Assembly: GCF_037076555.1 (NCBI RefSeq)
Contig: NZ_AP029023.1
Location: 682,001-746,000 of the forward strand
Direction of reading: 5' to 3'
DNA length: 64,000 nucleotides
From: Methylophilus sp. DW102
Lineage (GTDB): Bacteria > Pseudomonadota > Gammaproteobacteria > Burkholderiales > Methylophilaceae
Shown here: positions 1 through 64,000 of the stretch, piece by piece
Numbering within the stretch: the stretch's first letter is position 1
Layout: the number at the start of each line of letters is the position of its first letter
Made by a program: the position numbers and the translations under genes
The notes under the pieces: model-generated
Told to the model about the DNA's origin: nothing
Database searches by the model: none
The model's input: only the letters and a program-made list of their open reading frames with translations

Positions 1-153
1 TCTGTTGCCGCTAAAGTTGCAATTGCGTTAATGTGATCGACCTGATTTTAAAATCGGTCCCTCGTTTGCCATGAGATTCATGCTTGAGAGCACCCAATAA
101 TAGCTTAAACACAAGTGCTTTCGATGGAACAGGAATAAAGGTATTGCGTTTGG

Positions 154-783
154 ATGTGTAGAGCGATTAAACATTTGAAACGAATTGTATTGCTGACAAC
201 CTCCATGTTGCTGGCATTCCCTGCTTTGGCTGATCTTAAATTGCCAGTCCGATTGACAGAGATCCGTCTGGCTGACAATGATGATGCCGGCCTTTCCAAA
301 ACGCTGGAGCACAATTTTAGCCCTGAAGACCGTGCACGTTTGCGCAAGGCCCTTTCTGATTACGCCCGTAACACCGATCCCGACCACCAGTTGATGTTGC
401 AAAAGCGCAAGGCCATGCATGACAGCATCGCACAACGGTTCAATGAGTGTAACCGCGACAATGACGACTCGCTAGACCGCGAAGAAGCGACGCTGTGTTT
501 GCCACAAGTGGCCCGCCATTTTTCCTATGTTGATCTTGATGGCAATGGCGTGATTACGCTAGATGAACTTGAAACCGCCTATGCCAAAATGGTCGAGCGT
601 CAACGTGAAGCCGAAGCCAGAACCGAGGCAAAAATCGAAAATCAGCAAAATATCGTCAGCGACTCAGAGCCTGATGCCAAGTCCAGAAACAAATCCAAAG
701 CAAGCTCGGCAGTGATTCCTGCCAATAGCCCTGTCAATTCAAGTGGTAAAGACGTTTCGGTCATTCGTAAGCGTCCAAGTTAA
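154..783 (+). CDS. Secreted EF-hand domain protein
   Basis: The product is a 209-residue protein of unrecognised role with two EF-hand-like calcium loops. The first is near residues 89-100 (around DNDDSLDREE) and the second near 129-140 (DLDGNGVITLDE), so it probably binds calcium in the periplasm. The N-terminus has a short basic stretch and a hydrophobic core ending in ALA, a typical signal peptide. A TTG at codon 8 (giving KRIVLLTT...) would make a more compact signal peptide than the ATG at 154, so the start is uncertain. The C-terminal 60 residues are polar, rich in Glu, Lys and Ser, and look disordered. The gene stands alone, with the next gene on the same strand more than 100 bases away. 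The EF-hand assignment is secure; the function is unknown. Confidence 0.75.
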   Translation: MCRAIKHLKRIVLLTTSMLLAFPALADLKLPVRLTEIRLADNDDAGLSKTLEHNFSPEDRARLRKALSDYARNTDPDHQLMLQKRKAMHDSIAQRFNECNRDNDDSLDREEATLCLPQVARHFSYVDLDGNGVITLDELETAYAKMVERQREAEARTEAKIENQQNIVSDSEPDAKSRNKSKASSAVIPANSPVNSSGKDVSVIRKRPS

Positions 784-897
784 TTTCCTTTGTCTCAACA
801 TGCACATGCCATTCAGCGTTTCGGCGTGTCAAACAAGCAGATTGCCTTCATTATTTTTGCTGTTTAGTGGCTTTGTCGCTGACTCTGGACCCGCTTG

Positions 898-2091
898 ATG
901 CTGCCCTCGCAATTATCCTTTGTCTGGTCCCGTGGCTTGCAGGAGATAGACCCTGCCGACTGGCAGCGCCTGGCGGGCATGCATCCCATGCTCGACTACC
1001 AGTTTTTGCTGGCGTTTGAGGCCACCGCTTGTGTCGGTGCGCAGACGGGCTGGATGCCCTATCATTTAACTGCGTTTGACCAGGGGCAGTTGGTGGCAGC
1101 CATACCTTGTTATCTCAAAACGCACTCTTACGGCGAGTATGTCTTTGACTGGTCATGGGCCGAGGCCTATGAGCAAGCGGGTGGGCAGTATTACCCCAAG
1201 CTGATCTCCGCCATTCCTTTCTCACCCGTCACTGGCCCACGCCTGCTGATAGACCCGGCCTGTGACGCGCCTGCGTTGATTGCCGAGACCATGCTCAAGC
1301 AGCTGCAGGCTTTTTGTCAGGAGCATGCCCTGTCCGGCGCGCATCTGTTGTTCCCCGATGCCATGTCGGCTGACTTTTGTGAACGGCAAGGGTGGTTAAG
1401 GCGTGAGGGCGTGCAGTTCCGCTGGGAAAATGCGGGATATGCCGACTGGGACGCTTTTATGGCGGTATTGAGCCGGGACAAGCGCAAAAAAATCCGGCAA
1501 GAACGGCAAAAAGTTGCGCAACAGGGTGTGACCTGCCGCGTGGTGAGTGGTCATGACATGACTGCGCAAGACCTGGCCTTGTTTTATCAATGCTATTGCC
1601 AGACGTATCTCCGCCACCATAGTTCACCTTATCTGACCCTGGCATTTTTCGAGCATTTGCAGCGCTACCTGCCCGGGCATTTGCAGTTATTTATTGCTTC
1701 GCAGCATGGCGAGGATGTGGCGGCCAGTCTGTGTGTGCTGGGTGAAGCGACGCTATATGGCCGTTACTGGGGGAGTTTGCGCGATATTTCTTGTCTGCAT
1801 TTCGAGTTGTGCTATTACCAGCCGCAGCAATTCTGTATCCGCGAGCAGATCCGCTATTTTGAAGGCGGTGCACAAGGCGAGCATAAGCTTGCCCGTGGCT
1901 TTGTCGCTTACCCCACCTGTTCTTACCACTGGCTCAGCCATCCCGATTTTCACCAGAGTGTGGCGCGCTTTCTGCGCCGGGAGGCCGAGGGCATGCAGCA
2001 ATATGTCAATGAGCTAGAGGAGCGCAGTCCATACAAAAACATGCCGGATATCAATGACACTGGCCTGCCGCAGAGACCGTCATTGACTTGA
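898..2091 (+). CDS. FemAB-like GNAT family N-acyltransferase (DUF482 type)
   Basis: This protein of about 397 residues resembles the proteobacterial DUF482/peptidoglycan-recognition branch of the GNAT/FemAB superfamily. Members are cytoplasmic and are presumed to transfer acyl or aminoacyl groups, but the substrate is not established. Supporting features are the basic segment LSRDKRKKIRQERQKV near residue 195, the central YLRHHSSPYLTLAFFEHL region and the C-terminal GEHKLARGF motif, all typical of the family as I know it. The length matches the usual 370-400 residues. A TTG at 895 precedes the ATG at 898, and I chose the ATG. The stop lies 5 bases from the convergent SDR gene on the other strand. 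Confidence 0.75.
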   Translation: MLPSQLSFVWSRGLQEIDPADWQRLAGMHPMLDYQFLLAFEATACVGAQTGWMPYHLTAFDQGQLVAAIPCYLKTHSYGEYVFDWSWAEAYEQAGGQYYPKLISAIPFSPVTGPRLLIDPACDAPALIAETMLKQLQAFCQEHALSGAHLLFPDAMSADFCERQGWLRREGVQFRWENAGYADWDAFMAVLSRDKRKKIRQERQKVAQQGVTCRVVSGHDMTAQDLALFYQCYCQTYLRHHSSPYLTLAFFEHLQRYLPGHLQLFIASQHGEDVAASLCVLGEATLYGRYWGSLRDISCLHFELCYYQPQQFCIREQIRYFEGGAQGEHKLARGFVAYPTCSYHWLSHPDFHQSVARFLRREAEGMQQYVNELEERSPYKNMPDINDTGLPQRPSLT

Positions 2092-2096
2092 TTGGG

Positions 2097-2789
2097 TTAC
2101 CAGGGAATCGGTTTGCCATCATAGGCGATAAACTGGCCCGATTGTGCAGCAGTCAAACTGGCAATCACCTGGCGCAGGCCTTGCACGCTGGTTTCGGTAT
2201 CAATCAGGCCGTTTGGACCGCCCATGTCTGTGCGCACCCAGCCCGGATGCAGTGCAGCAACGACAATGTTAAAGCCGCGCAAATCGATAGACAGGCTTTT
2301 GACGACCATATTCAGCGCAGTTTTGCTGCTGCGATAGATATATTCACCGCCACTGCCATTGTCTTCTATGCTGCCCATTTTGCTGGTCATGGCGATCAGC
2401 TTTGCCTGCGGGGCACGTCGCAGCTGCGGCAAGAAAGCCTCTGCAAGATAGTAAGTGCTCAGCGTGTTGACCTGAAAAGCGTGTAACCAGGCTTGCACGT
2501 CGGTCTGGCCAAAACTGCTCTCAGGATAGGTGCCTGCATTGCTGATCAGAATGTCCAGCGTCAGTGCAGGCAGCTGGCTTGCCAGCGCCCGGATTGAATC
2601 GACATCGGCCACATCCAGCGCAAGCAGCTGCAGGTTGCTATGTTGACTGGCCAGTTGTTGTAACGCGGGGGCCTGGGCGGGATCGCGTACCGTGACGTAG
2701 ACCTGCTGGCCGCTTTCGGCATATTGCCTGGCATACTCGAGGCCGAGGCCGCGATTGCCGCCAGTGATTAAGATGGTTTGTGTATTCAT
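2097..2789 (-). CDS. Short-chain dehydrogenase/reductase (SDR) family oxidoreductase
   Basis: This is a 230-residue NAD(P)-dependent oxidoreductase with a classical SDR Rossmann fold. The N-terminal cofactor motif TGGNRGLG is at residues 9-16, ISNAG (a variant of NNAG) is near residue 83, and the catalytic YRSSK (YxxxK) is near residue 150. A Ser upstream (MTSKMGS) supplies the third catalytic residue. Members with this pattern, often annotated as C-factor-like, act on small carbonyl or alcohol substrates, and the substrate here cannot be deduced. The gene is convergent with the FemAB-like gene and divergent from the TIGR03790 gene. Confidence 0.85.
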   Translation of the reverse strand: MNTQTILITGGNRGLGLEYARQYAESGQQVYVTVRDPAQAPALQQLASQHSNLQLLALDVADVDSIRALASQLPALTLDILISNAGTYPESSFGQTDVQAWLHAFQVNTLSTYYLAEAFLPQLRRAPQAKLIAMTSKMGSIEDNGSGGEYIYRSSKTALNMVVKSLSIDLRGFNIVVAALHPGWVRTDMGGPNGLIDTETSVQGLRQVIASLTAAQSGQFIAYDGKPIPW

Positions 2790-2896
2790 GCTGTGAACCT
2801 CGCCTTCATGCAGTGGTTTAATTTAAGTTATGATGTCATTCTACGCGGGTTGAAATGACAGGCGTAGTATCTTTGCAATCGCAATGGAGTGTTGAG

Positions 2897-3988
2897 TTGA
2901 AGGCAGTAAAGCAGTGGCTGATCAGTCAGTGGGGGGCAGTGGGTATCTGCCTGCTTTTTATGGTGAGCAGTGTTGCTGGCGCGGTAGACCTCAGCAAGCA
3001 AATCCCGTTGCGGCCCTCATTATTAAAGCCGGAAGATGTGGCAGTGGTGTATAACCTCAATGACGCGCAAAGCGAAGAGGTCGCCCGTTACTACCTGCAA
3101 GCTAGGCAAGTCCCTGCGGAAAATCTGATCGGGGTGGAATTGCCCCGCCATTTTAAAGATGCGCTGACGGTTCCCGAGTTTGAGTCACTCAAAGCCCAGT
3201 TGGACGCCAAGTTGACCACGCAGCAAGTGGTCTTGCTGGTCTGGCGCACCCCGTTTGCCGTGCAATGTAACAGCCTTACCAGTGCGCTGACGCTCGGGCT
3301 GGATCTCAATCAATGCCGCAAGACCTGTGACCCTGGCCGCGACAGCCCTTACTTTAACAGCCCCTCATTGCGGCCATGGACGGATCACCATTTGCGTTTG
3401 TCCATGTTGTTGCCCATCACCAGTGTCGCTGCGGCCAAGGCACTCATAGACCGTGGCGTCATGAGTGAATTCAGTTTAAATGACGCGAATGGGTTTTTTC
3501 TAAAAACCCAGGATGCGGCACGCTCCAAGCCACGTGAACCTTTTTTCCCGCAAGAGGGCATGACGGTCAAATCCAAAAAACTGACCTTGCATACCTTGAG
3601 TCAGGAGACGATAGAAAAACAGCCCTCAGTCATGTTTTATTTCACCGGGCAAAAATCGGTCGATTATCTGCTTACCAACAATTATTTGCCCGGCGCCATT
3701 GCCGATCATTTGACCTCGACCGGAGGCATTTTGTCTAATTACAATCCGCAAATGCCCGCCTCGCGTTGGCTGGATGCGGGGGTTACCGGCAGTTATGGCA
3801 CTGTGTCTGAGCCTTGTAATTATTGGCAAAAATTCCCCAACCCGCAGGTGTTAATTGGCCATTATCTGGCCGGTGAAACCCTGATTGAGGCCTACTGGAA
3901 AAGCGTGAAATGGCCGATGCAGGGCGTGTTTATTGGCGAGCCGCTGGCCAAACCCTACGCCAAAAGCGTCCAGGTGGTGGATGAGTGA
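2897..3988 (+). CDS. TIGR03790 family protein, exported
   Basis: The sequence matches my memory of the TIGR03790 family, whose function is unknown. The diagnostic N-terminal region reads VAVVYNLNDAQSEEVARYY and is followed by the AENLIGVELP segment. I prefer a TTG start at 2897 because GGAG lies 7 bases upstream and translation from there gives a clean signal peptide ending in SVAGA. An ATG at 2855 is in frame but has no ribosome binding site and adds 14 polar residues. Several cysteines are present (CNSLTS, QCRKTCD), consistent with an exported, perhaps disulfide-bonded, protein. The downstream gene is a PhoR-type kinase about 100 bases away. A cytoplasmic location is unlikely; no enzymatic motif was recognised. 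Confidence 0.7.
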   Translation: MKAVKQWLISQWGAVGICLLFMVSSVAGAVDLSKQIPLRPSLLKPEDVAVVYNLNDAQSEEVARYYLQARQVPAENLIGVELPRHFKDALTVPEFESLKAQLDAKLTTQQVVLLVWRTPFAVQCNSLTSALTLGLDLNQCRKTCDPGRDSPYFNSPSLRPWTDHHLRLSMLLPITSVAAAKALIDRGVMSEFSLNDANGFFLKTQDAARSKPREPFFPQEGMTVKSKKLTLHTLSQETIEKQPSVMFYFTGQKSVDYLLTNNYLPGAIADHLTSTGGILSNYNPQMPASRWLDAGVTGSYGTVSEPCNYWQKFPNPQVLIGHYLAGETLIEAYWKSVKWPMQGVFIGEPLAKPYAKSVQVVDE

Positions 3989-4086
3989 GCGATGGTCATT
4001 GCACCTGCGCTTACGTCATTTTCCTGTCATTGTGCCTGCATCGTTGTGTCGTATAATCGCTGCCATCTATCCGGTGAGATTGGCTT

Positions 4087-5385
4087 GTGCAAGATATTCG
4101 TTTAAAAGCGTTTTGGACTTTGTTTCTGTGGGCATTTGGTTGCCTGCTCCTTGGCTGGTTCACAAATTCGCATCTGGCGTGGTTGACTTATTTATGTGGT
4201 GTGCTGGCCTATCTGGCCGGACATTTATACTGGATACACCGTCTGTACCAGTGGGCCCTTAAGCCCAGCCTGAATTTTATCCCCAACGGCAAAGGTATCT
4301 GGGAAGACATTTTTGCCAATCTCTATCATGAAATGCGCCGCCATTCGCGTAGCCAAAGCCAGTTAAGCAGTACCTTGGAGCGCTTGCGTCATGCCACCAG
4401 TGCTTTGCCGGATGGCGTGGTCGTGCTGAATAATCGTAATGAAATCGAATGGTTTAATGAGCCTGCCGTGCAACGCCTGGGCCTCAAGCGCCATCATGAC
4501 GAAAGTCAGCCGATTTATTATTTATTGCGCCAGGCCGAATTTGTGGAATACCTGCAAGCCGAAGAATACAGCGAACCACTCAAGCTTAAATCCTGGCGCA
4601 GTCCCGATATCACGCTGGAGTTGCAGATTATTCCGTTTGCCAGCAAGCAGCGACTGCTGATTTGCCGAGATGTATCCGCCATTGAAAAAACCGAAGTCAT
4701 GCGCCGCGATTTCATTGCCAACGTGTCACATGAGTTGCGTACACCGCTCACCGTGATTGGAGGCTTTCTGGAAACCATCAGTGACATGCAGGGGGAGATT
4801 TCTCCCGATATCCAGCCTTATTTTGACATGATGCAGGCGCAAACGACGCGCATGCGCCGCATTATCGAGGACTTGCTGACCTTGTCACGCCTGGAGAATA
4901 ATGTCACGCTCAAGGATGAAACCGAGATTGACATGAAGGCCATGCTGCAGCAATTGCATCGCGATGCCCAGGCATTGAGCCAGGGGCAGCATCAGGTCAC
5001 CTTGCATATGGAGGCGAACGTTAACTTGACGGGCAGTTATAATGAACTCATGAGTGCCATGAGCAACCTGACCACCAATGCTGTACGCTATACCCCGCCA
5101 CAAGGCAAGATTGATATTTATTGGCAAATGCGGGGGGAGGACGTGGTGTTCAGCGTCCAAGATAATGGCATCGGTATTGAAGCGCACCATTTACCCAGAC
5201 TGACCGAGCGTTTTTACCGTGTGGACAGTGGACGGAGCCGCGACACAGGTGGCACCGGTTTGGGCTTGTCTATCGTCAAACATATTCTGCATCATCATCA
5301 GGCCAGCTTGCAGGTGGAGAGTGAGCCTGGGCTGGGGAGCTGTTTCCGTATCGTGTTTCCTGCGCAAAGGATCTTGCCTGCATGA
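4087..5385 (+). CDS. phoR: Phosphate-regulon-type sensor histidine kinase PhoR
   Basis: This 432-residue inner-membrane histidine kinase starts at GTG. The first 50 residues contain two hydrophobic segments (around 8-27 and 33-48), followed by a linker and a PAS-like domain (about 95-200). The dimerisation/phosphoacceptor helix has FIANVSHELRTPLTV with the phosphorylated His near residue 216. The ATPase domain shows the N box (TNAVRYTPP), G1 (DNGIGI) and G2 (GGTGLGLSIVKH). The domain order and length match PhoR, which phosphorylates PhoB and controls phosphate uptake. No phoB gene is adjacent, so the symbol rests on architecture alone. The stop overlaps the next gene by ATGA, which implies translational coupling to a lipoprotein. 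Confidence 0.8.
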   Translation: MQDIRLKAFWTLFLWAFGCLLLGWFTNSHLAWLTYLCGVLAYLAGHLYWIHRLYQWALKPSLNFIPNGKGIWEDIFANLYHEMRRHSRSQSQLSSTLERLRHATSALPDGVVVLNNRNEIEWFNEPAVQRLGLKRHHDESQPIYYLLRQAEFVEYLQAEEYSEPLKLKSWRSPDITLELQIIPFASKQRLLICRDVSAIEKTEVMRRDFIANVSHELRTPLTVIGGFLETISDMQGEISPDIQPYFDMMQAQTTRMRRIIEDLLTLSRLENNVTLKDETEIDMKAMLQQLHRDAQALSQGQHQVTLHMEANVNLTGSYNELMSAMSNLTTNAVRYTPPQGKIDIYWQMRGEDVVFSVQDNGIGIEAHHLPRLTERFYRVDSGRSRDTGGTGLGLSIVKHILHHHQASLQVESEPGLGSCFRIVFPAQRILPA

Positions 5386-6125
5386 GTTGCATCGGCTGCA
5401 GTGGCCTGATGTTGCTATTGCTGCTGGTCGCCTGTACGACCTCCCCTCATTCAGGTTATGTCGATTCGCCGAATGGACGTCCGGTGCCAGTGCGGCAAGA
5501 CCGGAATGCCTTGCATCAACTGGTGAAAACCGATCTGGATCGCCTGGCGGATATTGAATATGCCGAAAACGTCAGCACCTTGCGCTTGCTGATGCTCAAA
5601 CTGTATAAACGCAACCCGGCTGAAGCGCAGAAATCTGGCTTGGGTGGGCCCGAACAGATCGCTACCTATGTGTTTGAGCAGGCTCACGTGCATGGCTGGC
5701 AACTGGAGGCGCTCGGGCATGCGCAAGACACCGCTGCGATCAAGCTGGCATTAAACCCGCAATTCGGCGGAGATCGCGTACTGGCACTGGTGGTGGGGAT
5801 CCAGTCCATGCTTTACCGCGCGCATGGTAACAAGTCGTCTTTTTTCTTGCTAGATAGCATAGATCCGCAAAACCTATACAATGCCGCCAGAAATATTGAA
5901 ATCGCCATGTGGAAACTGGCGAATGCCAAAAATGCCCAGGGTGAACTGTTGTTGCTGACCAATAGCCTGACAGGTGAAGTACAGAATCTGAGCTTTGAGC
6001 GCGAGTTTAGCAAGCTGGTTGCCCGCACAGATTTGCTGGCCTTGACCTTGGCCGAGAAGTCGCAGCGCTTGATCTCGCGGCTGACACAAAGCATCACGAC
6101 CGCCCCTTTTCTTCCTTTTAGATAA
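5382..6125 (+). CDS. Hypothetical lipoprotein coupled to phoR
   Basis: This 247-residue protein has a lipobox (LLVAC, Cys near residue 18) after a run of leucines, so it is probably a lipoprotein. The mature part is largely helical by composition and has no domain I recognise. It includes FGGDRVLALVVGIQSML and a C-terminal half rich in Leu and Ala. The start ATG overlaps the phoR stop by four bases (ATGA), which suggests co-translation. The C-terminus is 11 bases from the next gene. Functional linkage to phosphate sensing is an inference from coupling only. Confidence 0.7.
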   Translation: MSCIGCSGLMLLLLLVACTTSPHSGYVDSPNGRPVPVRQDRNALHQLVKTDLDRLADIEYAENVSTLRLLMLKLYKRNPAEAQKSGLGGPEQIATYVFEQAHVHGWQLEALGHAQDTAAIKLALNPQFGGDRVLALVVGIQSMLYRAHGNKSSFFLLDSIDPQNLYNAARNIEIAMWKLANAKNAQGELLLLTNSLTGEVQNLSFEREFSKLVARTDLLALTLAEKSQRLISRLTQSITTAPFLPFR

Positions 6126-6136
6126 TCTTCATCATC

Positions 6137-7291
6137 ATGCATCAAGCCCTGACCCTACTGAACGGATTAAGCCCTGCGCAATTCATGGCAGACTACTGGC
6201 AAAAGAAACCATTATTAATCCGGGGCGCTATCCCTGGTTTTGAGGGATTACTGACACCAGGCGAGCTGGCGGGGCTGGCCTGTGAGGCTGAGGTGCCGGC
6301 CAGATTGATACAGTTTGATTCTAAGCGCATGAATCAGGGAGATGGCTGGCAGGTCAGGCAAGGCCCGTTTGATGACGAAGACTTTACCAGTTTGCCTGCA
6401 CGCGACTGGACCCTGCTTGTGCAGGGGGTGAACCATGTGCTGCCAGAGGCGCAAGCCTTGCTGTCGCAGTTCAGCTTTGTCCCTAACGCCAGACTCGATG
6501 ATGTCATGGTCAGTTATGCGCCGACCGGTGGTGGCGTCGGGCCACATATCGACAGCTATGATGTTTTCTTGCTGCAGGGCGCGGGGCATCGCCGCTGGCG
6601 TATCAGCCAGCAAACGGATTTAAGATTGATTGCCGATGCACCCTTGCGCATTTTGTCGCACTTTGAATGCGAGCAGGAGTGGGTGCTGGCACCGGGCGAC
6701 ATGCTCTATCTGCCGCCCAATGTCGCGCATTGGGGCATTGCAGAAGATGATGATTGCATGACCTACTCCATCGGCTTCCGGGCGCCCGCCGCGCGTGAAC
6801 TGGCCATTGAGTTTCTTGAGGCCTGCCGCCAGGAGATGCTGCCTGACGAACTGTATCGCGACCCCGAGTTGCAACCCGTTCAAGATGCCGCAGCGATTGA
6901 CCCGCAGATGGTCAGTCAAGTGGCTGGCATGTTGCGCCGCTTGCCCTGGGAGGCTGAGCAACTGGGACCGTTTTTGGCAAAATATTTTTCAGAGCCCAAA
7001 GCTTATGTTGTGTTTTCGCCCAACCGCAAACTGAGTGCAGAGAAGTTTTTGCAACGCGCCCAGCAATCTGGACTGGTGATGGACTTGCAGACGCAGATGT
7101 TGCATTGGCAAGGCCAGTATTTTATCAATGGCGAGCGCGTGAGTGTGTCAGCGGAGGCGGGGCCTTTGCTCAATACATTCGCTAACCAGCGGCTGTTGAC
7201 GGCCGCAGACTGCCAAACAGCAGCCATTCATCCCTTGTTGCCCTGGTTGCAGGGGATTTACCTGTCTGGATACGTGCATTTTTCTGATTGA
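6137..7291 (+). CDS. roxA: Cupin/JmjC ribosomal oxygenase, RoxA (YcfD)-type
   Basis: This 384-residue protein resembles the Fe(II)/2-oxoglutarate-dependent oxygenase that hydroxylates an arginine of ribosomal protein uL16 in E. coli (373 residues). The N-terminal region reads MADYWQKKPLLIRGA, typical of JmjC-like cupins. The metal triad is visible as HID (His137, Asp139) in GVGPHIDSYDVF and His198 in PPNVAHWG. The C-terminal winged-helix region seen in YcfD-type enzymes fits the remaining length. It follows a lipoprotein gene with 11 bases between, so it may be in the phoR transcription unit. The family is clear; the exact ribosomal substrate is inferred from the E. coli homologue. Confidence 0.82.
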   Translation: MHQALTLLNGLSPAQFMADYWQKKPLLIRGAIPGFEGLLTPGELAGLACEAEVPARLIQFDSKRMNQGDGWQVRQGPFDDEDFTSLPARDWTLLVQGVNHVLPEAQALLSQFSFVPNARLDDVMVSYAPTGGGVGPHIDSYDVFLLQGAGHRRWRISQQTDLRLIADAPLRILSHFECEQEWVLAPGDMLYLPPNVAHWGIAEDDDCMTYSIGFRAPAARELAIEFLEACRQEMLPDELYRDPELQPVQDAAAIDPQMVSQVAGMLRRLPWEAEQLGPFLAKYFSEPKAYVVFSPNRKLSAEKFLQRAQQSGLVMDLQTQMLHWQGQYFINGERVSVSAEAGPLLNTFANQRLLTAADCQTAAIHPLLPWLQGIYLSGYVHFSD

Positions 7292-7506
7292 GCCGGTTAA
7301 TTTTGCATTGATTGCAAAGGATTTGGCGGATTTTTTGTGAAAAAAACACAGAGTTGTTGTTCTGACACAAAAAAATCCTTTCTTTTTCACTGGTTTTTCG
7401 TTCTTTTTTTAATCAATTGCTGATACAATTTTTTCACTCGGTTGATTCTGCACCCGCAGCGTTACCCGTACATAATTTTTTGCTCATACATACTAAGGAA
7501 ATAAAG

Positions 7507-7725
7507 ATGACACGTTCTGCATTGTTGGCTGCATTGTTGGCTTTGGCTTTGACTGCTTGTGGTGAAAAACCAGCTGAAGAAGCACCTGCTGCTGAAGCGC
7601 CTGCTGCTGAAGCCCCAGCTGCTGAAGCTCCTGCTGCTGAAGCTCCTGCTGAAGCTGCACCAGCCGAAGCTGCTCCTGCTGAAGCTGCACCTGCTGAAGC
7701 TGCTCCTGCTGAAGAAGCTAAGTAA
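7507..7725 (+). CDS. Small lipoprotein with Glu-Ala-Pro repeats
   Basis: The product has only 72 residues. A signal peptide of Leu and Ala ends in a lipobox LTAC (Cys at 18), and almost all of the mature chain is a run of EAPAA and EAAPA repeats. The start is set by AAGGAAAT upstream of the ATG at 7507; an in-frame upstream extension to 7417 lacks a ribosome binding site. The mature chain carries about one Glu per five residues, so it should be an extended acidic polymer tethered to a membrane. No function is known to me. It is a free-standing gene closed by a strong terminator. Confidence 0.72.
   Translation: MTRSALLAALLALALTACGEKPAEEAPAAEAPAAEAPAAEAPAAEAPAEAAPAEAAPAEAAPAEAAPAEEAK
7577..7719 (+). 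repeat. Imperfect 15-base tandem repeat encoding EAPAA
   Basis: The DNA repeats a unit close to GCTGCTGAAGCTCCT about nine times, with synonymous changes and one phase shift from EAPAA to EAAPA. It lies entirely within the coding sequence of the small lipoprotein and is the kind of tract prone to copy-number change. Confidence 0.8.
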
Positions 7726-7761
7726 TCCAGACATCCGTAATCTGGTTTTACTTGGATGTAG

Positions 7762-7787
7762 AAAAGCCGACGAAAGTCGGCTTTTTT
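7762..7787 (+). terminator. Rho-independent terminator of the repeat lipoprotein gene
   Basis: An inverted repeat AAAAGCCGAC / GTCGGCTTTT with a GAAA loop is followed by T residues. It is 36 bases after the stop codon and so ends a monocistronic transcript. Confidence 0.9.
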
Positions 7788-7840
7788 ATTGGCTGCGCGC
7801 TGAGCACCTCAACTACTCAGGGGCGGGACGGTACGTGTTT

Positions 7841-8623
7841 TCAGGCAGCTGACTTGAGGGAGGATAACTCGTTGGCAATCTGGCAGATTTGAATAAAGTC
7901 TTCGACAATCAGCGATGCACCGCCGATCAGCCCGCCATCGACATCTGGCATGCTCATCAATTGCGCAGCATTGCCGGGATTGACGCTGCCACCATAGAGC
8001 AAGGTTATCTGTTCTGCAACCTGTTCGTCCAGTAGCCCAATGTGGCCGCGGATGAAAGACAAAATTGCTTGGGCATGTTGCGGACTGGCGGCTTTACCCG
8101 TGCCGATGGCCCATATCGGCTCATAGGCAATGACGCCTTTGGCGAGCGCTTGGATGCCTACATGTGAAATGACGGGGTTCAACTGCCTCACTACCACGAG
8201 ATCGGTTTCGCCCAGTTCGTATTCTTCCAGGGTTTCGCCTATACACAGGATGGGCGTCAGCCCAGCCTTGAGGGCTGCTTCAAAACGCTCACCGCAGCTT
8301 TCATCACTTTCGTGCCCACGTAAGCGGCGTTCAGAGTGGCCGATAATGACGTAGGTGCAGCCAAACTCCTTGAGCATGAGCGGCGACACGGAACCTGTGT
8401 AGGCACCACGCTCAAAGCGGCTCATGTTTTGTCCGCCCCAGGCCACATGGCTGTGTTGCAGTAATTGTTGCGCCTGCTGCAAATAGGGATGTGGCGGGCA
8501 CACCGCATAGCGCGCCCGGTGATGGCGCGTCTCTTGCAACACACTTTGCATAAAGCGGGCATTGTCTGGCAGGTTGCCGTTCATTTTGCGGTTGGCAACC
8601 ACCAGCTTGGGGCGATTTGTCAT
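7841..8623 (-). CDS. tpiA: Triosephosphate isomerase paralogue (divergent)
   Basis: This enzyme of about 260 residues interconverts dihydroxyacetone phosphate and glyceraldehyde 3-phosphate. Catalytic residues are present: Asn and Lys in VVANRKMNG, the electrophilic His in IIGHSERR, the base Glu in YEPIWAIGTG, and the phosphate loops YGGSVN and GGLIGGASL. The almost invariant Trp of the NWK motif is Arg here, and the usual TGE is TGS. A second copy lies at 31434 beside fbp and fba, so this is the divergent paralogue. I placed the start at 8623 because AAAGGAAA lies just upstream; the longer frame to 8674 is less likely. The gene is divergent from ybeY with 64 bases between. Confidence 0.85.
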   Translation of the reverse strand: MTNRPKLVVANRKMNGNLPDNARFMQSVLQETRHHRARYAVCPPHPYLQQAQQLLQHSHVAWGGQNMSRFERGAYTGSVSPLMLKEFGCTYVIIGHSERRLRGHESDESCGERFEAALKAGLTPILCIGETLEEYELGETDLVVVRQLNPVISHVGIQALAKGVIAYEPIWAIGTGKAASPQHAQAILSFIRGHIGLLDEQVAEQITLLYGGSVNPGNAAQLMSMPDVDGGLIGGASLIVEDFIQICQIANELSSLKSAA

Positions 8624-8687
8624 CACACCATTTCCTTTGAGGGTTTTCTTTCTATAATGTCGGATATTGTACATAAAACTTGATGCT

Positions 8688-9122
8688 ATGCCTCAACTCG
8701 ATTTTTCATTACAAGTGGCGACACCTGCGGCAGATGTGCCCAGCGTGTCGCAATTCAAGCGCTGGATCCGCGCCAGCTTGCGCGTAGATACCAGCCTGAC
8801 GATCCGTATTGTCGATGCTGAAGAAGGCCAGCAACTGAATGCGAATTACCGCGGCAAGGATTACGCGACCAATGTGCTGACCTTCCCGTTGGCAGAGGAG
8901 CCCTGCCTGATGGGCGACATTGTGATCTGCGCGCCGGTGATTAGCAGAGAGGCCGCTGAGCAGGGCAAGTCCGTGCTGGCGCATTATGCGCACATGACGG
9001 TGCATGGCGTCCTGCACATGCATGGCTACGACCATGAGGTGGAGGCACAGGCGGCGCTGATGGAGGCACTGGAGATCGGCATCCTGCAAAAGCTGGGCTT
9101 CCCCAACCCTTATGCAGAATAA
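8688..9122 (+). CDS. ybeY: Endoribonuclease YbeY, rRNA maturation factor
   Basis: YbeY is a cytoplasmic zinc endoribonuclease needed for 16S rRNA 3' end maturation and ribosome quality control. The 144-residue protein has the metal motif [11 protein letters not shown] near residues 112-122 and the conserved [14 protein letters not shown] segment near residues 51-64. I chose the ATG at 8688 over the upstream 8667 because the family begins just before this point. The stop is followed by 37 bases before scpA. Confidence 0.9.
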
Positions 9123-9159
9123 ACTTTAAGCGCCGGCGACAAGTCGCTACAATCCGTGC

Positions 9160-9957
9160 ATGGAGCTTTCCGTCAACAGCACCCTGATCAGAATCAATGG
9201 CGAGCCGCTCTCGGCTTTGCCGCAAGATTTGTATATTCCGCCGGATGCGCTGGAAGTGTATCTGGAGACCTTTGAGGGGCCACTGGATTTGCTGCTGTAC
9301 CTGATCCGCAAGCACAATCTGGATATTCTCGATATCCCCATGGCTGAGCTGACCACGCAGTACATGGGCTATGTGGACAAAATGAAAGTGGTGAATCTGG
9401 AGTTGGCTGCCGACTATTTGCTCATGTCAGCCATGCTGATTGAGATCAAGTCACGCATGCTGTTGCCCAAGCCGCAAGAGCTGGAGGAGGAAGACGACCC
9501 GCGCGCTGAGTTGGTCAAACGGCTGATGGAGTATGAGGCGATCAAGCAGGCTGCACAGCGGCTGGATGCCTTGCCCAAAGTCGGCGTAGATATTGAGGTG
9601 GCTGCGGCGTATTACGAGCGGCTGTCACTGGTCAAGCCGCCTGAAGTCAGTCTGGATGATCTGGTAGAGGCCTGGCGCAATGTGCTCAAGCGCGCCAGGC
9701 TTAATCAGCACCATAAACTGGGGCGTGCGGAACTCTCTGTACGCGAGCATATGAGTCTGTTGTTGCGGCGCTTGTCGGCAACGCCGGTATTGCGGTTTGA
9801 CGAGCTGTTCGATGTGGGGACTGAGGGTGTGTCCAAGCTGGTGGTGAATTTCCTGGCCATGCTGGAGCTGGCCAAAGAAGGCTTGATTCTGATCACGCAG
9901 CAGGAGGCTTTTGGTACCATTTACCTGCAAGCCAATACCACTGGCCGGGAGGCTTGA
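9160..9957 (+). CDS. scpA: Segregation and condensation protein A
   Basis: ScpA is the kleisin that bridges SMC heads with ScpB during chromosome condensation and segregation. This 265-residue protein has the kleisin N-terminal signature FEGPLDLLLYLIRKHNLDI, then MSAMLIEIKSRMLLP, and a C-terminal winged-helix region ending in ITQQEAFGTIYL. The length fits the family. The start has no obvious ribosome binding site, and a TACAAT box lies only 7 bases upstream, so a leaderless or very short-leader transcript is possible. It is followed within two bases by scpB. Confidence 0.92.
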   Translation: MELSVNSTLIRINGEPLSALPQDLYIPPDALEVYLETFEGPLDLLLYLIRKHNLDILDIPMAELTTQYMGYVDKMKVVNLELAADYLLMSAMLIEIKSRMLLPKPQELEEEDDPRAELVKRLMEYEAIKQAAQRLDALPKVGVDIEVAAAYYERLSLVKPPEVSLDDLVEAWRNVLKRARLNQHHKLGRAELSVREHMSLLLRRLSATPVLRFDELFDVGTEGVSKLVVNFLAMLELAKEGLILITQQEAFGTIYLQANTTGREA

Positions 9958-9958
9958 C

Positions 9959-10507
9959 GTGCATACTCCGGAAAACATTACCGAGATGAAACAAGTGCTG
10001 GAGGCTGCCTTGCTTACCTCGCCGCAGCCGTTGTCTCTGGACGATTTGCTCAAATTGTTTGCCGGACGCATGGAGCGTGCGACATTGCGCATGTTGCTCG
10101 ATGAACTCAAGGCCGACTGGTCGGATAAAACGCTGGATCTGGTACAAGTGGCCAGCGGCTACCGCTTTCAGGCCAAAGCTCAATACAGCGAATACCTGGC
10201 GCGTCTGAATCCTGAGCGGCAGCCAAAATACTCACGCGCAGTGATGGAAACACTGGCGATTATTGCCTATCGTCAACCGGTGACGCGGGGCGATATCGAG
10301 CAGATCCGCGGCGTGGCGGTGAATCCGAATGTGATTCGGCAATTGCAGGAGCGTGACTGGATAGATGTGGTCGGCCAGCGTGAAGTCCCCGGACGCCCGT
10401 CACTGTATGCCACGACCAAACATTTTCTCGATGATTTGAACTTGCGTTCGCTGGCCGAGTTGCCGCCTTTTGAAACCTTTGTGCAAACAGATATTCAGTC
10501 AGAGTAG
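9959..10507 (+). CDS. scpB: Segregation and condensation protein B
   Basis: ScpB is the winged-helix dimer partner of ScpA in the SMC-ScpAB condensin. The 182-residue product contains PLSLDDLLKLF, RYSRAVMETLAIIAYRQPVT-like winged-helix text, EQIRGV and GRPSLYATTKHFLD, which are family hallmarks. I chose the GTG at 9959 because GGGAGG lies 7 bases upstream at the end of scpA and the family begins with residues just after it; an ATG at 9986 would remove the first nine residues. The pair is clearly co-transcribed with scpA. Confidence 0.92.
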   Translation: MHTPENITEMKQVLEAALLTSPQPLSLDDLLKLFAGRMERATLRMLLDELKADWSDKTLDLVQVASGYRFQAKAQYSEYLARLNPERQPKYSRAVMETLAIIAYRQPVTRGDIEQIRGVAVNPNVIRQLQERDWIDVVGQREVPGRPSLYATTKHFLDDLNLRSLAELPPFETFVQTDIQSE

Positions 10508-10514
10508 TTTACCT

Positions 10515-10862
10515 ATGTCCGCCTCACTGCTTAAAATCAGGATCAGCCATCAAGGCCACATCGCGCTCGGTCCAGGCAAAATCGAGTTGTTGCGGCACAT
10601 TGTGCAATACGGTTCCATTTCGGCCGCTGCCAAGCAAATGCGCATGTCTTATCGCCGGGCATGGGAGCTTGTTGATTTGATGAATCATTGTTTTGACGAG
10701 GCGGTCGTCATCAGTGCCGCTGGAGGCGCGCACGGCGGCGGTGCACAGGTCACGGCCTTCGGCTTGGCGCTGATCCAGGCCTATGAGCACATCCTGCAAA
10801 AGTCTGCGCAAGCGGCGGCGGATGAGCTTGGCTTTATCACCCAGCACCTGCAAAAAAACTGA
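10515..10862 (+). CDS. ModE-type winged-helix regulator, DNA-binding domain only
   Basis: The 115-residue protein matches the N-terminal LysR-like winged helix of the molybdate-responsive regulator ModE. The region KIELLRHIVQYGSISAAAKQ is followed by MSYRRAWELVDLMN and GGAHGGGAQVT. E. coli ModE is about 260 residues because it carries two molybdate-binding domains; those are absent here. It could therefore be a stand-alone regulator that does not sense molybdate directly. The stop is followed 31 bases later by a ModE-box-like palindrome and a decayed modA. It starts 7 bases after scpB, so it may be read through from scpAB. Confidence 0.8.
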   Translation: MSASLLKIRISHQGHIALGPGKIELLRHIVQYGSISAAAKQMRMSYRRAWELVDLMNHCFDEAVVISAAGGAHGGGAQVTAFGLALIQAYEHILQKSAQAAADELGFITQHLQKN

Positions 10863-10893
10863 TTTTTTCAAAAAAACCGTATTTTTCAAGTTT

Positions 10894-10917
10894 CGTAATA
10901 TGCATTTGAATATAACG
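10894..10917 (+). promoter_or_regulatory. ModE-box-like operator
   Basis: The arms CGTAATAT and ATATAACG are separated by 8 bases, giving a 24-base near-perfect palindrome with one mismatch. The layout is the same as my recollection of the E. coli modA operator. It sits between the ModE-type gene and the modA remnant, where a modABC promoter would be expected. Confidence 0.6.
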
Positions 10918-11007
10918 ATAATAGCATCACAGCCTTGCTTTATCGCCTGCCATCAATCAGGCGCACATGATTAAGATCTGGGATGCGGTACACTCTACAG
11001 GAACAAA

Positions 11008-11382
11008 GTGCTATGGCTGGTCGCCGGTCTCATCCGCTTGATGACACATGTATTGTTCAGCAGGGCTGAAGACAAAAAACGTATGATATTCGCGGCAGCC
11101 AGCCTGACGGATGCCATGAAGCAGTTTCCAGACAATAATAGCCAGCAAAGCGGTATGCGAGTGATGACGGTGTAGGGGGGCCAAACAGCTGGAACTCGCG
11201 CGATATCCTGCCCGTTCCGGTTGGAATTTATGTCAAACAGTCGCTGACCGGCTTGGGCTGGTGGGATAAGCTTAAAAATCGCCTGGGCTGAATTAGCAGA
11301 GATTGCCGATGAAGTGATGGTGCTGGCGCAGGGTCAGTTGCGCCAGCCAGAAGCGATAGGCCAGCTTGCGCTGGCGGGTTGA
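11008..11382 (+). pseudogene. modA: Decayed molybdate transporter remnants (modA and modC fragments)
   Basis: Three pieces in different frames resemble parts of a molybdate ABC transporter. From GTG 11008 to a TAG at 11173-11175, a hydrophobic leader is followed by KRMIFAAASLTDAMKQF, the mature N-terminus of the periplasmic binding protein ModA. From about 11199 to a TGA at 11289, another frame gives VPVGIYVKQSLTGLGWWDK, which belongs to the middle of ModA. From about 11281 to 11382 a third frame gives EIADEVMVLAQGQLRQ, which resembles the end of the ModC ATPase domain. Most of ModA, all of ModB and most of ModC are missing. A ModE-type gene and operator lie immediately upstream. The ModA identification is fairly firm; the ModC fragment is weaker. 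Confidence 0.7.
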
Positions 11383-11862
11383 TTAGTGGTGATGACCTCC
11401 GGCACCATGCACATGCTGGTGCTCGATTTCTTCTTGATTGGCTGAGCGTACGCTGGCAATCGTTGCCGTGAACAGCAGACGCTGGCCGGCCCAGGGATGG
11501 TTGCCATCGACCACGACTTTACCATCTGCAATATCGGTGATGGTGTAAAGGATCACGTCGCCGGTTTCGTCTTCGCCTTCAAACTGCATGCCGACTTTAA
11601 GGTCTTTGCTCGGAAAGGCGCTGGCCGGTTCAATTTGCACCAGATTGTCGTCGTACTCACCAAAGGCATCTTCAGGGTCCAGACTTACTTCTACCTTGTC
11701 GCCGACATTTTTGCCATGCATGGCTTCTTCTACTTTGGGGAAAATATTGTCATAGCCGCCGTGCAGGTAGGCCACCGGCGCCTGGCTTTCTTCCAGAATG
11801 TCGCCATCGCTATTTTGCAGTTTATAGGTCATGGAGACCACGGTGTTCATTGCTACTTGCAT
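11383..11862 (-). CDS. slyD: FKBP-type peptidyl-prolyl isomerase SlyD
   Basis: SlyD is a cytoplasmic prolyl isomerase and chaperone that binds metal through its C-terminus and helps in nickel enzyme maturation in E. coli. The 159-residue protein shows NTVVSMTYKL at the start, YLHGGYDNIFPKVEEAM with the catalytic FKBP fold, the inserted flap domain with EDAFGEYD and GNHPWAG, and a His-containing tail HVHGAGGHHH. The tail is shorter than in E. coli but keeps metal-ligand potential. AGGAT lies upstream of the start at 11862. The stop abuts the end of the mod remnant. Confidence 0.92.
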   Translation of the reverse strand: MQVAMNTVVSMTYKLQNSDGDILEESQAPVAYLHGGYDNIFPKVEEAMHGKNVGDKVEVSLDPEDAFGEYDDNLVQIEPASAFPSKDLKVGMQFEGEDETGDVILYTITDIADGKVVVDGNHPWAGQRLLFTATIASVRSANQEEIEHQHVHGAGGHHH

Positions 11863-11922
11863 GTGTTGAATCCTAAAGTTCGCTGTTAAAACAATATTCT
11901 AAAGGATATTGTGGCGACAGTG

Positions 11923-12420
11923 TCAGTCTTGGTGACGATAATGTTGACCGTATAATTTTCGCCATTGCCAGGGTGGCATCGCCTCGCTTGATTGCCACAA
12001 ACCCAAGCCTTGTTGTTGTGCCTGCTGTTGCAAGGCCTGCAAGGAGGTGCGTGTTGAGTAGCGCGCATTAAACCAAGCCATCCCTTGCGCCACCTGAAAC
12101 TGGCTGGCCTCTGTGCCATCGCAGTAGAGGTGGCCCAGTTGCCTGCCATATTGATCTTGGCCTTGGGTGTTGACCGTAATCTTTGCACCGGCACACAGTT
12201 GGCTCAAGCTACGGCGGGATTGCTTGCCAAATGCTTGGTGCAGCTCAGGCGCATCAATGTCCAGCAAACGCAAGCGATAATGGCTGCCTTGCGCCTGTAT
12301 CAATACCGTGTCGCCATCAATGATTTTTTCAAGTTCTGGGGCGGCAATACTGCTATTGCAGAGCATGAGCCACAGGCAGGGGGCCAGCCATCTGCACAAC
12401 ACACGAACGCGAGTGGCCAT
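11923..12420 (-). CDS. Secreted thermonuclease-family (SNase-like) protein
   Basis: The 165-residue product has a signal peptide ending in SIAA and a staphylococcal-nuclease fold. The first strand motif IIDGDTVLI is near residue 33, RLRLLDIDAPE near 49, and the catalytic region QYGRQLGHLYCDG near residue 90. WFNARYS corresponds to the later family motif. It should hydrolyse DNA or RNA outside the cytoplasm, although activity has not been shown. It begins 3 bases downstream of the nadB stop and is probably co-transcribed with nadB. Confidence 0.85.
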   Translation of the reverse strand: MATRVRVLCRWLAPCLWLMLCNSSIAAPELEKIIDGDTVLIQAQGSHYRLRLLDIDAPELHQAFGKQSRRSLSQLCAGAKITVNTQGQDQYGRQLGHLYCDGTEASQFQVAQGMAWFNARYSTRTSLQALQQQAQQQGLGLWQSSEAMPPWQWRKLYGQHYRHQD

Positions 12421-12423
12421 ACG

Positions 12424-14034
12424 CTAATCAAGCAAGCTGGTATAGTTGTCCGGGGTGAGGACGGTAGGAATGGCTTCGGGCAACAGGTCTGGGTAGTCTT
12501 TGCTGTAATGCAAGCCACGGCTTTCATGGCGTTCGATGGCGCTGCGGACAATCAATTCCGCCACCTGTAACAGGTTACGTAGTTCGATGAGGTCGTGACT
12601 GACTTTAAAGTTACTGTAAAACTCATGTACTTCATCGCGCAGCATATGGATGCGATGCAGTGCGCGGCTCAGGCGTTTGGTGGTCCGCACAATCCCTACG
12701 TAGTTCCACATGAACCGGCGCAACTCGTCCCAGGTGTGGGTGATCAGTACTTCTTCATCGGCGTCGGTAACGCGGCTTTCGTCCCAGTCCGGCAAGGAAA
12801 TGGTCGGTTGCTGACCCTGTGACCGGATATCTTCGGCGCAGCTGCGACTGAAGGCCAGACACTCCAGCAAGGAGTTGCTGGCCAGGCGGTTGGCGCCGTG
12901 CAGGCCGGTGCAGGCGGTCTCGCCAATGGCATACAGGCAGTCAATATCGGTGCGGCCATGGATGTCGGTCATGACGCCGCCACAGGTGTAATGTGCTGCA
13001 GGCACCACGGGAATCGGTTGCTTGCTGATATCAATGCCCAATTGCAGGCAGCGCTGGTAAATATTCGGGAAGTGAGACTGGATGAAGTCCAGTGGTTTAT
13101 GGCTGATGTCCAGGTAAACGCAATCCAGGCCGCGCTTTTTCATCTCGAAGTCGATGGCGCGCGCAACTACATCGCGCGGGGCCAGTTCCGCACGCTCGTC
13201 ATGCCAAGGCATAAAGCGGGTGCCATCAGGCAATAATAGCAAGCCGCCTTCGCCACGCAGCACCTCTGAAATCAAAAATGATTTGGCGTGCGGGTGATAC
13301 AGGCAAGTGGGGTGAAACTGCACAAACTCCAGGTTAGCCACGCGGCAACCCGCACGCCAGGCCATGGCAATACCGTCGCCGGTGCTGATGTCAGGGTTGG
13401 TGGTATACAAATAGACTTTACCCGCGCCCCCTGTGGCCGTCACTGTGTATTGGGCAGACAGTGTGATTACTTTGCCGGTCTGGTTGTTGAGCACATAGGC
13501 CCCCAGGCAACGGTTGGGGCCATCATTTTCGGTTTGCTTGAACAGTTTGTGTGTGGTGATCAGGTCCACCGCAATATGGTGTTCCAGAATGGTAATGTTG
13601 GGATGCGCGCGTACGCGATCGGTCAGTGTGGTTTGCACCGCCTGGCCCGTGGCGTCGGCCACGTGGACGACGCGCCGGTGGCTGTGCCCCCCCTCGCGGG
13701 TGAGATGCAGGCGGTCATCTTGAGCTTCACGCGTAAAATTCACGCCTTGCTGCAATAACCAGTCTATGCTGTCGCGACCACTGGTTACCACCATGCGGGT
13801 GACTTCGCTGTCGCACAGGCCCGCGCCAGCGTCCAGCGTGTCTTTGATATGCGCCTCTACCGAATCTTCGCTATTGAGTACCGCCGCTATGCCGCCCTGT
13901 GCCCAGTTGCTGGCACTCATGGTCAGTTCGCGTTTGCTCAAGATGCATACCCGGTATTGATCGGCCAGTCGTAAGGCCAGCGATTGGCCAGCCAGGCCAC
14001 TACCAATAATCAAGACATCAAACACTTTATTCAT
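12424..14034 (-). CDS. nadB: L-aspartate oxidase
   Basis: NadB is a cytoplasmic flavoenzyme that oxidises L-aspartate to iminoaspartate, the first step of de novo NAD synthesis with NadA. The 536-residue protein begins with the FAD-binding motif [10 protein letters not shown], then [14 protein letters not shown], the active-site region [23 protein letters not shown] and [19 protein letters not shown] and the C-terminal helical cap complete a full-length enzyme. No nadA or nadC is adjacent. It is divergent from rpoE. Confidence 0.95.
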
Positions 14035-14051
14035 AAACGGGCGTGGTCAAC

Positions 14052-14080
14052 GGAACTTTTGAAGAGGGCGGTCAGTCGTA
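14052..14080 (+). promoter_or_regulatory. Possible sigma-E-type promoter of rpoE
   Basis: GGAACTT at 14052-14058 is followed after 17 bases by TCGTA. This resembles the -35 and -10 elements of RpoE-dependent promoters, and RpoE operons are commonly autoregulated. The -10 match is weak. Confidence 0.4.
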
Positions 14081-14243
14081 CTAGTGTTCGCATTGCGTGT
14101 TGCAACTGCAAACAATACTAAGGGATGAGACGATGTTACACACAGCAAATTTAGAGGCGTTAACGCGCACTGGGTTCGTCGAAAATAACACAAAAGCGTA
14201 TACTACTCCCAATCATAAAATTACCCAAGGGAGTCATCGCGAT

Positions 14244-14873
14244 ATGACTGTTCAGGCGGCGAGCGCCAAACAGCAAGAGAATAAAGAGTTTGACCAGATG
14301 CTGGTTGAACGCGCTCAACAAGGCGATAAACGCGCCTTTGGATTGCTGGTGGAAAAATACCATCGCAAGTTGGGCCGCTTGCTGTCGCGTATGATCCGCG
14401 ATCAGGCAGAAGTGGAAGATGTGGTGCAGGAGTCTTTTATCAAGGCTTATCGTGCGCTGCACAGCTTCCGTGGGGACAGTGCGTTTTATACCTGGTTGTA
14501 CCGGATTGGCATTAACACGGCCAAGAATTATCTGGTGTCCATGGGCCGCAAGCCGCAGGTGATGCAGGATGTCGAAATTGAGGATGTCGAGAATTTCGAT
14601 GAAGGTGAAGACATGCGTACGATGGAGACGCCTGAAACATCCCTGATGACCAAGGAAATTGCGCAAACCGTGAATGATGCGATTGCAGCGTTGCCAGATG
14701 AGCTTCGCACTGCGATCACCTTGCGTGAGCTAGAGGGTTTGAGTTATGAGGACATTGCCAGTGTCATGCAGTGCCCGATTGGCACGGTGCGATCCCGTAT
14801 TTTCCGTGCCCGTGAGACCATTGCCGCGAAATTGAGGCCGTTGTTGGATACGCCACACAATAAACGCTGGTAG
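14244..14873 (+). CDS. rpoE: Envelope-stress sigma factor RpoE (AlgU)
   Basis: This is a 209-residue ECF sigma factor. Region 2 includes ERAQQGDKRAFGLLVEKYHRK and DVVQESFIKAYRALHSF, and region 4 includes LPDELRTAITLRELEGLSYE and GTVRSRIFRARETI. It directs RNA polymerase to envelope-stress promoters and is held at the membrane by RseA. I set the start at 14244 because AAGGGAG lies about 10 bases upstream and the protein then has the usual family length; the frame is open back to 14097. rseA, rseB and a MucD-type protease follow. Confidence 0.93.
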   Translation: MTVQAASAKQQENKEFDQMLVERAQQGDKRAFGLLVEKYHRKLGRLLSRMIRDQAEVEDVVQESFIKAYRALHSFRGDSAFYTWLYRIGINTAKNYLVSMGRKPQVMQDVEIEDVENFDEGEDMRTMETPETSLMTKEIAQTVNDAIAALPDELRTAITLRELEGLSYEDIASVMQCPIGTVRSRIFRARETIAAKLRPLLDTPHNKRW

Positions 14874-14972
14874 TGGCATGATTTGTTATAAAAATTTGAT
14901 TGGGTGTGTAGGTGTTATGACAAATTTTTTGTTAAATGCTAACATAAAAACATTGATTGATTTGGGGTTATT

Positions 14973-15437
14973 ATGAAGCAGCAATTATCTGCCTTGGTCG
15001 ACGGTGAGGTCGATGTTGAACGCTGTGAACATATATTCTTGGCGGCCAAATCTACTGGCGAGGTTGCACAAGCCTGGCGCGAGTATCACGTGATCCGTGA
15101 CGTCATGCGCGATGAGCTGTGGATGCAGTCAGACATGACCAGCCGCATTATGACCGCACTTGAAGATGAACCGACACTATTGGCGCCGCAAGCCATCGCC
15201 AATGCCGACAAAGTGACGCGTATCCGCCCGCGTTTTGACAAGTACACCTGGTCTATTGCCGCGTCTGTGGCTGCTGCCTTTTTTGTTGGCATGTTTGTGC
15301 TTAATCAACCTGAGGCGCCTGCCCCTGCGCAGATTGCCGACAATGATACCGAGCAATATGTATTGGCTCATCATAATTATGCGCCGAGTAGTGTGACTTA
15401 TTACACGCATAATGTTGCCTATACGGCTGGCGAATAA
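14973..15437 (+). CDS. rseA: Anti-sigma-E factor RseA (MucA)
   Basis: The 154-residue protein begins with MKQQLSALVDGEVD, the conserved N-terminal anti-sigma domain that binds RpoE. A single transmembrane segment is visible near residues 91-112 (WSIAASVAAAFFVGMFVL), with a short periplasmic tail. In E. coli the tail is bound by RseB and cut by DegS and RseP on stress. The gene is 99 bases after rpoE and overlaps the longest possible frame of rseB. Confidence 0.88.
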   Translation: MKQQLSALVDGEVDVERCEHIFLAAKSTGEVAQAWREYHVIRDVMRDELWMQSDMTSRIMTALEDEPTLLAPQAIANADKVTRIRPRFDKYTWSIAASVAAAFFVGMFVLNQPEAPAPAQIADNDTEQYVLAHHNYAPSSVTYYTHNVAYTAGE

Positions 15438-15474
15438 AATTTCTTTCACTCATCATTTGGTTGTTGCTACTGCT

Positions 15475-16428
15475 ATGTTTTGGCGGATTGTTGCTTCGAT
15501 TTCATGCCTGTTCATGGTACAGCAGGCAGCCTTTGCTGAAGAAGATTTATGGTCAACCATGCAGAAAACCGCCTCTGCTGCCAGAGAGCTCAATTATCAG
15601 GGGCTGTTTGTCTATCACAATGGCTCCATGATCCGTTCGGTGCAAATCACCCACATTTATGAAGGCGGCCGCGAATTCACACGCAATGTGGTGCTGGATG
15701 GCCGCCCACGTGAAGTATTCAGTGAAGGCGATGATATCGTCATTTTTAATGCTAAAAATGACAAGGTCGTGATCGAGAAGCGCCGAGGCCAAAACCTGTT
15801 TCCGGCCATGCTGCCCACACAGCTGTATCCCCTCAAGCAAAATTACAAGCTCAAGTTTGTCGGACAGGAACGCATTGCCGGGCGTCTGGCCCAGGTCATC
15901 GACATGGTGCCGAATGACAATCTGCGTTACCAATATCGTATCTGGTCTGATACTGAATATGGCTTGTTGCTCAAAATGAGCATGATGGATATGCAAGGGC
16001 ATACCTTGGAGCAAATTGGGTTTAACCAGGTGTCTATGCTGCATACCAAAGATCTGGACTGGTTTCAGCCCAAGATTGATGCGACCAAGCCTTATGTGAT
16101 GGATGACACCACCGAGCTTACGCATGTAGAAGACAATCTGGTGGTGCCGAATTTGCCGACGGGCTATAAAAAGGTTGACCAGATCAGTTTAAAAGTGCCC
16201 GGCAGGGCTGCTCCCGTGCAACAATGGATTTTTTCTGATGGATTGGCTTCGGTGTCACTGTTTGTCGAGCCGATGGTCAAAGGCATGCAGCCCCGCGTCG
16301 GTAAGAAAAATATGGGCTCTACCAATGTGTACGCCCATGTCCTCAATGGCTACCAGCTGGTGGTGGTGGGGGAAGTTCCGGCGCAAACCGTGGAACAGAT
16401 TGCGCAGCAAGTGACCTTCAAAAAGTAA
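15475..16428 (+). CDS. rseB: Sigma-E regulatory protein RseB (MucB)
   Basis: RseB is a periplasmic protein that binds RseA and mislocalised lipids or LPS, and so tunes RpoE activation. From the ATG at 15475 the 317-residue product has a signal peptide ending in QAAFA, then ARELNYQGLFVYHNG and THIYEGGREFTRNVVLDG, typical of the lipoprotein-carrier-like N-terminal domain, and a C-terminal domain ending in AQQVTFKK. An in-frame start at 15412 would overlap rseA and add a non-signal extension. No rseC follows. Confidence 0.88.
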   Translation: MFWRIVASISCLFMVQQAAFAEEDLWSTMQKTASAARELNYQGLFVYHNGSMIRSVQITHIYEGGREFTRNVVLDGRPREVFSEGDDIVIFNAKNDKVVIEKRRGQNLFPAMLPTQLYPLKQNYKLKFVGQERIAGRLAQVIDMVPNDNLRYQYRIWSDTEYGLLLKMSMMDMQGHTLEQIGFNQVSMLHTKDLDWFQPKIDATKPYVMDDTTELTHVEDNLVVPNLPTGYKKVDQISLKVPGRAAPVQQWIFSDGLASVSLFVEPMVKGMQPRVGKKNMGSTNVYAHVLNGYQLVVVGEVPAQTVEQIAQQVTFKK

Positions 16429-16476
16429 TGGCTGCCTGTCTGTTTGTGCTTGCCTTGGTCCCGCCTCCTTGAAATC

Positions 16477-16635
16477 ATGCCGCAATATTTCATTGCTATC
16501 CTCTTCAATTCGCTGTTATGGTGTGTTTTGGCGCGTCTCAGTTGGCGCTTGTATTTCTCAGCAATGGCACCATTTACATGCAATAGCAAACGCATGCTGG
16601 TCAGGAATGGTCGGCATGTACAATCAACAACTTAA
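16477..16635 (+). CDS. Possible small membrane protein (doubtful)
   Basis: A 52-residue frame in the 239-base gap between rseB and mucD contains one hydrophobic helix (YFIAILFNSLLWCVLARL) followed by a basic tail. It has no clear ribosome binding site and I recognise no family. In related operons an RseC membrane protein may sit near here, but this frame lacks the Cys motif of RseC. It may be non-coding. Confidence 0.25.
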   Translation: MPQYFIAILFNSLLWCVLARLSWRLYFSAMAPFTCNSKRMLVRNGRHVQSTT

Positions 16636-16667
16636 TTTTTAATAATCATTAAATGATAGGAATAATC

Positions 16668-18089
16668 ATGATGAGACGATGGATGTCTGGCCTCATGTTC
16701 GCGTGTGCCATCACATTGACCCAACCAATCTTGCATGCCCAGGCAAAGGACTTGCCTGATTTTACCGAACTGGCGGAAAAACAAGGTCCGGCAGTCGTGA
16801 ATATCAGCATTACTTCGGTGGTGCACGGCGGCGGTACCATCGGTTTTCCAGGCATGCCCAACGATGAGAACTTGCAAGAATTTTTGCGCCGCTTCGGCAT
16901 TCCAGGCATGCCCGGGATGCCAGGTCAGGAAGGTGGGCAGGATTATAAAACCCAGTCACTGGGCTCGGGCTTCATCCTGAGTAGCGATGGGTATATTTTA
17001 ACCAACGCGCATGTGGTGAACGAGGCCGATGAAGTGCTGGTGAAACTGTATGACAAGCGTGAATTCAAAGCCAAGATTATTGGTGCGGACAAGCGCACCG
17101 ATGTGGCCTTGATTAAGATCGATGCGACCGGCTTGCCCAAGGTGACTGTAGGGGACCCGAATGCGTTGAAAGTCGGGGAATGGGTGGCAGCGATTGGTTC
17201 GCCATTTGGTCTCGAAAACACGATGACGGCCGGTATTGTCAGTGCCAAGGGTCGCGCCTTACCGCAAGAAAACTATGTCCCGTTTATTCAAACCGATGTC
17301 GCCATTAACCCGGGTAACTCGGGGGGGCCATTATTTAACTTGCGCGGTGAAGTGGTCGGCATCAACTCGCAAATCTACAGCAAGAATGGCGGTTCCATGG
17401 GCTTGTCATTCAGTATTCCGATTGATGTTGCCATTGATATTTCCAACCAGCTCAAGGCCAATGGCCGCATTTCACGCGGCTGGCTGGGGATTGGCATTCA
17501 GGAAGTGACCAAAGACCTGGCTGAGTCCTTTGGTCTCAAGCAAACCAGCGGTGCCTTGATTGCAGGCGTCGAGAAAAACAGCCCGGCCGACAAAGGTGGG
17601 CTGGAAGCTGGTGACATTATTCTCAAGTTTGACGGCAAGCCGATTACGACATCGAGTGATTTGCCTCGTGTGGTGGCAGCCACCAAACCGGGTAAAGTGG
17701 TGCCGGTAGAAATCCTGCGTAAAGGCGCCAGTAAAACCTTGCAGCTGGGCGTTGGTGAAATGCCGAGCGAGCAACCTGAAGCTGCCGCAACCAGCAAAGA
17801 ACCCACTAAGGCAGAGTCCAACAAGATAGGCTTGACCTTGCGTGAATTGACGCCACAGCAAAAGAAAAAGCTCAACGGCAAGAATGGCCTGCTTGTGATT
17901 GAAAGTGTGGGTGCGGCTGCACAGGCCGGGATCCGTCGCGGTGATGTCATTCTCGGTCTGAATAACAATGAAAGCCAGAGCGTGGATGCCTTTAACAAGC
18001 AGATCAATGCGGTTGCCAGTGGCAAAACGATTGCTGTGCTGGTGCAGCGTGGAGATAGCACGCTGTATGTACCGATTAAAGTAAAATAA
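16668..18089 (+). CDS. mucD: Periplasmic Do-type serine protease MucD/DegP
   Basis: This 473-residue protease degrades misfolded envelope proteins in the periplasm. A signal peptide is followed by a trypsin-like domain with His in TNAHVV, Asp in RTDVALI and Ser in GNSGGPLFN. Two PDZ domains follow (around RGWLGIGIQEV and RRGDVILGLNN). Its place after rpoE-rseA-rseB matches the mucD arrangement in Pseudomonas and betaproteobacteria. I chose the ATG at 16668, which follows AGGAATAATC. A Gly/Met/Pro-rich loop (PGMPGMPGQ) precedes the catalytic domain, as in DegQ/MucD loops. Confidence 0.93.
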   Translation: MMRRWMSGLMFACAITLTQPILHAQAKDLPDFTELAEKQGPAVVNISITSVVHGGGTIGFPGMPNDENLQEFLRRFGIPGMPGMPGQEGGQDYKTQSLGSGFILSSDGYILTNAHVVNEADEVLVKLYDKREFKAKIIGADKRTDVALIKIDATGLPKVTVGDPNALKVGEWVAAIGSPFGLENTMTAGIVSAKGRALPQENYVPFIQTDVAINPGNSGGPLFNLRGEVVGINSQIYSKNGGSMGLSFSIPIDVAIDISNQLKANGRISRGWLGIGIQEVTKDLAESFGLKQTSGALIAGVEKNSPADKGGLEAGDIILKFDGKPITTSSDLPRVVAATKPGKVVPVEILRKGASKTLQLGVGEMPSEQPEAAATSKEPTKAESNKIGLTLRELTPQQKKKLNGKNGLLVIESVGAAAQAGIRRGDVILGLNNNESQSVDAFNKQINAVASGKTIAVLVQRGDSTLYVPIKVK

Positions 18090-18111
18090 GGTACGGCTGC
18101 TTGCAGTGAAC

Positions 18112-18141
18112 AAAAAAAGACAGGTCGCCCTGTCTTTTTTT
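18112..18141. terminator. Bidirectional terminator between mucD and the convergent lipoprotein gene
   Basis: AAAAAAAGACAGG pairs with CCTGTCTTTTTTT around TCG. The A-run on the left and T-run on the right let it act on both strands, which suits the convergent genes. Confidence 0.9.
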
Positions 18142-18157
18142 GTTTTTGAGGCGGGGG

Positions 18158-18715
18158 TTAGTAGGCGAGCATGGAAATATTGTCACTGCTGAGTTTTAAT
18201 TGATTCAGCGCTTCAATCACACTGCGAATATTTTCATGGATGGCACCCTCGTTAGCAATTTTGATGCGAATAAAGCCAATCGCTGAGTCGCTAAACGTCG
18301 CAGTGTAAGGCGTAGAAATGATTTTTGAGTAAAGGACTTTTTGGGTTGCGCGTTCTGTCAGGGTGTACTCCACGGCAGCTGTCACTGTCATGTCCAGCCC
18401 GGCAACCGGTTGATCCAGGCTTAGTAATTTGGCGTCCAGTGTGTATTTGCTGCTTTGTCCTGAGTTGCTCAGTAACAGTGCATTACGCAAAGACTCCTCA
18501 AGTGCCTGCTTGAATCCATCATTGCCCACCTTGGAAACCCACAGGGGATTGGTCGATTTTCCGCCAGAGACTGCTTGAATGGTGACGTTTTCTTTAAGTT
18601 GCGCATTAGGCAAAGAGCTGTGAGTGGCCGGTTTGACTGTCATTTTGTCAATGGCGGCGGGTGAGGCACAACCAGCCAACAGTGCTGAAGTGAATACAAG
18701 CACGACTTTGTACAT
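18158..18715 (-). CDS. Hypothetical lipoprotein
   Basis: The 185-residue product has a short signal and lipobox (LLAGC, Cys at 15), so it is an envelope lipoprotein. The mature region has a strand-rich layout (AAVEYTLTERATQKVLYSK) reminiscent of YajG-like and other small outer-membrane lipoproteins, but I cannot assign a family. The start at 18715 is preceded by GGGAG; the frame extends to 18907 without support. It lies between mucD and lepA on the opposite strand, so it interrupts the usual envelope-stress to lepA order. Confidence 0.7.
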   Translation of the reverse strand: MYKVVLVFTSALLAGCASPAAIDKMTVKPATHSSLPNAQLKENVTIQAVSGGKSTNPLWVSKVGNDGFKQALEESLRNALLLSNSGQSSKYTLDAKLLSLDQPVAGLDMTVTAAVEYTLTERATQKVLYSKIISTPYTATFSDSAIGFIRIKIANEGAIHENIRSVIEALNQLKLSSDNISMLAY

Positions 18716-18944
18716 AAGATTTACTCCCTGAAATATGTTTTTAGTGAATGCAGCGTCCCCATAAGCGTGGACGTTTGCAAACTTTAATGCAGAACGGTCA
18801 GGCGAGCATGCTGTTCGCATTAAAATGCGATTAATTGGGAAATTTTCCTGGGTTTGGCTGTGCGCTTTACAGGGCCGCCCGCACTTGCCGCAAACAAAAT
18901 AAATCACTGATATTCATGCATTTGCTGTAAAATACGCACGATTT

Positions 18945-18967
18945 GAAAGGCGCTTCAAGCGCCTTTC
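18945..18967 (+). promoter_or_regulatory. Strong hairpin in the lepA leader
   Basis: GAAAGGCGCT pairs perfectly with AGCGCCTTTC around TCA, followed by TTGCTTG, 27 bases before the lepA start. A TAAAAT box lies at about 18928, so the hairpin would form near the 5' end of the lepA mRNA. It may stabilise the transcript or attenuate it. Confidence 0.5.
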
Positions 18968-18994
18968 TTGCTTGTAAATAACGCATAACAGAAC

Positions 18995-20794
18995 ATGAAA
19001 AATATTCGTAATTTTTCGATCATTGCCCACATTGATCATGGCAAATCGACACTGGCTGACCGCATTATCCAGTTGTGCGGTGGCCTGGAAGCACGCGAGA
19101 TGGAAGCGCAAGTGCTTGATAGCATGGATATCGAGCGTGAACGTGGCATTACGATCAAGGCACAAACAGCGGCGTTGCAATACAAAGCCAATAATGGCGA
19201 AACCTATTTCCTCAACCTGATTGATACCCCTGGGCACGTTGACTTCAGCTATGAAGTCAGCCGCTCCTTATCGGCCTGTGAAGGTGCATTGCTGGTGGTG
19301 GATGCTTCGCAAGGCGTCGAAGCGCAAAGTGTGGCTAACTGCTACACCGCGATTGATCTCGGCGTGGAAGTGACGCCCGTCCTGAACAAGATCGACTTGC
19401 CATCGGCAGACCCTGCGCGCGTGTCACAGGAAATTGAAGATGTGATTGGGGTGGATGCCACTGATGCGGTGCGTTGCTCAGCCAAAACCGGCGAGGGTGT
19501 GCGCGATGTGCTGGAAGAAGTGGTCGCCAAAGTGCCACCCCCTAGAGGCGATGTGTCGGCTCCATTGAAAGCGCTGGTGATCGATGCCTGGTTTGACAAC
19601 TATGTGGGTGTGGTCATGCTGGTGCGCGTGGTGGATGGTGTGTTGCGCGCCAAGGAAAAAATCCGCCTGATGGCCACCGGTGCCGAATACCTGTGTGAGC
19701 AGGTGGGGGTGTTTACGCCCAAGTCCTTGCAGCGTCAGCAACTGAGCGCGGGTGAGGTCGGCTTTATCATTGCCGGCATTAAAGAGCTGGCGGCGGCCAA
19801 GGTCGGTGATACGGTGACGCTTGCCGGGGCAGGGAAATCTGCCACTGAACCACTGCCAGGCTTTAAAGAAGTGAAGCCGCAAGTGTTTGCCGGGCTGTAT
19901 CCGGTCGAATCCAACCAGTTTGAGTCCTTGCGTACTGCGCTGGAAAAATTGAGCCTGAATGACTCCAGCTTGCAGTTTGAGCCAGAAAATTCCACAGCAC
20001 TGGGGTTTGGTTTCCGCTGCGGATTCCTCGGTTTGTTGCATATGGAAATCGTACAAGAGCGCCTGGAGCGTGAGTACGATATGGATCTGATTACGACCGC
20101 GCCTACCGTGATTTATGAGCTATTGCTCAAAAGCGGCGAGGTCATACAAATCGAGAACCCGTCACGTTTGCCTGAGCCTTCACGCATTGAAGAAATCCGT
20201 GAGCCCATGATTGTAGTCAATCTGCTCATGCCGCAAGACTATGTCGGGCCGGTGATGACCTTGTGTAATAACAAGCGCGGTGTCCAGCGTAATATGCAGT
20301 ATATGGGCCGCCAGGTGATGTTGAGTTATGAAATGCCGCTGAATGAGGTGGTGCTCGATTTCTTTGATAAACTGAAGTCGGTTTCGCGTGGCTATGCCTC
20401 GATGGATTACGAGTTTCTCGAGTTCCGTGCGGCCGATCTGGTCAAGCTGGATATCATGGTGAACGGTGAGCGTGTGGATGCATTGAGCCTGATTGTGCAC
20501 CGCGCCAACAGCATTTACCGTGGCCGCGAACTGGTTTCTAAAATGCGCGAGCTGATTCCACGGCAAATGTTTGATATTGCCATCCAGGCATCGATCGGCG
20601 CCAATATTATTGCGCGTGAAACTGTGAAGGCGATGCGTAAAAACGTGCTGGCTAAATGTTACGGCGGCGATATTACGCGTAAGCGCAAGTTGCTGGAAAA
20701 ACAAAAAGAAGGTAAAAAGCGTATGAAGCAGGTGGGCAATGTGGAAATTCCACAAGAAGCCTTCCTGGCGATCTTGCGTGTAGAAGATAAATAA
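18995..20794 (+). CDS. lepA: Elongation factor 4 (LepA)
   Basis: LepA is a ribosome-associated GTPase that affects translation initiation and elongation under stress. The 599-residue protein has the GTPase motifs [17 protein letters not shown] and NKIDLP, and the LepA-specific C-terminal region including [20 protein letters not shown]. The length is canonical. lepB follows 49 bases later, an arrangement conserved across proteobacteria. Confidence 0.97.
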
Positions 20795-20843
20795 TCACGA
20801 TTCATCATCACCGCGCGTGATGGTGCTTACTCAGGAAACAAGC

Positions 20844-21659
20844 ATGTATTTTGCAATTTTTATGTTGGTGATTTTGCTGGTGTCAGGGGTGATCTGGCTG
20901 CTGGATATCCTGGTGCTGCGCAAGCAGCGCCAAGCCGGTGCGCTCGGAGAGGTGCCTGATCCATGGTATGTGGAATACAGTAAAAGCTTTTTCCCGGTCA
21001 TTCTGCTGGTATTTACCGTCCGCTCATTTATCGTCGAGCCATTCAAGATTCCTTCCGGCTCCATGATGCCGACGCTGTTGGCGGGTGACTATATTCTGGT
21101 CAATAAATTCACCTATGGCCTGCGTGTACCCATCCTCAATAATGTGTTTTACCCCATGGGTAAGCCGCAGCGTGGTGACGTATTTGTGTTTCATTATCCG
21201 CCAGACCCATCAATCGACTATATCAAGCGTGTGGTTGGTCTGCCCGGCGACAAGATTCAGTACCGTGACAAACAGCTGACTATTAACGGCAAGGTGATTA
21301 GCCTGGATTTTATCGCGCCTTACCAATATGCCTTGAGCGTTAACGACGAAAGCGGCAACGCCCGTGCGGTGGATGTCACCGCCTCACGCCTGAGCGAGCA
21401 ACTGGGCGACGTCAAGCATGATGTACTGATTCATGACATCATGAACCAATATGGCCCAGGTAGTCTGGGTGACCGCTTCATGCAGGGCGAAACCATTACC
21501 GTGCCTGAAGGCGAATACTTTGCCATGGGCGATAACCGTGACAATAGTTCTGACAGCCGTGTCTGGGGCTTTGTCGCCGAAAAACATCTGGTGGGTAAAG
21601 CCTTCTTTATCTGGTTCAATTTTGACCAGTGGCGCCGTATCGGGCAACGTATCGGCTAA
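20844..21659 (+). CDS. lepB: Signal peptidase I
   Basis: LepB is the inner-membrane serine protease that removes signal peptides of exported proteins. The 271-residue protein has an N-terminal membrane segment (YFAIFMLVILLVSGVIWLL), a second segment around FFPVILLVFTV, the nucleophile Ser in PSGSMMPTLLAGD and the general base Lys in DYIKRVVGLPGDK. The box GDNRDNSSDSR is typical. I set the start at 20844 because CAGGAAAC lies just upstream; the frame to 20817 is less likely. Confidence 0.95.
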   Translation: MYFAIFMLVILLVSGVIWLLDILVLRKQRQAGALGEVPDPWYVEYSKSFFPVILLVFTVRSFIVEPFKIPSGSMMPTLLAGDYILVNKFTYGLRVPILNNVFYPMGKPQRGDVFVFHYPPDPSIDYIKRVVGLPGDKIQYRDKQLTINGKVISLDFIAPYQYALSVNDESGNARAVDVTASRLSEQLGDVKHDVLIHDIMNQYGPGSLGDRFMQGETITVPEGEYFAMGDNRDNSSDSRVWGFVAEKHLVGKAFFIWFNFDQWRRIGQRIG

Positions 21660-21706
21660 TGCTGCGGTCAGCCGTGGCGAGACGTCTCTTTTTGAGGAAA
21701 GCATCT

Positions 21707-22060
21707 ATGAAATACTCAAAGATTTCTGATCAACACGGGATCGGCTTTATCGGTTTTTTACTGGTACTGACGGCATTTGGCATTTTGGGCCTAGTCGCCT
21801 TGAAAGCCTTGCCTGCCTATATGGAGTATTTCTCGATTCAATCCACCATTAACCGGATTGCGCATGACTCGCTGTTGCAAAGCGAGCAGGACATGCGTAC
21901 GGCGTTTGATCGTCAGATGCAGGTCGATAGTATTAAAGACGTTTCCAGCCGTGAGCTCGAAATCAGTGCAGGGGCGGTGGCCATGCGCTACCAGAAAAAG
22001 ATCCCGCTCACTGAGACCATGTCTCTGTTGATTGATTTTGATGCTGCCAGCAAACCCTAG
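21707..22060 (+). CDS. DUF4845 domain-containing membrane protein
   Basis: The 117-residue protein begins with a type-IV-pilin-like hydrophobic N-terminus ([21 protein letters not shown]) and matches the small DUF4845 proteins that commonly lie between lepB and rnc in betaproteobacteria. GAGGA precedes the ATG at 21707. The function is unknown. It is part of the lepA-lepB-rnc-era-recO transcription unit. Confidence 0.8.
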
Positions 22061-22082
22061 TGGCAAAAGGGATCGTCATTCA

Positions 22083-22754
22083 ATGAGCGTACTGCCTGTC
22101 TTACAAACCAGAATTGGTTACCAATTTTTGCAACCTGACTTGCTGCAGCAGGCGCTCACGCACCGCAGCTTTTCGGCCACCAATAATGAGCGGCTGGAGT
22201 TTTTAGGCGATAGCGTTTTAAACTTTATCATTGCCCACCAGCTGTTCAATTTGTTTCCCGATATCCCCGAAGGCGATTTAAGCCGATTGCGGGCCAAGCT
22301 GGTCAAAGAATCCAGTCTGGCCGAGATTGCCATCAGCCTGCATTTGGGCGATGCGCTCAAGTTGGGCGAGGGCGAGTTAAAAAGTGCGGGTTGGCGTCGC
22401 CCGTCTATTCTGGCCGATGCGCTGGAGGCGATTGTCGGTGCTGTCTATCTGGATGGCGGCTTTGACGCTGCGCAGCAAGTAGTGGCCTTGTTATATCGCG
22501 ACAAGCTGCAGACCATAGATCCAACATCGATCGACAAGGATGCCAAATCGCAGTTGCAGGAATACCTGCAAAGCAAAAAAATGGATTTGCCTGAATATCA
22601 GGTGGTCTCTATCGAGGGCGAAGCACATGCACAAACGTTTACCGTGCAATGTGAAATTAAAAAACTCAAGTTGACGACCACAGGCGTGGGCACCAGCCGC
22701 CGCGTGGCTGAGCAACAAGCGGCCAAATTGGCCATGGACAAGATACAATCATGA
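22083..22754 (+). CDS. rnc: Ribonuclease III
   Basis: RNase III cuts double-stranded RNA, including the rRNA precursor stems seen later in this window. The 223-residue protein has the signature [12 protein letters not shown] and a C-terminal double-stranded RNA binding domain ending in EQQAAKLAM. The catalytic acidic residues (ERLEFLGDS and the Glu near [13 protein letters not shown]) are present. It overlaps era by four bases. Confidence 0.95.
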
Positions 22755-23653
22755 CAGAACAGACAACAGCCTCAGACCATTTCCGTTGTGGCACCATTGC
22801 CATCGTGGGCAGACCCAATGTGGGCAAATCGACCTTGCTCAACCATATTCTGGGCATGAAGCTGGCGATTACTTCGCGCAAGGCGCAGACCACCCGTCAC
22901 CGTCTGCTCGGGATTCATACCACTGAAGACACGCAGTTTCTGTTTGTCGATACCCCGGGTTTTCAGCAAAAGCATATTAACGCGCTCAATAAGTCGCTTA
23001 ATAAGACCGTCACCCAGGTATTGACCGAAGTCGATGTGGTACTGTTTGTGATCGAGCCGATGAAACTGGGCGAGGCCGATGAGCTGGTGCTTAAACTGCT
23101 GCCTAAGAACAAACCGGTATTGCTAGTGGTGAATAAAGCCGACCTCATGGGCGACAAAGGCAACTTGCTGCCCCTGATTCAGGACTTTGACTTGCTGTTT
23201 GACTTTGCGGGCATTATCCCGGTTAGTGCCAAAAAGAATCTTTATCTGGATGAGCTGTTAGCCGCGATTCGTGAGCATCTGCCCGAGCAAGCTGCCATGT
23301 ATGCCGAAGATGAACTGACGGATAAAAACGAGCGCTTTCTGGCCGCCGAACTGGTCCGCGAAAAGGTGTTCCGCCTGTTGGGTGATGAAGTGCCTTACTC
23401 GGTGACGGTTGAAATTGAAAAGTTTGAAACGGTGAAAAACCTGCGCCGCATTTTTGCCGCGATCATTGTCGATAAAGAAAGCCAGAAGCCCATGATCATT
23501 GGCAAGGGTGGCGAGAAATTAAAACAGATTTCAACCGAAGCGCGCCAGGACATGGAAAAGCTGTTTGGCTCCAAAGTCTATCTTGAAACCTGGGTCAAGG
23601 TAAAAGGTGGTTGGGCAGACGATGCGCGCGCGCTAAAAAGCCTGGGTTTCTAG
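22751..23653 (+). CDS. era: GTPase Era
   Basis: Era is a GTPase that binds 16S rRNA near the 3' end and assists 30S assembly. The 300-residue protein has the P-loop GRPNVGKST, the switch DTPGF, NKAD and a C-terminal KH domain ([13 protein letters not shown]). It overlaps the rnc stop by ATGA, indicating coupled translation. Confidence 0.96.
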
Positions 23654-23683
23654 CCTCGCAGGTTCTTATCTACTGGCATCCAC

Positions 23684-24436
23684 ATGGCAGTAAAACCTTC
23701 TAATTCAGGCAGCCACAAACAAAGCCTGCAACCGGTTTTCATTCTTCATACCTATCCCTTTAAAGAAACCAGCCTGGTCGTCGAAATGTTCAGTCGCGAC
23801 CTGGGCCGCATTGCCGCCGTGGCTAAAGGCGCGCGCCGCCCGCTTTCAGCCATGCGCGGCATGCTGCAGTCTTTTCAGCAACTGGCTGGCACCTGGTCGG
23901 GTAAAAATGAGCTTAAAACCCTGCATGACCTGGAGTGGATGACCGGCCTCACCTTGCTCAGGGGCGATGCGCTGATGTGCGGCTTTTACATGAACGAGCT
24001 GTTGCTGCGGCTGCTGCCGCGCGACGATGCCCATGTGCAGCTATTTGAATATTACGCACAAACCGTACAGACACTGTCGGCCCTGCCCATGCCGGTAGAT
24101 GGCACGCAACTGGCCATGGTGATGCGCAAGTTTGAACTCAAAATGTTGCAAGAACTCGGCTACGCCGTTCCGCTCACCCATGATGAACACGGTGAAATCA
24201 TCCATGCCGATAGCACCTACCGTTTTGAGGCAGATTATGGCGCCTGTGATCCGTCCGCCACTAAAAACGGCCTGCTGATTCTGGGCAATACGCTGCTACA
24301 AATGGCGCGTGGCGACTACAGCGATAGCACCACTCAAGCGCAAAGCAAGCAGTTGATGCGTTATTTATTACAGCATTATCTGGGTGAAAAGCCCTTGCAT
24401 ACCCGGCAATTGCTGGTGGACTTACAAGGCTTCTGA
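23684..24436 (+). CDS. recO: DNA repair protein RecO
   Basis: RecO mediates RecA loading in the RecFOR pathway. The 250-residue protein has the N-terminal OB fold (PVFILHTYPFKETSLVVEMFSRDLGRI) with VAKGARRP, a diagnostic segment, and the C-terminal helical domain ending in LLQHYLGEKPLHTRQLL. It follows era by 30 bases. Usually pdxJ comes next; here an inverted insert intervenes. Confidence 0.93.
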   Translation: MAVKPSNSGSHKQSLQPVFILHTYPFKETSLVVEMFSRDLGRIAAVAKGARRPLSAMRGMLQSFQQLAGTWSGKNELKTLHDLEWMTGLTLLRGDALMCGFYMNELLLRLLPRDDAHVQLFEYYAQTVQTLSALPMPVDGTQLAMVMRKFELKMLQELGYAVPLTHDEHGEIIHADSTYRFEADYGACDPSATKNGLLILGNTLLQMARGDYSDSTTQAQSKQLMRYLLQHYLGEKPLHTRQLLVDLQGF

Positions 24437-24487
24437 AGGTGGCCGTTGCTACGGTCTCACGTCCTGATAGCGAGGATATCTGGGGTT

Positions 24488-24520
24488 GCAAGGTGAGTGG
24501 CAGATCATCCCTCACCTTGC
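24488..24520. terminator. Hairpin after recO
   Basis: A perfect 10-base stem GCAAGGTGAG / CTCACCTTGC with a 13-base loop lies between recO and the convergent PEP-CTERM gene. It lacks a T-run, so it may be an mRNA end-stabilising structure or a weak terminator. Confidence 0.4.
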
Positions 24521-24563
24521 CTGAGCGACCAGTCATGAGTTGACTGCTCGCGCTTGATTCGGA

Positions 24564-24593
24564 CGTGGCCTTGAAGTATCTCACAAGGCCACG
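24564..24593. terminator. Second hairpin between recO and the PEP-CTERM gene
   Basis: CGTGGCCTTG pairs perfectly with CAAGGCCACG around a 10-base loop, ending 7 bases from the PEP-CTERM stop. There is no T-run on either side. Confidence 0.45.
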
Positions 24594-24599
24594 CTGAAA

Positions 24600-25088
24600 C
24601 TAACCGGCTTTTTGTTGGCGACGGGCCACTAAAACAAACACAGCCAGGCCAGCTAACAGCAGGGCGTTGGTGGCTGGCTCTGGAACCGCTGCCGTTTGCT
24701 GAACAAAACTGAAATAGCCCGAATTGCTGACCGTGGATAGTCCCTGTGCGGTGAACTCAGAGAAATAGCTATTATCAGGATACAACGTCAGGATAAACGT
24801 CGACGCGCCGTTATTGGCTGCAAACGTAAACCCCTGTTTGTCTATGCTAATGCTGGCATCGCTAGAGCGATAGCTGACGTTGTCCAAGGGGTCATTCAGG
24901 ACAAAGTCCAGCACGCTGAAATGATAGTTTAATGAAAATGGCGCGCTGGTGGTCATGCTGCCAGAGAAGGTTGGGTCGCCATTCACATCATCGACTGCCA
25001 CAATGTTGTAACGATAATCGGCCAGTGCTACACCGCTACCAGCAAAGGTGAGCGCCAGAAACACTACTAAATATTTAATCAATTGCAT
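24600..25088 (-). CDS. PEP-CTERM sorting-domain protein
   Basis: The 162-residue protein has an N-terminal signal peptide (QLIKYLVVFLALTFAGSGVALA) and a C-terminal exosortase-sorting signal with VPEPATNALLLAGLAVFVL followed by ARRQQ. PEP-CTERM proteins are cleaved and anchored by exosortase, usually in bacteria that make exopolysaccharide. The mature part is strand-rich, as in many surface proteins of this class, with no domain I recognise. An AGGAT sequence precedes the ATG at 25088. It is downstream of the PHP hydrolase on the same strand. Confidence 0.82.
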   Translation of the reverse strand: MQLIKYLVVFLALTFAGSGVALADYRYNIVAVDDVNGDPTFSGSMTTSAPFSLNYHFSVLDFVLNDPLDNVSYRSSDASISIDKQGFTFAANNGASTFILTLYPDNSYFSEFTAQGLSTVSNSGYFSFVQQTAAVPEPATNALLLAGLAVFVLVARRQQKAG

Positions 25089-25140
25089 CACAAATCCTAA
25101 AAAAGTTAAATCAATCAAACGCCCGTCATGTGTCGATGTA

Positions 25141-25159
25141 GAGGCGCGTCTTGCGCCTC
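25141..25159 (-). promoter_or_regulatory. Intergenic hairpin between the PHP hydrolase and PEP-CTERM genes
   Basis: GAGGCGC pairs with GCGCCTC around GTCTT, between the PHP stop and the PEP-CTERM start on the minus strand. There is no clear U-run, so it may be a processing or attenuation site rather than a full terminator. Confidence 0.4.
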
Positions 25160-25169
25160 CTATTTCATC

Positions 25170-26819
25170 TTAACGAACGGAAACGAACACCGGGTTGGAG
25201 TAAAACCACAGGCTGCTGTAGTTGCGGTCGTTAATCGCGTTGACACGACCATTGTTATCCACGCCGCCCTGATTGTTCAGTACCCAGGTTTTCTGGTCTG
25301 CCAGCGGTTCGCCGTTGTAGCTGAATCCAGGCGCATCCACCGCCAGATTGGTGCCGCGCAATCTGAAGTACTGGTTTTTGTTGGCCACCAGTTGCACAGT
25401 CACTGAGGCAAACCCATCTTTGCCTACTTTCCAGTCGGCTGCGGTGAATCGCTTCAGCACGCGTGTAGACGGGTTGGTGGCAACGTTGTAAGCCGCAGAG
25501 TCCGGGCTGGCTTTGGGCGTGACATCACCGACAATTAAGTCCACATGGTTGACCACAGGTTTCATGTTGGCGAGGGTGTTACCATCAACCGGCTTCAGGT
25601 AGTTGTTGAGATCCGGGCTCTTGAAGCGGAAAGTTAACTTGATTTTTTCACCAGCGCCGACTTTGATTTCCTGCCCTATAAAGGCGGTGCCAGACGAACC
25701 GACGACGCGGAAGTCCAGCGCATTGATCAAGTCACCAAACACGCCAAACATACGGCCTTCACGCAGGCTGGCAATCAAGCCGGTGGCTGTGCCTTTGCCG
25801 CTTTCTGGCATCCACACGTAGTTCTTGGCATATTCGCCTGGATAGTAGCCGCTGCTATTGCTGGCCGCATCAATCTTGAAGTGTGAATCGGAGTCTGCGA
25901 TGTTCCAAACGTGGCGACCTTCGCCTAACAGCGCATCCCATACGCCGCCCACTTTGGCAACAACGGCGTCCACGCCGCCATAGGTGCGGTTAGGCAGGTT
26001 CGCGTCAATATAGGCAGAGGTATAGCCGCCGCGGTCAGGCTCCATCTGGTTACCGACCATGCCTTCAATCATAAATACGATATCCGGGGCCAAGTCATTC
26101 ATTTGACGAAAGTCCTTGATCGTATATTTGTTTGGATTGCGAGACGGGTGGTTGATGGTGGCAAAGCTGGTGGTCGGATAATGGGTTTTTAACCAGGCGA
26201 TTGCTGATAAGGCGTCTGTGCCGGTTTGGTTAGGGCGAATCGAACCATTCCTGTTTTTCCAGGCCGCGACATCCTGCGGGTTAAACAACGATTCAGACAG
26301 GGTGGTAAACAGATACTGGAATTCTTTAGCACCATCGGTAGAAGTCTCCAGCGTCGATTCATTCTGGAACATGACTACATTGGCATGGTCGTGGGTAGGC
26401 ATATCCCATTCTGCCGCCGAGAGTATCATCTTGTCTGCGTAAGTGCCGCTTGCCTGCATGTCTTTCACGTGCGGAATCTCAATCGACTCCATCGCATAGG
26501 CAAATGGCACGGGTTTGGCCAGCAAATTGCCGTTCTGATCATATTTGGAAGAGCGCAAATGATTGCTCAGAATCATCCAGTCCAGTTTGTAAGTGCCCAG
26601 CGCCTTGTCCAGCAAAAAGTCCAGCGTCTGCGTCGTGCGAGAGTCATCAGACTCCACGGTATGGGTATGCAGGTCACCAGCCATCCAGGAACCTTTACCT
26701 TCGGTAGCGGCAGGCATAGGCTTGACTTCCAGGCCAGAGACTAACGACACGGCACCGAATGACAGGCCCGCGACAGCGGTCACCATGGCCGTTGATTTAA
26801 ATACTTTTGATTTATTCAC
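25170..26819 (-). CDS. CehA/McbA-type PHP-domain metallohydrolase
   Basis: This 549-residue exported protein carries a polymerase-and-histidinol-phosphatase (PHP) fold. The metal motif GDLHTHTVESDD is near residues 48-59, NHPSRNP near 220 and IADSDSH near 308. The CehA/McbA branch includes hydrolases of carbamates and phosphoesters, and its members often carry signal peptides as here (residues 1-28). The C-terminal half (from about residue 370) is strand-rich and lacks a PEP-CTERM tail. Substrate is unknown. It precedes the PEP-CTERM gene on the same strand. Confidence 0.78.
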   Translation of the reverse strand: MNKSKVFKSTAMVTAVAGLSFGAVSLVSGLEVKPMPAATEGKGSWMAGDLHTHTVESDDSRTTQTLDFLLDKALGTYKLDWMILSNHLRSSKYDQNGNLLAKPVPFAYAMESIEIPHVKDMQASGTYADKMILSAAEWDMPTHDHANVVMFQNESTLETSTDGAKEFQYLFTTLSESLFNPQDVAAWKNRNGSIRPNQTGTDALSAIAWLKTHYPTTSFATINHPSRNPNKYTIKDFRQMNDLAPDIVFMIEGMVGNQMEPDRGGYTSAYIDANLPNRTYGGVDAVVAKVGGVWDALLGEGRHVWNIADSDSHFKIDAASNSSGYYPGEYAKNYVWMPESGKGTATGLIASLREGRMFGVFGDLINALDFRVVGSSGTAFIGQEIKVGAGEKIKLTFRFKSPDLNNYLKPVDGNTLANMKPVVNHVDLIVGDVTPKASPDSAAYNVATNPSTRVLKRFTAADWKVGKDGFASVTVQLVANKNQYFRLRGTNLAVDAPGFSYNGEPLADQKTWVLNNQGGVDNNGRVNAINDRNYSSLWFYSNPVFVSVR

Positions 26820-27089
26820 AATTATCCCGCTTGATTAACATCCCCTGGCAGGGGCATGGTAGTGTTGAAAGTGTTTACTACGCGGGCATGATGGCGGACG
26901 CGGGTTAATCTTTGATGACGGCCGAGATATATTCGCGTGACAGCGGCCTAGGCATGCACTGTGGTCCCATTTGCTGGTGATCTACACAGACTGCTCCGCA
27001 GATTGATGGTTGATGGCAGCGCTTAATGGTATGGTTTTACACTGTCAGCAGGTAAAATAGGGCTTTGTCCGTTCTCTTATCAGTTAACT

Positions 27090-27818
27090 ATGTTAAAACT
27101 AGGCGTCAATATCGATCACGTGGCCACCATCCGTCAGGCGCGTGGCACCAAATACCCCAGCGTGGTGCAGGCTGCATTGCGTGCAGAACAATCCGGCGCT
27201 GACAGCATCACGCTACATTTGCGCGAGGATAGGCGCCACATGCAGGATGCGGATATTTTTGCCTTGCGGCCGTTACTGCAAACCAAAATGAACCTGGAAT
27301 GTGCGGTGACCAGCGAGATGATTGATATCGCCATTCAGGTTAAACCACAGGATGTCTGCCTGGTGCCAGAGCGGCGTGAAGAACGCACGACGGAAGGCGG
27401 GCTGGATGTATTGACCCACTATGTCAAAGTCGAACACGCCGTTAAAAAACTGTCTGAGCAAGGTATCCGTGTCTCCTTGTTTATTGCACCCGATCTGGCG
27501 CAAATTGATGCCGCCGCCAAGATGGGCGCACCTGTGATTGAGTTGCATACCGGCACCTTTGCCGATGCGGAAACTGAAAAAGCGCAACTGGCCGAACTGG
27601 ATAAAATCACCACTGCGCTTAACCATGCCAAAGCCGCCGGCTTGGTGGTGAATGCTGGTCATGGCCTGCATTATCACAATGTGCATCATATTGCGCGTTT
27701 GCCAGGCTTTGAAGAGCTGAATATCGGCCACGCGATTGTGGCGCATGCCTTGTTTGTGGGCTGGGACCATGCCGTGCGCGAAATGAAAGCACTGATGAAA
27801 GAGTTTTCCAGCAGATAA
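27090..27818 (+). CDS. pdxJ: Pyridoxine 5'-phosphate synthase
   Basis: PdxJ condenses 1-deoxy-D-xylulose 5-phosphate with 3-amino-1-hydroxyacetone 1-phosphate to give pyridoxine 5'-phosphate. The 242-residue protein begins [17 protein letters not shown], and has [24 protein letters not shown] and [12 protein letters not shown], all family hallmarks. It precedes acpS, a conserved betaproteobacterial pair. The 270-base region upstream back to the PHP gene holds no further gene that I can see. Confidence 0.96.
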
Positions 27819-27848
27819 ACACGCATCCATGGCGGAGAAGGAGTGGCG

Positions 27849-28229
27849 ATGATTTATGGCATAGGCGCGGATATTGTTGAAGTTGAGCGCATTCAGGCGT
27901 CACTGGAGCAGTTTGGCGAGGCCTTTGCCAAGCGCATTCTGGCAGAGGTTGAGTGGCCGGATTATGAGGCTAGCCAGCTCAAAGCCCGCTTTCTGGCCAA
28001 GCGGTTTGCGGCGAAAGAAGCCTTTGCCAAAGCCATCGGTACCGGCATTCGCGGTGAAGTCAGCTTCCATAACATCGCGGTGACGCATGATGCCTTGGGG
28101 CGTCCCTTGCTCCAATTGTCCAGTGCCTTACAGGCTTTTCTCAAACAGCATCATATCCACCAGTCGCATATCAGCATCAGTGATGAGAAAAATCTTGCCC
28201 TGGCGTATGTGGTGCTGGAAACGAGCTAG
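27849..28229 (+). CDS. acpS: Holo-[acyl-carrier-protein] synthase
   Basis: AcpS transfers 4'-phosphopantetheine from CoA to acyl carrier protein. The 126-residue protein has IGADIVEVERIQ with the metal-binding Asp and RFLAKRFAAKEAFAKAIGTG with the catalytic helix. GGAG lies before the ATG at 27849; a GTG at 27843 is an alternative. It follows pdxJ by 30 bases and precedes tcdA by 5. Confidence 0.94.
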   Translation: MIYGIGADIVEVERIQASLEQFGEAFAKRILAEVEWPDYEASQLKARFLAKRFAAKEAFAKAIGTGIRGEVSFHNIAVTHDALGRPLLQLSSALQAFLKQHHIHQSHISISDEKNLALAYVVLETS

Positions 28230-28234
28230 GGGTA

Positions 28235-29047
28235 ATGGATTTGGACTTGTCTGTCGATGTCGAGATGGCGCGCCGCTTTTCCGGCGTGCGCCGCTTGTAT
28301 GGTGAGCCGGGCCTGGCGCGTTTGCAGCAATCGCATGTCATGGTGATCGGCATCGGTGGTGTTGGCTCCTGGGCCGCTGAGGCACTGGCGCGCAATGCGG
28401 TGGGCAAGCTCACGCTGGTAGACCTGGATAATATTGCCGAATCGAACATGAATCGCCAGATTCATGCACTGTCAGGCAATCTGGGCAAGGCCAAGGTCAC
28501 GGCCATGCAGGAGCGGATTGCCGAAATTAATCCCGTATGTGTCGTGAACGAGATTGAGGATTTTGTGACGCCGGACAATCTCGCGCAAATGCTGGCCGGG
28601 CAACCAGACCTGATTGTGGACTGCATGGATGACACCAAAGCCAAAATTGCGCTGGCGGCTTATTGCAAACAACACAGCTTACCGCTGGTGATGGTGGGCA
28701 GCGCCGGGGGCAAGCTTGATGCGACGCGGTTGCGCCTGGCGGACCTCGCGCATGTGCAGGGTGACCGCATGCTGTCAAAAGTGCGTAATCAATTGCGCCG
28801 TGACCATGGCTTTCCCAAAGCCTCGGATCACAAAAAATCAAGCAAGTTTGGCCTGATAGCCGTGTATTCAGATGAGCCCGTGGAGCGCCCGCAAGAGGCT
28901 TGCGAGACGCCTCAAGCCGGCCTGACTGGCCTGAATTGTGCGGGCTATGGTTCCAGTATCTGCGTGACGGCGAGTGCGGGCTTTATTGCCGCGCAGCAGG
29001 CGATTCAACAGCTACTTTCTGCAGCAGCTTCCAATCTGCCACCTTAA
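28235..29047 (+). CDS. tcdA: tRNA threonylcarbamoyladenosine dehydratase (ThiF/E1-like)
   Basis: TcdA (CsdL) cyclises t6A at position 37 of tRNAs in an ATP-dependent, E1-like reaction. The 270-residue protein shows RRFSGVRRLYGEPGLARL, the nucleotide motif GIGGVGSWAAEALAR, LVDLDNIAESNMNRQ and CMDD. These are typical for TcdA rather than MoeB/ThiF, since the longer specific domain ends the protein and the paired-Cys zinc motif is not seen. It ends the pdxJ-acpS unit. Confidence 0.9.
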   Translation: MDLDLSVDVEMARRFSGVRRLYGEPGLARLQQSHVMVIGIGGVGSWAAEALARNAVGKLTLVDLDNIAESNMNRQIHALSGNLGKAKVTAMQERIAEINPVCVVNEIEDFVTPDNLAQMLAGQPDLIVDCMDDTKAKIALAAYCKQHSLPLVMVGSAGGKLDATRLRLADLAHVQGDRMLSKVRNQLRRDHGFPKASDHKKSSKFGLIAVYSDEPVERPQEACETPQAGLTGLNCAGYGSSICVTASAGFIAAQQAIQQLLSAAASNLPP

Positions 29048-29265
29048 CTATTCCCCGCTGCGACAGCATGGCTGTCATCAATTGGGTTGAACATTGTCAG
29101 TGTGAGGGCGTCTACCAGATAGCAGGCATAAACATTGCATGCAATTCTTTATAGCCTGTGCGGGATAACTGCACTGGATTTCAGTGCGTCATCGCTCTTT
29201 TAATGACGGCTATCAATGTTACAGTGTGACATGGCCTAACAATATTCAACCTGAAGGTGATTGCC

Positions 29266-30261
29266 ATGCAATTAGAGGTGTTCTTAGAAAAAGTCTCTGT
29301 AAATCACGGCCTGAATGTACTGGTCTCTCATTTGGCCCAGGCGGGCATTGAGATTGCGGCGCTGATCCGCCAAGGGGCGCTGCAGGGCGTGACTGAAAAA
29401 ATGACCAGCACCAATGTGCAGGGCGAAACCCAGATGAAGCTGGATATCCGCAGCCATGAACTGGCGGTGGCGCAACTGCGCGCTTCTGCGGTGGTCGCTG
29501 GGGTCCTGTCAGAAGAAGAAGATCATCCGGTGCTGTTTGAGACGCTGGATGCACCATTTTTGGTCAGTATGGATCCGCTGGATGGCTCTTCTAACCTGAC
29601 GATTAACGGCGTGGTCGGCAGTATTTTTTCGGTGCTGCCGAATATTGGGGTCTCCACCCTCGGTGAGCAGGCCTTTTTACAACCCGGCCAGGACCAGCGT
29701 GCCGCAGCCTATCTCATGTATGGGCCGGCCACCTTAATGGTGCTGACGCTGGGACAAGGCACCCATGTGTTTACGCTGGAACATGACAGCAATACCTTTA
29801 TGTTGACTCAGCAAACGGTACAAATCGCCGAGGAGACCTCGGAATTTGCCATCAATGCCAGTAACCAGCGCTACTGGGCGCCTGCCATGCAGCGTTACAT
29901 CAACGAATGCCTGCAAGGCGCGGATGGTCCGCGCGGTCGCGACTTCAATATGCGCTGGTGCGCCAGTATGGTCATGGATGTGCACCGGATTTTAACCCGA
30001 GGCGGCGTGTTTCTTTATCCGCACGACCGTAAGCAACCTGTCAGGGCCGGGCGGTTAAGATTACTTTATGAAGCAAACCCGATGAGCTTGCTGGTAAGCC
30101 AGGCCGGGGGCGAGAGCATAGACGGCAAGCAGCCGATTCTGGCTATCCAGCCGGACAGTTGTCATCAACGCGTGCCGGTACTGTTAGGCGCCAAACAGGA
30201 AATACAGCGCTTGCGCGAGTATCATTGGCAAGACAGTGATCATCCGCAAGTTACCGACTAA
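29266..30261 (+). CDS. fbp: Class 1 fructose-1,6-bisphosphatase
   Basis: FBPase removes the 1-phosphate of fructose 1,6-bisphosphate in gluconeogenesis. The 331-residue protein has the metal/substrate motif MDPLDGSSN, with SEEEDHP and the later NMRWCASMV and GGVFLYP sections. AAGGTGA precedes the ATG at 29266; the GTG at 29257 is less likely. fba and tpiA follow, so the three genes form a triose/hexose-phosphate module, fitting the assimilation cycle of a methylotroph. The 218-base upstream gap has small inverted repeats (GACAGC/GCTGTC, GCACTG/CAGTGC) and presumably the promoter. Confidence 0.95.
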   Translation: MQLEVFLEKVSVNHGLNVLVSHLAQAGIEIAALIRQGALQGVTEKMTSTNVQGETQMKLDIRSHELAVAQLRASAVVAGVLSEEEDHPVLFETLDAPFLVSMDPLDGSSNLTINGVVGSIFSVLPNIGVSTLGEQAFLQPGQDQRAAAYLMYGPATLMVLTLGQGTHVFTLEHDSNTFMLTQQTVQIAEETSEFAINASNQRYWAPAMQRYINECLQGADGPRGRDFNMRWCASMVMDVHRILTRGGVFLYPHDRKQPVRAGRLRLLYEANPMSLLVSQAGGESIDGKQPILAIQPDSCHQRVPVLLGAKQEIQRLREYHWQDSDHPQVTD

Positions 30262-30274
30262 AGGAGTGTGACAT

Positions 30275-31309
30275 ATGGCATTAATTTCGCTCAGACAATT
30301 ATTGGACCACGCGGCCGAACACAGTTATGGACTGCCCGCCTTCAATATCAACAATATGGAGCAGATTCTCTCCATCATGAAGGCGGCGGATGAGGTGGAT
30401 AGCCCGGTGATTTTACAGGCTTCTGCCGGTGCGCGCGGTTATGCGGGCGAGTCTTTTCTGCGCAAAATGGTGGAAGCAGCGATTGAGCAGTATCCGCATA
30501 TTCCGGTGTGTATGCACCAGGACCATGGCGCTTCGCCCAAGGTCTGCCAGATGGCGATCCGTAGTGGATTCTCGAGCGTGATGATGGATGGTTCGCTCAA
30601 AGAGGACGGTAAAACACCGGCCAGTTATGAATACAATGTCGAGATGACCCGCCGAGTGGTTGAGTTTGCGCATGCGGTGGGTGTCTCGGTGGAAGGCGAG
30701 CTCGGGGTGTTGGGTTCGCTTGAAACCGGCATGGCAGGCGAGGAAGATGGCGTAGGCGCGGAAGGCAAACTGGACGAGTCGCAGCTGCTGACGGACCCTG
30801 ACGAAGCGGCTGCCTTTGTCGCGGCCACCAAGGTCGATGCGCTGGCGATTGCCATTGGGACCAGCCATGGCGCCTATAAATTTACACGGCCGCCTTCAGC
30901 CGAAACCTTGTCGATTAAACGTATTCGCGAGATTCACGCCAAAATCCCCAATACGCATCTGGTGATGCATGGTTCCTCCAGCGTGCCACAGTCTTTACTG
31001 GAGCAGATCCGGCAATATGGTGGCAATATCAAGGAAACCTATGGCGTGCCAGTGTCTCAAATTGTCGAGGGCATTAAAAACGGGGTGCGCAAGGTCAATA
31101 TTGATACCGATATCCGTCTGGCAATGACTGCGGCGATCCGCGCACATATGGCCGAGCATCCTGAAGAGTTCGATCCGCGCAAATACTTCAAGGAAGCGAT
31201 TACCGCGGCGCAGCATTTGTGCAAAGAGCGGTTTGAGGCTTTTGGCAGTGCCGGTCAGGCCAGCAAAATCAAGGTGATTTCACTGGAGAAAATGGCGGCT
31301 ATTTATTAA
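30275..31309 (+). CDS. fba: Class II fructose-bisphosphate aldolase
   Basis: This zinc aldolase cleaves or forms fructose 1,6-bisphosphate (and probably sedoheptulose 1,7-bisphosphate). The 344-residue protein shows zinc and catalytic motifs [29 protein letters not shown] and [10 protein letters not shown]. The insert [16 protein letters not shown] is typical of the Calvin-cycle subtype (CbbA-like). It follows fbp by 13 bases. The 124-base gap to tpiA holds no gene. Confidence 0.95.
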
Positions 31310-31433
31310 CCGCCGGTGACACCGGGTTGAACGCATCATCAACGCAAGCAACAAGGTCAGTAAAAAGACAAGTAAAAACATAAGTTGAGCACATCAACAA
31401 TCCGCACGAGGGGGCATGAATAAAGGAAACATC

Positions 31434-32264
31434 ATGCGACAAAAATTAGTGGTTGGTAACTGGAAGCTACACGGTGGGTTGCTCGAAAACCAGGGCTTAC
31501 TCAACCGTCTCAAGCAAGAACTGCACGATCTGCAGGGCATGGATGCGGCGGTCTGCCTGCCCTATGTCTACCTGTTTCAGGCGCAAGCCCTGTTGCAGGA
31601 TTCGGCCATTGCCTGGGGCGCGCAAAATGTCAGCCAGTATACAGAGGGCGCATTTACCTCCTGTATTTCGGCCAAAATGGTCGCCGAGTTCGGTTGCACC
31701 TACACCATTATCGGGCATTCCGAGCGCCGTGCGCTCAAGCTGGAAAGCAATCAGGTTGCCACCAAGCGCATGCTCAATGCCCTGCATGCCGGGCTGACGC
31801 CGATTTTTTGTGTGGGTGAAACGCTAGATGAGCGCGATGGCGATATGGCCGAGTTGATTGTGCGTAACCAGATGCTGAATGTGGTCTACGGCTTGGATGA
31901 CGAAGCATTTGCGCTGGCCAAAAAATTCAATATGGTGATCGCCTATGAGCCGGTGTGGGCGATCGGCACCGGCGAGCATGCCAGCCCGGATCAGGCGCAG
32001 CGGATGCATGCGTTTATCCGCATGATGATTGCCGAGCGTGATCGCGAATTTGCCGACCAAATCCGCATTGTGTATGGCGGCAGCATGACCCCGCAAAATG
32101 CCCACAGCTTGTTGAGCATGCCAGATATTGATGGCGGCTTGCTTGGGCGTGCGGCGCTGGTGGCGGAAGACTTTATCGAAATCTGCAAGATTGCCAGCCG
32201 CTGCTATCAGCAAAAAAAGGTATTTAAGGAACCATCGGACGCCATTCCAGTCTTTGAGGCATGA
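31434..32264 (+). CDS. tpiA: Triosephosphate isomerase (main copy)
   Basis: This TIM of about 276 residues has VVGNWKLHGG, IIGHSERR (His), YEPVWAIGTG (Glu) and YGGSMTPQNA, and looks like the usual betaproteobacterial enzyme although TGE is replaced by TSC. It is the copy linked to fbp and fba. AAAGGAAAC precedes the ATG at 31434; the frame is open to 31416. A C-terminal extension (QQKKVFKEPSDAIPVFEA) goes beyond the usual end. It overlaps a small DUF2256 gene by ATGA. A divergent paralogue lies at 7841. Confidence 0.94.
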   Translation: MRQKLVVGNWKLHGGLLENQGLLNRLKQELHDLQGMDAAVCLPYVYLFQAQALLQDSAIAWGAQNVSQYTEGAFTSCISAKMVAEFGCTYTIIGHSERRALKLESNQVATKRMLNALHAGLTPIFCVGETLDERDGDMAELIVRNQMLNVVYGLDDEAFALAKKFNMVIAYEPVWAIGTGEHASPDQAQRMHAFIRMMIAERDREFADQIRIVYGGSMTPQNAHSLLSMPDIDGGLLGRAALVAEDFIEICKIASRCYQQKKVFKEPSDAIPVFEA

Positions 32265-32422
32265 TTTCAGACTTCAAAGGCAACAAGACACAGCTACCAA
32301 GCAAGCTTTGCCAGCAATGTGGCAAGCCCATGACCTGGCGCAAGGCCTGGGCCAAGAATTGGGAACAGGTCAAATATTGTTCTGAACGTTGTCGCCGTCA
32401 GCCTCGCACAAAAGCGTCATGA
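32261..32422 (+). CDS. DUF2256 small zinc-ribbon-like protein
   Basis: This 53-residue frame reads MISDFKGNK, then KLCQQCGKPMTWRKAW, AKNWEQVKYCSERCRR. It has two CxxC-type pairs (CQQC, CSERC) typical of the DUF2256 family, whose members often sit beside photolyases or cryptochromes. Its ATG overlaps the tpiA stop (ATGA), and its TGA overlaps the ATG of the next gene (ATGA), so three genes are translationally coupled. The function is unknown, but zinc binding is likely. Confidence 0.85.
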   Translation: MISDFKGNKTQLPSKLCQQCGKPMTWRKAWAKNWEQVKYCSERCRRQPRTKAS

Positions 32423-33963
32423 GGCATCTGGTGATTATTTTGGGTGACCAGCTGACACTGGATAACCCGGCCCTGCTGGATTTTGATCCTGCGCAAGACC
32501 ATATTGTGATGGCCGAGGTCAGACAAGAGTCTACCCATGTTTGGTCACACCGTCAGCGCATTACCCTGTTTCTTTCTGCCATGCGGCATTTTGCCGAGTG
32601 CTTGCGTGCACAATCCTTTCCGCTGACCTATTTTGCGCTGGATGATCACACTTATCCCGATTTGCCAGCCGTTTGGCAAGCGATGGTGCAGCAGCATCGG
32701 CCTCTCGCCCTCAAAGTATGTGAGCCCGGTGACTGGCGCATCTGGCAGCAATTACAGGCCTTAGCTGAGCAATGTGCTACGCCGCTGCAGGTGCTGCAAG
32801 ACACCCATTTTATGTGCAGCATCGACCAGTTCAAGCGCTGGGCGGATCACTATGGTGAAAAAAATACTTCTTTGCGCATGGAGTTTTTTTACCGCAGCAT
32901 GCGTAAAAAATACCAGATTCTGATGGCGGGGGATGCGCCCGAGGGCGGCGACTGGAACTATGACCAGGACAATCGTCAGTCTTTGGGCAAGCTGGGGCCA
33001 CAAGACCTGCGGCCACCACCTACTTTTGCACCTGATGCTGTGACCCAGGCCGTGATGACCCTGGTCAATCAGAGCTTTCATGATCATCCGGGAGCCTTGG
33101 ATGACTTTCAATGGGCGGTCACCCGTGAGCAAGCACTCACCTTGCTGGCACATTTTGTTGCAGAAAAGCTGGCGCGGTTTGGCCCATATCAAGATGCGAT
33201 GTGGCAAGCAGAGCCATACTTGTGGCATTCACTGCTGGCCTCGGCCTTAAACCTCAAATTGCTCAATCCGCGCGAAGTGATTGCCGCCGCTGAGCAGGCG
33301 TATCGGCAGGGGCAAGCGCCTTTGGCCAGTGTGGAGGGCTTTATCCGGCAGATTTTGGGCTGGCGCGAGTTTATCCGTGGCGTATATTGGCTGGAAATGC
33401 CCGCGCTGGAAAAGGCCAATTATTTTAACCATCAAGGGGCGCTGCCCGCCTGGTTCTGGACGGGGCAAACTGGCATGCAGTGTTTATCGCAGTGTATCGG
33501 GCAAACCTTGCAGCATGGTTATGCGCATCATATTCAGCGTCTGATGGTGCTCGGCTTGTTTGCAACGCTGGCAGAATTGTCCCCGCAACAGGTTTCGGAC
33601 TGGTTTTTGGCGGTGTATGTTGATGCAGTGGCGTGGGTGGAGTTACCCAATGTCGCGGGTATGGCCCTGTTTGCCAACGGCGGCCGCTTTACCAGCAAGC
33701 CGTATGTGGCCAGTGGTGCATACATCCAGCGCATGAGCAATTATTGCCAGCACTGCAAATATGACCCTAAACAAAAAACGGGGGCGCAGGCTTGCCCGTT
33801 CACCACCTTGTATTGGGCATTTTTAATCAAGCATGAGGCATTGTTTGCACGCAATCCGCGGACCAGTTTGATGGTGAAACATGTGGCAAAACTTTCCGCG
33901 GCAGAAAAGAGCGAGATCACCACGGCTGCCCGGTTGCGATTGCAACACGTCGCGCAGCTATAA
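32419..33963 (+). CDS. Cryptochrome/photolyase family protein, iron-sulfur type (PhrB-like)
   Basis: The 514-residue product matches the FeS-BCP branch of photolyases, represented by PhrB/CryB, which repair (6-4) photoproducts or act as cryptochromes. The N-terminal reads LVIILGDQLTLDNPAL and the FAD domain includes VEGFIRQILGWREFIRGVYW and HHIQRLMVLGLFATL. The four-cysteine cluster appears in YCQHCKYDPK, TGAQACPF plus an upstream Cys that I place with less certainty. The ATG at 32419 overlaps the DUF2256 stop. Repair of DNA by light is likely, but a sensory role cannot be excluded. Confidence 0.88.
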   Translation: MRHLVIILGDQLTLDNPALLDFDPAQDHIVMAEVRQESTHVWSHRQRITLFLSAMRHFAECLRAQSFPLTYFALDDHTYPDLPAVWQAMVQQHRPLALKVCEPGDWRIWQQLQALAEQCATPLQVLQDTHFMCSIDQFKRWADHYGEKNTSLRMEFFYRSMRKKYQILMAGDAPEGGDWNYDQDNRQSLGKLGPQDLRPPPTFAPDAVTQAVMTLVNQSFHDHPGALDDFQWAVTREQALTLLAHFVAEKLARFGPYQDAMWQAEPYLWHSLLASALNLKLLNPREVIAAAEQAYRQGQAPLASVEGFIRQILGWREFIRGVYWLEMPALEKANYFNHQGALPAWFWTGQTGMQCLSQCIGQTLQHGYAHHIQRLMVLGLFATLAELSPQQVSDWFLAVYVDAVAWVELPNVAGMALFANGGRFTSKPYVASGAYIQRMSNYCQHCKYDPKQKTGAQACPFTTLYWAFLIKHEALFARNPRTSLMVKHVAKLSAAEKSEITTAARLRLQHVAQL

Positions 33964-34043
33964 GCGGCTGGTGTGAATTAAGAAAGATGTAATTTCATAA
34001 AACTGTCACAATTGAAAGCATTGCAGCCGATACAATATCCGCC

Positions 34044-36083
34044 ATGAAAAATAACACGCCCGCCCTGCTAGACAGAGACCAAAGTATCCTCAGTTTTAAT
34101 GCTAGAGTGTTGTCTCTGGCTCAGCGAGAGGACTATCCCTTGCTGGAGCGTTTACGCTTTTTGTGTATCGTCACCAATAACCTTGACGAGTTTTTCGAAG
34201 TCCGCATGCCTTTGCAGATGGAGGCATATCAGCAAGGCGTGACCAGTGGCCCGGTGACTGCGTCGACCTGCGAGCAAGTAGCGACCATGGCGCATGCGCT
34301 GGTGGCCCAGCAATACCAGCTGTTTAACGATGCGCTGATGCCGGCGCTGGCAAAAGAGCACGTACATCTGGTCTCGGGTGGGGTCAGGACCCCAGAGCAA
34401 ACCACCTGGGTGTCTAATTACTTCAAGCGTGAAGTGTTGCCGTTCTTGATGCCAGTGTCGCTGGACCCTTCGCATCCTTTTCCGCAAGTGGCTAATAAAT
34501 CGCTCAACTTTATTGTGCGCATTGCCGTCGATGGTGAAGAGAAAATCGCCATCGTACGTGCGCCGCGTGTGGTTCCGCGCCTGGTGCAATTGCCACCGTC
34601 TATTAGCAAAGGAGAACAGTGCTTCGTCTCACTAACTAGCATCATCCGCGCCAATCTGGAGGTTTTATTCCAAGGCGCCAGCATCCTGCATTTTTCCCAG
34701 TTCCGCGTCACCCGCAACAGTGACCTTGAGGTGGATGAAGATGATGTGATCAACTTGCGCACAGCGTTACGTGAAGAGCTGGCGCATCGGCAGTATGGTG
34801 AAGCGGTGCGACTTGAGGTGACACAAGAATGCGACGACACGCTGGCCGAGTTTTTACTCAAGCAATTTAACCTGCCGCCACTGGCGTTATACCGCGTGAA
34901 TGGTCCGGTGAATCTGGGCCGCCTGATTCAGCTGCCAGACATGGCCAAAGGAGATCATCTCAAGTTTGTGCCATTCCAGCCGCACTGGCCGCAGCACATC
35001 AAAAAAAATGTTTCGCTGCTGACGCAAATGCGCGAAAAAGATTTGCTGATCCACCAGCCTTACGAGAGTTTCGAAGTGGTGATCCAGCTACTGGAAGAAG
35101 CGGTCAAGGATGAGCATGTACTGGCCATTCGCATGACCATTTACCGGACTGGGGCGGATCCACGCATGTTGCGCTTGCTGCAAGAGGCAGTGCGCCGTGG
35201 CAAGGAAGTGCTGGTGGTGGTTGAACTCAAGGCGCGTTTTGACGAAGAAGCCAACATCAACTGGGCAGAAGCATTGGAGTCGGTGGGCGCGCAGGTGGTG
35301 TATGGCGTGGTCGGCCTCAAAACACACGCCAAGATGCTGTTGATTATGCGCCGTGAGGGCAAGGTGATACACCGCTACGGGCATCTTTCCACCGGCAACT
35401 ACAACCCGAAAACCACGCGTTTGTATACCGACTGGAGCATGTTGACCGCGGATGCCAATCTGACCAAGGAAATGGAAGCCGTCTTCCGTCACTTGACCAG
35501 CGAGCTGCCGATCCCGACCATGCGTCATCTGCTGGTGGCGCCCTTTACCCTGCAAAACAGCATGATCCGGCAGCTGGAAAAGGCGCAGCGCCTGGCCAGA
35601 CTGGGCAAGCCCGCCAAGGTGATTGCTAAAATGAATGCGCTGACCGATGTCCCGCTGGTCAATGCACTCATGAAGGCCGCCAGTGCCGGCGTTGAGATTG
35701 ATTTAATTGTGCGTGGGGCCTGCATCTTGCCGGTGGATGCGCCGTCGGTTAAAGGCCGCATTCGGGTCAGATCCATTGTCGGTCGCCTGCTCGAGCATTC
35801 ACGCGTGTTTTACTTTGAGCTGGATGGTCAGGTGCAGATGTGGTTGTCGAGCGCAGACTGGATGAGCCGCAACATGATCCGCCGCGTAGAATTGGCCTGG
35901 CCAATCAAAGACCCCGCCATGCAGCAACGCATTTATCGCGAAAGTCTACAGCTTTACCTGCAAGATAATCTGGATGCCTGGCAATTGAGTGAGAATGGGC
36001 AATATCAACAGGCCGCGCGGACTGATGCTGCCGAGCCCTTGTCTTGCCAGCACCTGTTACTGCGCCAGTATCATTCTTTATAA
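34044..36083 (+). CDS. ppk: Polyphosphate kinase 1
   Basis: PPK1 reversibly polymerises the gamma phosphate of ATP into polyphosphate. The 679-residue enzyme has the N-terminal LSFNARVLSLAQREDYPLLERLRF and NNLDEFFEVRM motifs, then VVELKARFDEEANINWA, the phosphorylated His in LKTHAKM and a second His in RLLEHSRVFYF, plus STGNYNPKT. It starts the polyphosphate locus: sixA lies 9 bases downstream and ppx at 38185. Confidence 0.96.
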   Translation: MKNNTPALLDRDQSILSFNARVLSLAQREDYPLLERLRFLCIVTNNLDEFFEVRMPLQMEAYQQGVTSGPVTASTCEQVATMAHALVAQQYQLFNDALMPALAKEHVHLVSGGVRTPEQTTWVSNYFKREVLPFLMPVSLDPSHPFPQVANKSLNFIVRIAVDGEEKIAIVRAPRVVPRLVQLPPSISKGEQCFVSLTSIIRANLEVLFQGASILHFSQFRVTRNSDLEVDEDDVINLRTALREELAHRQYGEAVRLEVTQECDDTLAEFLLKQFNLPPLALYRVNGPVNLGRLIQLPDMAKGDHLKFVPFQPHWPQHIKKNVSLLTQMREKDLLIHQPYESFEVVIQLLEEAVKDEHVLAIRMTIYRTGADPRMLRLLQEAVRRGKEVLVVVELKARFDEEANINWAEALESVGAQVVYGVVGLKTHAKMLLIMRREGKVIHRYGHLSTGNYNPKTTRLYTDWSMLTADANLTKEMEAVFRHLTSELPIPTMRHLLVAPFTLQNSMIRQLEKAQRLARLGKPAKVIAKMNALTDVPLVNALMKAASAGVEIDLIVRGACILPVDAPSVKGRIRVRSIVGRLLEHSRVFYFELDGQVQMWLSSADWMSRNMIRRVELAWPIKDPAMQQRIYRESLQLYLQDNLDAWQLSENGQYQQAARTDAAEPLSCQHLLLRQYHSL

Positions 36084-36092
36084 AAGTGTGTG

Positions 36093-36557
36093 ATGCCCGT
36101 TAAAAACCTGATTTTATGGCGACATGCAGAAGCAGAGGTGCTCATGCATGGGGCCTCTGACCTCGAGCGGCCGCTGACCGCCAAGGGACACAAACAAGCC
36201 AAGCAAATGTCCGCCTGGCTCAAAAAATACTTGCCCAAACAAACGTATGTGCTGGTGAGTCCTGCCGTGCGTACGCGTGAAACCGTGGATTACTGGGGAG
36301 AGGACTGGCAGGAAGATACGCGTCTGGCGCCGGAAAGGCCGCTAGAGCCGCTACTGCAAATCCTGGCGCAAAGCCCGTTTGAATCGATGATGCTGGTCGG
36401 TCATCAGCCCTGGATAGGCGAATTGGTTGCGCATGCCTTGGGCTTGCCAGAAGGGCAGGTCAGCATCAAGAAGGGCGCGGTCTGGTGGCTGCGCTTGCCC
36501 AAATCGGGGCCGCCCTACAAATTATATAGCGTGCAAAGCCCCGAGCTGATCAAGTAA
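36093..36557 (+). CDS. sixA: Phosphohistidine phosphatase SixA-type
   Basis: The 154-residue protein is a histidine-phosphatase-superfamily enzyme with the RHAE motif (ILWRHAEAEV) and a second active-site His (VGHQPWIGE). SixA dephosphorylates phosphohistidine proteins in E. coli. It follows ppk by 9 bases, a pairing seen in other proteobacteria. A role in controlling phosphotransfer tied to polyphosphate is inferred. Confidence 0.88.
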   Translation: MPVKNLILWRHAEAEVLMHGASDLERPLTAKGHKQAKQMSAWLKKYLPKQTYVLVSPAVRTRETVDYWGEDWQEDTRLAPERPLEPLLQILAQSPFESMMLVGHQPWIGELVAHALGLPEGQVSIKKGAVWWLRLPKSGPPYKLYSVQSPELIK

Positions 36558-36603
36558 GCGCGTAGTGGCCTATTGCCACTACATGCGCCGCGTGTGAACC
36601 AAC

Positions 36604-37089
36604 TTATTTCTTTGGTCTGCCGGTTTTAATCACTGGAATGCTGGCCAGCGTGGCTTTTAACGCTGCATCATCCATGGCAGACAGCAGTTTCAGGCCTGCG
36701 CGTAACAATTCGCTTTTCTTGACGGGTTTATCCAGCGCTTCAAGGCGTTTTTTCAAAGTCGCGATTTGTGCGTACTCTTCTTTGGGCATGGTAAAGCTGT
36801 CACGTTCCATTTTGACCTTGTTGGTTTTTGGTTTGTCCTTGTCGGCCTTGTCTTTTTCAGGTGCCGTGGCGACTTTGTTCACGACTTTGATCGCTGGTGT
36901 GCCGCTCGCTTTTTTAGGCGCTGCAGCCGTTTTTAACACTGGTTTGGCGGCTGGTTTGGTTGCTACGGGTGCCACTGGTTTTGCAGCCGTTTTATTGGCA
37001 ACAGGCGCCTTGGCGGTGGCAGCCGGTTTCGCTGGCGTCGTGGCCGGTTTGTTCTGGATCAAGGGTTTGTTATTTGGTTTGCTGGCCAT
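36604..37089 (-). CDS. Histone H1-like Lys/Ala/Pro-rich protein with ribbon-helix-helix-like C-terminus
   Basis: The N-terminal 90 residues of this 161-residue protein consist almost wholly of Lys, Ala, Pro, Thr and Val, with short repeats such as KPAA, AAKPV and TKPAAKPV, like bacterial histone H1 mimics and AlgP. The last 70 residues look folded: MERDSFTMPKEEYAQ then a helical segment LKKRLEALDKPVKKSELLRAG, with a strand-helix-helix layout as in ribbon-helix-helix DNA-binding domains. The start at 37089 is preceded by GGAG. It lies divergently next to a ParA-type gene, inside the ppk-ppx locus. A role in DNA tethering is inferred from composition; no family assignment is claimed. Confidence 0.75.
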   Translation of the reverse strand: MASKPNNKPLIQNKPATTPAKPAATAKAPVANKTAAKPVAPVATKPAAKPVLKTAAAPKKASGTPAIKVVNKVATAPEKDKADKDKPKTNKVKMERDSFTMPKEEYAQIATLKKRLEALDKPVKKSELLRAGLKLLSAMDDAALKATLASIPVIKTGRPKK

Positions 37090-37113
37090 GAGATTCTCCT
37101 GGTTGGGTTCAGT

Positions 37114-37135
37114 AAAAACAGTTTATACTGTTTTT
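37114..37135. promoter_or_regulatory. Palindrome in the divergent promoter region: candidate operator
   Basis: The arms AAAAACAGT and ACTGTTTTT flank TTAT in perfect symmetry, 24 bases upstream of the H1-like gene start. The adjoining gene encodes a ribbon-helix-helix-like protein, so autoregulation is an attractive inference. Confidence 0.5.
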
Positions 37136-37232
37136 GTTCAAAATCAATTGTCATAAAAATTTCATATTGATATGGTGTGATATCAGCTGGTTTTCATGAC
37201 AAAATTCAACACCTTGAAACGGGGAGCGAAGC

Positions 37233-37853
37233 ATGCGCAGGGTATTGGTGGCAAATACCAAAGGCGGCAGCGGTAAAACCACTTTAGCCACGAATCTTGC
37301 TGGCTATCTGGCGCAGCTGGGCCATAAGATTGTGCTCGAAGACATAGACCGGCAGCAATCAACCACAGATTGGCTTGCGCGTCGGCCCGCACATGTCGCC
37401 ACTGTTTACAATGCCGATGATCTCGGCAAGTCCGCCCTGCAAAAGGCCGACTGGGTAATTACCGATTCCCCTGGTGGTTTGCGGGACAAAAAAATTTCTG
37501 ATGCAGTGACTGAAGCCGACCTGGTATTGGTTCCCGTGGCGCCTTCTGCATTTGATATCGGCGCGACGCAAGACTTTTTGCAATTGCTGGCAGAAGAAAA
37601 AGCCGTCCGTAAACATAAAACATTTGTGGGTCTGGTTGGCATGCGGGTGATGCCGCGTACGCGTTCCGCAGAGCGTCTGTTGACCTTTATGGATGAGTCA
37701 GGCTTTTCTGTGTTGTCCATGCTGCGTTCTTCGCAGATTTATGTCACTGCCGCCGAAGAAGGCCTCAGTATTTTTGAATTGTCGAATACCTTGAAAGAGG
37801 TCGACATTGCACAGTGGAATCCGGTCACCGACTGGATTCTGCAAAACAGCTAA
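37233..37853 (+). CDS. ParA/MinD-type positioning ATPase
   Basis: The 206-residue protein carries a deviant Walker A motif TKGGSGKTT and VLEDIDRQQST in place of the usual Asp-x-Asp-Pro-Gln, followed by DWVITDSPGG (Walker B-like) and a short C-terminus. Such small ParA-like ATPases without an N-terminal DNA-binding domain are typical of orphan, McdA-like or cargo-positioning systems as well as plasmid type Ib ParAs. No ParB is adjacent; the neighbouring H1-like protein with a ribbon-helix-helix-like domain could be the partner. Location between sixA and ppx points to polyphosphate metabolism. Ordinary chromosome ParA is unlikely, as that sits by the origin with parB. Confidence 0.88.
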   Translation: MRRVLVANTKGGSGKTTLATNLAGYLAQLGHKIVLEDIDRQQSTTDWLARRPAHVATVYNADDLGKSALQKADWVITDSPGGLRDKKISDAVTEADLVLVPVAPSAFDIGATQDFLQLLAEEKAVRKHKTFVGLVGMRVMPRTRSAERLLTFMDESGFSVLSMLRSSQIYVTAAEEGLSIFELSNTLKEVDIAQWNPVTDWILQNS

Positions 37854-37901
37854 ATCCGGTCTGTTTAAACAGCCGGATAGTAGACAATCAAAGGGAGTCC
37901 T

Positions 37902-38147
37902 ATGAAAGACAAGGTCAATCCAGTGTATCTGGATAAAGTCAAACAATTACCTGCCGATGAGGCTGAGCGTATTCTGTCCCGCATGGGAGGTAAATTACCC
38001 AAACGCTTCATCAAGGAAAAACTGAGCCAGGAAGAAGCCCTGGCCTTGCAGCTTGAAATTGAAGACGAGCAATTGCAAGAGTGGCGCGAAAAAATGGCCA
38101 AGCTCAAGGAAGAAGACGAGAAGAAAGAGAAAAAGAAAAAAGAGTAA
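37902..38147 (+). CDS. Small charged coiled-coil-like protein
   Basis: The 81-residue protein is preceded by a good AAAGGGAG site and follows parA by 48 bases. It starts MKDKVNPVYLDKVKQLPADEAERILSR-like text and becomes an unbroken highly charged helix from about residue 38, ending in a poly-Lys/Glu tail. I recognise no family. The terminator after it marks the end of the parA unit. It might be an adaptor for the ParA protein; that is speculation. Confidence 0.7.
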   Translation: MKDKVNPVYLDKVKQLPADEAERILSRMGGKLPKRFIKEKLSQEEALALQLEIEDEQLQEWREKMAKLKEEDEKKEKKKKE

Positions 38148-38156
38148 GTTTTGATC

Positions 38157-38187
38157 AAAAAAAACGGGCCTGGCGCCCGTTTTTTTA
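38157..38187. terminator. Bidirectional terminator between the small charged gene and ppx
   Basis: ACGGGC pairs with GCCCGT around CTGGC and is flanked by A and T runs. It overlaps the ppx stop codon on the other strand, so it can serve both convergent transcripts. Confidence 0.88.
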
Positions 38188-39663
38188 CGTGTGTCGAATC
38201 TCTAATTGCCAGCCCAGTTTTTGCCACAGCAGGCACTCTTCCTCCAGCAGGTAATGCGTCTGTGGATGCTGGTTTGCCCATTGCGTGGACAGCGCCAGAA
38301 TAAACTGCTGTTTATGGCGTTCCAGCTGCAGGTGCTTGAGCGAGGGCATGCGGCGGGAATGGCAAAAGATTACGGCCAGACGCAATGCCATGAGCTGGCA
38401 AACCAAATCCTGATTATCAAAGTCTGCATCCAGTTTGCGTAACTTGCCTTGATGGCCGAGCACCAGCAGGCTGATGGTATGCAGTTCACTTTGCGCAAAG
38501 CCCATCAATTCGGTGTTATCCAGAATATAGGCGCCGTGTTTGTTGCAATCGGTATGTGAAATCGCCCAGCCAATTTCATGGCACAGCGCCGCCCAATGCA
38601 GCAGTGGCTTCTGCGTATCACAGGCCAGCATGGCGTCGTAAAAATACAGCGCCATTTTGCTGACGTTGTTGGCATGTTCCATTTCGACACCAAATTGCTT
38701 GCACAATCTGGCAATCGACGCAGTACGCAAATCTTCGGTGACATCTTCCGGGTTTAGCATGTCATAAAGTACGCCATGCCTTAACGCGCCGTTAGCCACC
38801 ATCAGCGTGTCAATTTTCAAGGTATCAAATACTGCGGTCAGTACGGCCAGGCCACCGCCAATCACTGCACGCCGGTCATCCTTGAGGCCTTCCATGTTCA
38901 GCCGGTCTGGCGATTTGGCTTTGATCAGCGTCTGCTTTAGCCACTCCAGCTGCGCGCGTTCAATGCGGTCAGCCGCGAAGCCTGCGCCTGCCAACACATC
39001 GGCGACCGCGCCCACCGTGCCCGAGGCACCATAGGCCACTTCTGCTTTTCCGACATAGCGGTTGGCAATCATGTCGATAATCGACTCGGCGGCAATTTCG
39101 GCGCGTTCAAAATTACGTTCGCTAAACTGGCCATCGGCAAAATATTTTTGTGACCAGCCCACCGAGCCCAAGCGCAAGGATTCCGTTACCGTGGCGCGGA
39201 AGTGTTGACCCAAAATAAACTCGGTAGAGCGTCCGCCAATATCCACCACCAGACGCTTTTCGTCCGATTGCGGCAACATGCGGCTGACGCCCTGATAAAT
39301 CAGCCTGGCCTCTTCGACGCCAGAAATAATCTCAATCGGATAGCCCAGGACTTTTTGTGCCTGGCGGATAAAATCTTCGCTATTGGTTGCTTCTCGCAGG
39401 GTTTGGGTCGCGACAGCGCGCACATGTTCTACCGGGAAATCTTTCAGACGCTCGCCAAAGCGGGCCAGGCATTTCAGGCCGCGCTCAAACGCCTGCGGTT
39501 TCAGATTTCGGTCTTCGTCCAGGTCACCGCCCTGGCGGACCGCCTCTTTCAAATAATCCACGCGCAGAATCTGGCCATCGACCACGCGCCCGATCTCGAG
39601 ACGAAAACTGTTGGAGCCCAAATCTACAGCGGCGAGCTGGGTGTCATGATTAATATTTAGCAT
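38185..39663 (-). CDS. ppx: Exopolyphosphatase
   Basis: Ppx removes phosphates from the end of polyphosphate chains; GppA homologues also hydrolyse pppGpp. The 492-residue protein has the ASKHA motif AAVDLGSNSFRLEIG, VEEARLIYQGV, the phosphate motif DIGGRSTEF (the usual Gly is Arg, as in many betaproteobacteria) and a C-terminal HD-like domain (HEIGWAISHTDCNKHGAYI). It points towards ppk and completes the locus. Its start region lacks an evident ribosome binding site. Confidence 0.93.
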   Translation of the reverse strand: MLNINHDTQLAAVDLGSNSFRLEIGRVVDGQILRVDYLKEAVRQGGDLDEDRNLKPQAFERGLKCLARFGERLKDFPVEHVRAVATQTLREATNSEDFIRQAQKVLGYPIEIISGVEEARLIYQGVSRMLPQSDEKRLVVDIGGRSTEFILGQHFRATVTESLRLGSVGWSQKYFADGQFSERNFERAEIAAESIIDMIANRYVGKAEVAYGASGTVGAVADVLAGAGFAADRIERAQLEWLKQTLIKAKSPDRLNMEGLKDDRRAVIGGGLAVLTAVFDTLKIDTLMVANGALRHGVLYDMLNPEDVTEDLRTASIARLCKQFGVEMEHANNVSKMALYFYDAMLACDTQKPLLHWAALCHEIGWAISHTDCNKHGAYILDNTELMGFAQSELHTISLLVLGHQGKLRKLDADFDNQDLVCQLMALRLAVIFCHSRRMPSLKHLQLERHKQQFILALSTQWANQHPQTHYLLEEECLLWQKLGWQLEIRHT

Positions 39664-39681
39664 GCGTTAATACGGAGGTGA

Positions 39682-39957
39682 TTACTTAAGATAGCGTTGT
39701 ATGGCCTGTGGGTACTCTGGGAAATAGCGTTCAATCACGCTTAAATCAAAGCTTCTCAAAATGCTGGTGTTCGATTCCCGGTCAAGTAAAAACTGAAACG
39801 AGGCACTGACCAGTTCTGCCACCGTTTGGCTGGCATCAAGCAATGGTTGGGCATAATCTGGCTTGACATTCACTTGATGTGAGGTGGTTTGTGTCCCATG
39901 CACCGTGACAGAAAATGAATTGGGACTGGTCTCAGTCACCTCAATTGTTGCCATCAT
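39682..39957 (-). CDS. Small hypothetical protein upstream of ppx
   Basis: The 91-residue protein starts at an ATG at 39957 after GGGGAGG. It reads MMATIEVTETSPNSFSVTVHG and is followed by strands then a helical end with SVIERYFPEYPQAIQRYL. No family is recognised. It lies 18 bases upstream of ppx on the same strand, so it is probably co-transcribed with ppx. Confidence 0.7.
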   Translation of the reverse strand: MMATIEVTETSPNSFSVTVHGTQTTSHQVNVKPDYAQPLLDASQTVAELVSASFQFLLDRESNTSILRSFDLSVIERYFPEYPQAIQRYLK

Positions 39958-40321
39958 TGCCTCCCCAGACACATCGTTCAAACAGTATAAATTGTTATGT
40001 TGGCAGAGGCCAGTGAAAGTAATATGAAAAAATCAGCGATGACCAGCGCGCTGGCGTGCGCCTTTCGTAAAGGCGAGCAAATACAAGGCTCTGCCCGGTC
40101 ATGACGTTGGTTCGCATTCTAAAAAGAATAAAAATTTAATCGCGATCCTGGGTGTTTTTGTATTTTTTCTGCTGGACTCCACCTCGTCCATGCCATAGCA
40201 CTTAGATAAACGGGGTGGGCGGCACTGATTAAGGCCGACCAGCGGCAATGCACACTCACCGCCTGCCATGCTGGGGAGCACTTTTACCTTGCATGCAAGC
40301 GGCGAAGGCACTCGCCTTTGC
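39958..40321. other. Intergenic region without a convincing gene
   Basis: The plus strand has a hydrophobic stretch (LIAILGVFVFFLLD) ending at a TAG near 40195, but no start codon in frame after the previous stop. Inverted copies of AAAGGCGAG occur near 40069 and 40306. Nothing else is supported. Confidence 0.5.
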
Positions 40322-40954
40322 TTATTTCAACAAAATGATACGGTTGATCTGCCCCAATCGATACGCGGTTTTGCTCAATTTGCCCCCTTTCAGTGCAAGG
40401 GGCCGAATCGGGCAGGGTGGGATACGCCGTCCATCTTCGAGTAAGGTGTCGTCCTCAGCCGTGGATTGCCAGACACCGCCATTCACTGGCCGGAATTGCC
40501 AGCGGATATACCCAACTTTGGCACCGAGGTACAACATTTCGTCACGGTCTGGGGCATCGCTGACCAGCAGTTCGTCTTCCAGCACTTCATCATATTTACC
40601 AAACGCCTGTTTGCAAGCCAGCGCTTCCTGCTCGCTGGCGCCGACCCAGGTGCAAGCGCGGTGCTCTTCACGTTGCACGTCCCAGGCGCCCAGTTGCCAG
40701 GCCGCGTCCAGCACGGCTTCGTCGACCACTTCCGGTTGCCGCCAGCGGTCATTGATTTGCAAGGCCGAGCCAGGCACTGGCTGCAGCGTCGGTTTAAGCA
40801 TGGGGAGGGCGGGCGTCGGCTGTTTGCGAAAGCCATGCCAATGCAACATGAGCAACACCGGGGTATCTGCCCGCGGGACGGCGGTCAAGGTGACTGCATA
40901 TAGCGGCAGTTTCATGACCTGCATTTGCTCGATTAACGTGTGAAATAGATTCAT
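40322..40954 (-). CDS. Conserved hypothetical protein (unrecognised)
   Basis: The 210-residue protein starts at ATG 40954, 8 bases after a perfect AAGGAG. It reads LPLYAVTLTAVPRADTPVLL, MLHWHGFRKQP and WQLGAWDVQREEHRACTWV and ends in GKLSKTAYRLGQINRI. It has several tryptophans and no signal peptide or membrane segment, so it is probably soluble and cytoplasmic. I do not recognise a family. It is divergent from htpG. Confidence 0.65.
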   Translation of the reverse strand: MNLFHTLIEQMQVMKLPLYAVTLTAVPRADTPVLLMLHWHGFRKQPTPALPMLKPTLQPVPGSALQINDRWRQPEVVDEAVLDAAWQLGAWDVQREEHRACTWVGASEQEALACKQAFGKYDEVLEDELLVSDAPDRDEMLYLGAKVGYIRWQFRPVNGGVWQSTAEDDTLLEDGRRIPPCPIRPLALKGGKLSKTAYRLGQINRIILLK

Positions 40955-41149
40955 ACACTACGCTCCTTACCTGACATCAGAACAAAGAATGCTGCGTTAC
41001 AAAATAACTAGCAAAAACTATGCAAATAAATCGGTTTTAATTGGCTGAACAACGCCTTGTTTATTGGCCTCAACGCCGCAATACGCTTGCCAGTCATGGT
41101 TTTAAATGATGGTTTGTCATAGATCACCGCCTGTTTCACAATCTCCCCT

Positions 41150-41178
41150 CTTGAAAAACGGTTTTTGCTTCCCCATCT
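41150..41178 (+). promoter_or_regulatory. Sigma-32 (heat-shock) promoter of htpG
   Basis: CTTGAAA and CCCCATCT are separated by 14 bases, which matches the RpoH consensus closely. The site is 45 bases upstream of the htpG start codon. Confidence 0.9.
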
Positions 41179-41222
41179 AGGGTTAAATTTTGTGTTTAAC
41201 CCTGTTTTTTGGAGGATCTGTC

Positions 41223-43118
41223 ATGACAACTGCGACAGCAGAATCGCAATCCAAGCAGACCATGGGCTTTCAAGCCGAGGTCAAACAATTACTGCAATTG
41301 ATGATTCATTCGCTCTATAGCAATAAAGAAATTGTGTTGCGCGAATTGATTTCAAACGCTTCTGACGCGGCTGACAAGTTGCGTTTTGAAGCCATCTCAA
41401 ATGCTGCTTTGTATGAAAATGACAGCGAGTTAAATATTCGAGTTTCATTTGATAAAGCAGCCCGCACGCTGACCATTTCTGATAATGGTATCGGCATGCG
41501 CCGTGAAGAAGTGATCAACAACATTGGTACCATTGCCAAATCTGGCACCAAAGAATTCTTTCAGAACCTCACTGGCGACCAAGCCAAAGACGCCAACCTG
41601 ATTGGCCAGTTTGGTGTGGGTTTTTACTCCAGTTTTATCATTGCCGATAAAGTCACCCTGATTACCCGCCGCGCAGGCGAGAGTGAAGCCGTGAAGTGGG
41701 AGTCGCACGGTGAAGGCGATTTCACCATTGAAGCGACTGAAAAAGCCGGTCGCGGCACCGATGTGATTTTGCATCTGCGCGAAGGCGAAGACGAGTTTTT
41801 AAACGACTGGAAACTGAAAACCATCGTCCGCAAATACTCTGACCACATCACCCTGCCGATTGTGATGAAAAAATCAGAATGGAAAGACGGCGAACAGGTC
41901 CCCACCGATGAGGACGAAACCGTTAACAAAGCTTCTGCCTTGTGGGCACGCAGCAAAAACGACATTAGCGAAGAAGAGTACAACGAGTTTTATAAACACG
42001 TTTCGCACGACTTTGAAAATCCGCTCGCCTATACCCACAGCCGCGTAGAAGGCAAGCAAGAATACATCTCGCTGCTCTACGTGCCAGCCAAAGCGCCGTT
42101 TGATTTATACGACCGTGATCGCCGCCAGGGCATCAAACTGTATGTGAAACGTGTGTTTATTATGGAAGACGCCGAGAAACTGATGCCACAATACCTGCGC
42201 TTTGTGCGTGGCGTGATTGACTCCGCTGACCTGCCACTCAACGTCTCGCGCGAGATTCTGCAAGACAGCCGCGACGTAGAAGCGATTAAAAACGGCTCAG
42301 TGAAAAAAGTGCTGGGCCTGCTGGAAGACTTGGCTGAAAATAAACCCGAAGACTACGCCAAGTTCTGGGGACAGTTTGGCCGCGTGCTTAAAGAAGGCCC
42401 CGGCGAAGACTTTGCCAACAAAGACAAGATCGCCAGCCTGTTGCGCTTTGCCTCTACCCACGCGGATACAGAGGAGCAAAATGTCTCGCTCAAGGCCTAC
42501 ATTGAGCGCATGAAGCCCGAGCAAGAGGCCATTTACTACATCACGGCCGATACCTTTGCGGCCGCGAAGAACTCTCCACACCTGGAAATCTTCCGCAAAA
42601 AAGGCATTGAAGTGTTACTGATGTCCGACAAGGTAGATGAATGGTTACTGGGTAGCCTGACCGAGTTTGAAGGCAAAAAACTGCAGTCGATTGCCAAGGG
42701 TGACTTAGACCTCGGCAAGCTGGAAGACGAAGCTGACAAAGAAGCCCAAAAACAGGTTGAAGAACAAGCCAAAGATCTGGTCGAGCGCATTAAAACCGCG
42801 CTGGGCGAGAGCGTGAAAGAAGTGAAAGTCACACACCGCCTGACTGATTCCCCCGCTTGTTTGGTGGCTGGTGAGCATGACTTGTCAGGCAACCTGGCAC
42901 GTATCCTCAAAGCGGCTGGCCAAAAAGCGCCAGACAGCAAACCGATTTTAGAGATTAACCCGACCCACCGTTTGGTTGAAAAACTGAAAGCGGAAAGCGA
43001 TGATGCTAAGTTTGCCGATTATGCGCATGTGCTGTTTGATCAGGCGCTGCTGGCTGAAGGTGGTCAGTTGGAAGATCCGGCTAGTTTTGTGAAGCGTATG
43101 AATAGCTTGATTTTGTAG
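41223..43118 (+). CDS. htpG: Chaperone HtpG (Hsp90)
   Basis: HtpG is the bacterial Hsp90, an ATP-dependent chaperone. The 631-residue protein has [35 protein letters not shown] in the GHKL ATPase domain, then the middle domain and a C-terminal dimerisation domain. GGAGGATC precedes the ATG at 41223; an in-frame start at 41190 is not supported. A near-ideal sigma-32 promoter precedes it, and a terminator follows. Confidence 0.96.
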
Positions 43119-43140
43119 TTGTTTGATTTACCAGTATTTG

Positions 43141-43170
43141 AAAAGCCACCTAAGTAAGGTGGCTTTTTTA
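43141..43170 (+). terminator. Rho-independent terminator of htpG
   Basis: AAAAGCCACC pairs with GGTGGCTTTT around a short loop (TAAGTAA) and is followed by T residues, 23 bases after the htpG stop. It also borders the minus-strand DUF5677 gene and could serve both. Confidence 0.9.
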
Positions 43171-43180
43171 TATTCAGCTC

Positions 43181-44179
43181 TTAACGTATTGTATTTTGAA
43201 CATCAATAAAAGCTTCCCCTACTTCTTTTACGTAGTTATTAATTACCTTCAAAAAGAGAAGTGAGTCTTGGTAGTCCAGTTCGTGAGATTCATCTTCCAT
43301 GTAAGTAGTTATAAAGATTGAGGTTATTTGAGCTAAACTAATTGCCATAAAATGCGCGGGTTCGGTTAGCCCCGAATTTGATTGCCCCACAAGTAGCATG
43401 TCGTTTTCAGCATCAGACATTCCGTACAAGTTGCTCATTTCATAGTAATCAGCATGTATATTTCGGCTTGCCAACTTGTAGTTATGTGACCATTTATCCA
43501 ATTCTACATGCTCCCTTAGTTTTTCTATTTTAGATGCCCCGGCGTATTTTCTAGCCCAATGCCAACCAGAGTCGCCATTCGTGATTTCTTGTTTTTGTTT
43601 ATTTGCAAAATCTATTTCTTTTTGAGAGAAAGTCTCTAAACCCATTGCATTTGCAGTTTTGTGATGCTCATTTATGCCTTCAGCGTTTTTAACAATTCCA
43701 TACTTGATATAATCTATAGCAGCTGGCCGACCATACTTTTTTATGAGTAAACATACGATAACTATCTCATACAAAGTGCGCCAACGAGCAATCGCTCCGT
43801 CTGGATATCCACCTTCTAGTAGGTGAATTATTTCTGAACTTATACGGCATGCATTAGCATGCTGACGCATTAGCACACCTATTAACTCGTCAGTTTGATA
43901 CTGATCGTATTTGCAAAATTGTTTTTGAAAATTCATTCCAGCTTGAAGTGCAGTTTCCCTTAGTGCATGCAATTTCTGAAAGGCAATAGACCACTTTTCT
44001 CTATTTCTTTTTATGAACTCATCATTTTCTGAGACAACTTTAGATACTTTCTCTTTTTCATGTGAATGGATATCTTCAATAATCGCGTTGGCGGTAACGT
44101 CAATAATTGTTTCATAATCAGGATTGCTGTCGTTTTCCTTGAGTTGTTTTTTAACCTCTTCTAATAGATCTTCAAACAT
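43181..44179 (-). CDS. DUF5677 domain-containing protein (AT-rich, probably acquired)
   Basis: The protein of about 332 residues has the segment GGYPDGAIARWRTLYEIV, which I associate with DUF5677 (unknown function; found in accessory and defence-associated gene neighbourhoods). It is alpha-helical and ends in a region with HYADYYEMSNLYGM-like text around residue 240. Codon use and base composition are plainly more AT-rich than those of the neighbours on both sides. The start at 44179 has GGAG 11 bases upstream; 44188 or 44215 are alternatives. It lies between htpG and a porin gene that read the opposite way, with a REP-like inverted repeat upstream. Horizontal acquisition is inferred. Confidence 0.75.
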   Translation of the reverse strand: MFEDLLEEVKKQLKENDSNPDYETIIDVTANAIIEDIHSHEKEKVSKVVSENDEFIKRNREKWSIAFQKLHALRETALQAGMNFQKQFCKYDQYQTDELIGVLMRQHANACRISSEIIHLLEGGYPDGAIARWRTLYEIVIVCLLIKKYGRPAAIDYIKYGIVKNAEGINEHHKTANAMGLETFSQKEIDFANKQKQEITNGDSGWHWARKYAGASKIEKLREHVELDKWSHNYKLASRNIHADYYEMSNLYGMSDAENDMLLVGQSNSGLTEPAHFMAISLAQITSIFITTYMEDESHELDYQDSLLFLKVINNYVKEVGEAFIDVQNTIR

Positions 44180-44266
44180 GATTCGCATTGCTCCTGACTC
44201 AAATAATTGTTTCAATACCTATCAATCTTAAGACATTCTTACCATCATGGAGCAAACCAAGAGCCA

Positions 44267-44295
44267 AGTAGGGTGAGCAACTTGTTGCCCACGCG
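44267..44295. repeat. REP-like short palindromic element
   Basis: GTAGGGTGAGCAAC and TTGTTGCCCACGC form a short imperfect inverted element that resembles dispersed elements found around genes in several proteobacteria. Only one copy is seen in this window, so the assignment rests on resemblance. Confidence 0.35.
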
Positions 44296-44347
44296 TTCAA
44301 TCCCGCTCAAATTGACTCAATGTATCCTTAATTAAGCTCTCCTTCAT

Positions 44348-44370
44348 AAAAGCCCGCATCGCGGGCTTTT
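44348..44370. terminator. Strong hairpin upstream of the FadL-type gene
   Basis: AAAAGCCCGC pairs with GCGGGCTTTT around ATC. No plus-strand gene ends just before it, so it may be left from an earlier arrangement or be read from the minus strand. Confidence 0.6.
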
Positions 44371-44465
44371 ATGTTTTTAAGTTATAAATATATTTTTATA
44401 TATTATTTATTGGAATTTTAAACGCTTGATATATTGCAATCCAACAAGGTTCTTGAAGGATTGAG

Positions 44466-45713
44466 ATGTATCAGTGGTCAAAGATTATTCCGGTAGCGGT
44501 CGTTTTTTCGTTTGGTAATGCGTGGGCGACCGATGGTTATTTTTCGCATGGCTATAGTGTTCGCTCTCAAGGCGTCGGTGGCGTAGGCATTGCCCTGCCG
44601 CAAGATGCGCTGGCAGCTGCAACTAACCCTGCGGGCATGGGAAAAGTCGGGAGTCGTGTGGATGCTGGCGTGACTTGGTTCCGGCCTGTGCGTGAATCGG
44701 AAATTGAAGGCAGTGGCGCGCCAGGAGCCAATGGGACTTACAAAGGCAATGATAGACAGAATTTCTTTATTCCAGAGTTAGGCTATAACACACAGTATTC
44801 TGAGGATGTGACGCTGGGCGTGAGTGTTTACGGTAATGGCGGCATGAATACCGATTACAAAAAGGGGATTCCGCTGTTTAACAGTAATGGTCGCCGCACG
44901 GGCGTGGATTTGGCGCAGGTGTTTGTGGCGCCGACTGTGACCTGGAAGGTGCAGGAGCATCACACGCTGGGCGTGTCTTTGAACTTGACCTATCAGCGGT
45001 TTGAGGCCAAAGGCCTGCAAAACTTTAGCAATCAGAGTAGTTCAGCTGCTAACCTGACGAATAACGGGCATGATGATTCTTATGGGGCGGGCGTGCATAT
45101 TGGCTGGCTGGGTGAGATTACGGATGCCGTGACGCTGGGGGCCACTTATCAGAGCCGTACTTACATGAGCCGGTTTGACAAGTACAAGGGCTTGTTTGCC
45201 GAGCAGGGGGATTTTGATATCCCCTCCACCTATGGCGTGGGGGTAGCTGTGAAAGTGACGCCGGCGCTGACCTTGGCGGCGGATTTTCAGCGCATCAATT
45301 ACAGTGAGGTAGATTCGATTGGTAACGCCTCTTTATCTAACTTGAGCAATGGTTTGGGTAACGATAATGGCGCCGGGTTTAACTGGCAGGATGCCAAGGT
45401 GTATAAAATCGGTGCGCTGTATCAATATAGCCCGGCGTTGATTTTACGTGCAGGCTATAACCATGTCGATCAGCCGATTAGAGCCGGCGATACGCTGTTT
45501 AATATCCTGGCGCCTGGCGTGGTGAAAGATCATGTGTCGATTGGCGCGACTTGGGTGCTGAGTCCGCAATCCGAAGTCTCGTTTGCTTACACGCATGCCT
45601 TTGAAAATACGGTGCGTGGTCAAAACTCGATTCCTGCTGGATTTGGTGGAGGGGACGCCAATGTGCGCATGTATCAGGATGCACTAGGCGTTGCTTATAC
45701 CTGGAAACTTTAG
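44466..45713 (+). CDS. OmpP1/FadL/TodX family outer-membrane transport protein
   Basis: The 415-residue protein has a signal peptide ending in NAWA and the family pattern of a FadL-like beta-barrel. Diagnostic text includes GYSVRSQGVGGVGIALPQDALAAATNPAGM near the start and IILRAGYNHVDQPI-like strands, ending in YTWKL with a C-terminal hydrophobic/aromatic residue pattern. Such proteins import long-chain or hydrophobic compounds. The start is preceded by AAGGA. A very AT-rich stretch lies just upstream (44374-44440). Confidence 0.85.
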   Translation: MYQWSKIIPVAVVFSFGNAWATDGYFSHGYSVRSQGVGGVGIALPQDALAAATNPAGMGKVGSRVDAGVTWFRPVRESEIEGSGAPGANGTYKGNDRQNFFIPELGYNTQYSEDVTLGVSVYGNGGMNTDYKKGIPLFNSNGRRTGVDLAQVFVAPTVTWKVQEHHTLGVSLNLTYQRFEAKGLQNFSNQSSSAANLTNNGHDDSYGAGVHIGWLGEITDAVTLGATYQSRTYMSRFDKYKGLFAEQGDFDIPSTYGVGVAVKVTPALTLAADFQRINYSEVDSIGNASLSNLSNGLGNDNGAGFNWQDAKVYKIGALYQYSPALILRAGYNHVDQPIRAGDTLFNILAPGVVKDHVSIGATWVLSPQSEVSFAYTHAFENTVRGQNSIPAGFGGGDANVRMYQDALGVAYTWKL

Positions 45714-45752
45714 TTTTCGTGCTTCTCTCTGCCGGGGTCGGCAGTATAATTC

Positions 45753-45784
45753 AAAGCCACAATGAGAATTTTGTGGCTTTTTTT
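45753..45784 (+). terminator. Rho-independent terminator of the FadL-type gene
   Basis: AAAGCCACAA pairs with TTGTGGCTTT around an 8-base loop and is followed by T residues. It lies 40 bases after the stop codon. Confidence 0.9.
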
Positions 45785-45870
45785 ATGTCTGACACATTCT
45801 TGCTGTAGGCTTGCTTTTTGCTTTTGCTAACTGAAAGCAATTCAATGAATCAAACTCAAGGGGAAGATGC

Positions 45871-48372
45871 ATGACTGCCAATGTGAAAAAAACACCTAAA
45901 TCCAAGACACCCGTAGAAGCTGCGCAACCGGTTGAAGAGTTTTTGCTGGAGCAATTGCCTATCCCCCAGGCGTTGCGTAACCACCTGACTTTTTCTATTG
46001 GTAAATCAAACTCTTGGGCCACGGCGCGGGACTGGTATCAAACCGCCGCTTTTACCGTGCGCGACCACTTGATGAGCCGCTGGGTGAATACACGTGATGC
46101 TTATCGCGACGCCAATACCAAGCGCGTTTATTATTTATCTCTGGAGTTTTTGATTGGCCGCATGCTGTCAAACGCCGCACTGAATTTGGGCATTGCACCC
46201 GATCTAAGCGGAGGCTTGCAGGAGATTGGCCAAAAGCTGGAAGGCGTGGCCGAGATGGAGCCCGATGCGGCGTTGGGTAATGGCGGCCTGGGACGCTTGG
46301 CTGCCTGTTTTGTCGACTCGATGGCGACCATGGATATTCCGGCTACCGGCTATGGCATCCGTTACGACTATGGCATGTTTAGGCAAACCATCGAGAAGGG
46401 CCAGCAAAAAGAAAATCCTGATAACTGGTTGCGTTATCAGAATATCTGGGAGATTCAGCGCCCCGAGCATACTTGCGAGGTGAAGTTTTATGGCCGCGTG
46501 TTGCATGTACACACCGAACGTGGCGTGGAACATCACTGGGTCGATCATGAATCGGTGGTCGCCATGCCTTATGACGTACCTGTGCCTGGCTATGGCACGC
46601 AGACTGTGAATAATCTGCGCTTATGGTCTGCCAAGGCTACCAATGAGTTTGACTTGAAATCGTTTAACGAAGGTAACTACGAAAAATCGGTAGAAGGCCG
46701 TCACGGTGCCGAAACCATCTCGCAAGTGCTCTATCCAAATGACACCTCCGAGTCGGGCAAGGTGTTGCGCCTCAAGCAGCAGTACTTCTTTGTTTCTGCT
46801 TCTACACAGGATATTTTGCATCGCTTTACCAATTACAACTCCGATTGGAACACCTTGCCTGACAAGGTCTCCATTCAGTTGAATGATACCCACCCAGCGA
46901 TTGCCGTGGCCGAAATGATGCATCAATTGGTCGATCATTATCACTTGCCTTGGGACCGTGCGTGGACGCTGGTCACCAAAATGTTTGCCTACACCAACCA
47001 CACCTTGATGCCAGAAGCCCTGGAAACCTGGTCGGTGGACATGTTCGGACAATTGTTGCCTCGTCATCTCGAGATTATTTATGAGATCAATCACCAGTTT
47101 TTGCAAATGGTGAATCAGCACTTCCCGGGTGATACCGGCTTGTTGCAGCGTGTGTCCATTATTGACGAAACCCACGGCCGCCGTGTGCGCATGGCGCATC
47201 TGGCGATTGTTGGTAGCCATACCGTGAACGGCGTGGCCGAGCTGCACAGCGAGTTGTTGAAAACCACGCTGTTTGCTGACTTCAACAAAATTTATCCTGG
47301 CAAGTTCACCAATGTGACCAATGGCATCACGCCACGCCGCTGGTTGAACCAGGCCAACCCTTTGCTGACAGAATTGCTGACCAAGCATATTGGCACCGGC
47401 TTTCAGAAAAACCTGAGCCTGATCAAGCAGATCGAACCGTTTGCGGACAATGCGGCGTTCAGAAAAGCGTTCCGCGAAGTGAAAAAGGCCAATAAGCAGC
47501 GCCTGGCCGACAAGATTTTGCAGAAGACGGGTATTGCGGTCAGCGCAGATGCCTTGTTTGACGTGCAAATCAAGCGTATTCATGAGTACAAGCGCCAGTT
47601 GCTCAATGTGCTGCATGTGATCACGCTGTATAACCGGATTCGTAGCGGTCATGCCAGCCATCACACGCCACGGGTGATCATTTTTGCAGGCAAGGCGGCG
47701 CCTGGCTACTGGTTGGCCAAGCAGATCATCCGCCTGATCAACGATGTGGCGGTGATGATCAATAACGACCCGGCGGTCAAAGACCAGTTAAAAGTGGTGT
47801 TTTATCCTAACTACGAGGTCAGTGCGGCAGAAATCCTGTTTCCGGGCGCCGACTTATCCGAGCAAATTTCTACCGCAGGTACCGAGGCCAGTGGCACCGG
47901 TAATATGAAAATGGCGCTCAATGGGGCCTTGACCATAGGTACGCTGGATGGCGCCAATGTGGAGATCATGGAAGAGGTCGGCAGTGAAAATATCTTTATT
48001 TTTGGCCTGACCACACCAGAAGTGGCGCAGCTGAAAGCCAGCGGCTACAACCCGTGGGATTATTACCACGGCAATGCCGAACTCAAGCAGGTGATTGATA
48101 TGATCGCCAATGGCTATTTCTCGGTAGAGGAGCCATCACGCTACCAGGCCATTATTGATACCCTGTTGCACAAAGGCGATCAATACTTGTTACTGGCCGA
48201 TTATGCCGCGTATGTTACCGCGCAGGAGAAAGTGGCTGCCCTGTATCAAGATCAGGAAGCCTGGTCCCGTATGGCGATTTTGAATGTGGCGCGGATGGCC
48301 AAATTCTCCAGTGACCGCACTATCGGTGAATATGCCGAACGTATCTGGAATGTGAAACCGTTCAAAGCGTAA
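45871..48372 (+). CDS. glgP: Glycogen/alpha-glucan phosphorylase
   Basis: This cytoplasmic enzyme phosphorolyses glycogen to glucose 1-phosphate with a pyridoxal phosphate cofactor. The 833-residue protein has YYLSLEFLIGRML, ALGNGGLGRLAACF, NPGITPRRW-like NVTNGITPRRWL, and the PLP Lys motif EASGTGNMKMALNGA. AAGGGGAA precedes the ATG at 45871. No other glg gene is adjacent, so it is a lone copy here. A terminator follows. Confidence 0.96.
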   Translation: MTANVKKTPKSKTPVEAAQPVEEFLLEQLPIPQALRNHLTFSIGKSNSWATARDWYQTAAFTVRDHLMSRWVNTRDAYRDANTKRVYYLSLEFLIGRMLSNAALNLGIAPDLSGGLQEIGQKLEGVAEMEPDAALGNGGLGRLAACFVDSMATMDIPATGYGIRYDYGMFRQTIEKGQQKENPDNWLRYQNIWEIQRPEHTCEVKFYGRVLHVHTERGVEHHWVDHESVVAMPYDVPVPGYGTQTVNNLRLWSAKATNEFDLKSFNEGNYEKSVEGRHGAETISQVLYPNDTSESGKVLRLKQQYFFVSASTQDILHRFTNYNSDWNTLPDKVSIQLNDTHPAIAVAEMMHQLVDHYHLPWDRAWTLVTKMFAYTNHTLMPEALETWSVDMFGQLLPRHLEIIYEINHQFLQMVNQHFPGDTGLLQRVSIIDETHGRRVRMAHLAIVGSHTVNGVAELHSELLKTTLFADFNKIYPGKFTNVTNGITPRRWLNQANPLLTELLTKHIGTGFQKNLSLIKQIEPFADNAAFRKAFREVKKANKQRLADKILQKTGIAVSADALFDVQIKRIHEYKRQLLNVLHVITLYNRIRSGHASHHTPRVIIFAGKAAPGYWLAKQIIRLINDVAVMINNDPAVKDQLKVVFYPNYEVSAAEILFPGADLSEQISTAGTEASGTGNMKMALNGALTIGTLDGANVEIMEEVGSENIFIFGLTTPEVAQLKASGYNPWDYYHGNAELKQVIDMIANGYFSVEEPSRYQAIIDTLLHKGDQYLLLADYAAYVTAQEKVAALYQDQEAWSRMAILNVARMAKFSSDRTIGEYAERIWNVKPFKA

Positions 48373-48395
48373 GCGCCCGGCTTTTGCGCAAGCCC

Positions 48396-48432
48396 ACACA
48401 AAGCAAGTCCGCTGGACTTGCTTTGTGTTTTC
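48396..48432 (+). terminator. Long-stem terminator of glgP
   Basis: A perfect 15-base stem ACACAAAGCAAGTCC / GGACTTGCTTTGTGT with a GCT loop is followed by TTTCT. It is 24 bases after the glgP stop and close to the next gene's start. Confidence 0.85.
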
Positions 48433-48471
48433 TGGGTACACTGCGCTCAACTTGATGAGAGAACGAACAGC

Positions 48472-49242
48472 ATGAAAATGAAAGCCAAGGTGATATTGAC
48501 TGCACTGCTCCTGAGCAATGCAATCGGGATGCAGGCGCAGGCATTGGACCTGAAGGCGCTGGGCGACATGGTGGAAAAAGAGGTAAACAGTGCTGCCAGT
48601 GGCCGTAGCGAGAGCGGGGCGGTGAGCCAGCTCAGCGAAAAGGAAACCAGTGATGGCTTGAAACTGGCGCTGAGTCAGGGCGCCAGCAAGGCGGTGAGCA
48701 TGCTGGGGGCGACGGATGGCTTTATGGGTAACCAGGACGTCAAAATTCCGCTGCCGGATTCATTAAAGAAAATCGAAAAAGGCATGCGCATGATAGGCAT
48801 GGGCAGTCAGGCCGATGATTTGGTGCTGAAAATGAATCGTGCCGCAGAACAAGCCGTGCCAGAGGCAAAGGCCTTGTTGCTAAATTCGGTCAAGCAAATG
48901 TCTCTGACTGATGCCAAAGGGATTTTGACGGGTCCGCAAGATGCTGCCACGCAATACTTCAAGAAAACCACCGCAACTGACATGGCGGCCAAGTTTTTGC
49001 CCATCGTGCAAAAAGCCACGGCTAACGTGAAACTGGCAGATACTTACAACAAGTATGCTGAAATGGGCAGCCAGTTTGGCCTGATCAAAAAAGAAGATGC
49101 CAATATCAACCAGTATGTGACACAAAAGGCACTGGACGGCGTCTACCTGATGATTGCCAAAGAAGAGGCTGCGATCCGTCAGGATCCGGTAGGGCAAGCC
49201 AGCAATCTGCTGAAAAAGGTCTTTGGCGCGGTTGCGCAATAA
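48472..49242 (+). CDS. DUF4197 domain-containing secreted protein
   Basis: The 256-residue protein has a signal peptide ending in AQA. It shows SQLSEKETSDGLKLALSQGA and LGATDGFMGNQDVKIPLPDS, the pattern of DUF4197, found in envelope proteins of unknown role. The start at 48472 is preceded by GAGAGAAC. It is monocistronic, with 116 bases to the next gene; a weak inverted repeat (CCGGCC/GGCCGG) lies in that gap. Confidence 0.85.
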   Translation: MKMKAKVILTALLLSNAIGMQAQALDLKALGDMVEKEVNSAASGRSESGAVSQLSEKETSDGLKLALSQGASKAVSMLGATDGFMGNQDVKIPLPDSLKKIEKGMRMIGMGSQADDLVLKMNRAAEQAVPEAKALLLNSVKQMSLTDAKGILTGPQDAATQYFKKTTATDMAAKFLPIVQKATANVKLADTYNKYAEMGSQFGLIKKEDANINQYVTQKALDGVYLMIAKEEAAIRQDPVGQASNLLKKVFGAVAQ

Positions 49243-49358
49243 CTCTGTTTGGTCCGGCCTAGCGGTTACGGGGCCGGGCTGACACAATTTGTTCATCTTG
49301 GCTTAATCAAGTCGTCATGATCTGCATCTATCCTGCGTATTAGTCGCAGGTGATGCAT

Positions 49359-50324
49359 ATGATCAGAGAAACTCATTCAACTCAAACATTCGTGGTTTGG
49401 CGTTTGCTGGATGGCAAACCAGGACATCAGCATCAGTCGCAAGGACTGGTTCAGGCCTTGCAGGCCAGATTAGCGCTACAGGTCTTTGATCTCCAGATCA
49501 AGGACGCGGGTCACGGCTGGTTGTCGTGGTTGCTGGGGCAATGGCCGGCAGGCGAGGGCTTGCCTGCACCGGATCTGATTATCGGCGCCGGTCATGCGAC
49601 CCATGCCCATATGCTGGCTGCCAAACGTGCGTATGGCGGCAAAACTGTTTGCATGATGCAGCCTAGCCTGCCAGCCGAATTGTTTGATGTGTGTCTGATC
49701 CCCGAGCACGACCAATATCGCGGATTTGCCAGCTTTATTGAGACCCGTGGGGTGATCAATCACATCCAGCCTGCCAGCAAAGTGCAGCAAACCGAGCAGG
49801 TCCTGATCATGGTCGGCGGGCCAAGCAAACATTTTGAATGGGATGAGCTGGGCGTGGTGGCGCAAGTCTACGACCTGGTACGCAAGCATCCTGATCAGCA
49901 TTACGTATTGACCACCTCCAGACGTACGCCGGCCAGTTTTATTTCGGCCATGCAGCGTGTCCGCCTTGCCAATCTCGAAATTGTGGCGATCACAGACACC
50001 GGGCCAGGCTGGTTGCCAGCCAAGTTGGCAACGGTTTCTGCGGCTTGGGTGACCGAGGATTCTGTTTCCATGGTGTATGAGGCGCTGACAGCACAGGTTG
50101 CCGTCGGCATCATTAATCTGACCGCCAAACGTGCCAGCCGGGTCAGTCGCGGCATCGAAAAACTCATAGACCGCCAACTGGTCACGCGTTATGACCCTTA
50201 TGGCTTGTATCGCCAATTTATGCGTCCGGTGCTGGGATTTAATGAAGCCAGCCGTTGCTGCGACTTGTTACTGGCCCATTTCAACCGTCCTGCATCCAGC
50301 CGTCTGGTCTCACGATTAATCTAG
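49359..50324 (+). CDS. ELM1 (mitochondrial fission) family protein, GT-B-like
   Basis: The 321-residue protein belongs to a family first named after plant mitochondrial fission factor ELM1; bacterial members are common in LPS loci and look like GT-B glycosyltransferases. Diagnostic text includes LLDGKPGHQHQSQGLVQAL and VLIMVGGPSKHFEW with VTEDSVSMVYEAL near the end. I chose 49359 since CAGG lies 8 bases upstream; 49353 and 49350 are alternatives. The first gene of the LPS cluster. Confidence 0.8.
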   Translation: MIRETHSTQTFVVWRLLDGKPGHQHQSQGLVQALQARLALQVFDLQIKDAGHGWLSWLLGQWPAGEGLPAPDLIIGAGHATHAHMLAAKRAYGGKTVCMMQPSLPAELFDVCLIPEHDQYRGFASFIETRGVINHIQPASKVQQTEQVLIMVGGPSKHFEWDELGVVAQVYDLVRKHPDQHYVLTTSRRTPASFISAMQRVRLANLEIVAITDTGPGWLPAKLATVSAAWVTEDSVSMVYEALTAQVAVGIINLTAKRASRVSRGIEKLIDRQLVTRYDPYGLYRQFMRPVLGFNEASRCCDLLLAHFNRPASSRLVSRLI

Positions 50325-50340
50325 TTGTTGAAGTCTGCTT

Positions 50341-51468
50341 TTGCGAAAACTCACGGTTTTACAAGTGCTGCCCGCCTTGCAATCTGGCGGTGTGGAGCGC
50401 GGCACCCTCGAGGTGGCCGCAGCACTGGTGGCACAAGGGCACCGCTCGCTGGTGATGTCTGCGGGCGGGCGCATGGTGGCCGAGCTGGAAGCGGCTGGCA
50501 GTACACACCTCACCTGTCCGGTCGGACGTAAGTCATTACTGACCTTGTTATGGATTCCCAAATTACAACGCATTTGGCGGCACATGCAGGTAGATATTGT
50601 CCATGTCCGTTCGCGCTTTCCAGCCTGGGTGGTCTATTGGGCCTGGAAAACCATGCCACGTGCAGAGCGTCCGCGCTTGGTGACGACCGTGCATGGGTAT
50701 TATCGGCCAGGCCGGTATAGCCGGGTCATGACCGCAGGCGAGCAAGTGATAGTGATTTCAAAAACCATACAAGCCTATGCGCAAACGCATTACCAGCTTG
50801 AAAACCATAAAATGACGCTGATCTACCGCGGGGTGGATACCACTCAGTACTTCCCAGGCTACCAGCCAGAGGCGGACTGGAAGCAGCAATGGTTTGCCCA
50901 ATATCCGCAGACCCAGGGCAAACGCCTGCTATTACTCCCGGCCAGAATTTCGCGCTGGAAAGGCGCGGAGGATTTTGTCGAGCTGGTGGGGGTGGTTTGT
51001 CGTCAACATAAAGATATTCATGCTTTGCTGGTGGGGGAGGTCGATACTGGCAAGCAGGCATTCGCAGCGACTTTGCAACATCAGATTGCGCTGGCCGGCC
51101 TGAGCGATTGCGTGACGATGACGGGTTATCGCAAAGACGTGAAAAATATCATGGCGATTTCCGAGATCGTCTATTCGCTGTCTTTAGCACCTGAGGCGTT
51201 TGGACGGACCACGCTGGAGGCATTGAGTCTGGGTGTGCCGGTGATTGCGTATGATCATGGCGGCGTGGCGGAGCAAATGGCGGCCTTATTACCGGAAGGG
51301 GCTGTGCAAGTGGGCAATATTGCTGAAGCGGCGATTCTGACCCTGAATTGGCTGGAGGAGCGGCCTGCGGTGCGCCCGAATACTCTGTTTACTTTAGCCG
51401 ACATGCAACAGAAAACGCTGGACGTTTACCAGCGCGTCATGTCTCAGCCTTTGGATGTGAACACATGA
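50341..51468 (+). CDS. Glycosyltransferase family 4-like protein
   Basis: The 375-residue protein begins at TTG, immediately before RKLTVLQVLPALQSGGVERG, the first beta strand and Gly loop of GT-B enzymes. The C-terminal donor-binding region has EAFGRTTLEALSLGVPVIAYD. It should transfer a sugar to the LPS core or lipid-linked oligosaccharide. The stop overlaps the next gene by ATGA. No better ATG exists near the TTG. Confidence 0.85.
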   Translation: MRKLTVLQVLPALQSGGVERGTLEVAAALVAQGHRSLVMSAGGRMVAELEAAGSTHLTCPVGRKSLLTLLWIPKLQRIWRHMQVDIVHVRSRFPAWVVYWAWKTMPRAERPRLVTTVHGYYRPGRYSRVMTAGEQVIVISKTIQAYAQTHYQLENHKMTLIYRGVDTTQYFPGYQPEADWKQQWFAQYPQTQGKRLLLLPARISRWKGAEDFVELVGVVCRQHKDIHALLVGEVDTGKQAFAATLQHQIALAGLSDCVTMTGYRKDVKNIMAISEIVYSLSLAPEAFGRTTLEALSLGVPVIAYDHGGVAEQMAALLPEGAVQVGNIAEAAILTLNWLEERPAVRPNTLFTLADMQQKTLDVYQRVMSQPLDVNT

Positions 51469-52751
51469 TGTTTGCACGTACAATGTTTAAAGTCTGGCCT
51501 TCAGGATGGGCAGACAGCACTGCGGTGCGGATGCCGCCGGGCTTGGCTTGGGCTTGTACCTTGCTGGCGGTGATGATGATCGCCTGGAGTCCGTTTTCTG
51601 GCGGGGCCCGATTGCCCACCGCTTTGCTGGCCATGGTAGGCGTGTTTTTATGCTTTAGGTCGGGAGTGGCAATATTCAGGCAGTCTGTAGTGCGTCGCTG
51701 GAGTGCAGTCTTCTTGCTGCTATGGTTGCCGATGTGGCTGTCGTGCTTGCAGGCTGAACATCCCCAAGCCAGTTTGGCGGCGATAGCCTGGTTTAGCCTG
51801 CTGTATTTTGCAGCGCTCCCATTATTGCTGACATTCCAGGTGACCCGCTATCGCCAGCTGTTTGCGCAATGGGTGACGGGCATCATGCTGTTGTGGATGC
51901 TGGATAGCAGTATTCAATATCTTTTCGGCGTCGATCTGCTTGGTATTGCCAAAACACCGGAAGGCCGCATTACCGGCATGTTTCATGACTTGCACCAAGG
52001 GATTCTGATGTTACCTATGTTGCCGCTGCTGTTTTATCACTGGTTGCCCCAGCGTCCCTGGTTGGCGTGGGGACTGGTGCTAGGCGTTGGCGTGGTGGTG
52101 ACGCTCTCTGGTGCCAGAGGATACTTGTATATATTTTTGCTGATGTTGTTACTGGCCTTGTGGCAGCAGCGGGCAAGCTGGAAAGTGTGGGCCGCGGTAC
52201 TTTGTATGCCCTTGCTGGCTGTGGCATTGGCTGGTGCGTTGAGCCCGCAACTGGCCAAATATAAACTGCAGCATACGCAGGCGATTGCGGATACGCAGCA
52301 GTCGACGTTTGACCGCGTGAATCATGCGTTAAGCTACCGCCTCAATTTGTGGGAAACCGGGCTACACATGTGGCAGGCGCACCCGCTTACCGGTGTCGGC
52401 AGCAATCACTTCAAGCGTGTTTATGCCGAGTATGCCACGCGCAGTGATGACCCTTTTGTGGCTCACCCTACCCATACGCATAATATTTATGTTGAGTGGC
52501 TGGCCGAAACCGGCCTGGTGGGTGGCATCGGCCTGATCGCGATTATGGGGTTATGTGTGGCCTGGTTCAGGCAAGCGGCGCGTCCGCTACAACAGCAAGC
52601 CTGGCCTTATGCCTTACCACTGATGGTGATTTATTTTCCACTCAACACCACGCAACCCATGCTGGTGCCTTGGTGGTTTCCAGTGCTCATGCTATTGGTC
52701 TGCCTCATGATTGCAAGTCTGCAAAGGGATCAGGATGCACAAGCAAGCTAG
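51465..52751 (+). CDS. O-antigen ligase family protein
   Basis: The 428-residue inner-membrane protein has about ten hydrophobic segments and the Wzy/WaaL-type periplasmic loop with LTGVGSNHFKRVY and HTHNIYVEWLAETGLVG. It ligates O-antigen or another glycan to the lipid A core, or polymerises it. The ATG at 51465 overlaps the upstream stop; longer frames to 51348 are not supported. It overlaps the next gene by 17 bases. Confidence 0.85.
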   Translation: MMFARTMFKVWPSGWADSTAVRMPPGLAWACTLLAVMMIAWSPFSGGARLPTALLAMVGVFLCFRSGVAIFRQSVVRRWSAVFLLLWLPMWLSCLQAEHPQASLAAIAWFSLLYFAALPLLLTFQVTRYRQLFAQWVTGIMLLWMLDSSIQYLFGVDLLGIAKTPEGRITGMFHDLHQGILMLPMLPLLFYHWLPQRPWLAWGLVLGVGVVVTLSGARGYLYIFLLMLLLALWQQRASWKVWAAVLCMPLLAVALAGALSPQLAKYKLQHTQAIADTQQSTFDRVNHALSYRLNLWETGLHMWQAHPLTGVGSNHFKRVYAEYATRSDDPFVAHPTHTHNIYVEWLAETGLVGGIGLIAIMGLCVAWFRQAARPLQQQAWPYALPLMVIYFPLNTTQPMLVPWWFPVLMLLVCLMIASLQRDQDAQAS

Positions 52752-53853
52752 GCTAAAGAGTTATCTGGATGCTGACTGTCTGTCGGATTCACTCGATCAG
52801 ACTGTGGTCTGCGATTTGCCCGCCCGTCAGGAGATCAAACGCATCTTGATCATCAAGTGGGGCGGTATGGGCGATATTGTCATGAGCACAGCCGCCATCG
52901 AAGATATTCACCAGGCGTTTCCACAGGCTGTCTTGCATTTAAATACCTTACCAGCCTGGCAGTCCCTGTTTGCAGATGATCCTCGATTTGAGCGCATCTG
53001 GTGCTTGAATCTGCAGCAAAAATCAGGGCGTTGGCGTATTTACCGGCAGTGGCTGGCTGAAGTGGCAGCCATGCAGTATGACTTGATCATTGATTTGCAA
53101 ACCAATGATAAAAGCCGGCTGTTACTGAGCCTGTTGCGATTGAGTGGTCGCGCGCCCAGGTGGCTGTTGGGCAATCATGCGCGCTTTCCTTACACGGTAC
53201 GTCAAATTCATGCATTGTCGCAAGCGCATAGTTTTCAAATCTTGCAGCAGACCTTAATCACAGCAGGCATCCCCGCCCTAACCAATGGGCCAACATTGGC
53301 CGTGAATCCAGCGGCGCAAACGGCTGCCCAGCAGTTGTTAAGCCAGCATGGGCTGACGTCTCAGCCTTTTGCGGTATTTTTATGTGGTAGCCACGCCGGG
53401 ATGGCGACCAAGCGCTGGGGCGCCGAGCACTATGCTGCGCTGGTGGCACATTGTATTGCGCGTGGGGAGCGTGTGGTATTGCTGGGCGGGCAAGATGAGG
53501 CCGAGACGTGTCAGCAGATTGCCAGCCGTCATCCTGCGCAGGTGGTGAATTTATGCGGGCAAACCAGCTTGCTGGCCGTGCCCGCTATTTGTGCGCGGGC
53601 GCAATATATTGTTGCTAACGATACCGGAACTGCACATTTGGCGGCAACCACCCCTACGCCCATGGTGGTGCTTTGTGGGCCGACCAATCCACTGCGGGTC
53701 AAACCGGTAGGCGCGCAAGTTGTCGCCTTGCAACTCGATTTGCCTTGTAAAAACTGCTATACCAAGCAATGCAGCCATCACTCCTGCATGCGACAGTTGA
53801 CGCCCGCGCAGGTATTCCCTTATTTGCCAGAAGTGAAGCGCCATCATGCCTAA
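52735..53853 (+). CDS. Glycosyltransferase family 9 (heptosyltransferase-like)
   Basis: The 372-residue protein has the GT9 pattern with ILIIKWGGMGDIVMSTAAIEDI near residue 34, GSHAGMATKRWG and ANDTGTAHLAA near the end. These proteins usually add heptose to the LPS core. A C-terminal Cys-rich run (CKNCYTKQCSHHSC) resembles a metal-binding element. The start is at 52735 with AGGGA upstream. It overlaps the ligase gene. Confidence 0.85.
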   Translation: MHKQARLKSYLDADCLSDSLDQTVVCDLPARQEIKRILIIKWGGMGDIVMSTAAIEDIHQAFPQAVLHLNTLPAWQSLFADDPRFERIWCLNLQQKSGRWRIYRQWLAEVAAMQYDLIIDLQTNDKSRLLLSLLRLSGRAPRWLLGNHARFPYTVRQIHALSQAHSFQILQQTLITAGIPALTNGPTLAVNPAAQTAAQQLLSQHGLTSQPFAVFLCGSHAGMATKRWGAEHYAALVAHCIARGERVVLLGGQDEAETCQQIASRHPAQVVNLCGQTSLLAVPAICARAQYIVANDTGTAHLAATTPTPMVVLCGPTNPLRVKPVGAQVVALQLDLPCKNCYTKQCSHHSCMRQLTPAQVFPYLPEVKRHHA

Positions 53854-54910
53854 GGTGATTTGGTGGGGGCGTTCAGACCTCAATTATTCCCGCAACCGTA
53901 TCAGTCGGCAATTGCTGCAGGCCTTGGGCTGCCAGCTCATCGACTTCAGGCCACATCTGAGTGGCTGGGGGGGTGTTGAAGCGCAGTTAAAAGGCCTGCC
54001 TACGCCCGACCTGGTGTGGGTGCCCTGTTTCAGGCACAGAGATGTTGAAGCCGCCAGCCGCTGGGCGCGCAGACGCGGTGTGCCGCTCGTATTTGACCCC
54101 TTGATCAGTGCCTGGCAAAAGCAGGTGTATGAACGGAACAAGTTTGCTGAGCAGAGCCCGCAAGCACAGCGCTTGCTCAGCACCGAGACAAAGTGCTTGC
54201 AGTTGGCGGATATGGTGTTGCTGGATACGGCGCTGCAACAGCAGATGTTTATTGAACGTTTTGGCTTGTCAGCAGAAAAAACCGCGGTGGTCTATGTAGG
54301 CGCGGAGCAGCCACTGTTTTCGCCGGTGTCGCTGGTTAAGCCCCGACCCCTGAGCACAGAAGTCTTGTTTTATGGCAGCTTTATTGCGCTACATGGGGTA
54401 GAAACGGTGATTGAAGCCGCCAGACTGACGGCGGCTCAACCGCATCTGCGTTGGGTGTTGTTGGGCGATGGCCCGACCAAGGCGGCGGCACGGCAGCAAG
54501 CGGCGGGCTTGGCTAATGTGCATTTTGAAGACAGTTTGGCCTATCCCAATTTGCCAGGCCGGATCGCCAAAGCGGATATCGTGCTGGGCGTGTTTGGCGG
54601 CTCGCAAAAGGCCGCGCAGGTCATTCCTAATAAAGTGTTTCAGGGCCTAGCCTGTGGCCGTCCCGTCATTACGCGCAACAGTGACGCTTATCCGGCGGCG
54701 ATGCCCAACGGACCATTGAGCGGTTTATGGCAGATCGAGGCAGCCAATCCTGCCGCCCTGGCCGATGCGGTCATGCAATGCGTGAATAGCCAGCAGGACA
54801 AAAAATTGGCAGCACGTACTTTATATACGCAGTACTTTTCGCCTGCGCAGTTAGAACAGCAACTCAAAGAGGCGCTGGTCAGACTCGGCTTGTCCTTTGA
54901 GTGCAGGTAA
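53846..54910 (+). CDS. Glycosyltransferase (GT4-like)
   Basis: The 354-residue protein begins MPKVIWWGRSDLNYSRNR and has a GT-B layout with VFYGSFIALHGVETVIEA-like text (LFYGSFIALHGVETVIEAA), LLGDGPTKAAA and GGSQKAAQVIPNKVFQ in the donor domain. It shares the compact order of the LPS genes and overlaps the preceding stop by 8 bases. The sugar is unknown. Confidence 0.82.
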   Translation: MPKVIWWGRSDLNYSRNRISRQLLQALGCQLIDFRPHLSGWGGVEAQLKGLPTPDLVWVPCFRHRDVEAASRWARRRGVPLVFDPLISAWQKQVYERNKFAEQSPQAQRLLSTETKCLQLADMVLLDTALQQQMFIERFGLSAEKTAVVYVGAEQPLFSPVSLVKPRPLSTEVLFYGSFIALHGVETVIEAARLTAAQPHLRWVLLGDGPTKAAARQQAAGLANVHFEDSLAYPNLPGRIAKADIVLGVFGGSQKAAQVIPNKVFQGLACGRPVITRNSDAYPAAMPNGPLSGLWQIEAANPAALADAVMQCVNSQQDKKLAARTLYTQYFSPAQLEQQLKEALVRLGLSFECR

Positions 54911-54919
54911 GACAGCCCG

Positions 54920-55906
54920 ATGACCAGCGCTCAACCCCGCATCCTCATGATTACGCTGTCCAATATTGGGGACGCCATCCTGACGACGCCGGTACTGGCA
55001 GCCCTGCATGCGCACCTGCCAGAAGCGCGCATAGACCTCGTGAGTGATGTCCGTTCTTCAGCCTTGTTTGACCCCTGTCCTTATATTGACCGTATTTTCG
55101 TGCGCGACAAACGTTCAGGCTGGGCGGGCTATGTGCAATTGATTCGCTTGTTGAGAAAAACCCGGTATGACGTTCTGGTTGATCTGCGCACGGATTTTTT
55201 GCCCTATCTGCTGCGGGCAAAGCAAGTGTTTAAAAAACGTTCCAATGCCAGCACCATGCACCTGCACTCAGCAGAAAAACATTTGGCGGCCGTGCAGACG
55301 TTAGTCGGCGATCTGCGGCCCAACGCAACCTTGTGGGCCAGCGAGCAAGATCATGCCTTGGTTGCAGACCTATTTCCCATGCTGGGCCAAGGGCGCTGGT
55401 TGGCGATCGGGCCGGGCGCAAATTTTGCCGGTAAAATCTGGCCAGTCGAGCGTTATGCAGCGGTGGCCAATGCGCTTGCAAATGCAGTCTCTGGCGTGGT
55501 GTTGCTGGGTTCGCAGGCGGATGCCGCCCTCGCACAACGCTTTGTTGCACTGGCTCAGCTGCCTGTGCAGGTGGCGTGCGGACGATTAAGCTTGCCGCAG
55601 TCTTATGCCTTGCTGCAAAAGTGTGATGGCTATCTTGGCAATGACTCCGGGCTCGGGCATATGGCCGCCGCGGCGGGTTTGACGAGCCTGACCTTGTTTG
55701 GCCCGGGTTCGCCGGTCCGTTATTTGCCCTGGTCTCCACAAGCGCACTTTATTCAAGATGCACAACAGGATATTCTCGGGATTGGTGTAGCGGCCGTGGT
55801 GGCTCGTCTGCAGGGCTTGTTGGCCGAGATGACTGTCGATGCCCAAGTCCAATCTCATATAGGCTCCTCTGATTCAAGGTCGCCCAGCGCTCATAAAAAC
55901 CATTAG
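54920..55906 (+). CDS. Glycosyltransferase family 9 (heptosyltransferase-like), second copy
   Basis: The 328-residue protein begins with ILMITLSNIGDAILTTPVLAAL and has LGNDSGLGHMAAAAGL and LFGPGSPVRYLPW, typical of GT9 enzymes (WaaC/WaaF/WaaQ-like). It lies 9 bases after the previous gene and 8 bases before msbA. With the other GT9 gene it suggests an inner core with at least two heptose-like additions. Confidence 0.85.
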   Translation: MTSAQPRILMITLSNIGDAILTTPVLAALHAHLPEARIDLVSDVRSSALFDPCPYIDRIFVRDKRSGWAGYVQLIRLLRKTRYDVLVDLRTDFLPYLLRAKQVFKKRSNASTMHLHSAEKHLAAVQTLVGDLRPNATLWASEQDHALVADLFPMLGQGRWLAIGPGANFAGKIWPVERYAAVANALANAVSGVVLLGSQADAALAQRFVALAQLPVQVACGRLSLPQSYALLQKCDGYLGNDSGLGHMAAAAGLTSLTLFGPGSPVRYLPWSPQAHFIQDAQQDILGIGVAAVVARLQGLLAEMTVDAQVQSHIGSSDSRSPSAHKNH

Positions 55907-55914
55907 TCTTTACC

Positions 55915-57651
55915 ATGATCAATCACACTCCCAGCGCGTATGCGCAACTGACCCGGCTCATGGCCTATCTCAAGCCTTATTGGGCCACTTTTTGTCTGGC
56001 GCTGGTTTGCCTAGTAGTCTTGTCCGCCAGTAATACCGGTTTTCTCAGTACCATCAAGCATGTGACGGATGAAGGGTTCACCACGCAGACACAGACCTAT
56101 GCGCGCTTGACGCTGGCAGCGATGCTTGGTGGCTTGTTGTTGGTGCGTGCATTGGCAGGCTTTGGCTCCAATTACCTGATCAGGATTGTCGGCCGCCGCG
56201 TCATCGAGGATGTACGCAATCAGGTTTTTGCACACATGCTGAAGCTGCCCACCAGTTTTTTTGATCAGCACGCCATAGCCAATATCACTACCAAAATGAC
56301 GTTTGACTGCGAGCAGTTATATAGTGCGGTCACCAAAGTCATTATCTCCTCCATTCGCGATAGCTTGACCATTATTGGCATCGTCTCTTATATGCTTTAT
56401 CTGGACTGGAAACTGACGCTGGTGTTTTTGCTGCTGTCGCCGCTGATTGCCCGATATCTGAAAAAAATGACGCCTAAATTGCGTAACTCTGGCCGGCAGG
56501 TGCAAGCCAGCATGTCAGACATGACACAGGTGATTGAAGAGGCCGCCAGTGGACAGCGCGTGGTCAAGGTGTTCAGTGGCGAGCAGTATGAGTATGAACG
56601 CTTTAGCCATATCGTTGCCACTAACCGGCAAATGATGGTCAGGTTAGGGCGCATCTCTGGTTTAAACAGTATGTTTGTCGAGATGTTAGCGGCCGTTGCA
56701 TTAGCCATGGTGATCTATTACTCCGCTGGCCAGTTTACCGCCGGTGAGTTTGCGGCTTTTATTGGCGCCTTGCTCATGCTGATTGGTCCGGTGAAAGCGA
56801 TTACCTCTGTGAATGAAGATGTGCAAATTGCGATTGCCGCCTGCCAAAGTGTGTTTGCCGTGCTGGATACGCCTGCCGAAAACAATCAGGGTCAGGTGGT
56901 TTTGGCTGAGCCCATCCGCCAAATTCGCTTTGAGCAGGTCACTTTTCAGTATCCGCACGCGAACAGTCCGGCGCTAAAAGAGCTCAACCTGACCATCCAT
57001 GCTGGTGAAACGGTGGCCTTGGTTGGCATGTCAGGGGGCGGCAAGTCTACACTGGCGCATTTGTTGCCCCGTTTTCATGAGGTGCAACAAGGGCAGTTAC
57101 TGATCAATGATCTCCCTATCCAGCAACTGGCGCTGGCTGAGCTGCGCCAGCAGTTTGCATTCGTCAGTCAGGAAACCGTCTTGTTCAATGACAGCATTTA
57201 CCACAACATTGCCTACGGCAGTTTACGTGGGGCCTCTAAAGAGGCGGTGATTGCAGCAGCAAAGGCGGCACATGCCTGGGAGTTCATCGAAAAACTGCCA
57301 CAACAACTGGACACGCATATTGGTGACAGGGGCTTGCGGCTCTCCGGCGGCCAACGTCAAAGACTGTCGATTGCGCGCGCCATGCTTAAAAATGCCCCCA
57401 TCTTAATTTTGGATGAAGCGACGTCCGCGCTCGATAATGAATCCGAACATAACGTGCAGGCCGCACTGACCCAGCTCATGCAGGGCCGAACTACCATCAT
57501 GATCGCGCACCGCCTCTCCACCATTCAGCATGCCAGTCGAATAATCGTCATGGATGGTGGTCGTATCGTTGAAGAAGGTGTGCACGAGCAACTCATGCAG
57601 GCCGGCGGCAAATATGCCACGCTCTACCATCTCTATGGAAAAAGCAAATAA
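55915..57651 (+). CDS. msbA: Lipid A export ABC transporter MsbA
   Basis: MsbA is an inner-membrane half-transporter that flips lipid A-core from the cytoplasmic to the periplasmic face. The 578-residue protein has six membrane segments in the first 300 residues and an ATPase domain with Walker A GMSGGGKST, signature LSGGQRQRLSIARAM and Walker B ILILDEATSALD. It closes the LPS cluster. The next feature is a tRNA promoter starting within four bases of the stop. Confidence 0.94.
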   Translation: MINHTPSAYAQLTRLMAYLKPYWATFCLALVCLVVLSASNTGFLSTIKHVTDEGFTTQTQTYARLTLAAMLGGLLLVRALAGFGSNYLIRIVGRRVIEDVRNQVFAHMLKLPTSFFDQHAIANITTKMTFDCEQLYSAVTKVIISSIRDSLTIIGIVSYMLYLDWKLTLVFLLLSPLIARYLKKMTPKLRNSGRQVQASMSDMTQVIEEAASGQRVVKVFSGEQYEYERFSHIVATNRQMMVRLGRISGLNSMFVEMLAAVALAMVIYYSAGQFTAGEFAAFIGALLMLIGPVKAITSVNEDVQIAIAACQSVFAVLDTPAENNQGQVVLAEPIRQIRFEQVTFQYPHANSPALKELNLTIHAGETVALVGMSGGGKSTLAHLLPRFHEVQQGQLLINDLPIQQLALAELRQQFAFVSQETVLFNDSIYHNIAYGSLRGASKEAVIAAAKAAHAWEFIEKLPQQLDTHIGDRGLRLSGGQRQRLSIARAMLKNAPILILDEATSALDNESEHNVQAALTQLMQGRTTIMIAHRLSTIQHASRIIVMDGGRIVEEGVHEQLMQAGGKYATLYHLYGKSK

Positions 57652-57654
57652 CAG

Positions 57655-57684
57655 TTGACACCGTTTTTGAAAGTTTGCTATAGT
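57655..57684 (+). promoter_or_regulatory. Promoter of the initiator tRNA
   Basis: TTGACA at 57655-57660 and TATAGT at 57679-57684 are 18 bases apart, 42 bases before the tRNA. Confidence 0.8.
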
Positions 57685-57726
57685 CTCACCTCTCGACGCA
57701 ACACATGTTTTATTAGTCGATTCGGA

Positions 57727-57803
57727 CGCGGGATGGAGCAGTCTGGCAGCTCGTCGGGCTCATAACCCGAAGGTCACAGGTTCAAATCCTGTTCCCGCAA
57801 CCA
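57727..57803 (+). tRNA. Initiator tRNA-fMet (CAT)
   Basis: The 77-base sequence folds into a cloverleaf with anticodon CAT. The first base pair is a C-A mismatch (CGCGGGA with TCCCGCA), and three consecutive G-C pairs close the anticodon stem (GGG/CCC), which are the marks of an initiator tRNA. The CCA end is encoded. Confidence 0.95.
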
Positions 57804-57840
57804 AGCAAAAATACGTTTTAAAATTAAATGGATTTGATGC

Positions 57841-57868
57841 TTGACCGAACGAAAAACCTCTGTATAAT
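57841..57868 (+). promoter_or_regulatory. rRNA operon promoter
   Basis: TTGACC and TATAAT are 16 bases apart, followed by GCGCGC, a GC-rich discriminator typical of stringently controlled rRNA promoters. An AT-rich stretch at 57806-57838 may be an UP element. Confidence 0.85.
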
Positions 57869-57927
57869 GCGCGCTTCGCTTGAAACGTTGGAAGTTAAAA
57901 CGGAAGAGCGAAAAGCCTTCGAGGCAC

Positions 57928-57939
57928 TGTTCTTTAAAA
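57928..57939 (+). promoter_or_regulatory. boxA antitermination site in the 16S leader
   Basis: TGTTCTTTAAAA matches the boxA consensus closely and lies about 200 bases upstream of the 16S gene. Confidence 0.75.
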
Positions 57940-57942
57940 ATT

Positions 57943-57972
57943 AGGATGACTGATAAGTGTGGGTGTTTGTAG
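57943..57972 (+). other. Left arm of the 16S precursor processing stem
   Basis: AGGATGACTGATAAG... is complementary to the sequence at 59700-59729, with a few mismatches. The pair brackets the 16S gene, as expected for RNase III processing. Confidence 0.75.
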
Positions 57973-58142
57973 TTGGGTGTGAACGCATTTGATGCGTAAA
58001 ACTCAGAAAATACAAATGCTTACGCTTAGATTTATGACAAGTATGTACAGTGTAGTTTACACACATACCTTGAAATGAATTTGAGATATAGCGAAATCGA
58101 ATACCGCCTCTTAATTGAGGTAAAAAGTAATAGTTAGGAATT

Positions 58143-59684
<1,542 letters not shown>

Positions 59685-59699
59685 GAGAAGATCACCTGT

Positions 59700-59729
59700 C
59701 TACAAGCATTCACTCTTATCGGTCATCTT
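59700..59729 (+). other. Right arm of the 16S precursor processing stem
   Basis: The sequence CTACAAGCATTCACTC... is the complement, with mismatches, of the left arm at 57943-57972. It sits just after the 16S 3' end. Confidence 0.75.
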
Positions 59730-59768
59730 AAAAATAAGCAGCAACAAAGATTTAGGCAAACCGCCTTA

Positions 59769-59845
59769 GGGTCTGTAGCTCAGCTGGTTAGAGCACCGTC
59801 TTGATAAGGCGGGGGTCGTTGGTTCGAGCCCAACCAGACCCACCA
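59769..59845 (+). tRNA. tRNA-Ile (GAT)
   Basis: A 77-base cloverleaf with GGGTCTG / CAGACCC acceptor arms, anticodon loop CTTGATAAG and an encoded CCA lies in the 16S-23S spacer. Confidence 0.95.
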
Positions 59846-59854
59846 CCGAATATT

Positions 59855-59930
59855 GGGGGATTAGCTCAGCTGGGAGAGCACCTGCTTTGCAAGCAGGGGG
59901 TCGTCGGTTCGATCCCGTCATCCTCCACCA
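59855..59930 (+). tRNA. tRNA-Ala (TGC)
   Basis: A 76-base cloverleaf with anticodon loop TTTGCAA and encoded CCA lies 9 bases after tRNA-Ile, the usual proteobacterial spacer order. Confidence 0.95.
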
Positions 59931-60040
59931 ACGACTTGGTGTCTTTGTTGCGGTTTAGAGATTAGAAGCAAGCGTTATTAATTGATGTTTGATTAAATGT
60001 TTGCTTCTGGTTTTTAAACGTTAGTTTAAAAAACTAAGAC

Positions 60041-60052
60041 TGCTCTTTAACA
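60041..60052 (+). promoter_or_regulatory. boxA in the 23S leader and left arm of the 23S processing stem
   Basis: TGCTCTTTAACA is a perfect boxA. The following bases to 60071 (AAATGGAAGAAGTAAAGGA) pair with 63324-63352 after the 23S gene. Confidence 0.85.
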
Positions 60053-60313
60053 AAATGGAAGAAGTAAAGGAATATAGGTTGTGTGATGACAACTTATATT
60101 CAATGGGCGATATTATTTTTTAACCGGAAATAATATCGATTGATTGCAAAATCATAAATATATTAAACGCAAGTTGAGACGTTTAGATTGTTGAGTAATC
60201 AATAATCTAAGCAAATCTAACGAGGTTTGATAGTGCTTTAGAATTACCTGTAACGCGTGTCTCATGCACGACGAAATCTAGATTTAAAAAGGGTTTAGGT
60301 TTTAACGTTATAG

Positions 60314-63196
<2,883 letters not shown>

Positions 63197-63323
63197 ATAA
63201 CCTTAAAACTTAGACTAAAATCTAAGCCAGGTGTAGTTCAAAGCAATATGATTTGGCAATCATCTAGAAATAAGAAACACAAGTTGTTTCATACCCTGCC
63301 CATTGATGCTTGAAAAAGAAAAA

Positions 63324-63352
63324 TCCTTTACTTCTTCCAATTTGTTAAAGCA
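63324..63352 (+). other. Right arm of the 23S precursor processing stem
   Basis: TCCTTTACTTCTTCC followed by AATTTGTTAAAGCA is the complement of the boxA-containing left arm at 60041-60071, with only minor mismatch. Confidence 0.8.
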
Positions 63353-63394
63353 GGCTAAACATATGTTTAGCACCATGCATAACATTACCAGTTA

Positions 63395-63511
63395 TGTTTG
63401 GGGACAATAGCAGTTTGGAACCACCCCTTCCCATCTCGAACAGGGCCGTGAAACGAACTTGCGCCAATGATAGTGTACTCTTCGTATGCGAAAGTAGGTC
63501 ATCCCCAAGCT
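63395..63511 (+). rRNA. rrf: 5S ribosomal RNA
   Basis: The roughly 116-base sequence has the expected terminal helix (GTTTGGGGA pairing with TCCCCAAGC) and the 5S core CCATCTCGAACAGGG. It lies about 200 bases after 23S. Confidence 0.93.
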
Positions 63512-63519
63512 CCTATTCT

Positions 63520-63554
63520 AAAAAGCCCTCGGCAGCAATGTCGGGGGCTTTTTT
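63520..63554 (+). terminator. Terminator of the rRNA operon
   Basis: AAAAGCCC pairs with GGGCTTTT with an inner CG/CG pair and a T-run follows. It is just after 5S. Confidence 0.85.
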
Positions 63555-63591
63555 ATTGCCTGTATCCGGCAGGCAAATGAAATTCAGGCAG

Positions 63592-63618
63592 AAAAAAACC
63601 CGGTGCAAGCACCGGGTT
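63592..63618 (-). terminator. Minus-strand terminator between rrn and ispD
   Basis: AACCCGGTGC pairs perfectly with GCACCGGGTT around AA. The A-run is on the left on the plus strand, so the T-run follows the hairpin only when read on the minus strand. Confidence 0.75.
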
Positions 63619-63868
63619 GAAGTGTCTATTAAGATCAACTCAAAATAGACTGCCATGAAAACTTAAGCGCTGCACTGCAGCGTAAAATATAATTGACACC
63701 GCTCAAGCGGTTGTTGATCTGTTGCTTCTCCCTCTTTTACAAACATCTTAAAAAATACACAGGCGTATGTCATTGACCCAAGTGGGCTATCAAGAAATCT
63801 CAGCAAGAGTTTCAGCGGAATAGACGTGTGAGCATAAAGCCTTAAAAGAGACATGTTAAAATGACACG

Positions 63869-64000
63869 ATGTCTCAATACCATGTCTTAATCCCCAGTGC
63901 TGGTCGTGGTTCGCGTATGCAATCATCACGACCGAAACAGTATTTACCATTGAATGGTGAGCCGCTGTTGAAGCATGTAATCCAGACATTTGAGTCGTTT
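63869..64000 (+). CDS. ispD: 2-C-methyl-D-erythritol 4-phosphate cytidylyltransferase (partial)
   Basis: The first 44 codons match IspD of the non-mevalonate isoprenoid pathway: HVLIPSAGRGSRM and RPKQYLPLNGEPLLKH, the CTP-binding loop and its continuation. The gene runs off the right edge. A TTAAAAT box lies shortly upstream. The preceding 250 bases hold several small hairpins and no supported gene. Confidence 0.92.
   Translation, partial: MSQYHVLIPSAGRGSRMQSSRPKQYLPLNGEPLLKHVIQTFESF

Follow-up and report, generated by a model that had tools for sequence, protein, structure and literature searches.

A candidate PhoB-regulated, ParA-based module for positioning polyphosphate granules, encoded between ppk1 and ppx in Methylophilus

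Carboxysomes are positioned by McdA and McdB, a ParA-type ATPase and a small cargo-bound adaptor. For polyphosphate (polyP) granules, a factor of another kind is described: AlgP of Pseudomonas aeruginosa, an H1-like KPAA-repeat protein with 25 KPAA reported, is linked to even granule spacing in a paper whose main text does not contain the word "ParA" (PMC9239181). AlgP is the polyP-granule entry in the table of a 2025 review of organelle positioning, which, where it treats these granules, states that it is still to be established whether their placement needs energy, and that the proteins behind it in Caulobacter have yet to be identified (PMC13052382). A ppk-parA-CHAD cluster is already in print for Acidithiobacillus, with CHAD as a domain that binds polyP granules and the ParA called a plasmid or chromosome partition protein (PMC10892726; PMC6416229). 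cAMP was suggested to link energy status with metabolism and cell division (PMC6416229), and granule positioning is not among the roles proposed in the passages on this cluster (PMC10892726; PMC6416229). We found no ParA proposed for polyP granules in those parts of the open-licence PMC literature covered by our searches. A sequence-only reading of the locus described here knew of no described ParA of this kind; within our searches this holds for the positioning role, but the neighborhood has in part been described.

The locus lies in a 64,000-nucleotide stretch (the window) of the genome of Methylophilus sp. DW102, a methanol-eating bacterium. The sequence-only reading placed an H1-like gene, a parA and an 81-residue ORF between ppk/sixA and ppx, and open reading frames together with Pfam and NCBIfam matches confirm these genes and this layout. 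The features are as follows.

33992..34009, + strand: PhoB-type box upstream of ppk1 at -52 (18.2 bits, tied for the top score in the window)
34044..36083, + strand: ppk1, polyphosphate kinase 1 (Pfam and NCBIfam)
36090..36557, + strand: sixA-like histidine phosphatase (PF00300; 61.7 bits against TIGR00249, below its cut-off of 74.5)
36604..37089, - strand: H1-like protein gene (ORF; Lys/Pro/Ala-rich N-terminus and conserved C-terminal domain)
37114..37135, no strand: inverted repeat AAAAACAGT-N4-ACTGTTTTT on the H1-like side of the H1/parA intergenic region (sequence)
37148..37165, + strand: PhoB-type box upstream of parA at -85, in the region from which the H1-like and parA genes diverge (18.2 bits)
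37148..37176, + strand: sigma-70-like promoter TTGTCA-17-TATGGT with extended -10, overlapping the parA PhoB-type box (motif scan)
37233..37853, + strand: parA, small ParA-type ATPase (Pfam/NCBIfam, Walker motifs)
37902..38147, + strand: p81, an 81-aa ORF and probable ParA partner (helices and charged tail)
38157..38186, no strand: putative two-way terminator between p81 and ppx (by eye; not listed in the scan of the region)
38185..39663, - strand: ppx/gppA, exopolyphosphatase family (Pfam and NCBIfam)
39682..39981, - strand: 99-aa ORF that precedes ppx and shares its strand (ORF; common to the 12 Methylophilus loci compared; no Pfam or NCBIfam family above cut-off)
40013..40030, - strand: PhoB-like site of lower score, ahead of the 99-aa ORF and ppx (16.6 bits)

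The gene order from ppk1 to ppx is unchanged in 12 of the 12 ppk-linked Methylophilus loci compared. Additional genes are inserted between p81 and ppx in locus L186; two Methylophilus genomes (G043 and G050) have parA outside the ppk cluster, and a third (G096) is without a full-length parA.

The ATPase scores above the Pfam cut-offs for AAA_31 and CbiA, and its deviant Walker motifs are intact, with K10, G11, G12, G14, K15, T17, D37, D39 and D78 conserved at ≥95% in 131 relatives (L036, L046, L187, L191 and L192 were dropped from the motif and tree comparison before counting). These residues correspond to the KGGxGKTT Walker A motif with its signature lysine and to the Walker A'/B aspartates. 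By sequence the protein can be placed among the ParA/MinD deviant Walker ATPases, at 133.1 bits against the NCBIfam equivalog for ParA family partition ATPases (NF041546), below the curated cut-off of 180. The Methylophilaceae ParA sequences fall into one tree group of 68 leaves (support 0.99), the pattern expected of a chromosomal gene. As the sequence-only reading had claimed, no ParB accompanies this ParA: none was found by Pfam among nine neighbor proteins scanned, and the chromosomal parAB-gidB sits elsewhere in the genome. A plasmid-derived partition system with ParB, which would have spoken against that reading, is not what we find; among the matches listed from a plasmid collection, with up to 5000 records covered, the best has 42% identity and lies on a 1.18-Mb replicon and the next reach 33 to 36%, identities of up to 56% occur among chromosomal relatives from other families, and p81 was not found on plasmids. 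Plasmid-borne relatives thus appear more distant than chromosomal ones.

The partner of this ParA is likely p81, judging by inheritance. Among 100 Methylophilaceae genomes, 58 encode both proteins, 6 ParA alone, 2 p81 alone and 34 neither (Fisher 3e-18); the counts become 58, 6, 2 and 11 without the streamlined genera (Fisher 1e-7), both P values ignoring phylogeny, and are 9, 1, 0 and 6 within genus g7. p81 tracks ParA much better than does the H1-like protein, although its absence from 6 of the 64 ParA genomes of the family counts against the module. This co-inheritance and the PhoB-type boxes did not figure in the sequence-only reading. The pairing resembles McdAB, our works-like model, in that a small ParA-type ATPase and a small charged partner are encoded beside genes for a storage or metabolic body; it differs in that the cargo would be polyP granules, control would be of PhoB type, and p81 has no detected relation to any solved chain. 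The p81 profile found no match among solved chains, nor did a p81 model match known adaptors (best Foldseek E 6.1), and co-inheritance with ParA is no more than suggestive of an McdAB-type adaptor, which would bind its cargo and stimulate ATP hydrolysis by ParA. Order-wide, p81 was found in only 9 of 200 Burkholderiales genomes. Its relatives carry basic Lys/Pro/Ala tails that would suit binding to DNA or polyP. In tail counts made by hand on 50 of the 60 p81 genomes, with genera g6 and g10 counted twice and weak H1-like matches (44-55 bits) in G008, G015 and G024 included, an H1-like gene occurs in 0 of 15 genomes with a long KPA tail on p81 versus 31 of 35 untailed ones, or 0 of 8 tailed versus 8 of 11 untailed genera; in most examined genera without the H1-like gene, p81 itself bears such a tail.

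The H1-like gene is a polyP-gene neighbor in its own right. In the 100 Methylophilaceae genomes, 42 of its 46 matches have ppk1 at a distance of 8 kb or less (four do not), and nine of these ppk1-near genes belong to ParA-negative genomes, where it stays beside ppk/sixA/ppx; it is missing from 29 of the 64 ParA genomes. Retention near ppk1 without ParA and this absence leave the earlier assignment of the H1-like protein as the adaptor of ParA unsupported. Among 200 Burkholderiales genomes, at least 17 of 45 matches, spread over at least 7 of 19 families, have ppk1 or CHAD at 10 kb or less (order-wide ppk-link counts are undercounts, ppk at L228 and L229 having been missed), against 1.1% per match expected by chance for an assumed 3.6-Mb genome. 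One other family has the exact ppk-sixA-H1-ppx order (L229), and others show ppk-H1-sixA-ppk2 or H1-CHAD arrangements. Like AlgP, the protein combines a Lys/Pro/Ala-rich tail with a small helical domain and a link to polyP, here gene linkage alone; unlike AlgP, it has two exact KPAA rather than 25, an N-terminal tail, a conserved domain without Pfam match and a gene beside ppk1/sixA/ppx. The first 93 residues contain 21 K, 14 P and 22 A, and the long tandem KPAA array of AlgP and PhaF is absent, such that "KPAA-repeat" overstated the case. The conserved C-terminal domain ends in KTGRPKK; the ribbon-helix-helix (RHH)-like character once ascribed to it is not confirmed, with no Pfam match to the domain and a single-chain model of middling quality that contains helices only, with no RHH match listed.

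PhoB-type boxes stand at promoter distance before parA (37148-37165) and ppk1 (33992-34009), as would be expected of PhoB-regulon genes, and the same pattern precedes phoB itself in this genome. Sites were scored with a PhoB-box consensus; those of ≥12 bits number eight both in the window and in its reversed control, which has two of ≥15 bits, so that none but the highest-scoring sites rise above the control. Across the 12 Methylophilus loci (L184, at a contig edge, was left out), the ppk1 box is at -52/-53 in all and scores ≥14 in 10, and the parA box scores ≥14 in all 12. Where p81 is not behind parA, such a box precedes it in 19 of 20 loci; among 20 p81 genes remote from parA, 10 have one, a figure carried over by hand from upstream scoring, versus 10 of 1,209 background upstreams. 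In sixA/parA clusters, only 3 of the 27 upstream regions of sixA score ≥14, and in f14 none of the three ppk upstreams does. The sigma-70-like promoter is weak by itself, since two were found in the region against 4.3 expected from shuffles.

ParA neighborhoods vary by lineage (sixA plus CHAD; ppk plus CHAD; p81 plus ppk; the ppk-sixA-ppx cluster). Relatives hold this kind of ParA in ppk1-parA-CHAD or sixA-parA-CHAD clusters, the ppk and parA frames overlap in the ppk- and CHAD-linked lineages, and L096 and L097 have the same trio as Acidithiobacillus, compared by gene content alone. Of 119 Burkholderiales matches, at least 12, from at least 4 of 34 families, have ppk1 or CHAD no farther than 10 kb away; unlinked copies adjoin, among others, scpA-, recR- or ilvD-like genes (names assigned from sequences). 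A location mostly away from ppk/ppx, which the sequence-only reading had named as counting against it, therefore applies to ParA order-wide (up to 107 of 119 beyond 10 kb of ppk1 or CHAD); for the H1-like gene it is untrue in Methylophilaceae and true order-wide at 10 kb (up to 28 of 45). The co-occurrence survey which that reading proposed thus links the H1-like gene to polyP genes in several families and ParA in some only. CHAD occurs in 83 of 105 genomes with ParA versus 45 of 95 without, and ppk1 in 102 of 105 (no match in three) versus 82 of 95; both the 100 Methylophilaceae and the 200 Burkholderiales genomes are draws. No CHAD domain was found by Pfam in the window proteins scanned, and the genome itself has no PF05235 match at 1e-8.

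Could ParA be a stray chromosomal gene dropped among polyP genes in Methylophilus? Its fluid location across Burkholderiales is compatible with such a chance neighborhood, but its repeated association with polyP genes in varied arrangements, the PhoB-type boxes and the co-inheritance of p81 count against it, and we disfavor it as very improbable. Improbable as well, though less so, is a pair like ParF/ParG of type Ib plasmid partition, in which the divergently encoded H1-like protein would bind DNA as the ParA partner and repress a shared promoter, with p81 as accessory. ParF (4dzz) and ParA (5u1g) are the closest solved structures by sequence, and the inverted repeat between the divergent genes, whose core AAAACAGTTTATAC(C/T)GTTT recurs in 12 of 12 aligned sequences (window included), is a possible operator or H1 promoter element; the H1-like gene also adjoins ParA in family f5 (L232), with 3 of 45 order-wide matches within 10 kb of ParA of this kind. 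Set against this are the H1-like genes of ParA-negative genomes and the ParA genomes lacking one, the absence of an RHH match from Pfam and from those listed for the middling model, and the single ParA tree group; in contrast to ParF/ParG, this ParA is chromosomal and kept across genera, with no ParB among its neighbors and no plasmid.

Somewhat stronger, yet still unlikely in our view, is a phosphate-starvation nucleoid or cell-cycle module with no granule cargo, in which PhoB would induce ParA and p81, and polyP genes would be neighbors through a shared regulon only. The PhoB box is very constant at p81, also far from polyP genes, the basic tails could serve DNA as well as polyP, and ParA copies in other families mostly lack polyP linkage; in lineages other than this one, however, parA is packed against ppk1 or CHAD, and this, like the tendency of ParA to go with CHAD and ppk1, points the other way.

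On balance we lean, if only slightly, toward the locus being a PhoB-regulated, ATP-driven module that positions polyP granules. Gene content, linkage, co-inheritance, PhoB-type boxes and intact ParA motifs are its observed base. Against it weigh the few polyP links of ParA across the order, the low box scores at sixA and ppk upstreams of relatives, the equal number of PhoB-like sites of ≥12 bits in the reversed control, the ParA genomes without p81 or without a ppk1 match, the rarity of p81 order-wide, the CHAD-free genome of the window and a p81 model that resembles no known adaptor. The polyP part of the sequence-only reading is partly supported by the polyP linkage of the H1-like and ParA genes and by the PhoB-type boxes common to ppk1 and parA; the proposed wiring, with the H1-like protein as adaptor, is not. 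We infer every physical contact, DNA-binding event, granule localization and movement as follows. ParA-ATP dimers would coat the nucleoid, and p81, seated on the forming granule or its layer of enzymes, would stimulate the ATPase, such that granules would move after ParA along the nucleoid, ending up spaced and distributed between the daughter cells. Separately, the H1-like protein would serve as a Lys/Pro/Ala tether between granule and DNA in the manner of AlgP or PhaM, and CHAD would be the likely granule anchor in relatives with CHAD proteins. More tentatively, at a level we place just short of evenly balanced, PhoB-induced ParA and a new adaptor family, p81, may drive polyP granules as a phosphate-responsive cousin of McdAB across Burkholderiales and perhaps Acidithiobacillia, with the tail either on p81 or on an H1-like protein encoded separately near ppk, and with CHAD phosins as other possible anchors. 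The locus offers candidates for polyP-granule placement in the form of an ATPase, a partner and a tether, would tie that placement to the phosphate-starvation switch, and suggests a role open to testing for p81 and the H1-like domain, two families without annotation.

The interval between ppk1 and ppx in the 3.02-Mb genome of Methylophilus sp. DW102 holds a sixA-like gene, a minus-strand gene for a histone H1-like protein, a divergent small parA and, behind parA, an 81-residue ORF (p81). Features within this interval and on the far side of ppx include:

36604..37089 (−), Lys/Pro/Ala-rich H1-like protein
37902..38147 (+), p81
39682-39981, 99-aa ORF of no known family, preceding ppx
40013-40030, weaker PhoB-like site before the 99-aa ORF

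The ParA keeps its nucleotide-binding motifs, and ParF is the nearest solved structure by sequence. It is the single full-length match in its own genome; a second, weak match is the chromosomal ParA adjoining ParB and GidB.

Full-length ParA is found in 64 of 100 Methylophilaceae and 105 of 200 Burkholderiales genomes. The Methylophilus context is ppk-sixA-H1-parA-p81-ppx, and genus g7 includes ppk-sixA-H1-ppx-p81-parA (L159, L162 and L167; L160 is identical minus p81), ppx-p81-parA (L164 and L168) and four loci with divergent p81/parA and no polyphosphate (polyP) genes nearby. A sixA-parA-CYTH/CHAD arrangement occurs in many genera, genus g19 carries p81-parA, with ppk next in line at two of six loci, and family f14 has sixA-parA-CHAD or ppk-parA-CHAD. 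Pfam confirmed CYTH and CHAD in both proteins scanned (n = 2); some proteins downstream of parA are shortened, and a CHAD match is absent from genomes G002 and G016. In a midpoint-rooted FastTree analysis of ParA, sixA+CHAD contexts occupy early branches of the family as well as f14, and the Methylophilus and g7 sequences are nested inside them. Order-wide, at least 12 of 119 ParA matches, in at least 4 of 34 families, lie ≤10 kb from ppk1 or CHAD, and thus a ParA–polyP gene link is not visible by position in most families. CHAD is present in 83/105 ParA-positive versus 45/95 ParA-negative Burkholderiales genomes and ppk1 in 102/105 versus 82/95, counts that are uncorrected for phylogeny and genome size.

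Several loci show further arrangements. The ppk1 stop overlaps the parA start (ATGA) in all three loci of f14 genus g93 (L096-L098), with a CYTH-CHAD gene next in L096 and L097, not in L098. Genes for DUF6394 and TrkA-N ion-channel proteins are frequent downstream of parA or parA-CHAD (L077-L093, L138, L144, L171-L175), in family f20 too, and may belong to the cluster. Genome G112 carries the ParA-CHAD pair in duplicate (G112:C7 and G112:C50), one of them ≈6 kb away from the H1-like gene of L235, which has phoB at a distance of ≈1 kb.

The H1-like protein combines an N-terminal 93 residues containing 21 Lys, 14 Pro, 22 Ala and two exact KPAA with a conserved C-terminal domain of 66 residues, for which a Pfam search returned no match; in L228 the order is swapped, with the conserved domain N-terminal and the Lys/Pro/Ala tail C-terminal. 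Its gene occurs in 45 of 100 Methylophilaceae genomes (46 matches), and 42 of the 46 lie ≤8 kb from ppk1, nine of them in ParA-negative genomes; the remainder are two in G024 and one each in G015 and G081, the last a genome in which ppk1 was not found. Two genomes (G006 and G043) have the order ppk-sixA-H1-ppx with no parA in between, and this order recurs in another family (L229). Among 200 Burkholderiales genomes the gene is present in 43, with at least 17 of 45 matches (own genome counted), in at least 7 of 19 families, ≤10 kb from ppk1 or CHAD. Of 29 other H1 loci inspected at ±1.5 kb, 12 have ppk1, sixA, ppx, CHAD or ppk2, one has phoB and one ParA, and 15 have none of these. Family f24 places the H1-like gene between ppk1 and sixA plus a gene that we take from its sequence to be ppk2-like (L240, L242, L245 and L256). 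The sequence-only reading had asked for a survey of whether H1 and ParA co-occur with ppk/ppx; a location mostly near such genes is seen for H1 in the family but not order-wide for ParA. Since the H1-like gene also adjoins polyP genes in ParA-negative genomes, its product is linked to polyP and has no need of ParA.

The likely companion of ParA in Methylophilaceae is p81: both are present in 58 of 100 genomes, ParA only in 6, p81 only in 2 and neither in 34 (g7, 9/1/0/6; g21, 4/1/0/4). In one p81-only genome, an apparently decaying ParA match with several stops adjoins p81 (G026:C1:1743061-1743979). Only 9 of the 200 Burkholderiales genomes yielded a p81 match, and other families must therefore use a different or diverged ParA partner. 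Among 20 p81 genes away from ParA, retrieved from 19 genomes, no neighbor cluster recurs in more than four; five genomes (G001, G025, G077, G088 and G215) have two to four p81 matches each. The family (24 sequences) shares a conserved core of ≈60 residues, whereas its tail varies, short and charged at one extreme and long and Lys/Pro/Ala-rich at the other; the AlphaFold model predicts short helices and a single long C-terminal helix (mean pLDDT 80). Counted by hand over 50 of 60 p81 genomes, the H1 gene is absent in 15/15 genomes with a long KPA tail on p81 and present in 31/35 with a short one; at the genus level, H1 accompanies tailed p81 in 0/8 versus short p81 in 8/11 (p = 0.003). Genus g6 has one genome with the tail and no H1 and another with H1 and no tail. 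We infer one basic tail, borne by either p81 or the H1-like protein.

PhoB-type boxes were scored with a general consensus for PhoB sites. Two sites share the top score of the window (18.2 bits), one before ppk1 and the other before parA; sites of ≥18 bits are absent from the reversed control, but window and control have 5 versus 2 at ≥15 bits and 8 versus 8 at ≥12 bits. TGTCATN5TKTCAY has six copies in the genome and zero in the control, preceding, among others, parA, phoB (TIGR02154, 356 bits) and a porin-like gene. Boxes of ≥14 bits precede parA in 12/12 and ppk1 in 10/12 Methylophilus loci, and only 3/27 sixA upstreams in sixA/parA clusters. Where p81 is not behind parA, a box of ≥14 lies at −73 to −104 in 19/20 loci, including loci far from ppk1; p81 genes away from parA have a correct-strand box of ≥14 bits at −56 to −97 in 10/20, against a background of 10/1,209 other ORF upstreams.

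In published work, nucleoid-bound McdA is released when carboxysome-bound McdB triggers its ATPase, which spaces carboxysomes (PMC13052382), CHAD proteins are located on polyP granules (PMC10892726, PMC6416229), and AlgP, a KPAA protein, is needed for even granule spacing (PMC9239181). Put together, these precedents suggest, on a genomic basis, that ParA would serve as motor together with p81 as its partner, and that the H1-like protein would act as a passive tether or spacing factor. A folD-ppk-parA-CHAD cluster was already described in Acidithiobacillus, where the accessible text names ParA a partition protein and proposes no granule role (PMC10892726, PMC6416229). Our literature search recognized no ParA proposed for polyP granules, and a 2025 review, as far as its available text goes, leaves energy use in granule placement open (PMC13052382). 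The earlier hunch of a polyP-granule positioning module is better founded than the reasons given for it: H1 linkage, CHAD/ppk neighbors and PhoB boxes uphold the polyP link, and the adaptor of ParA is more likely p81 than H1, to which that role had been assigned. The locus would then be a variant of ParA cargo positioning, a candidate, unproven function.
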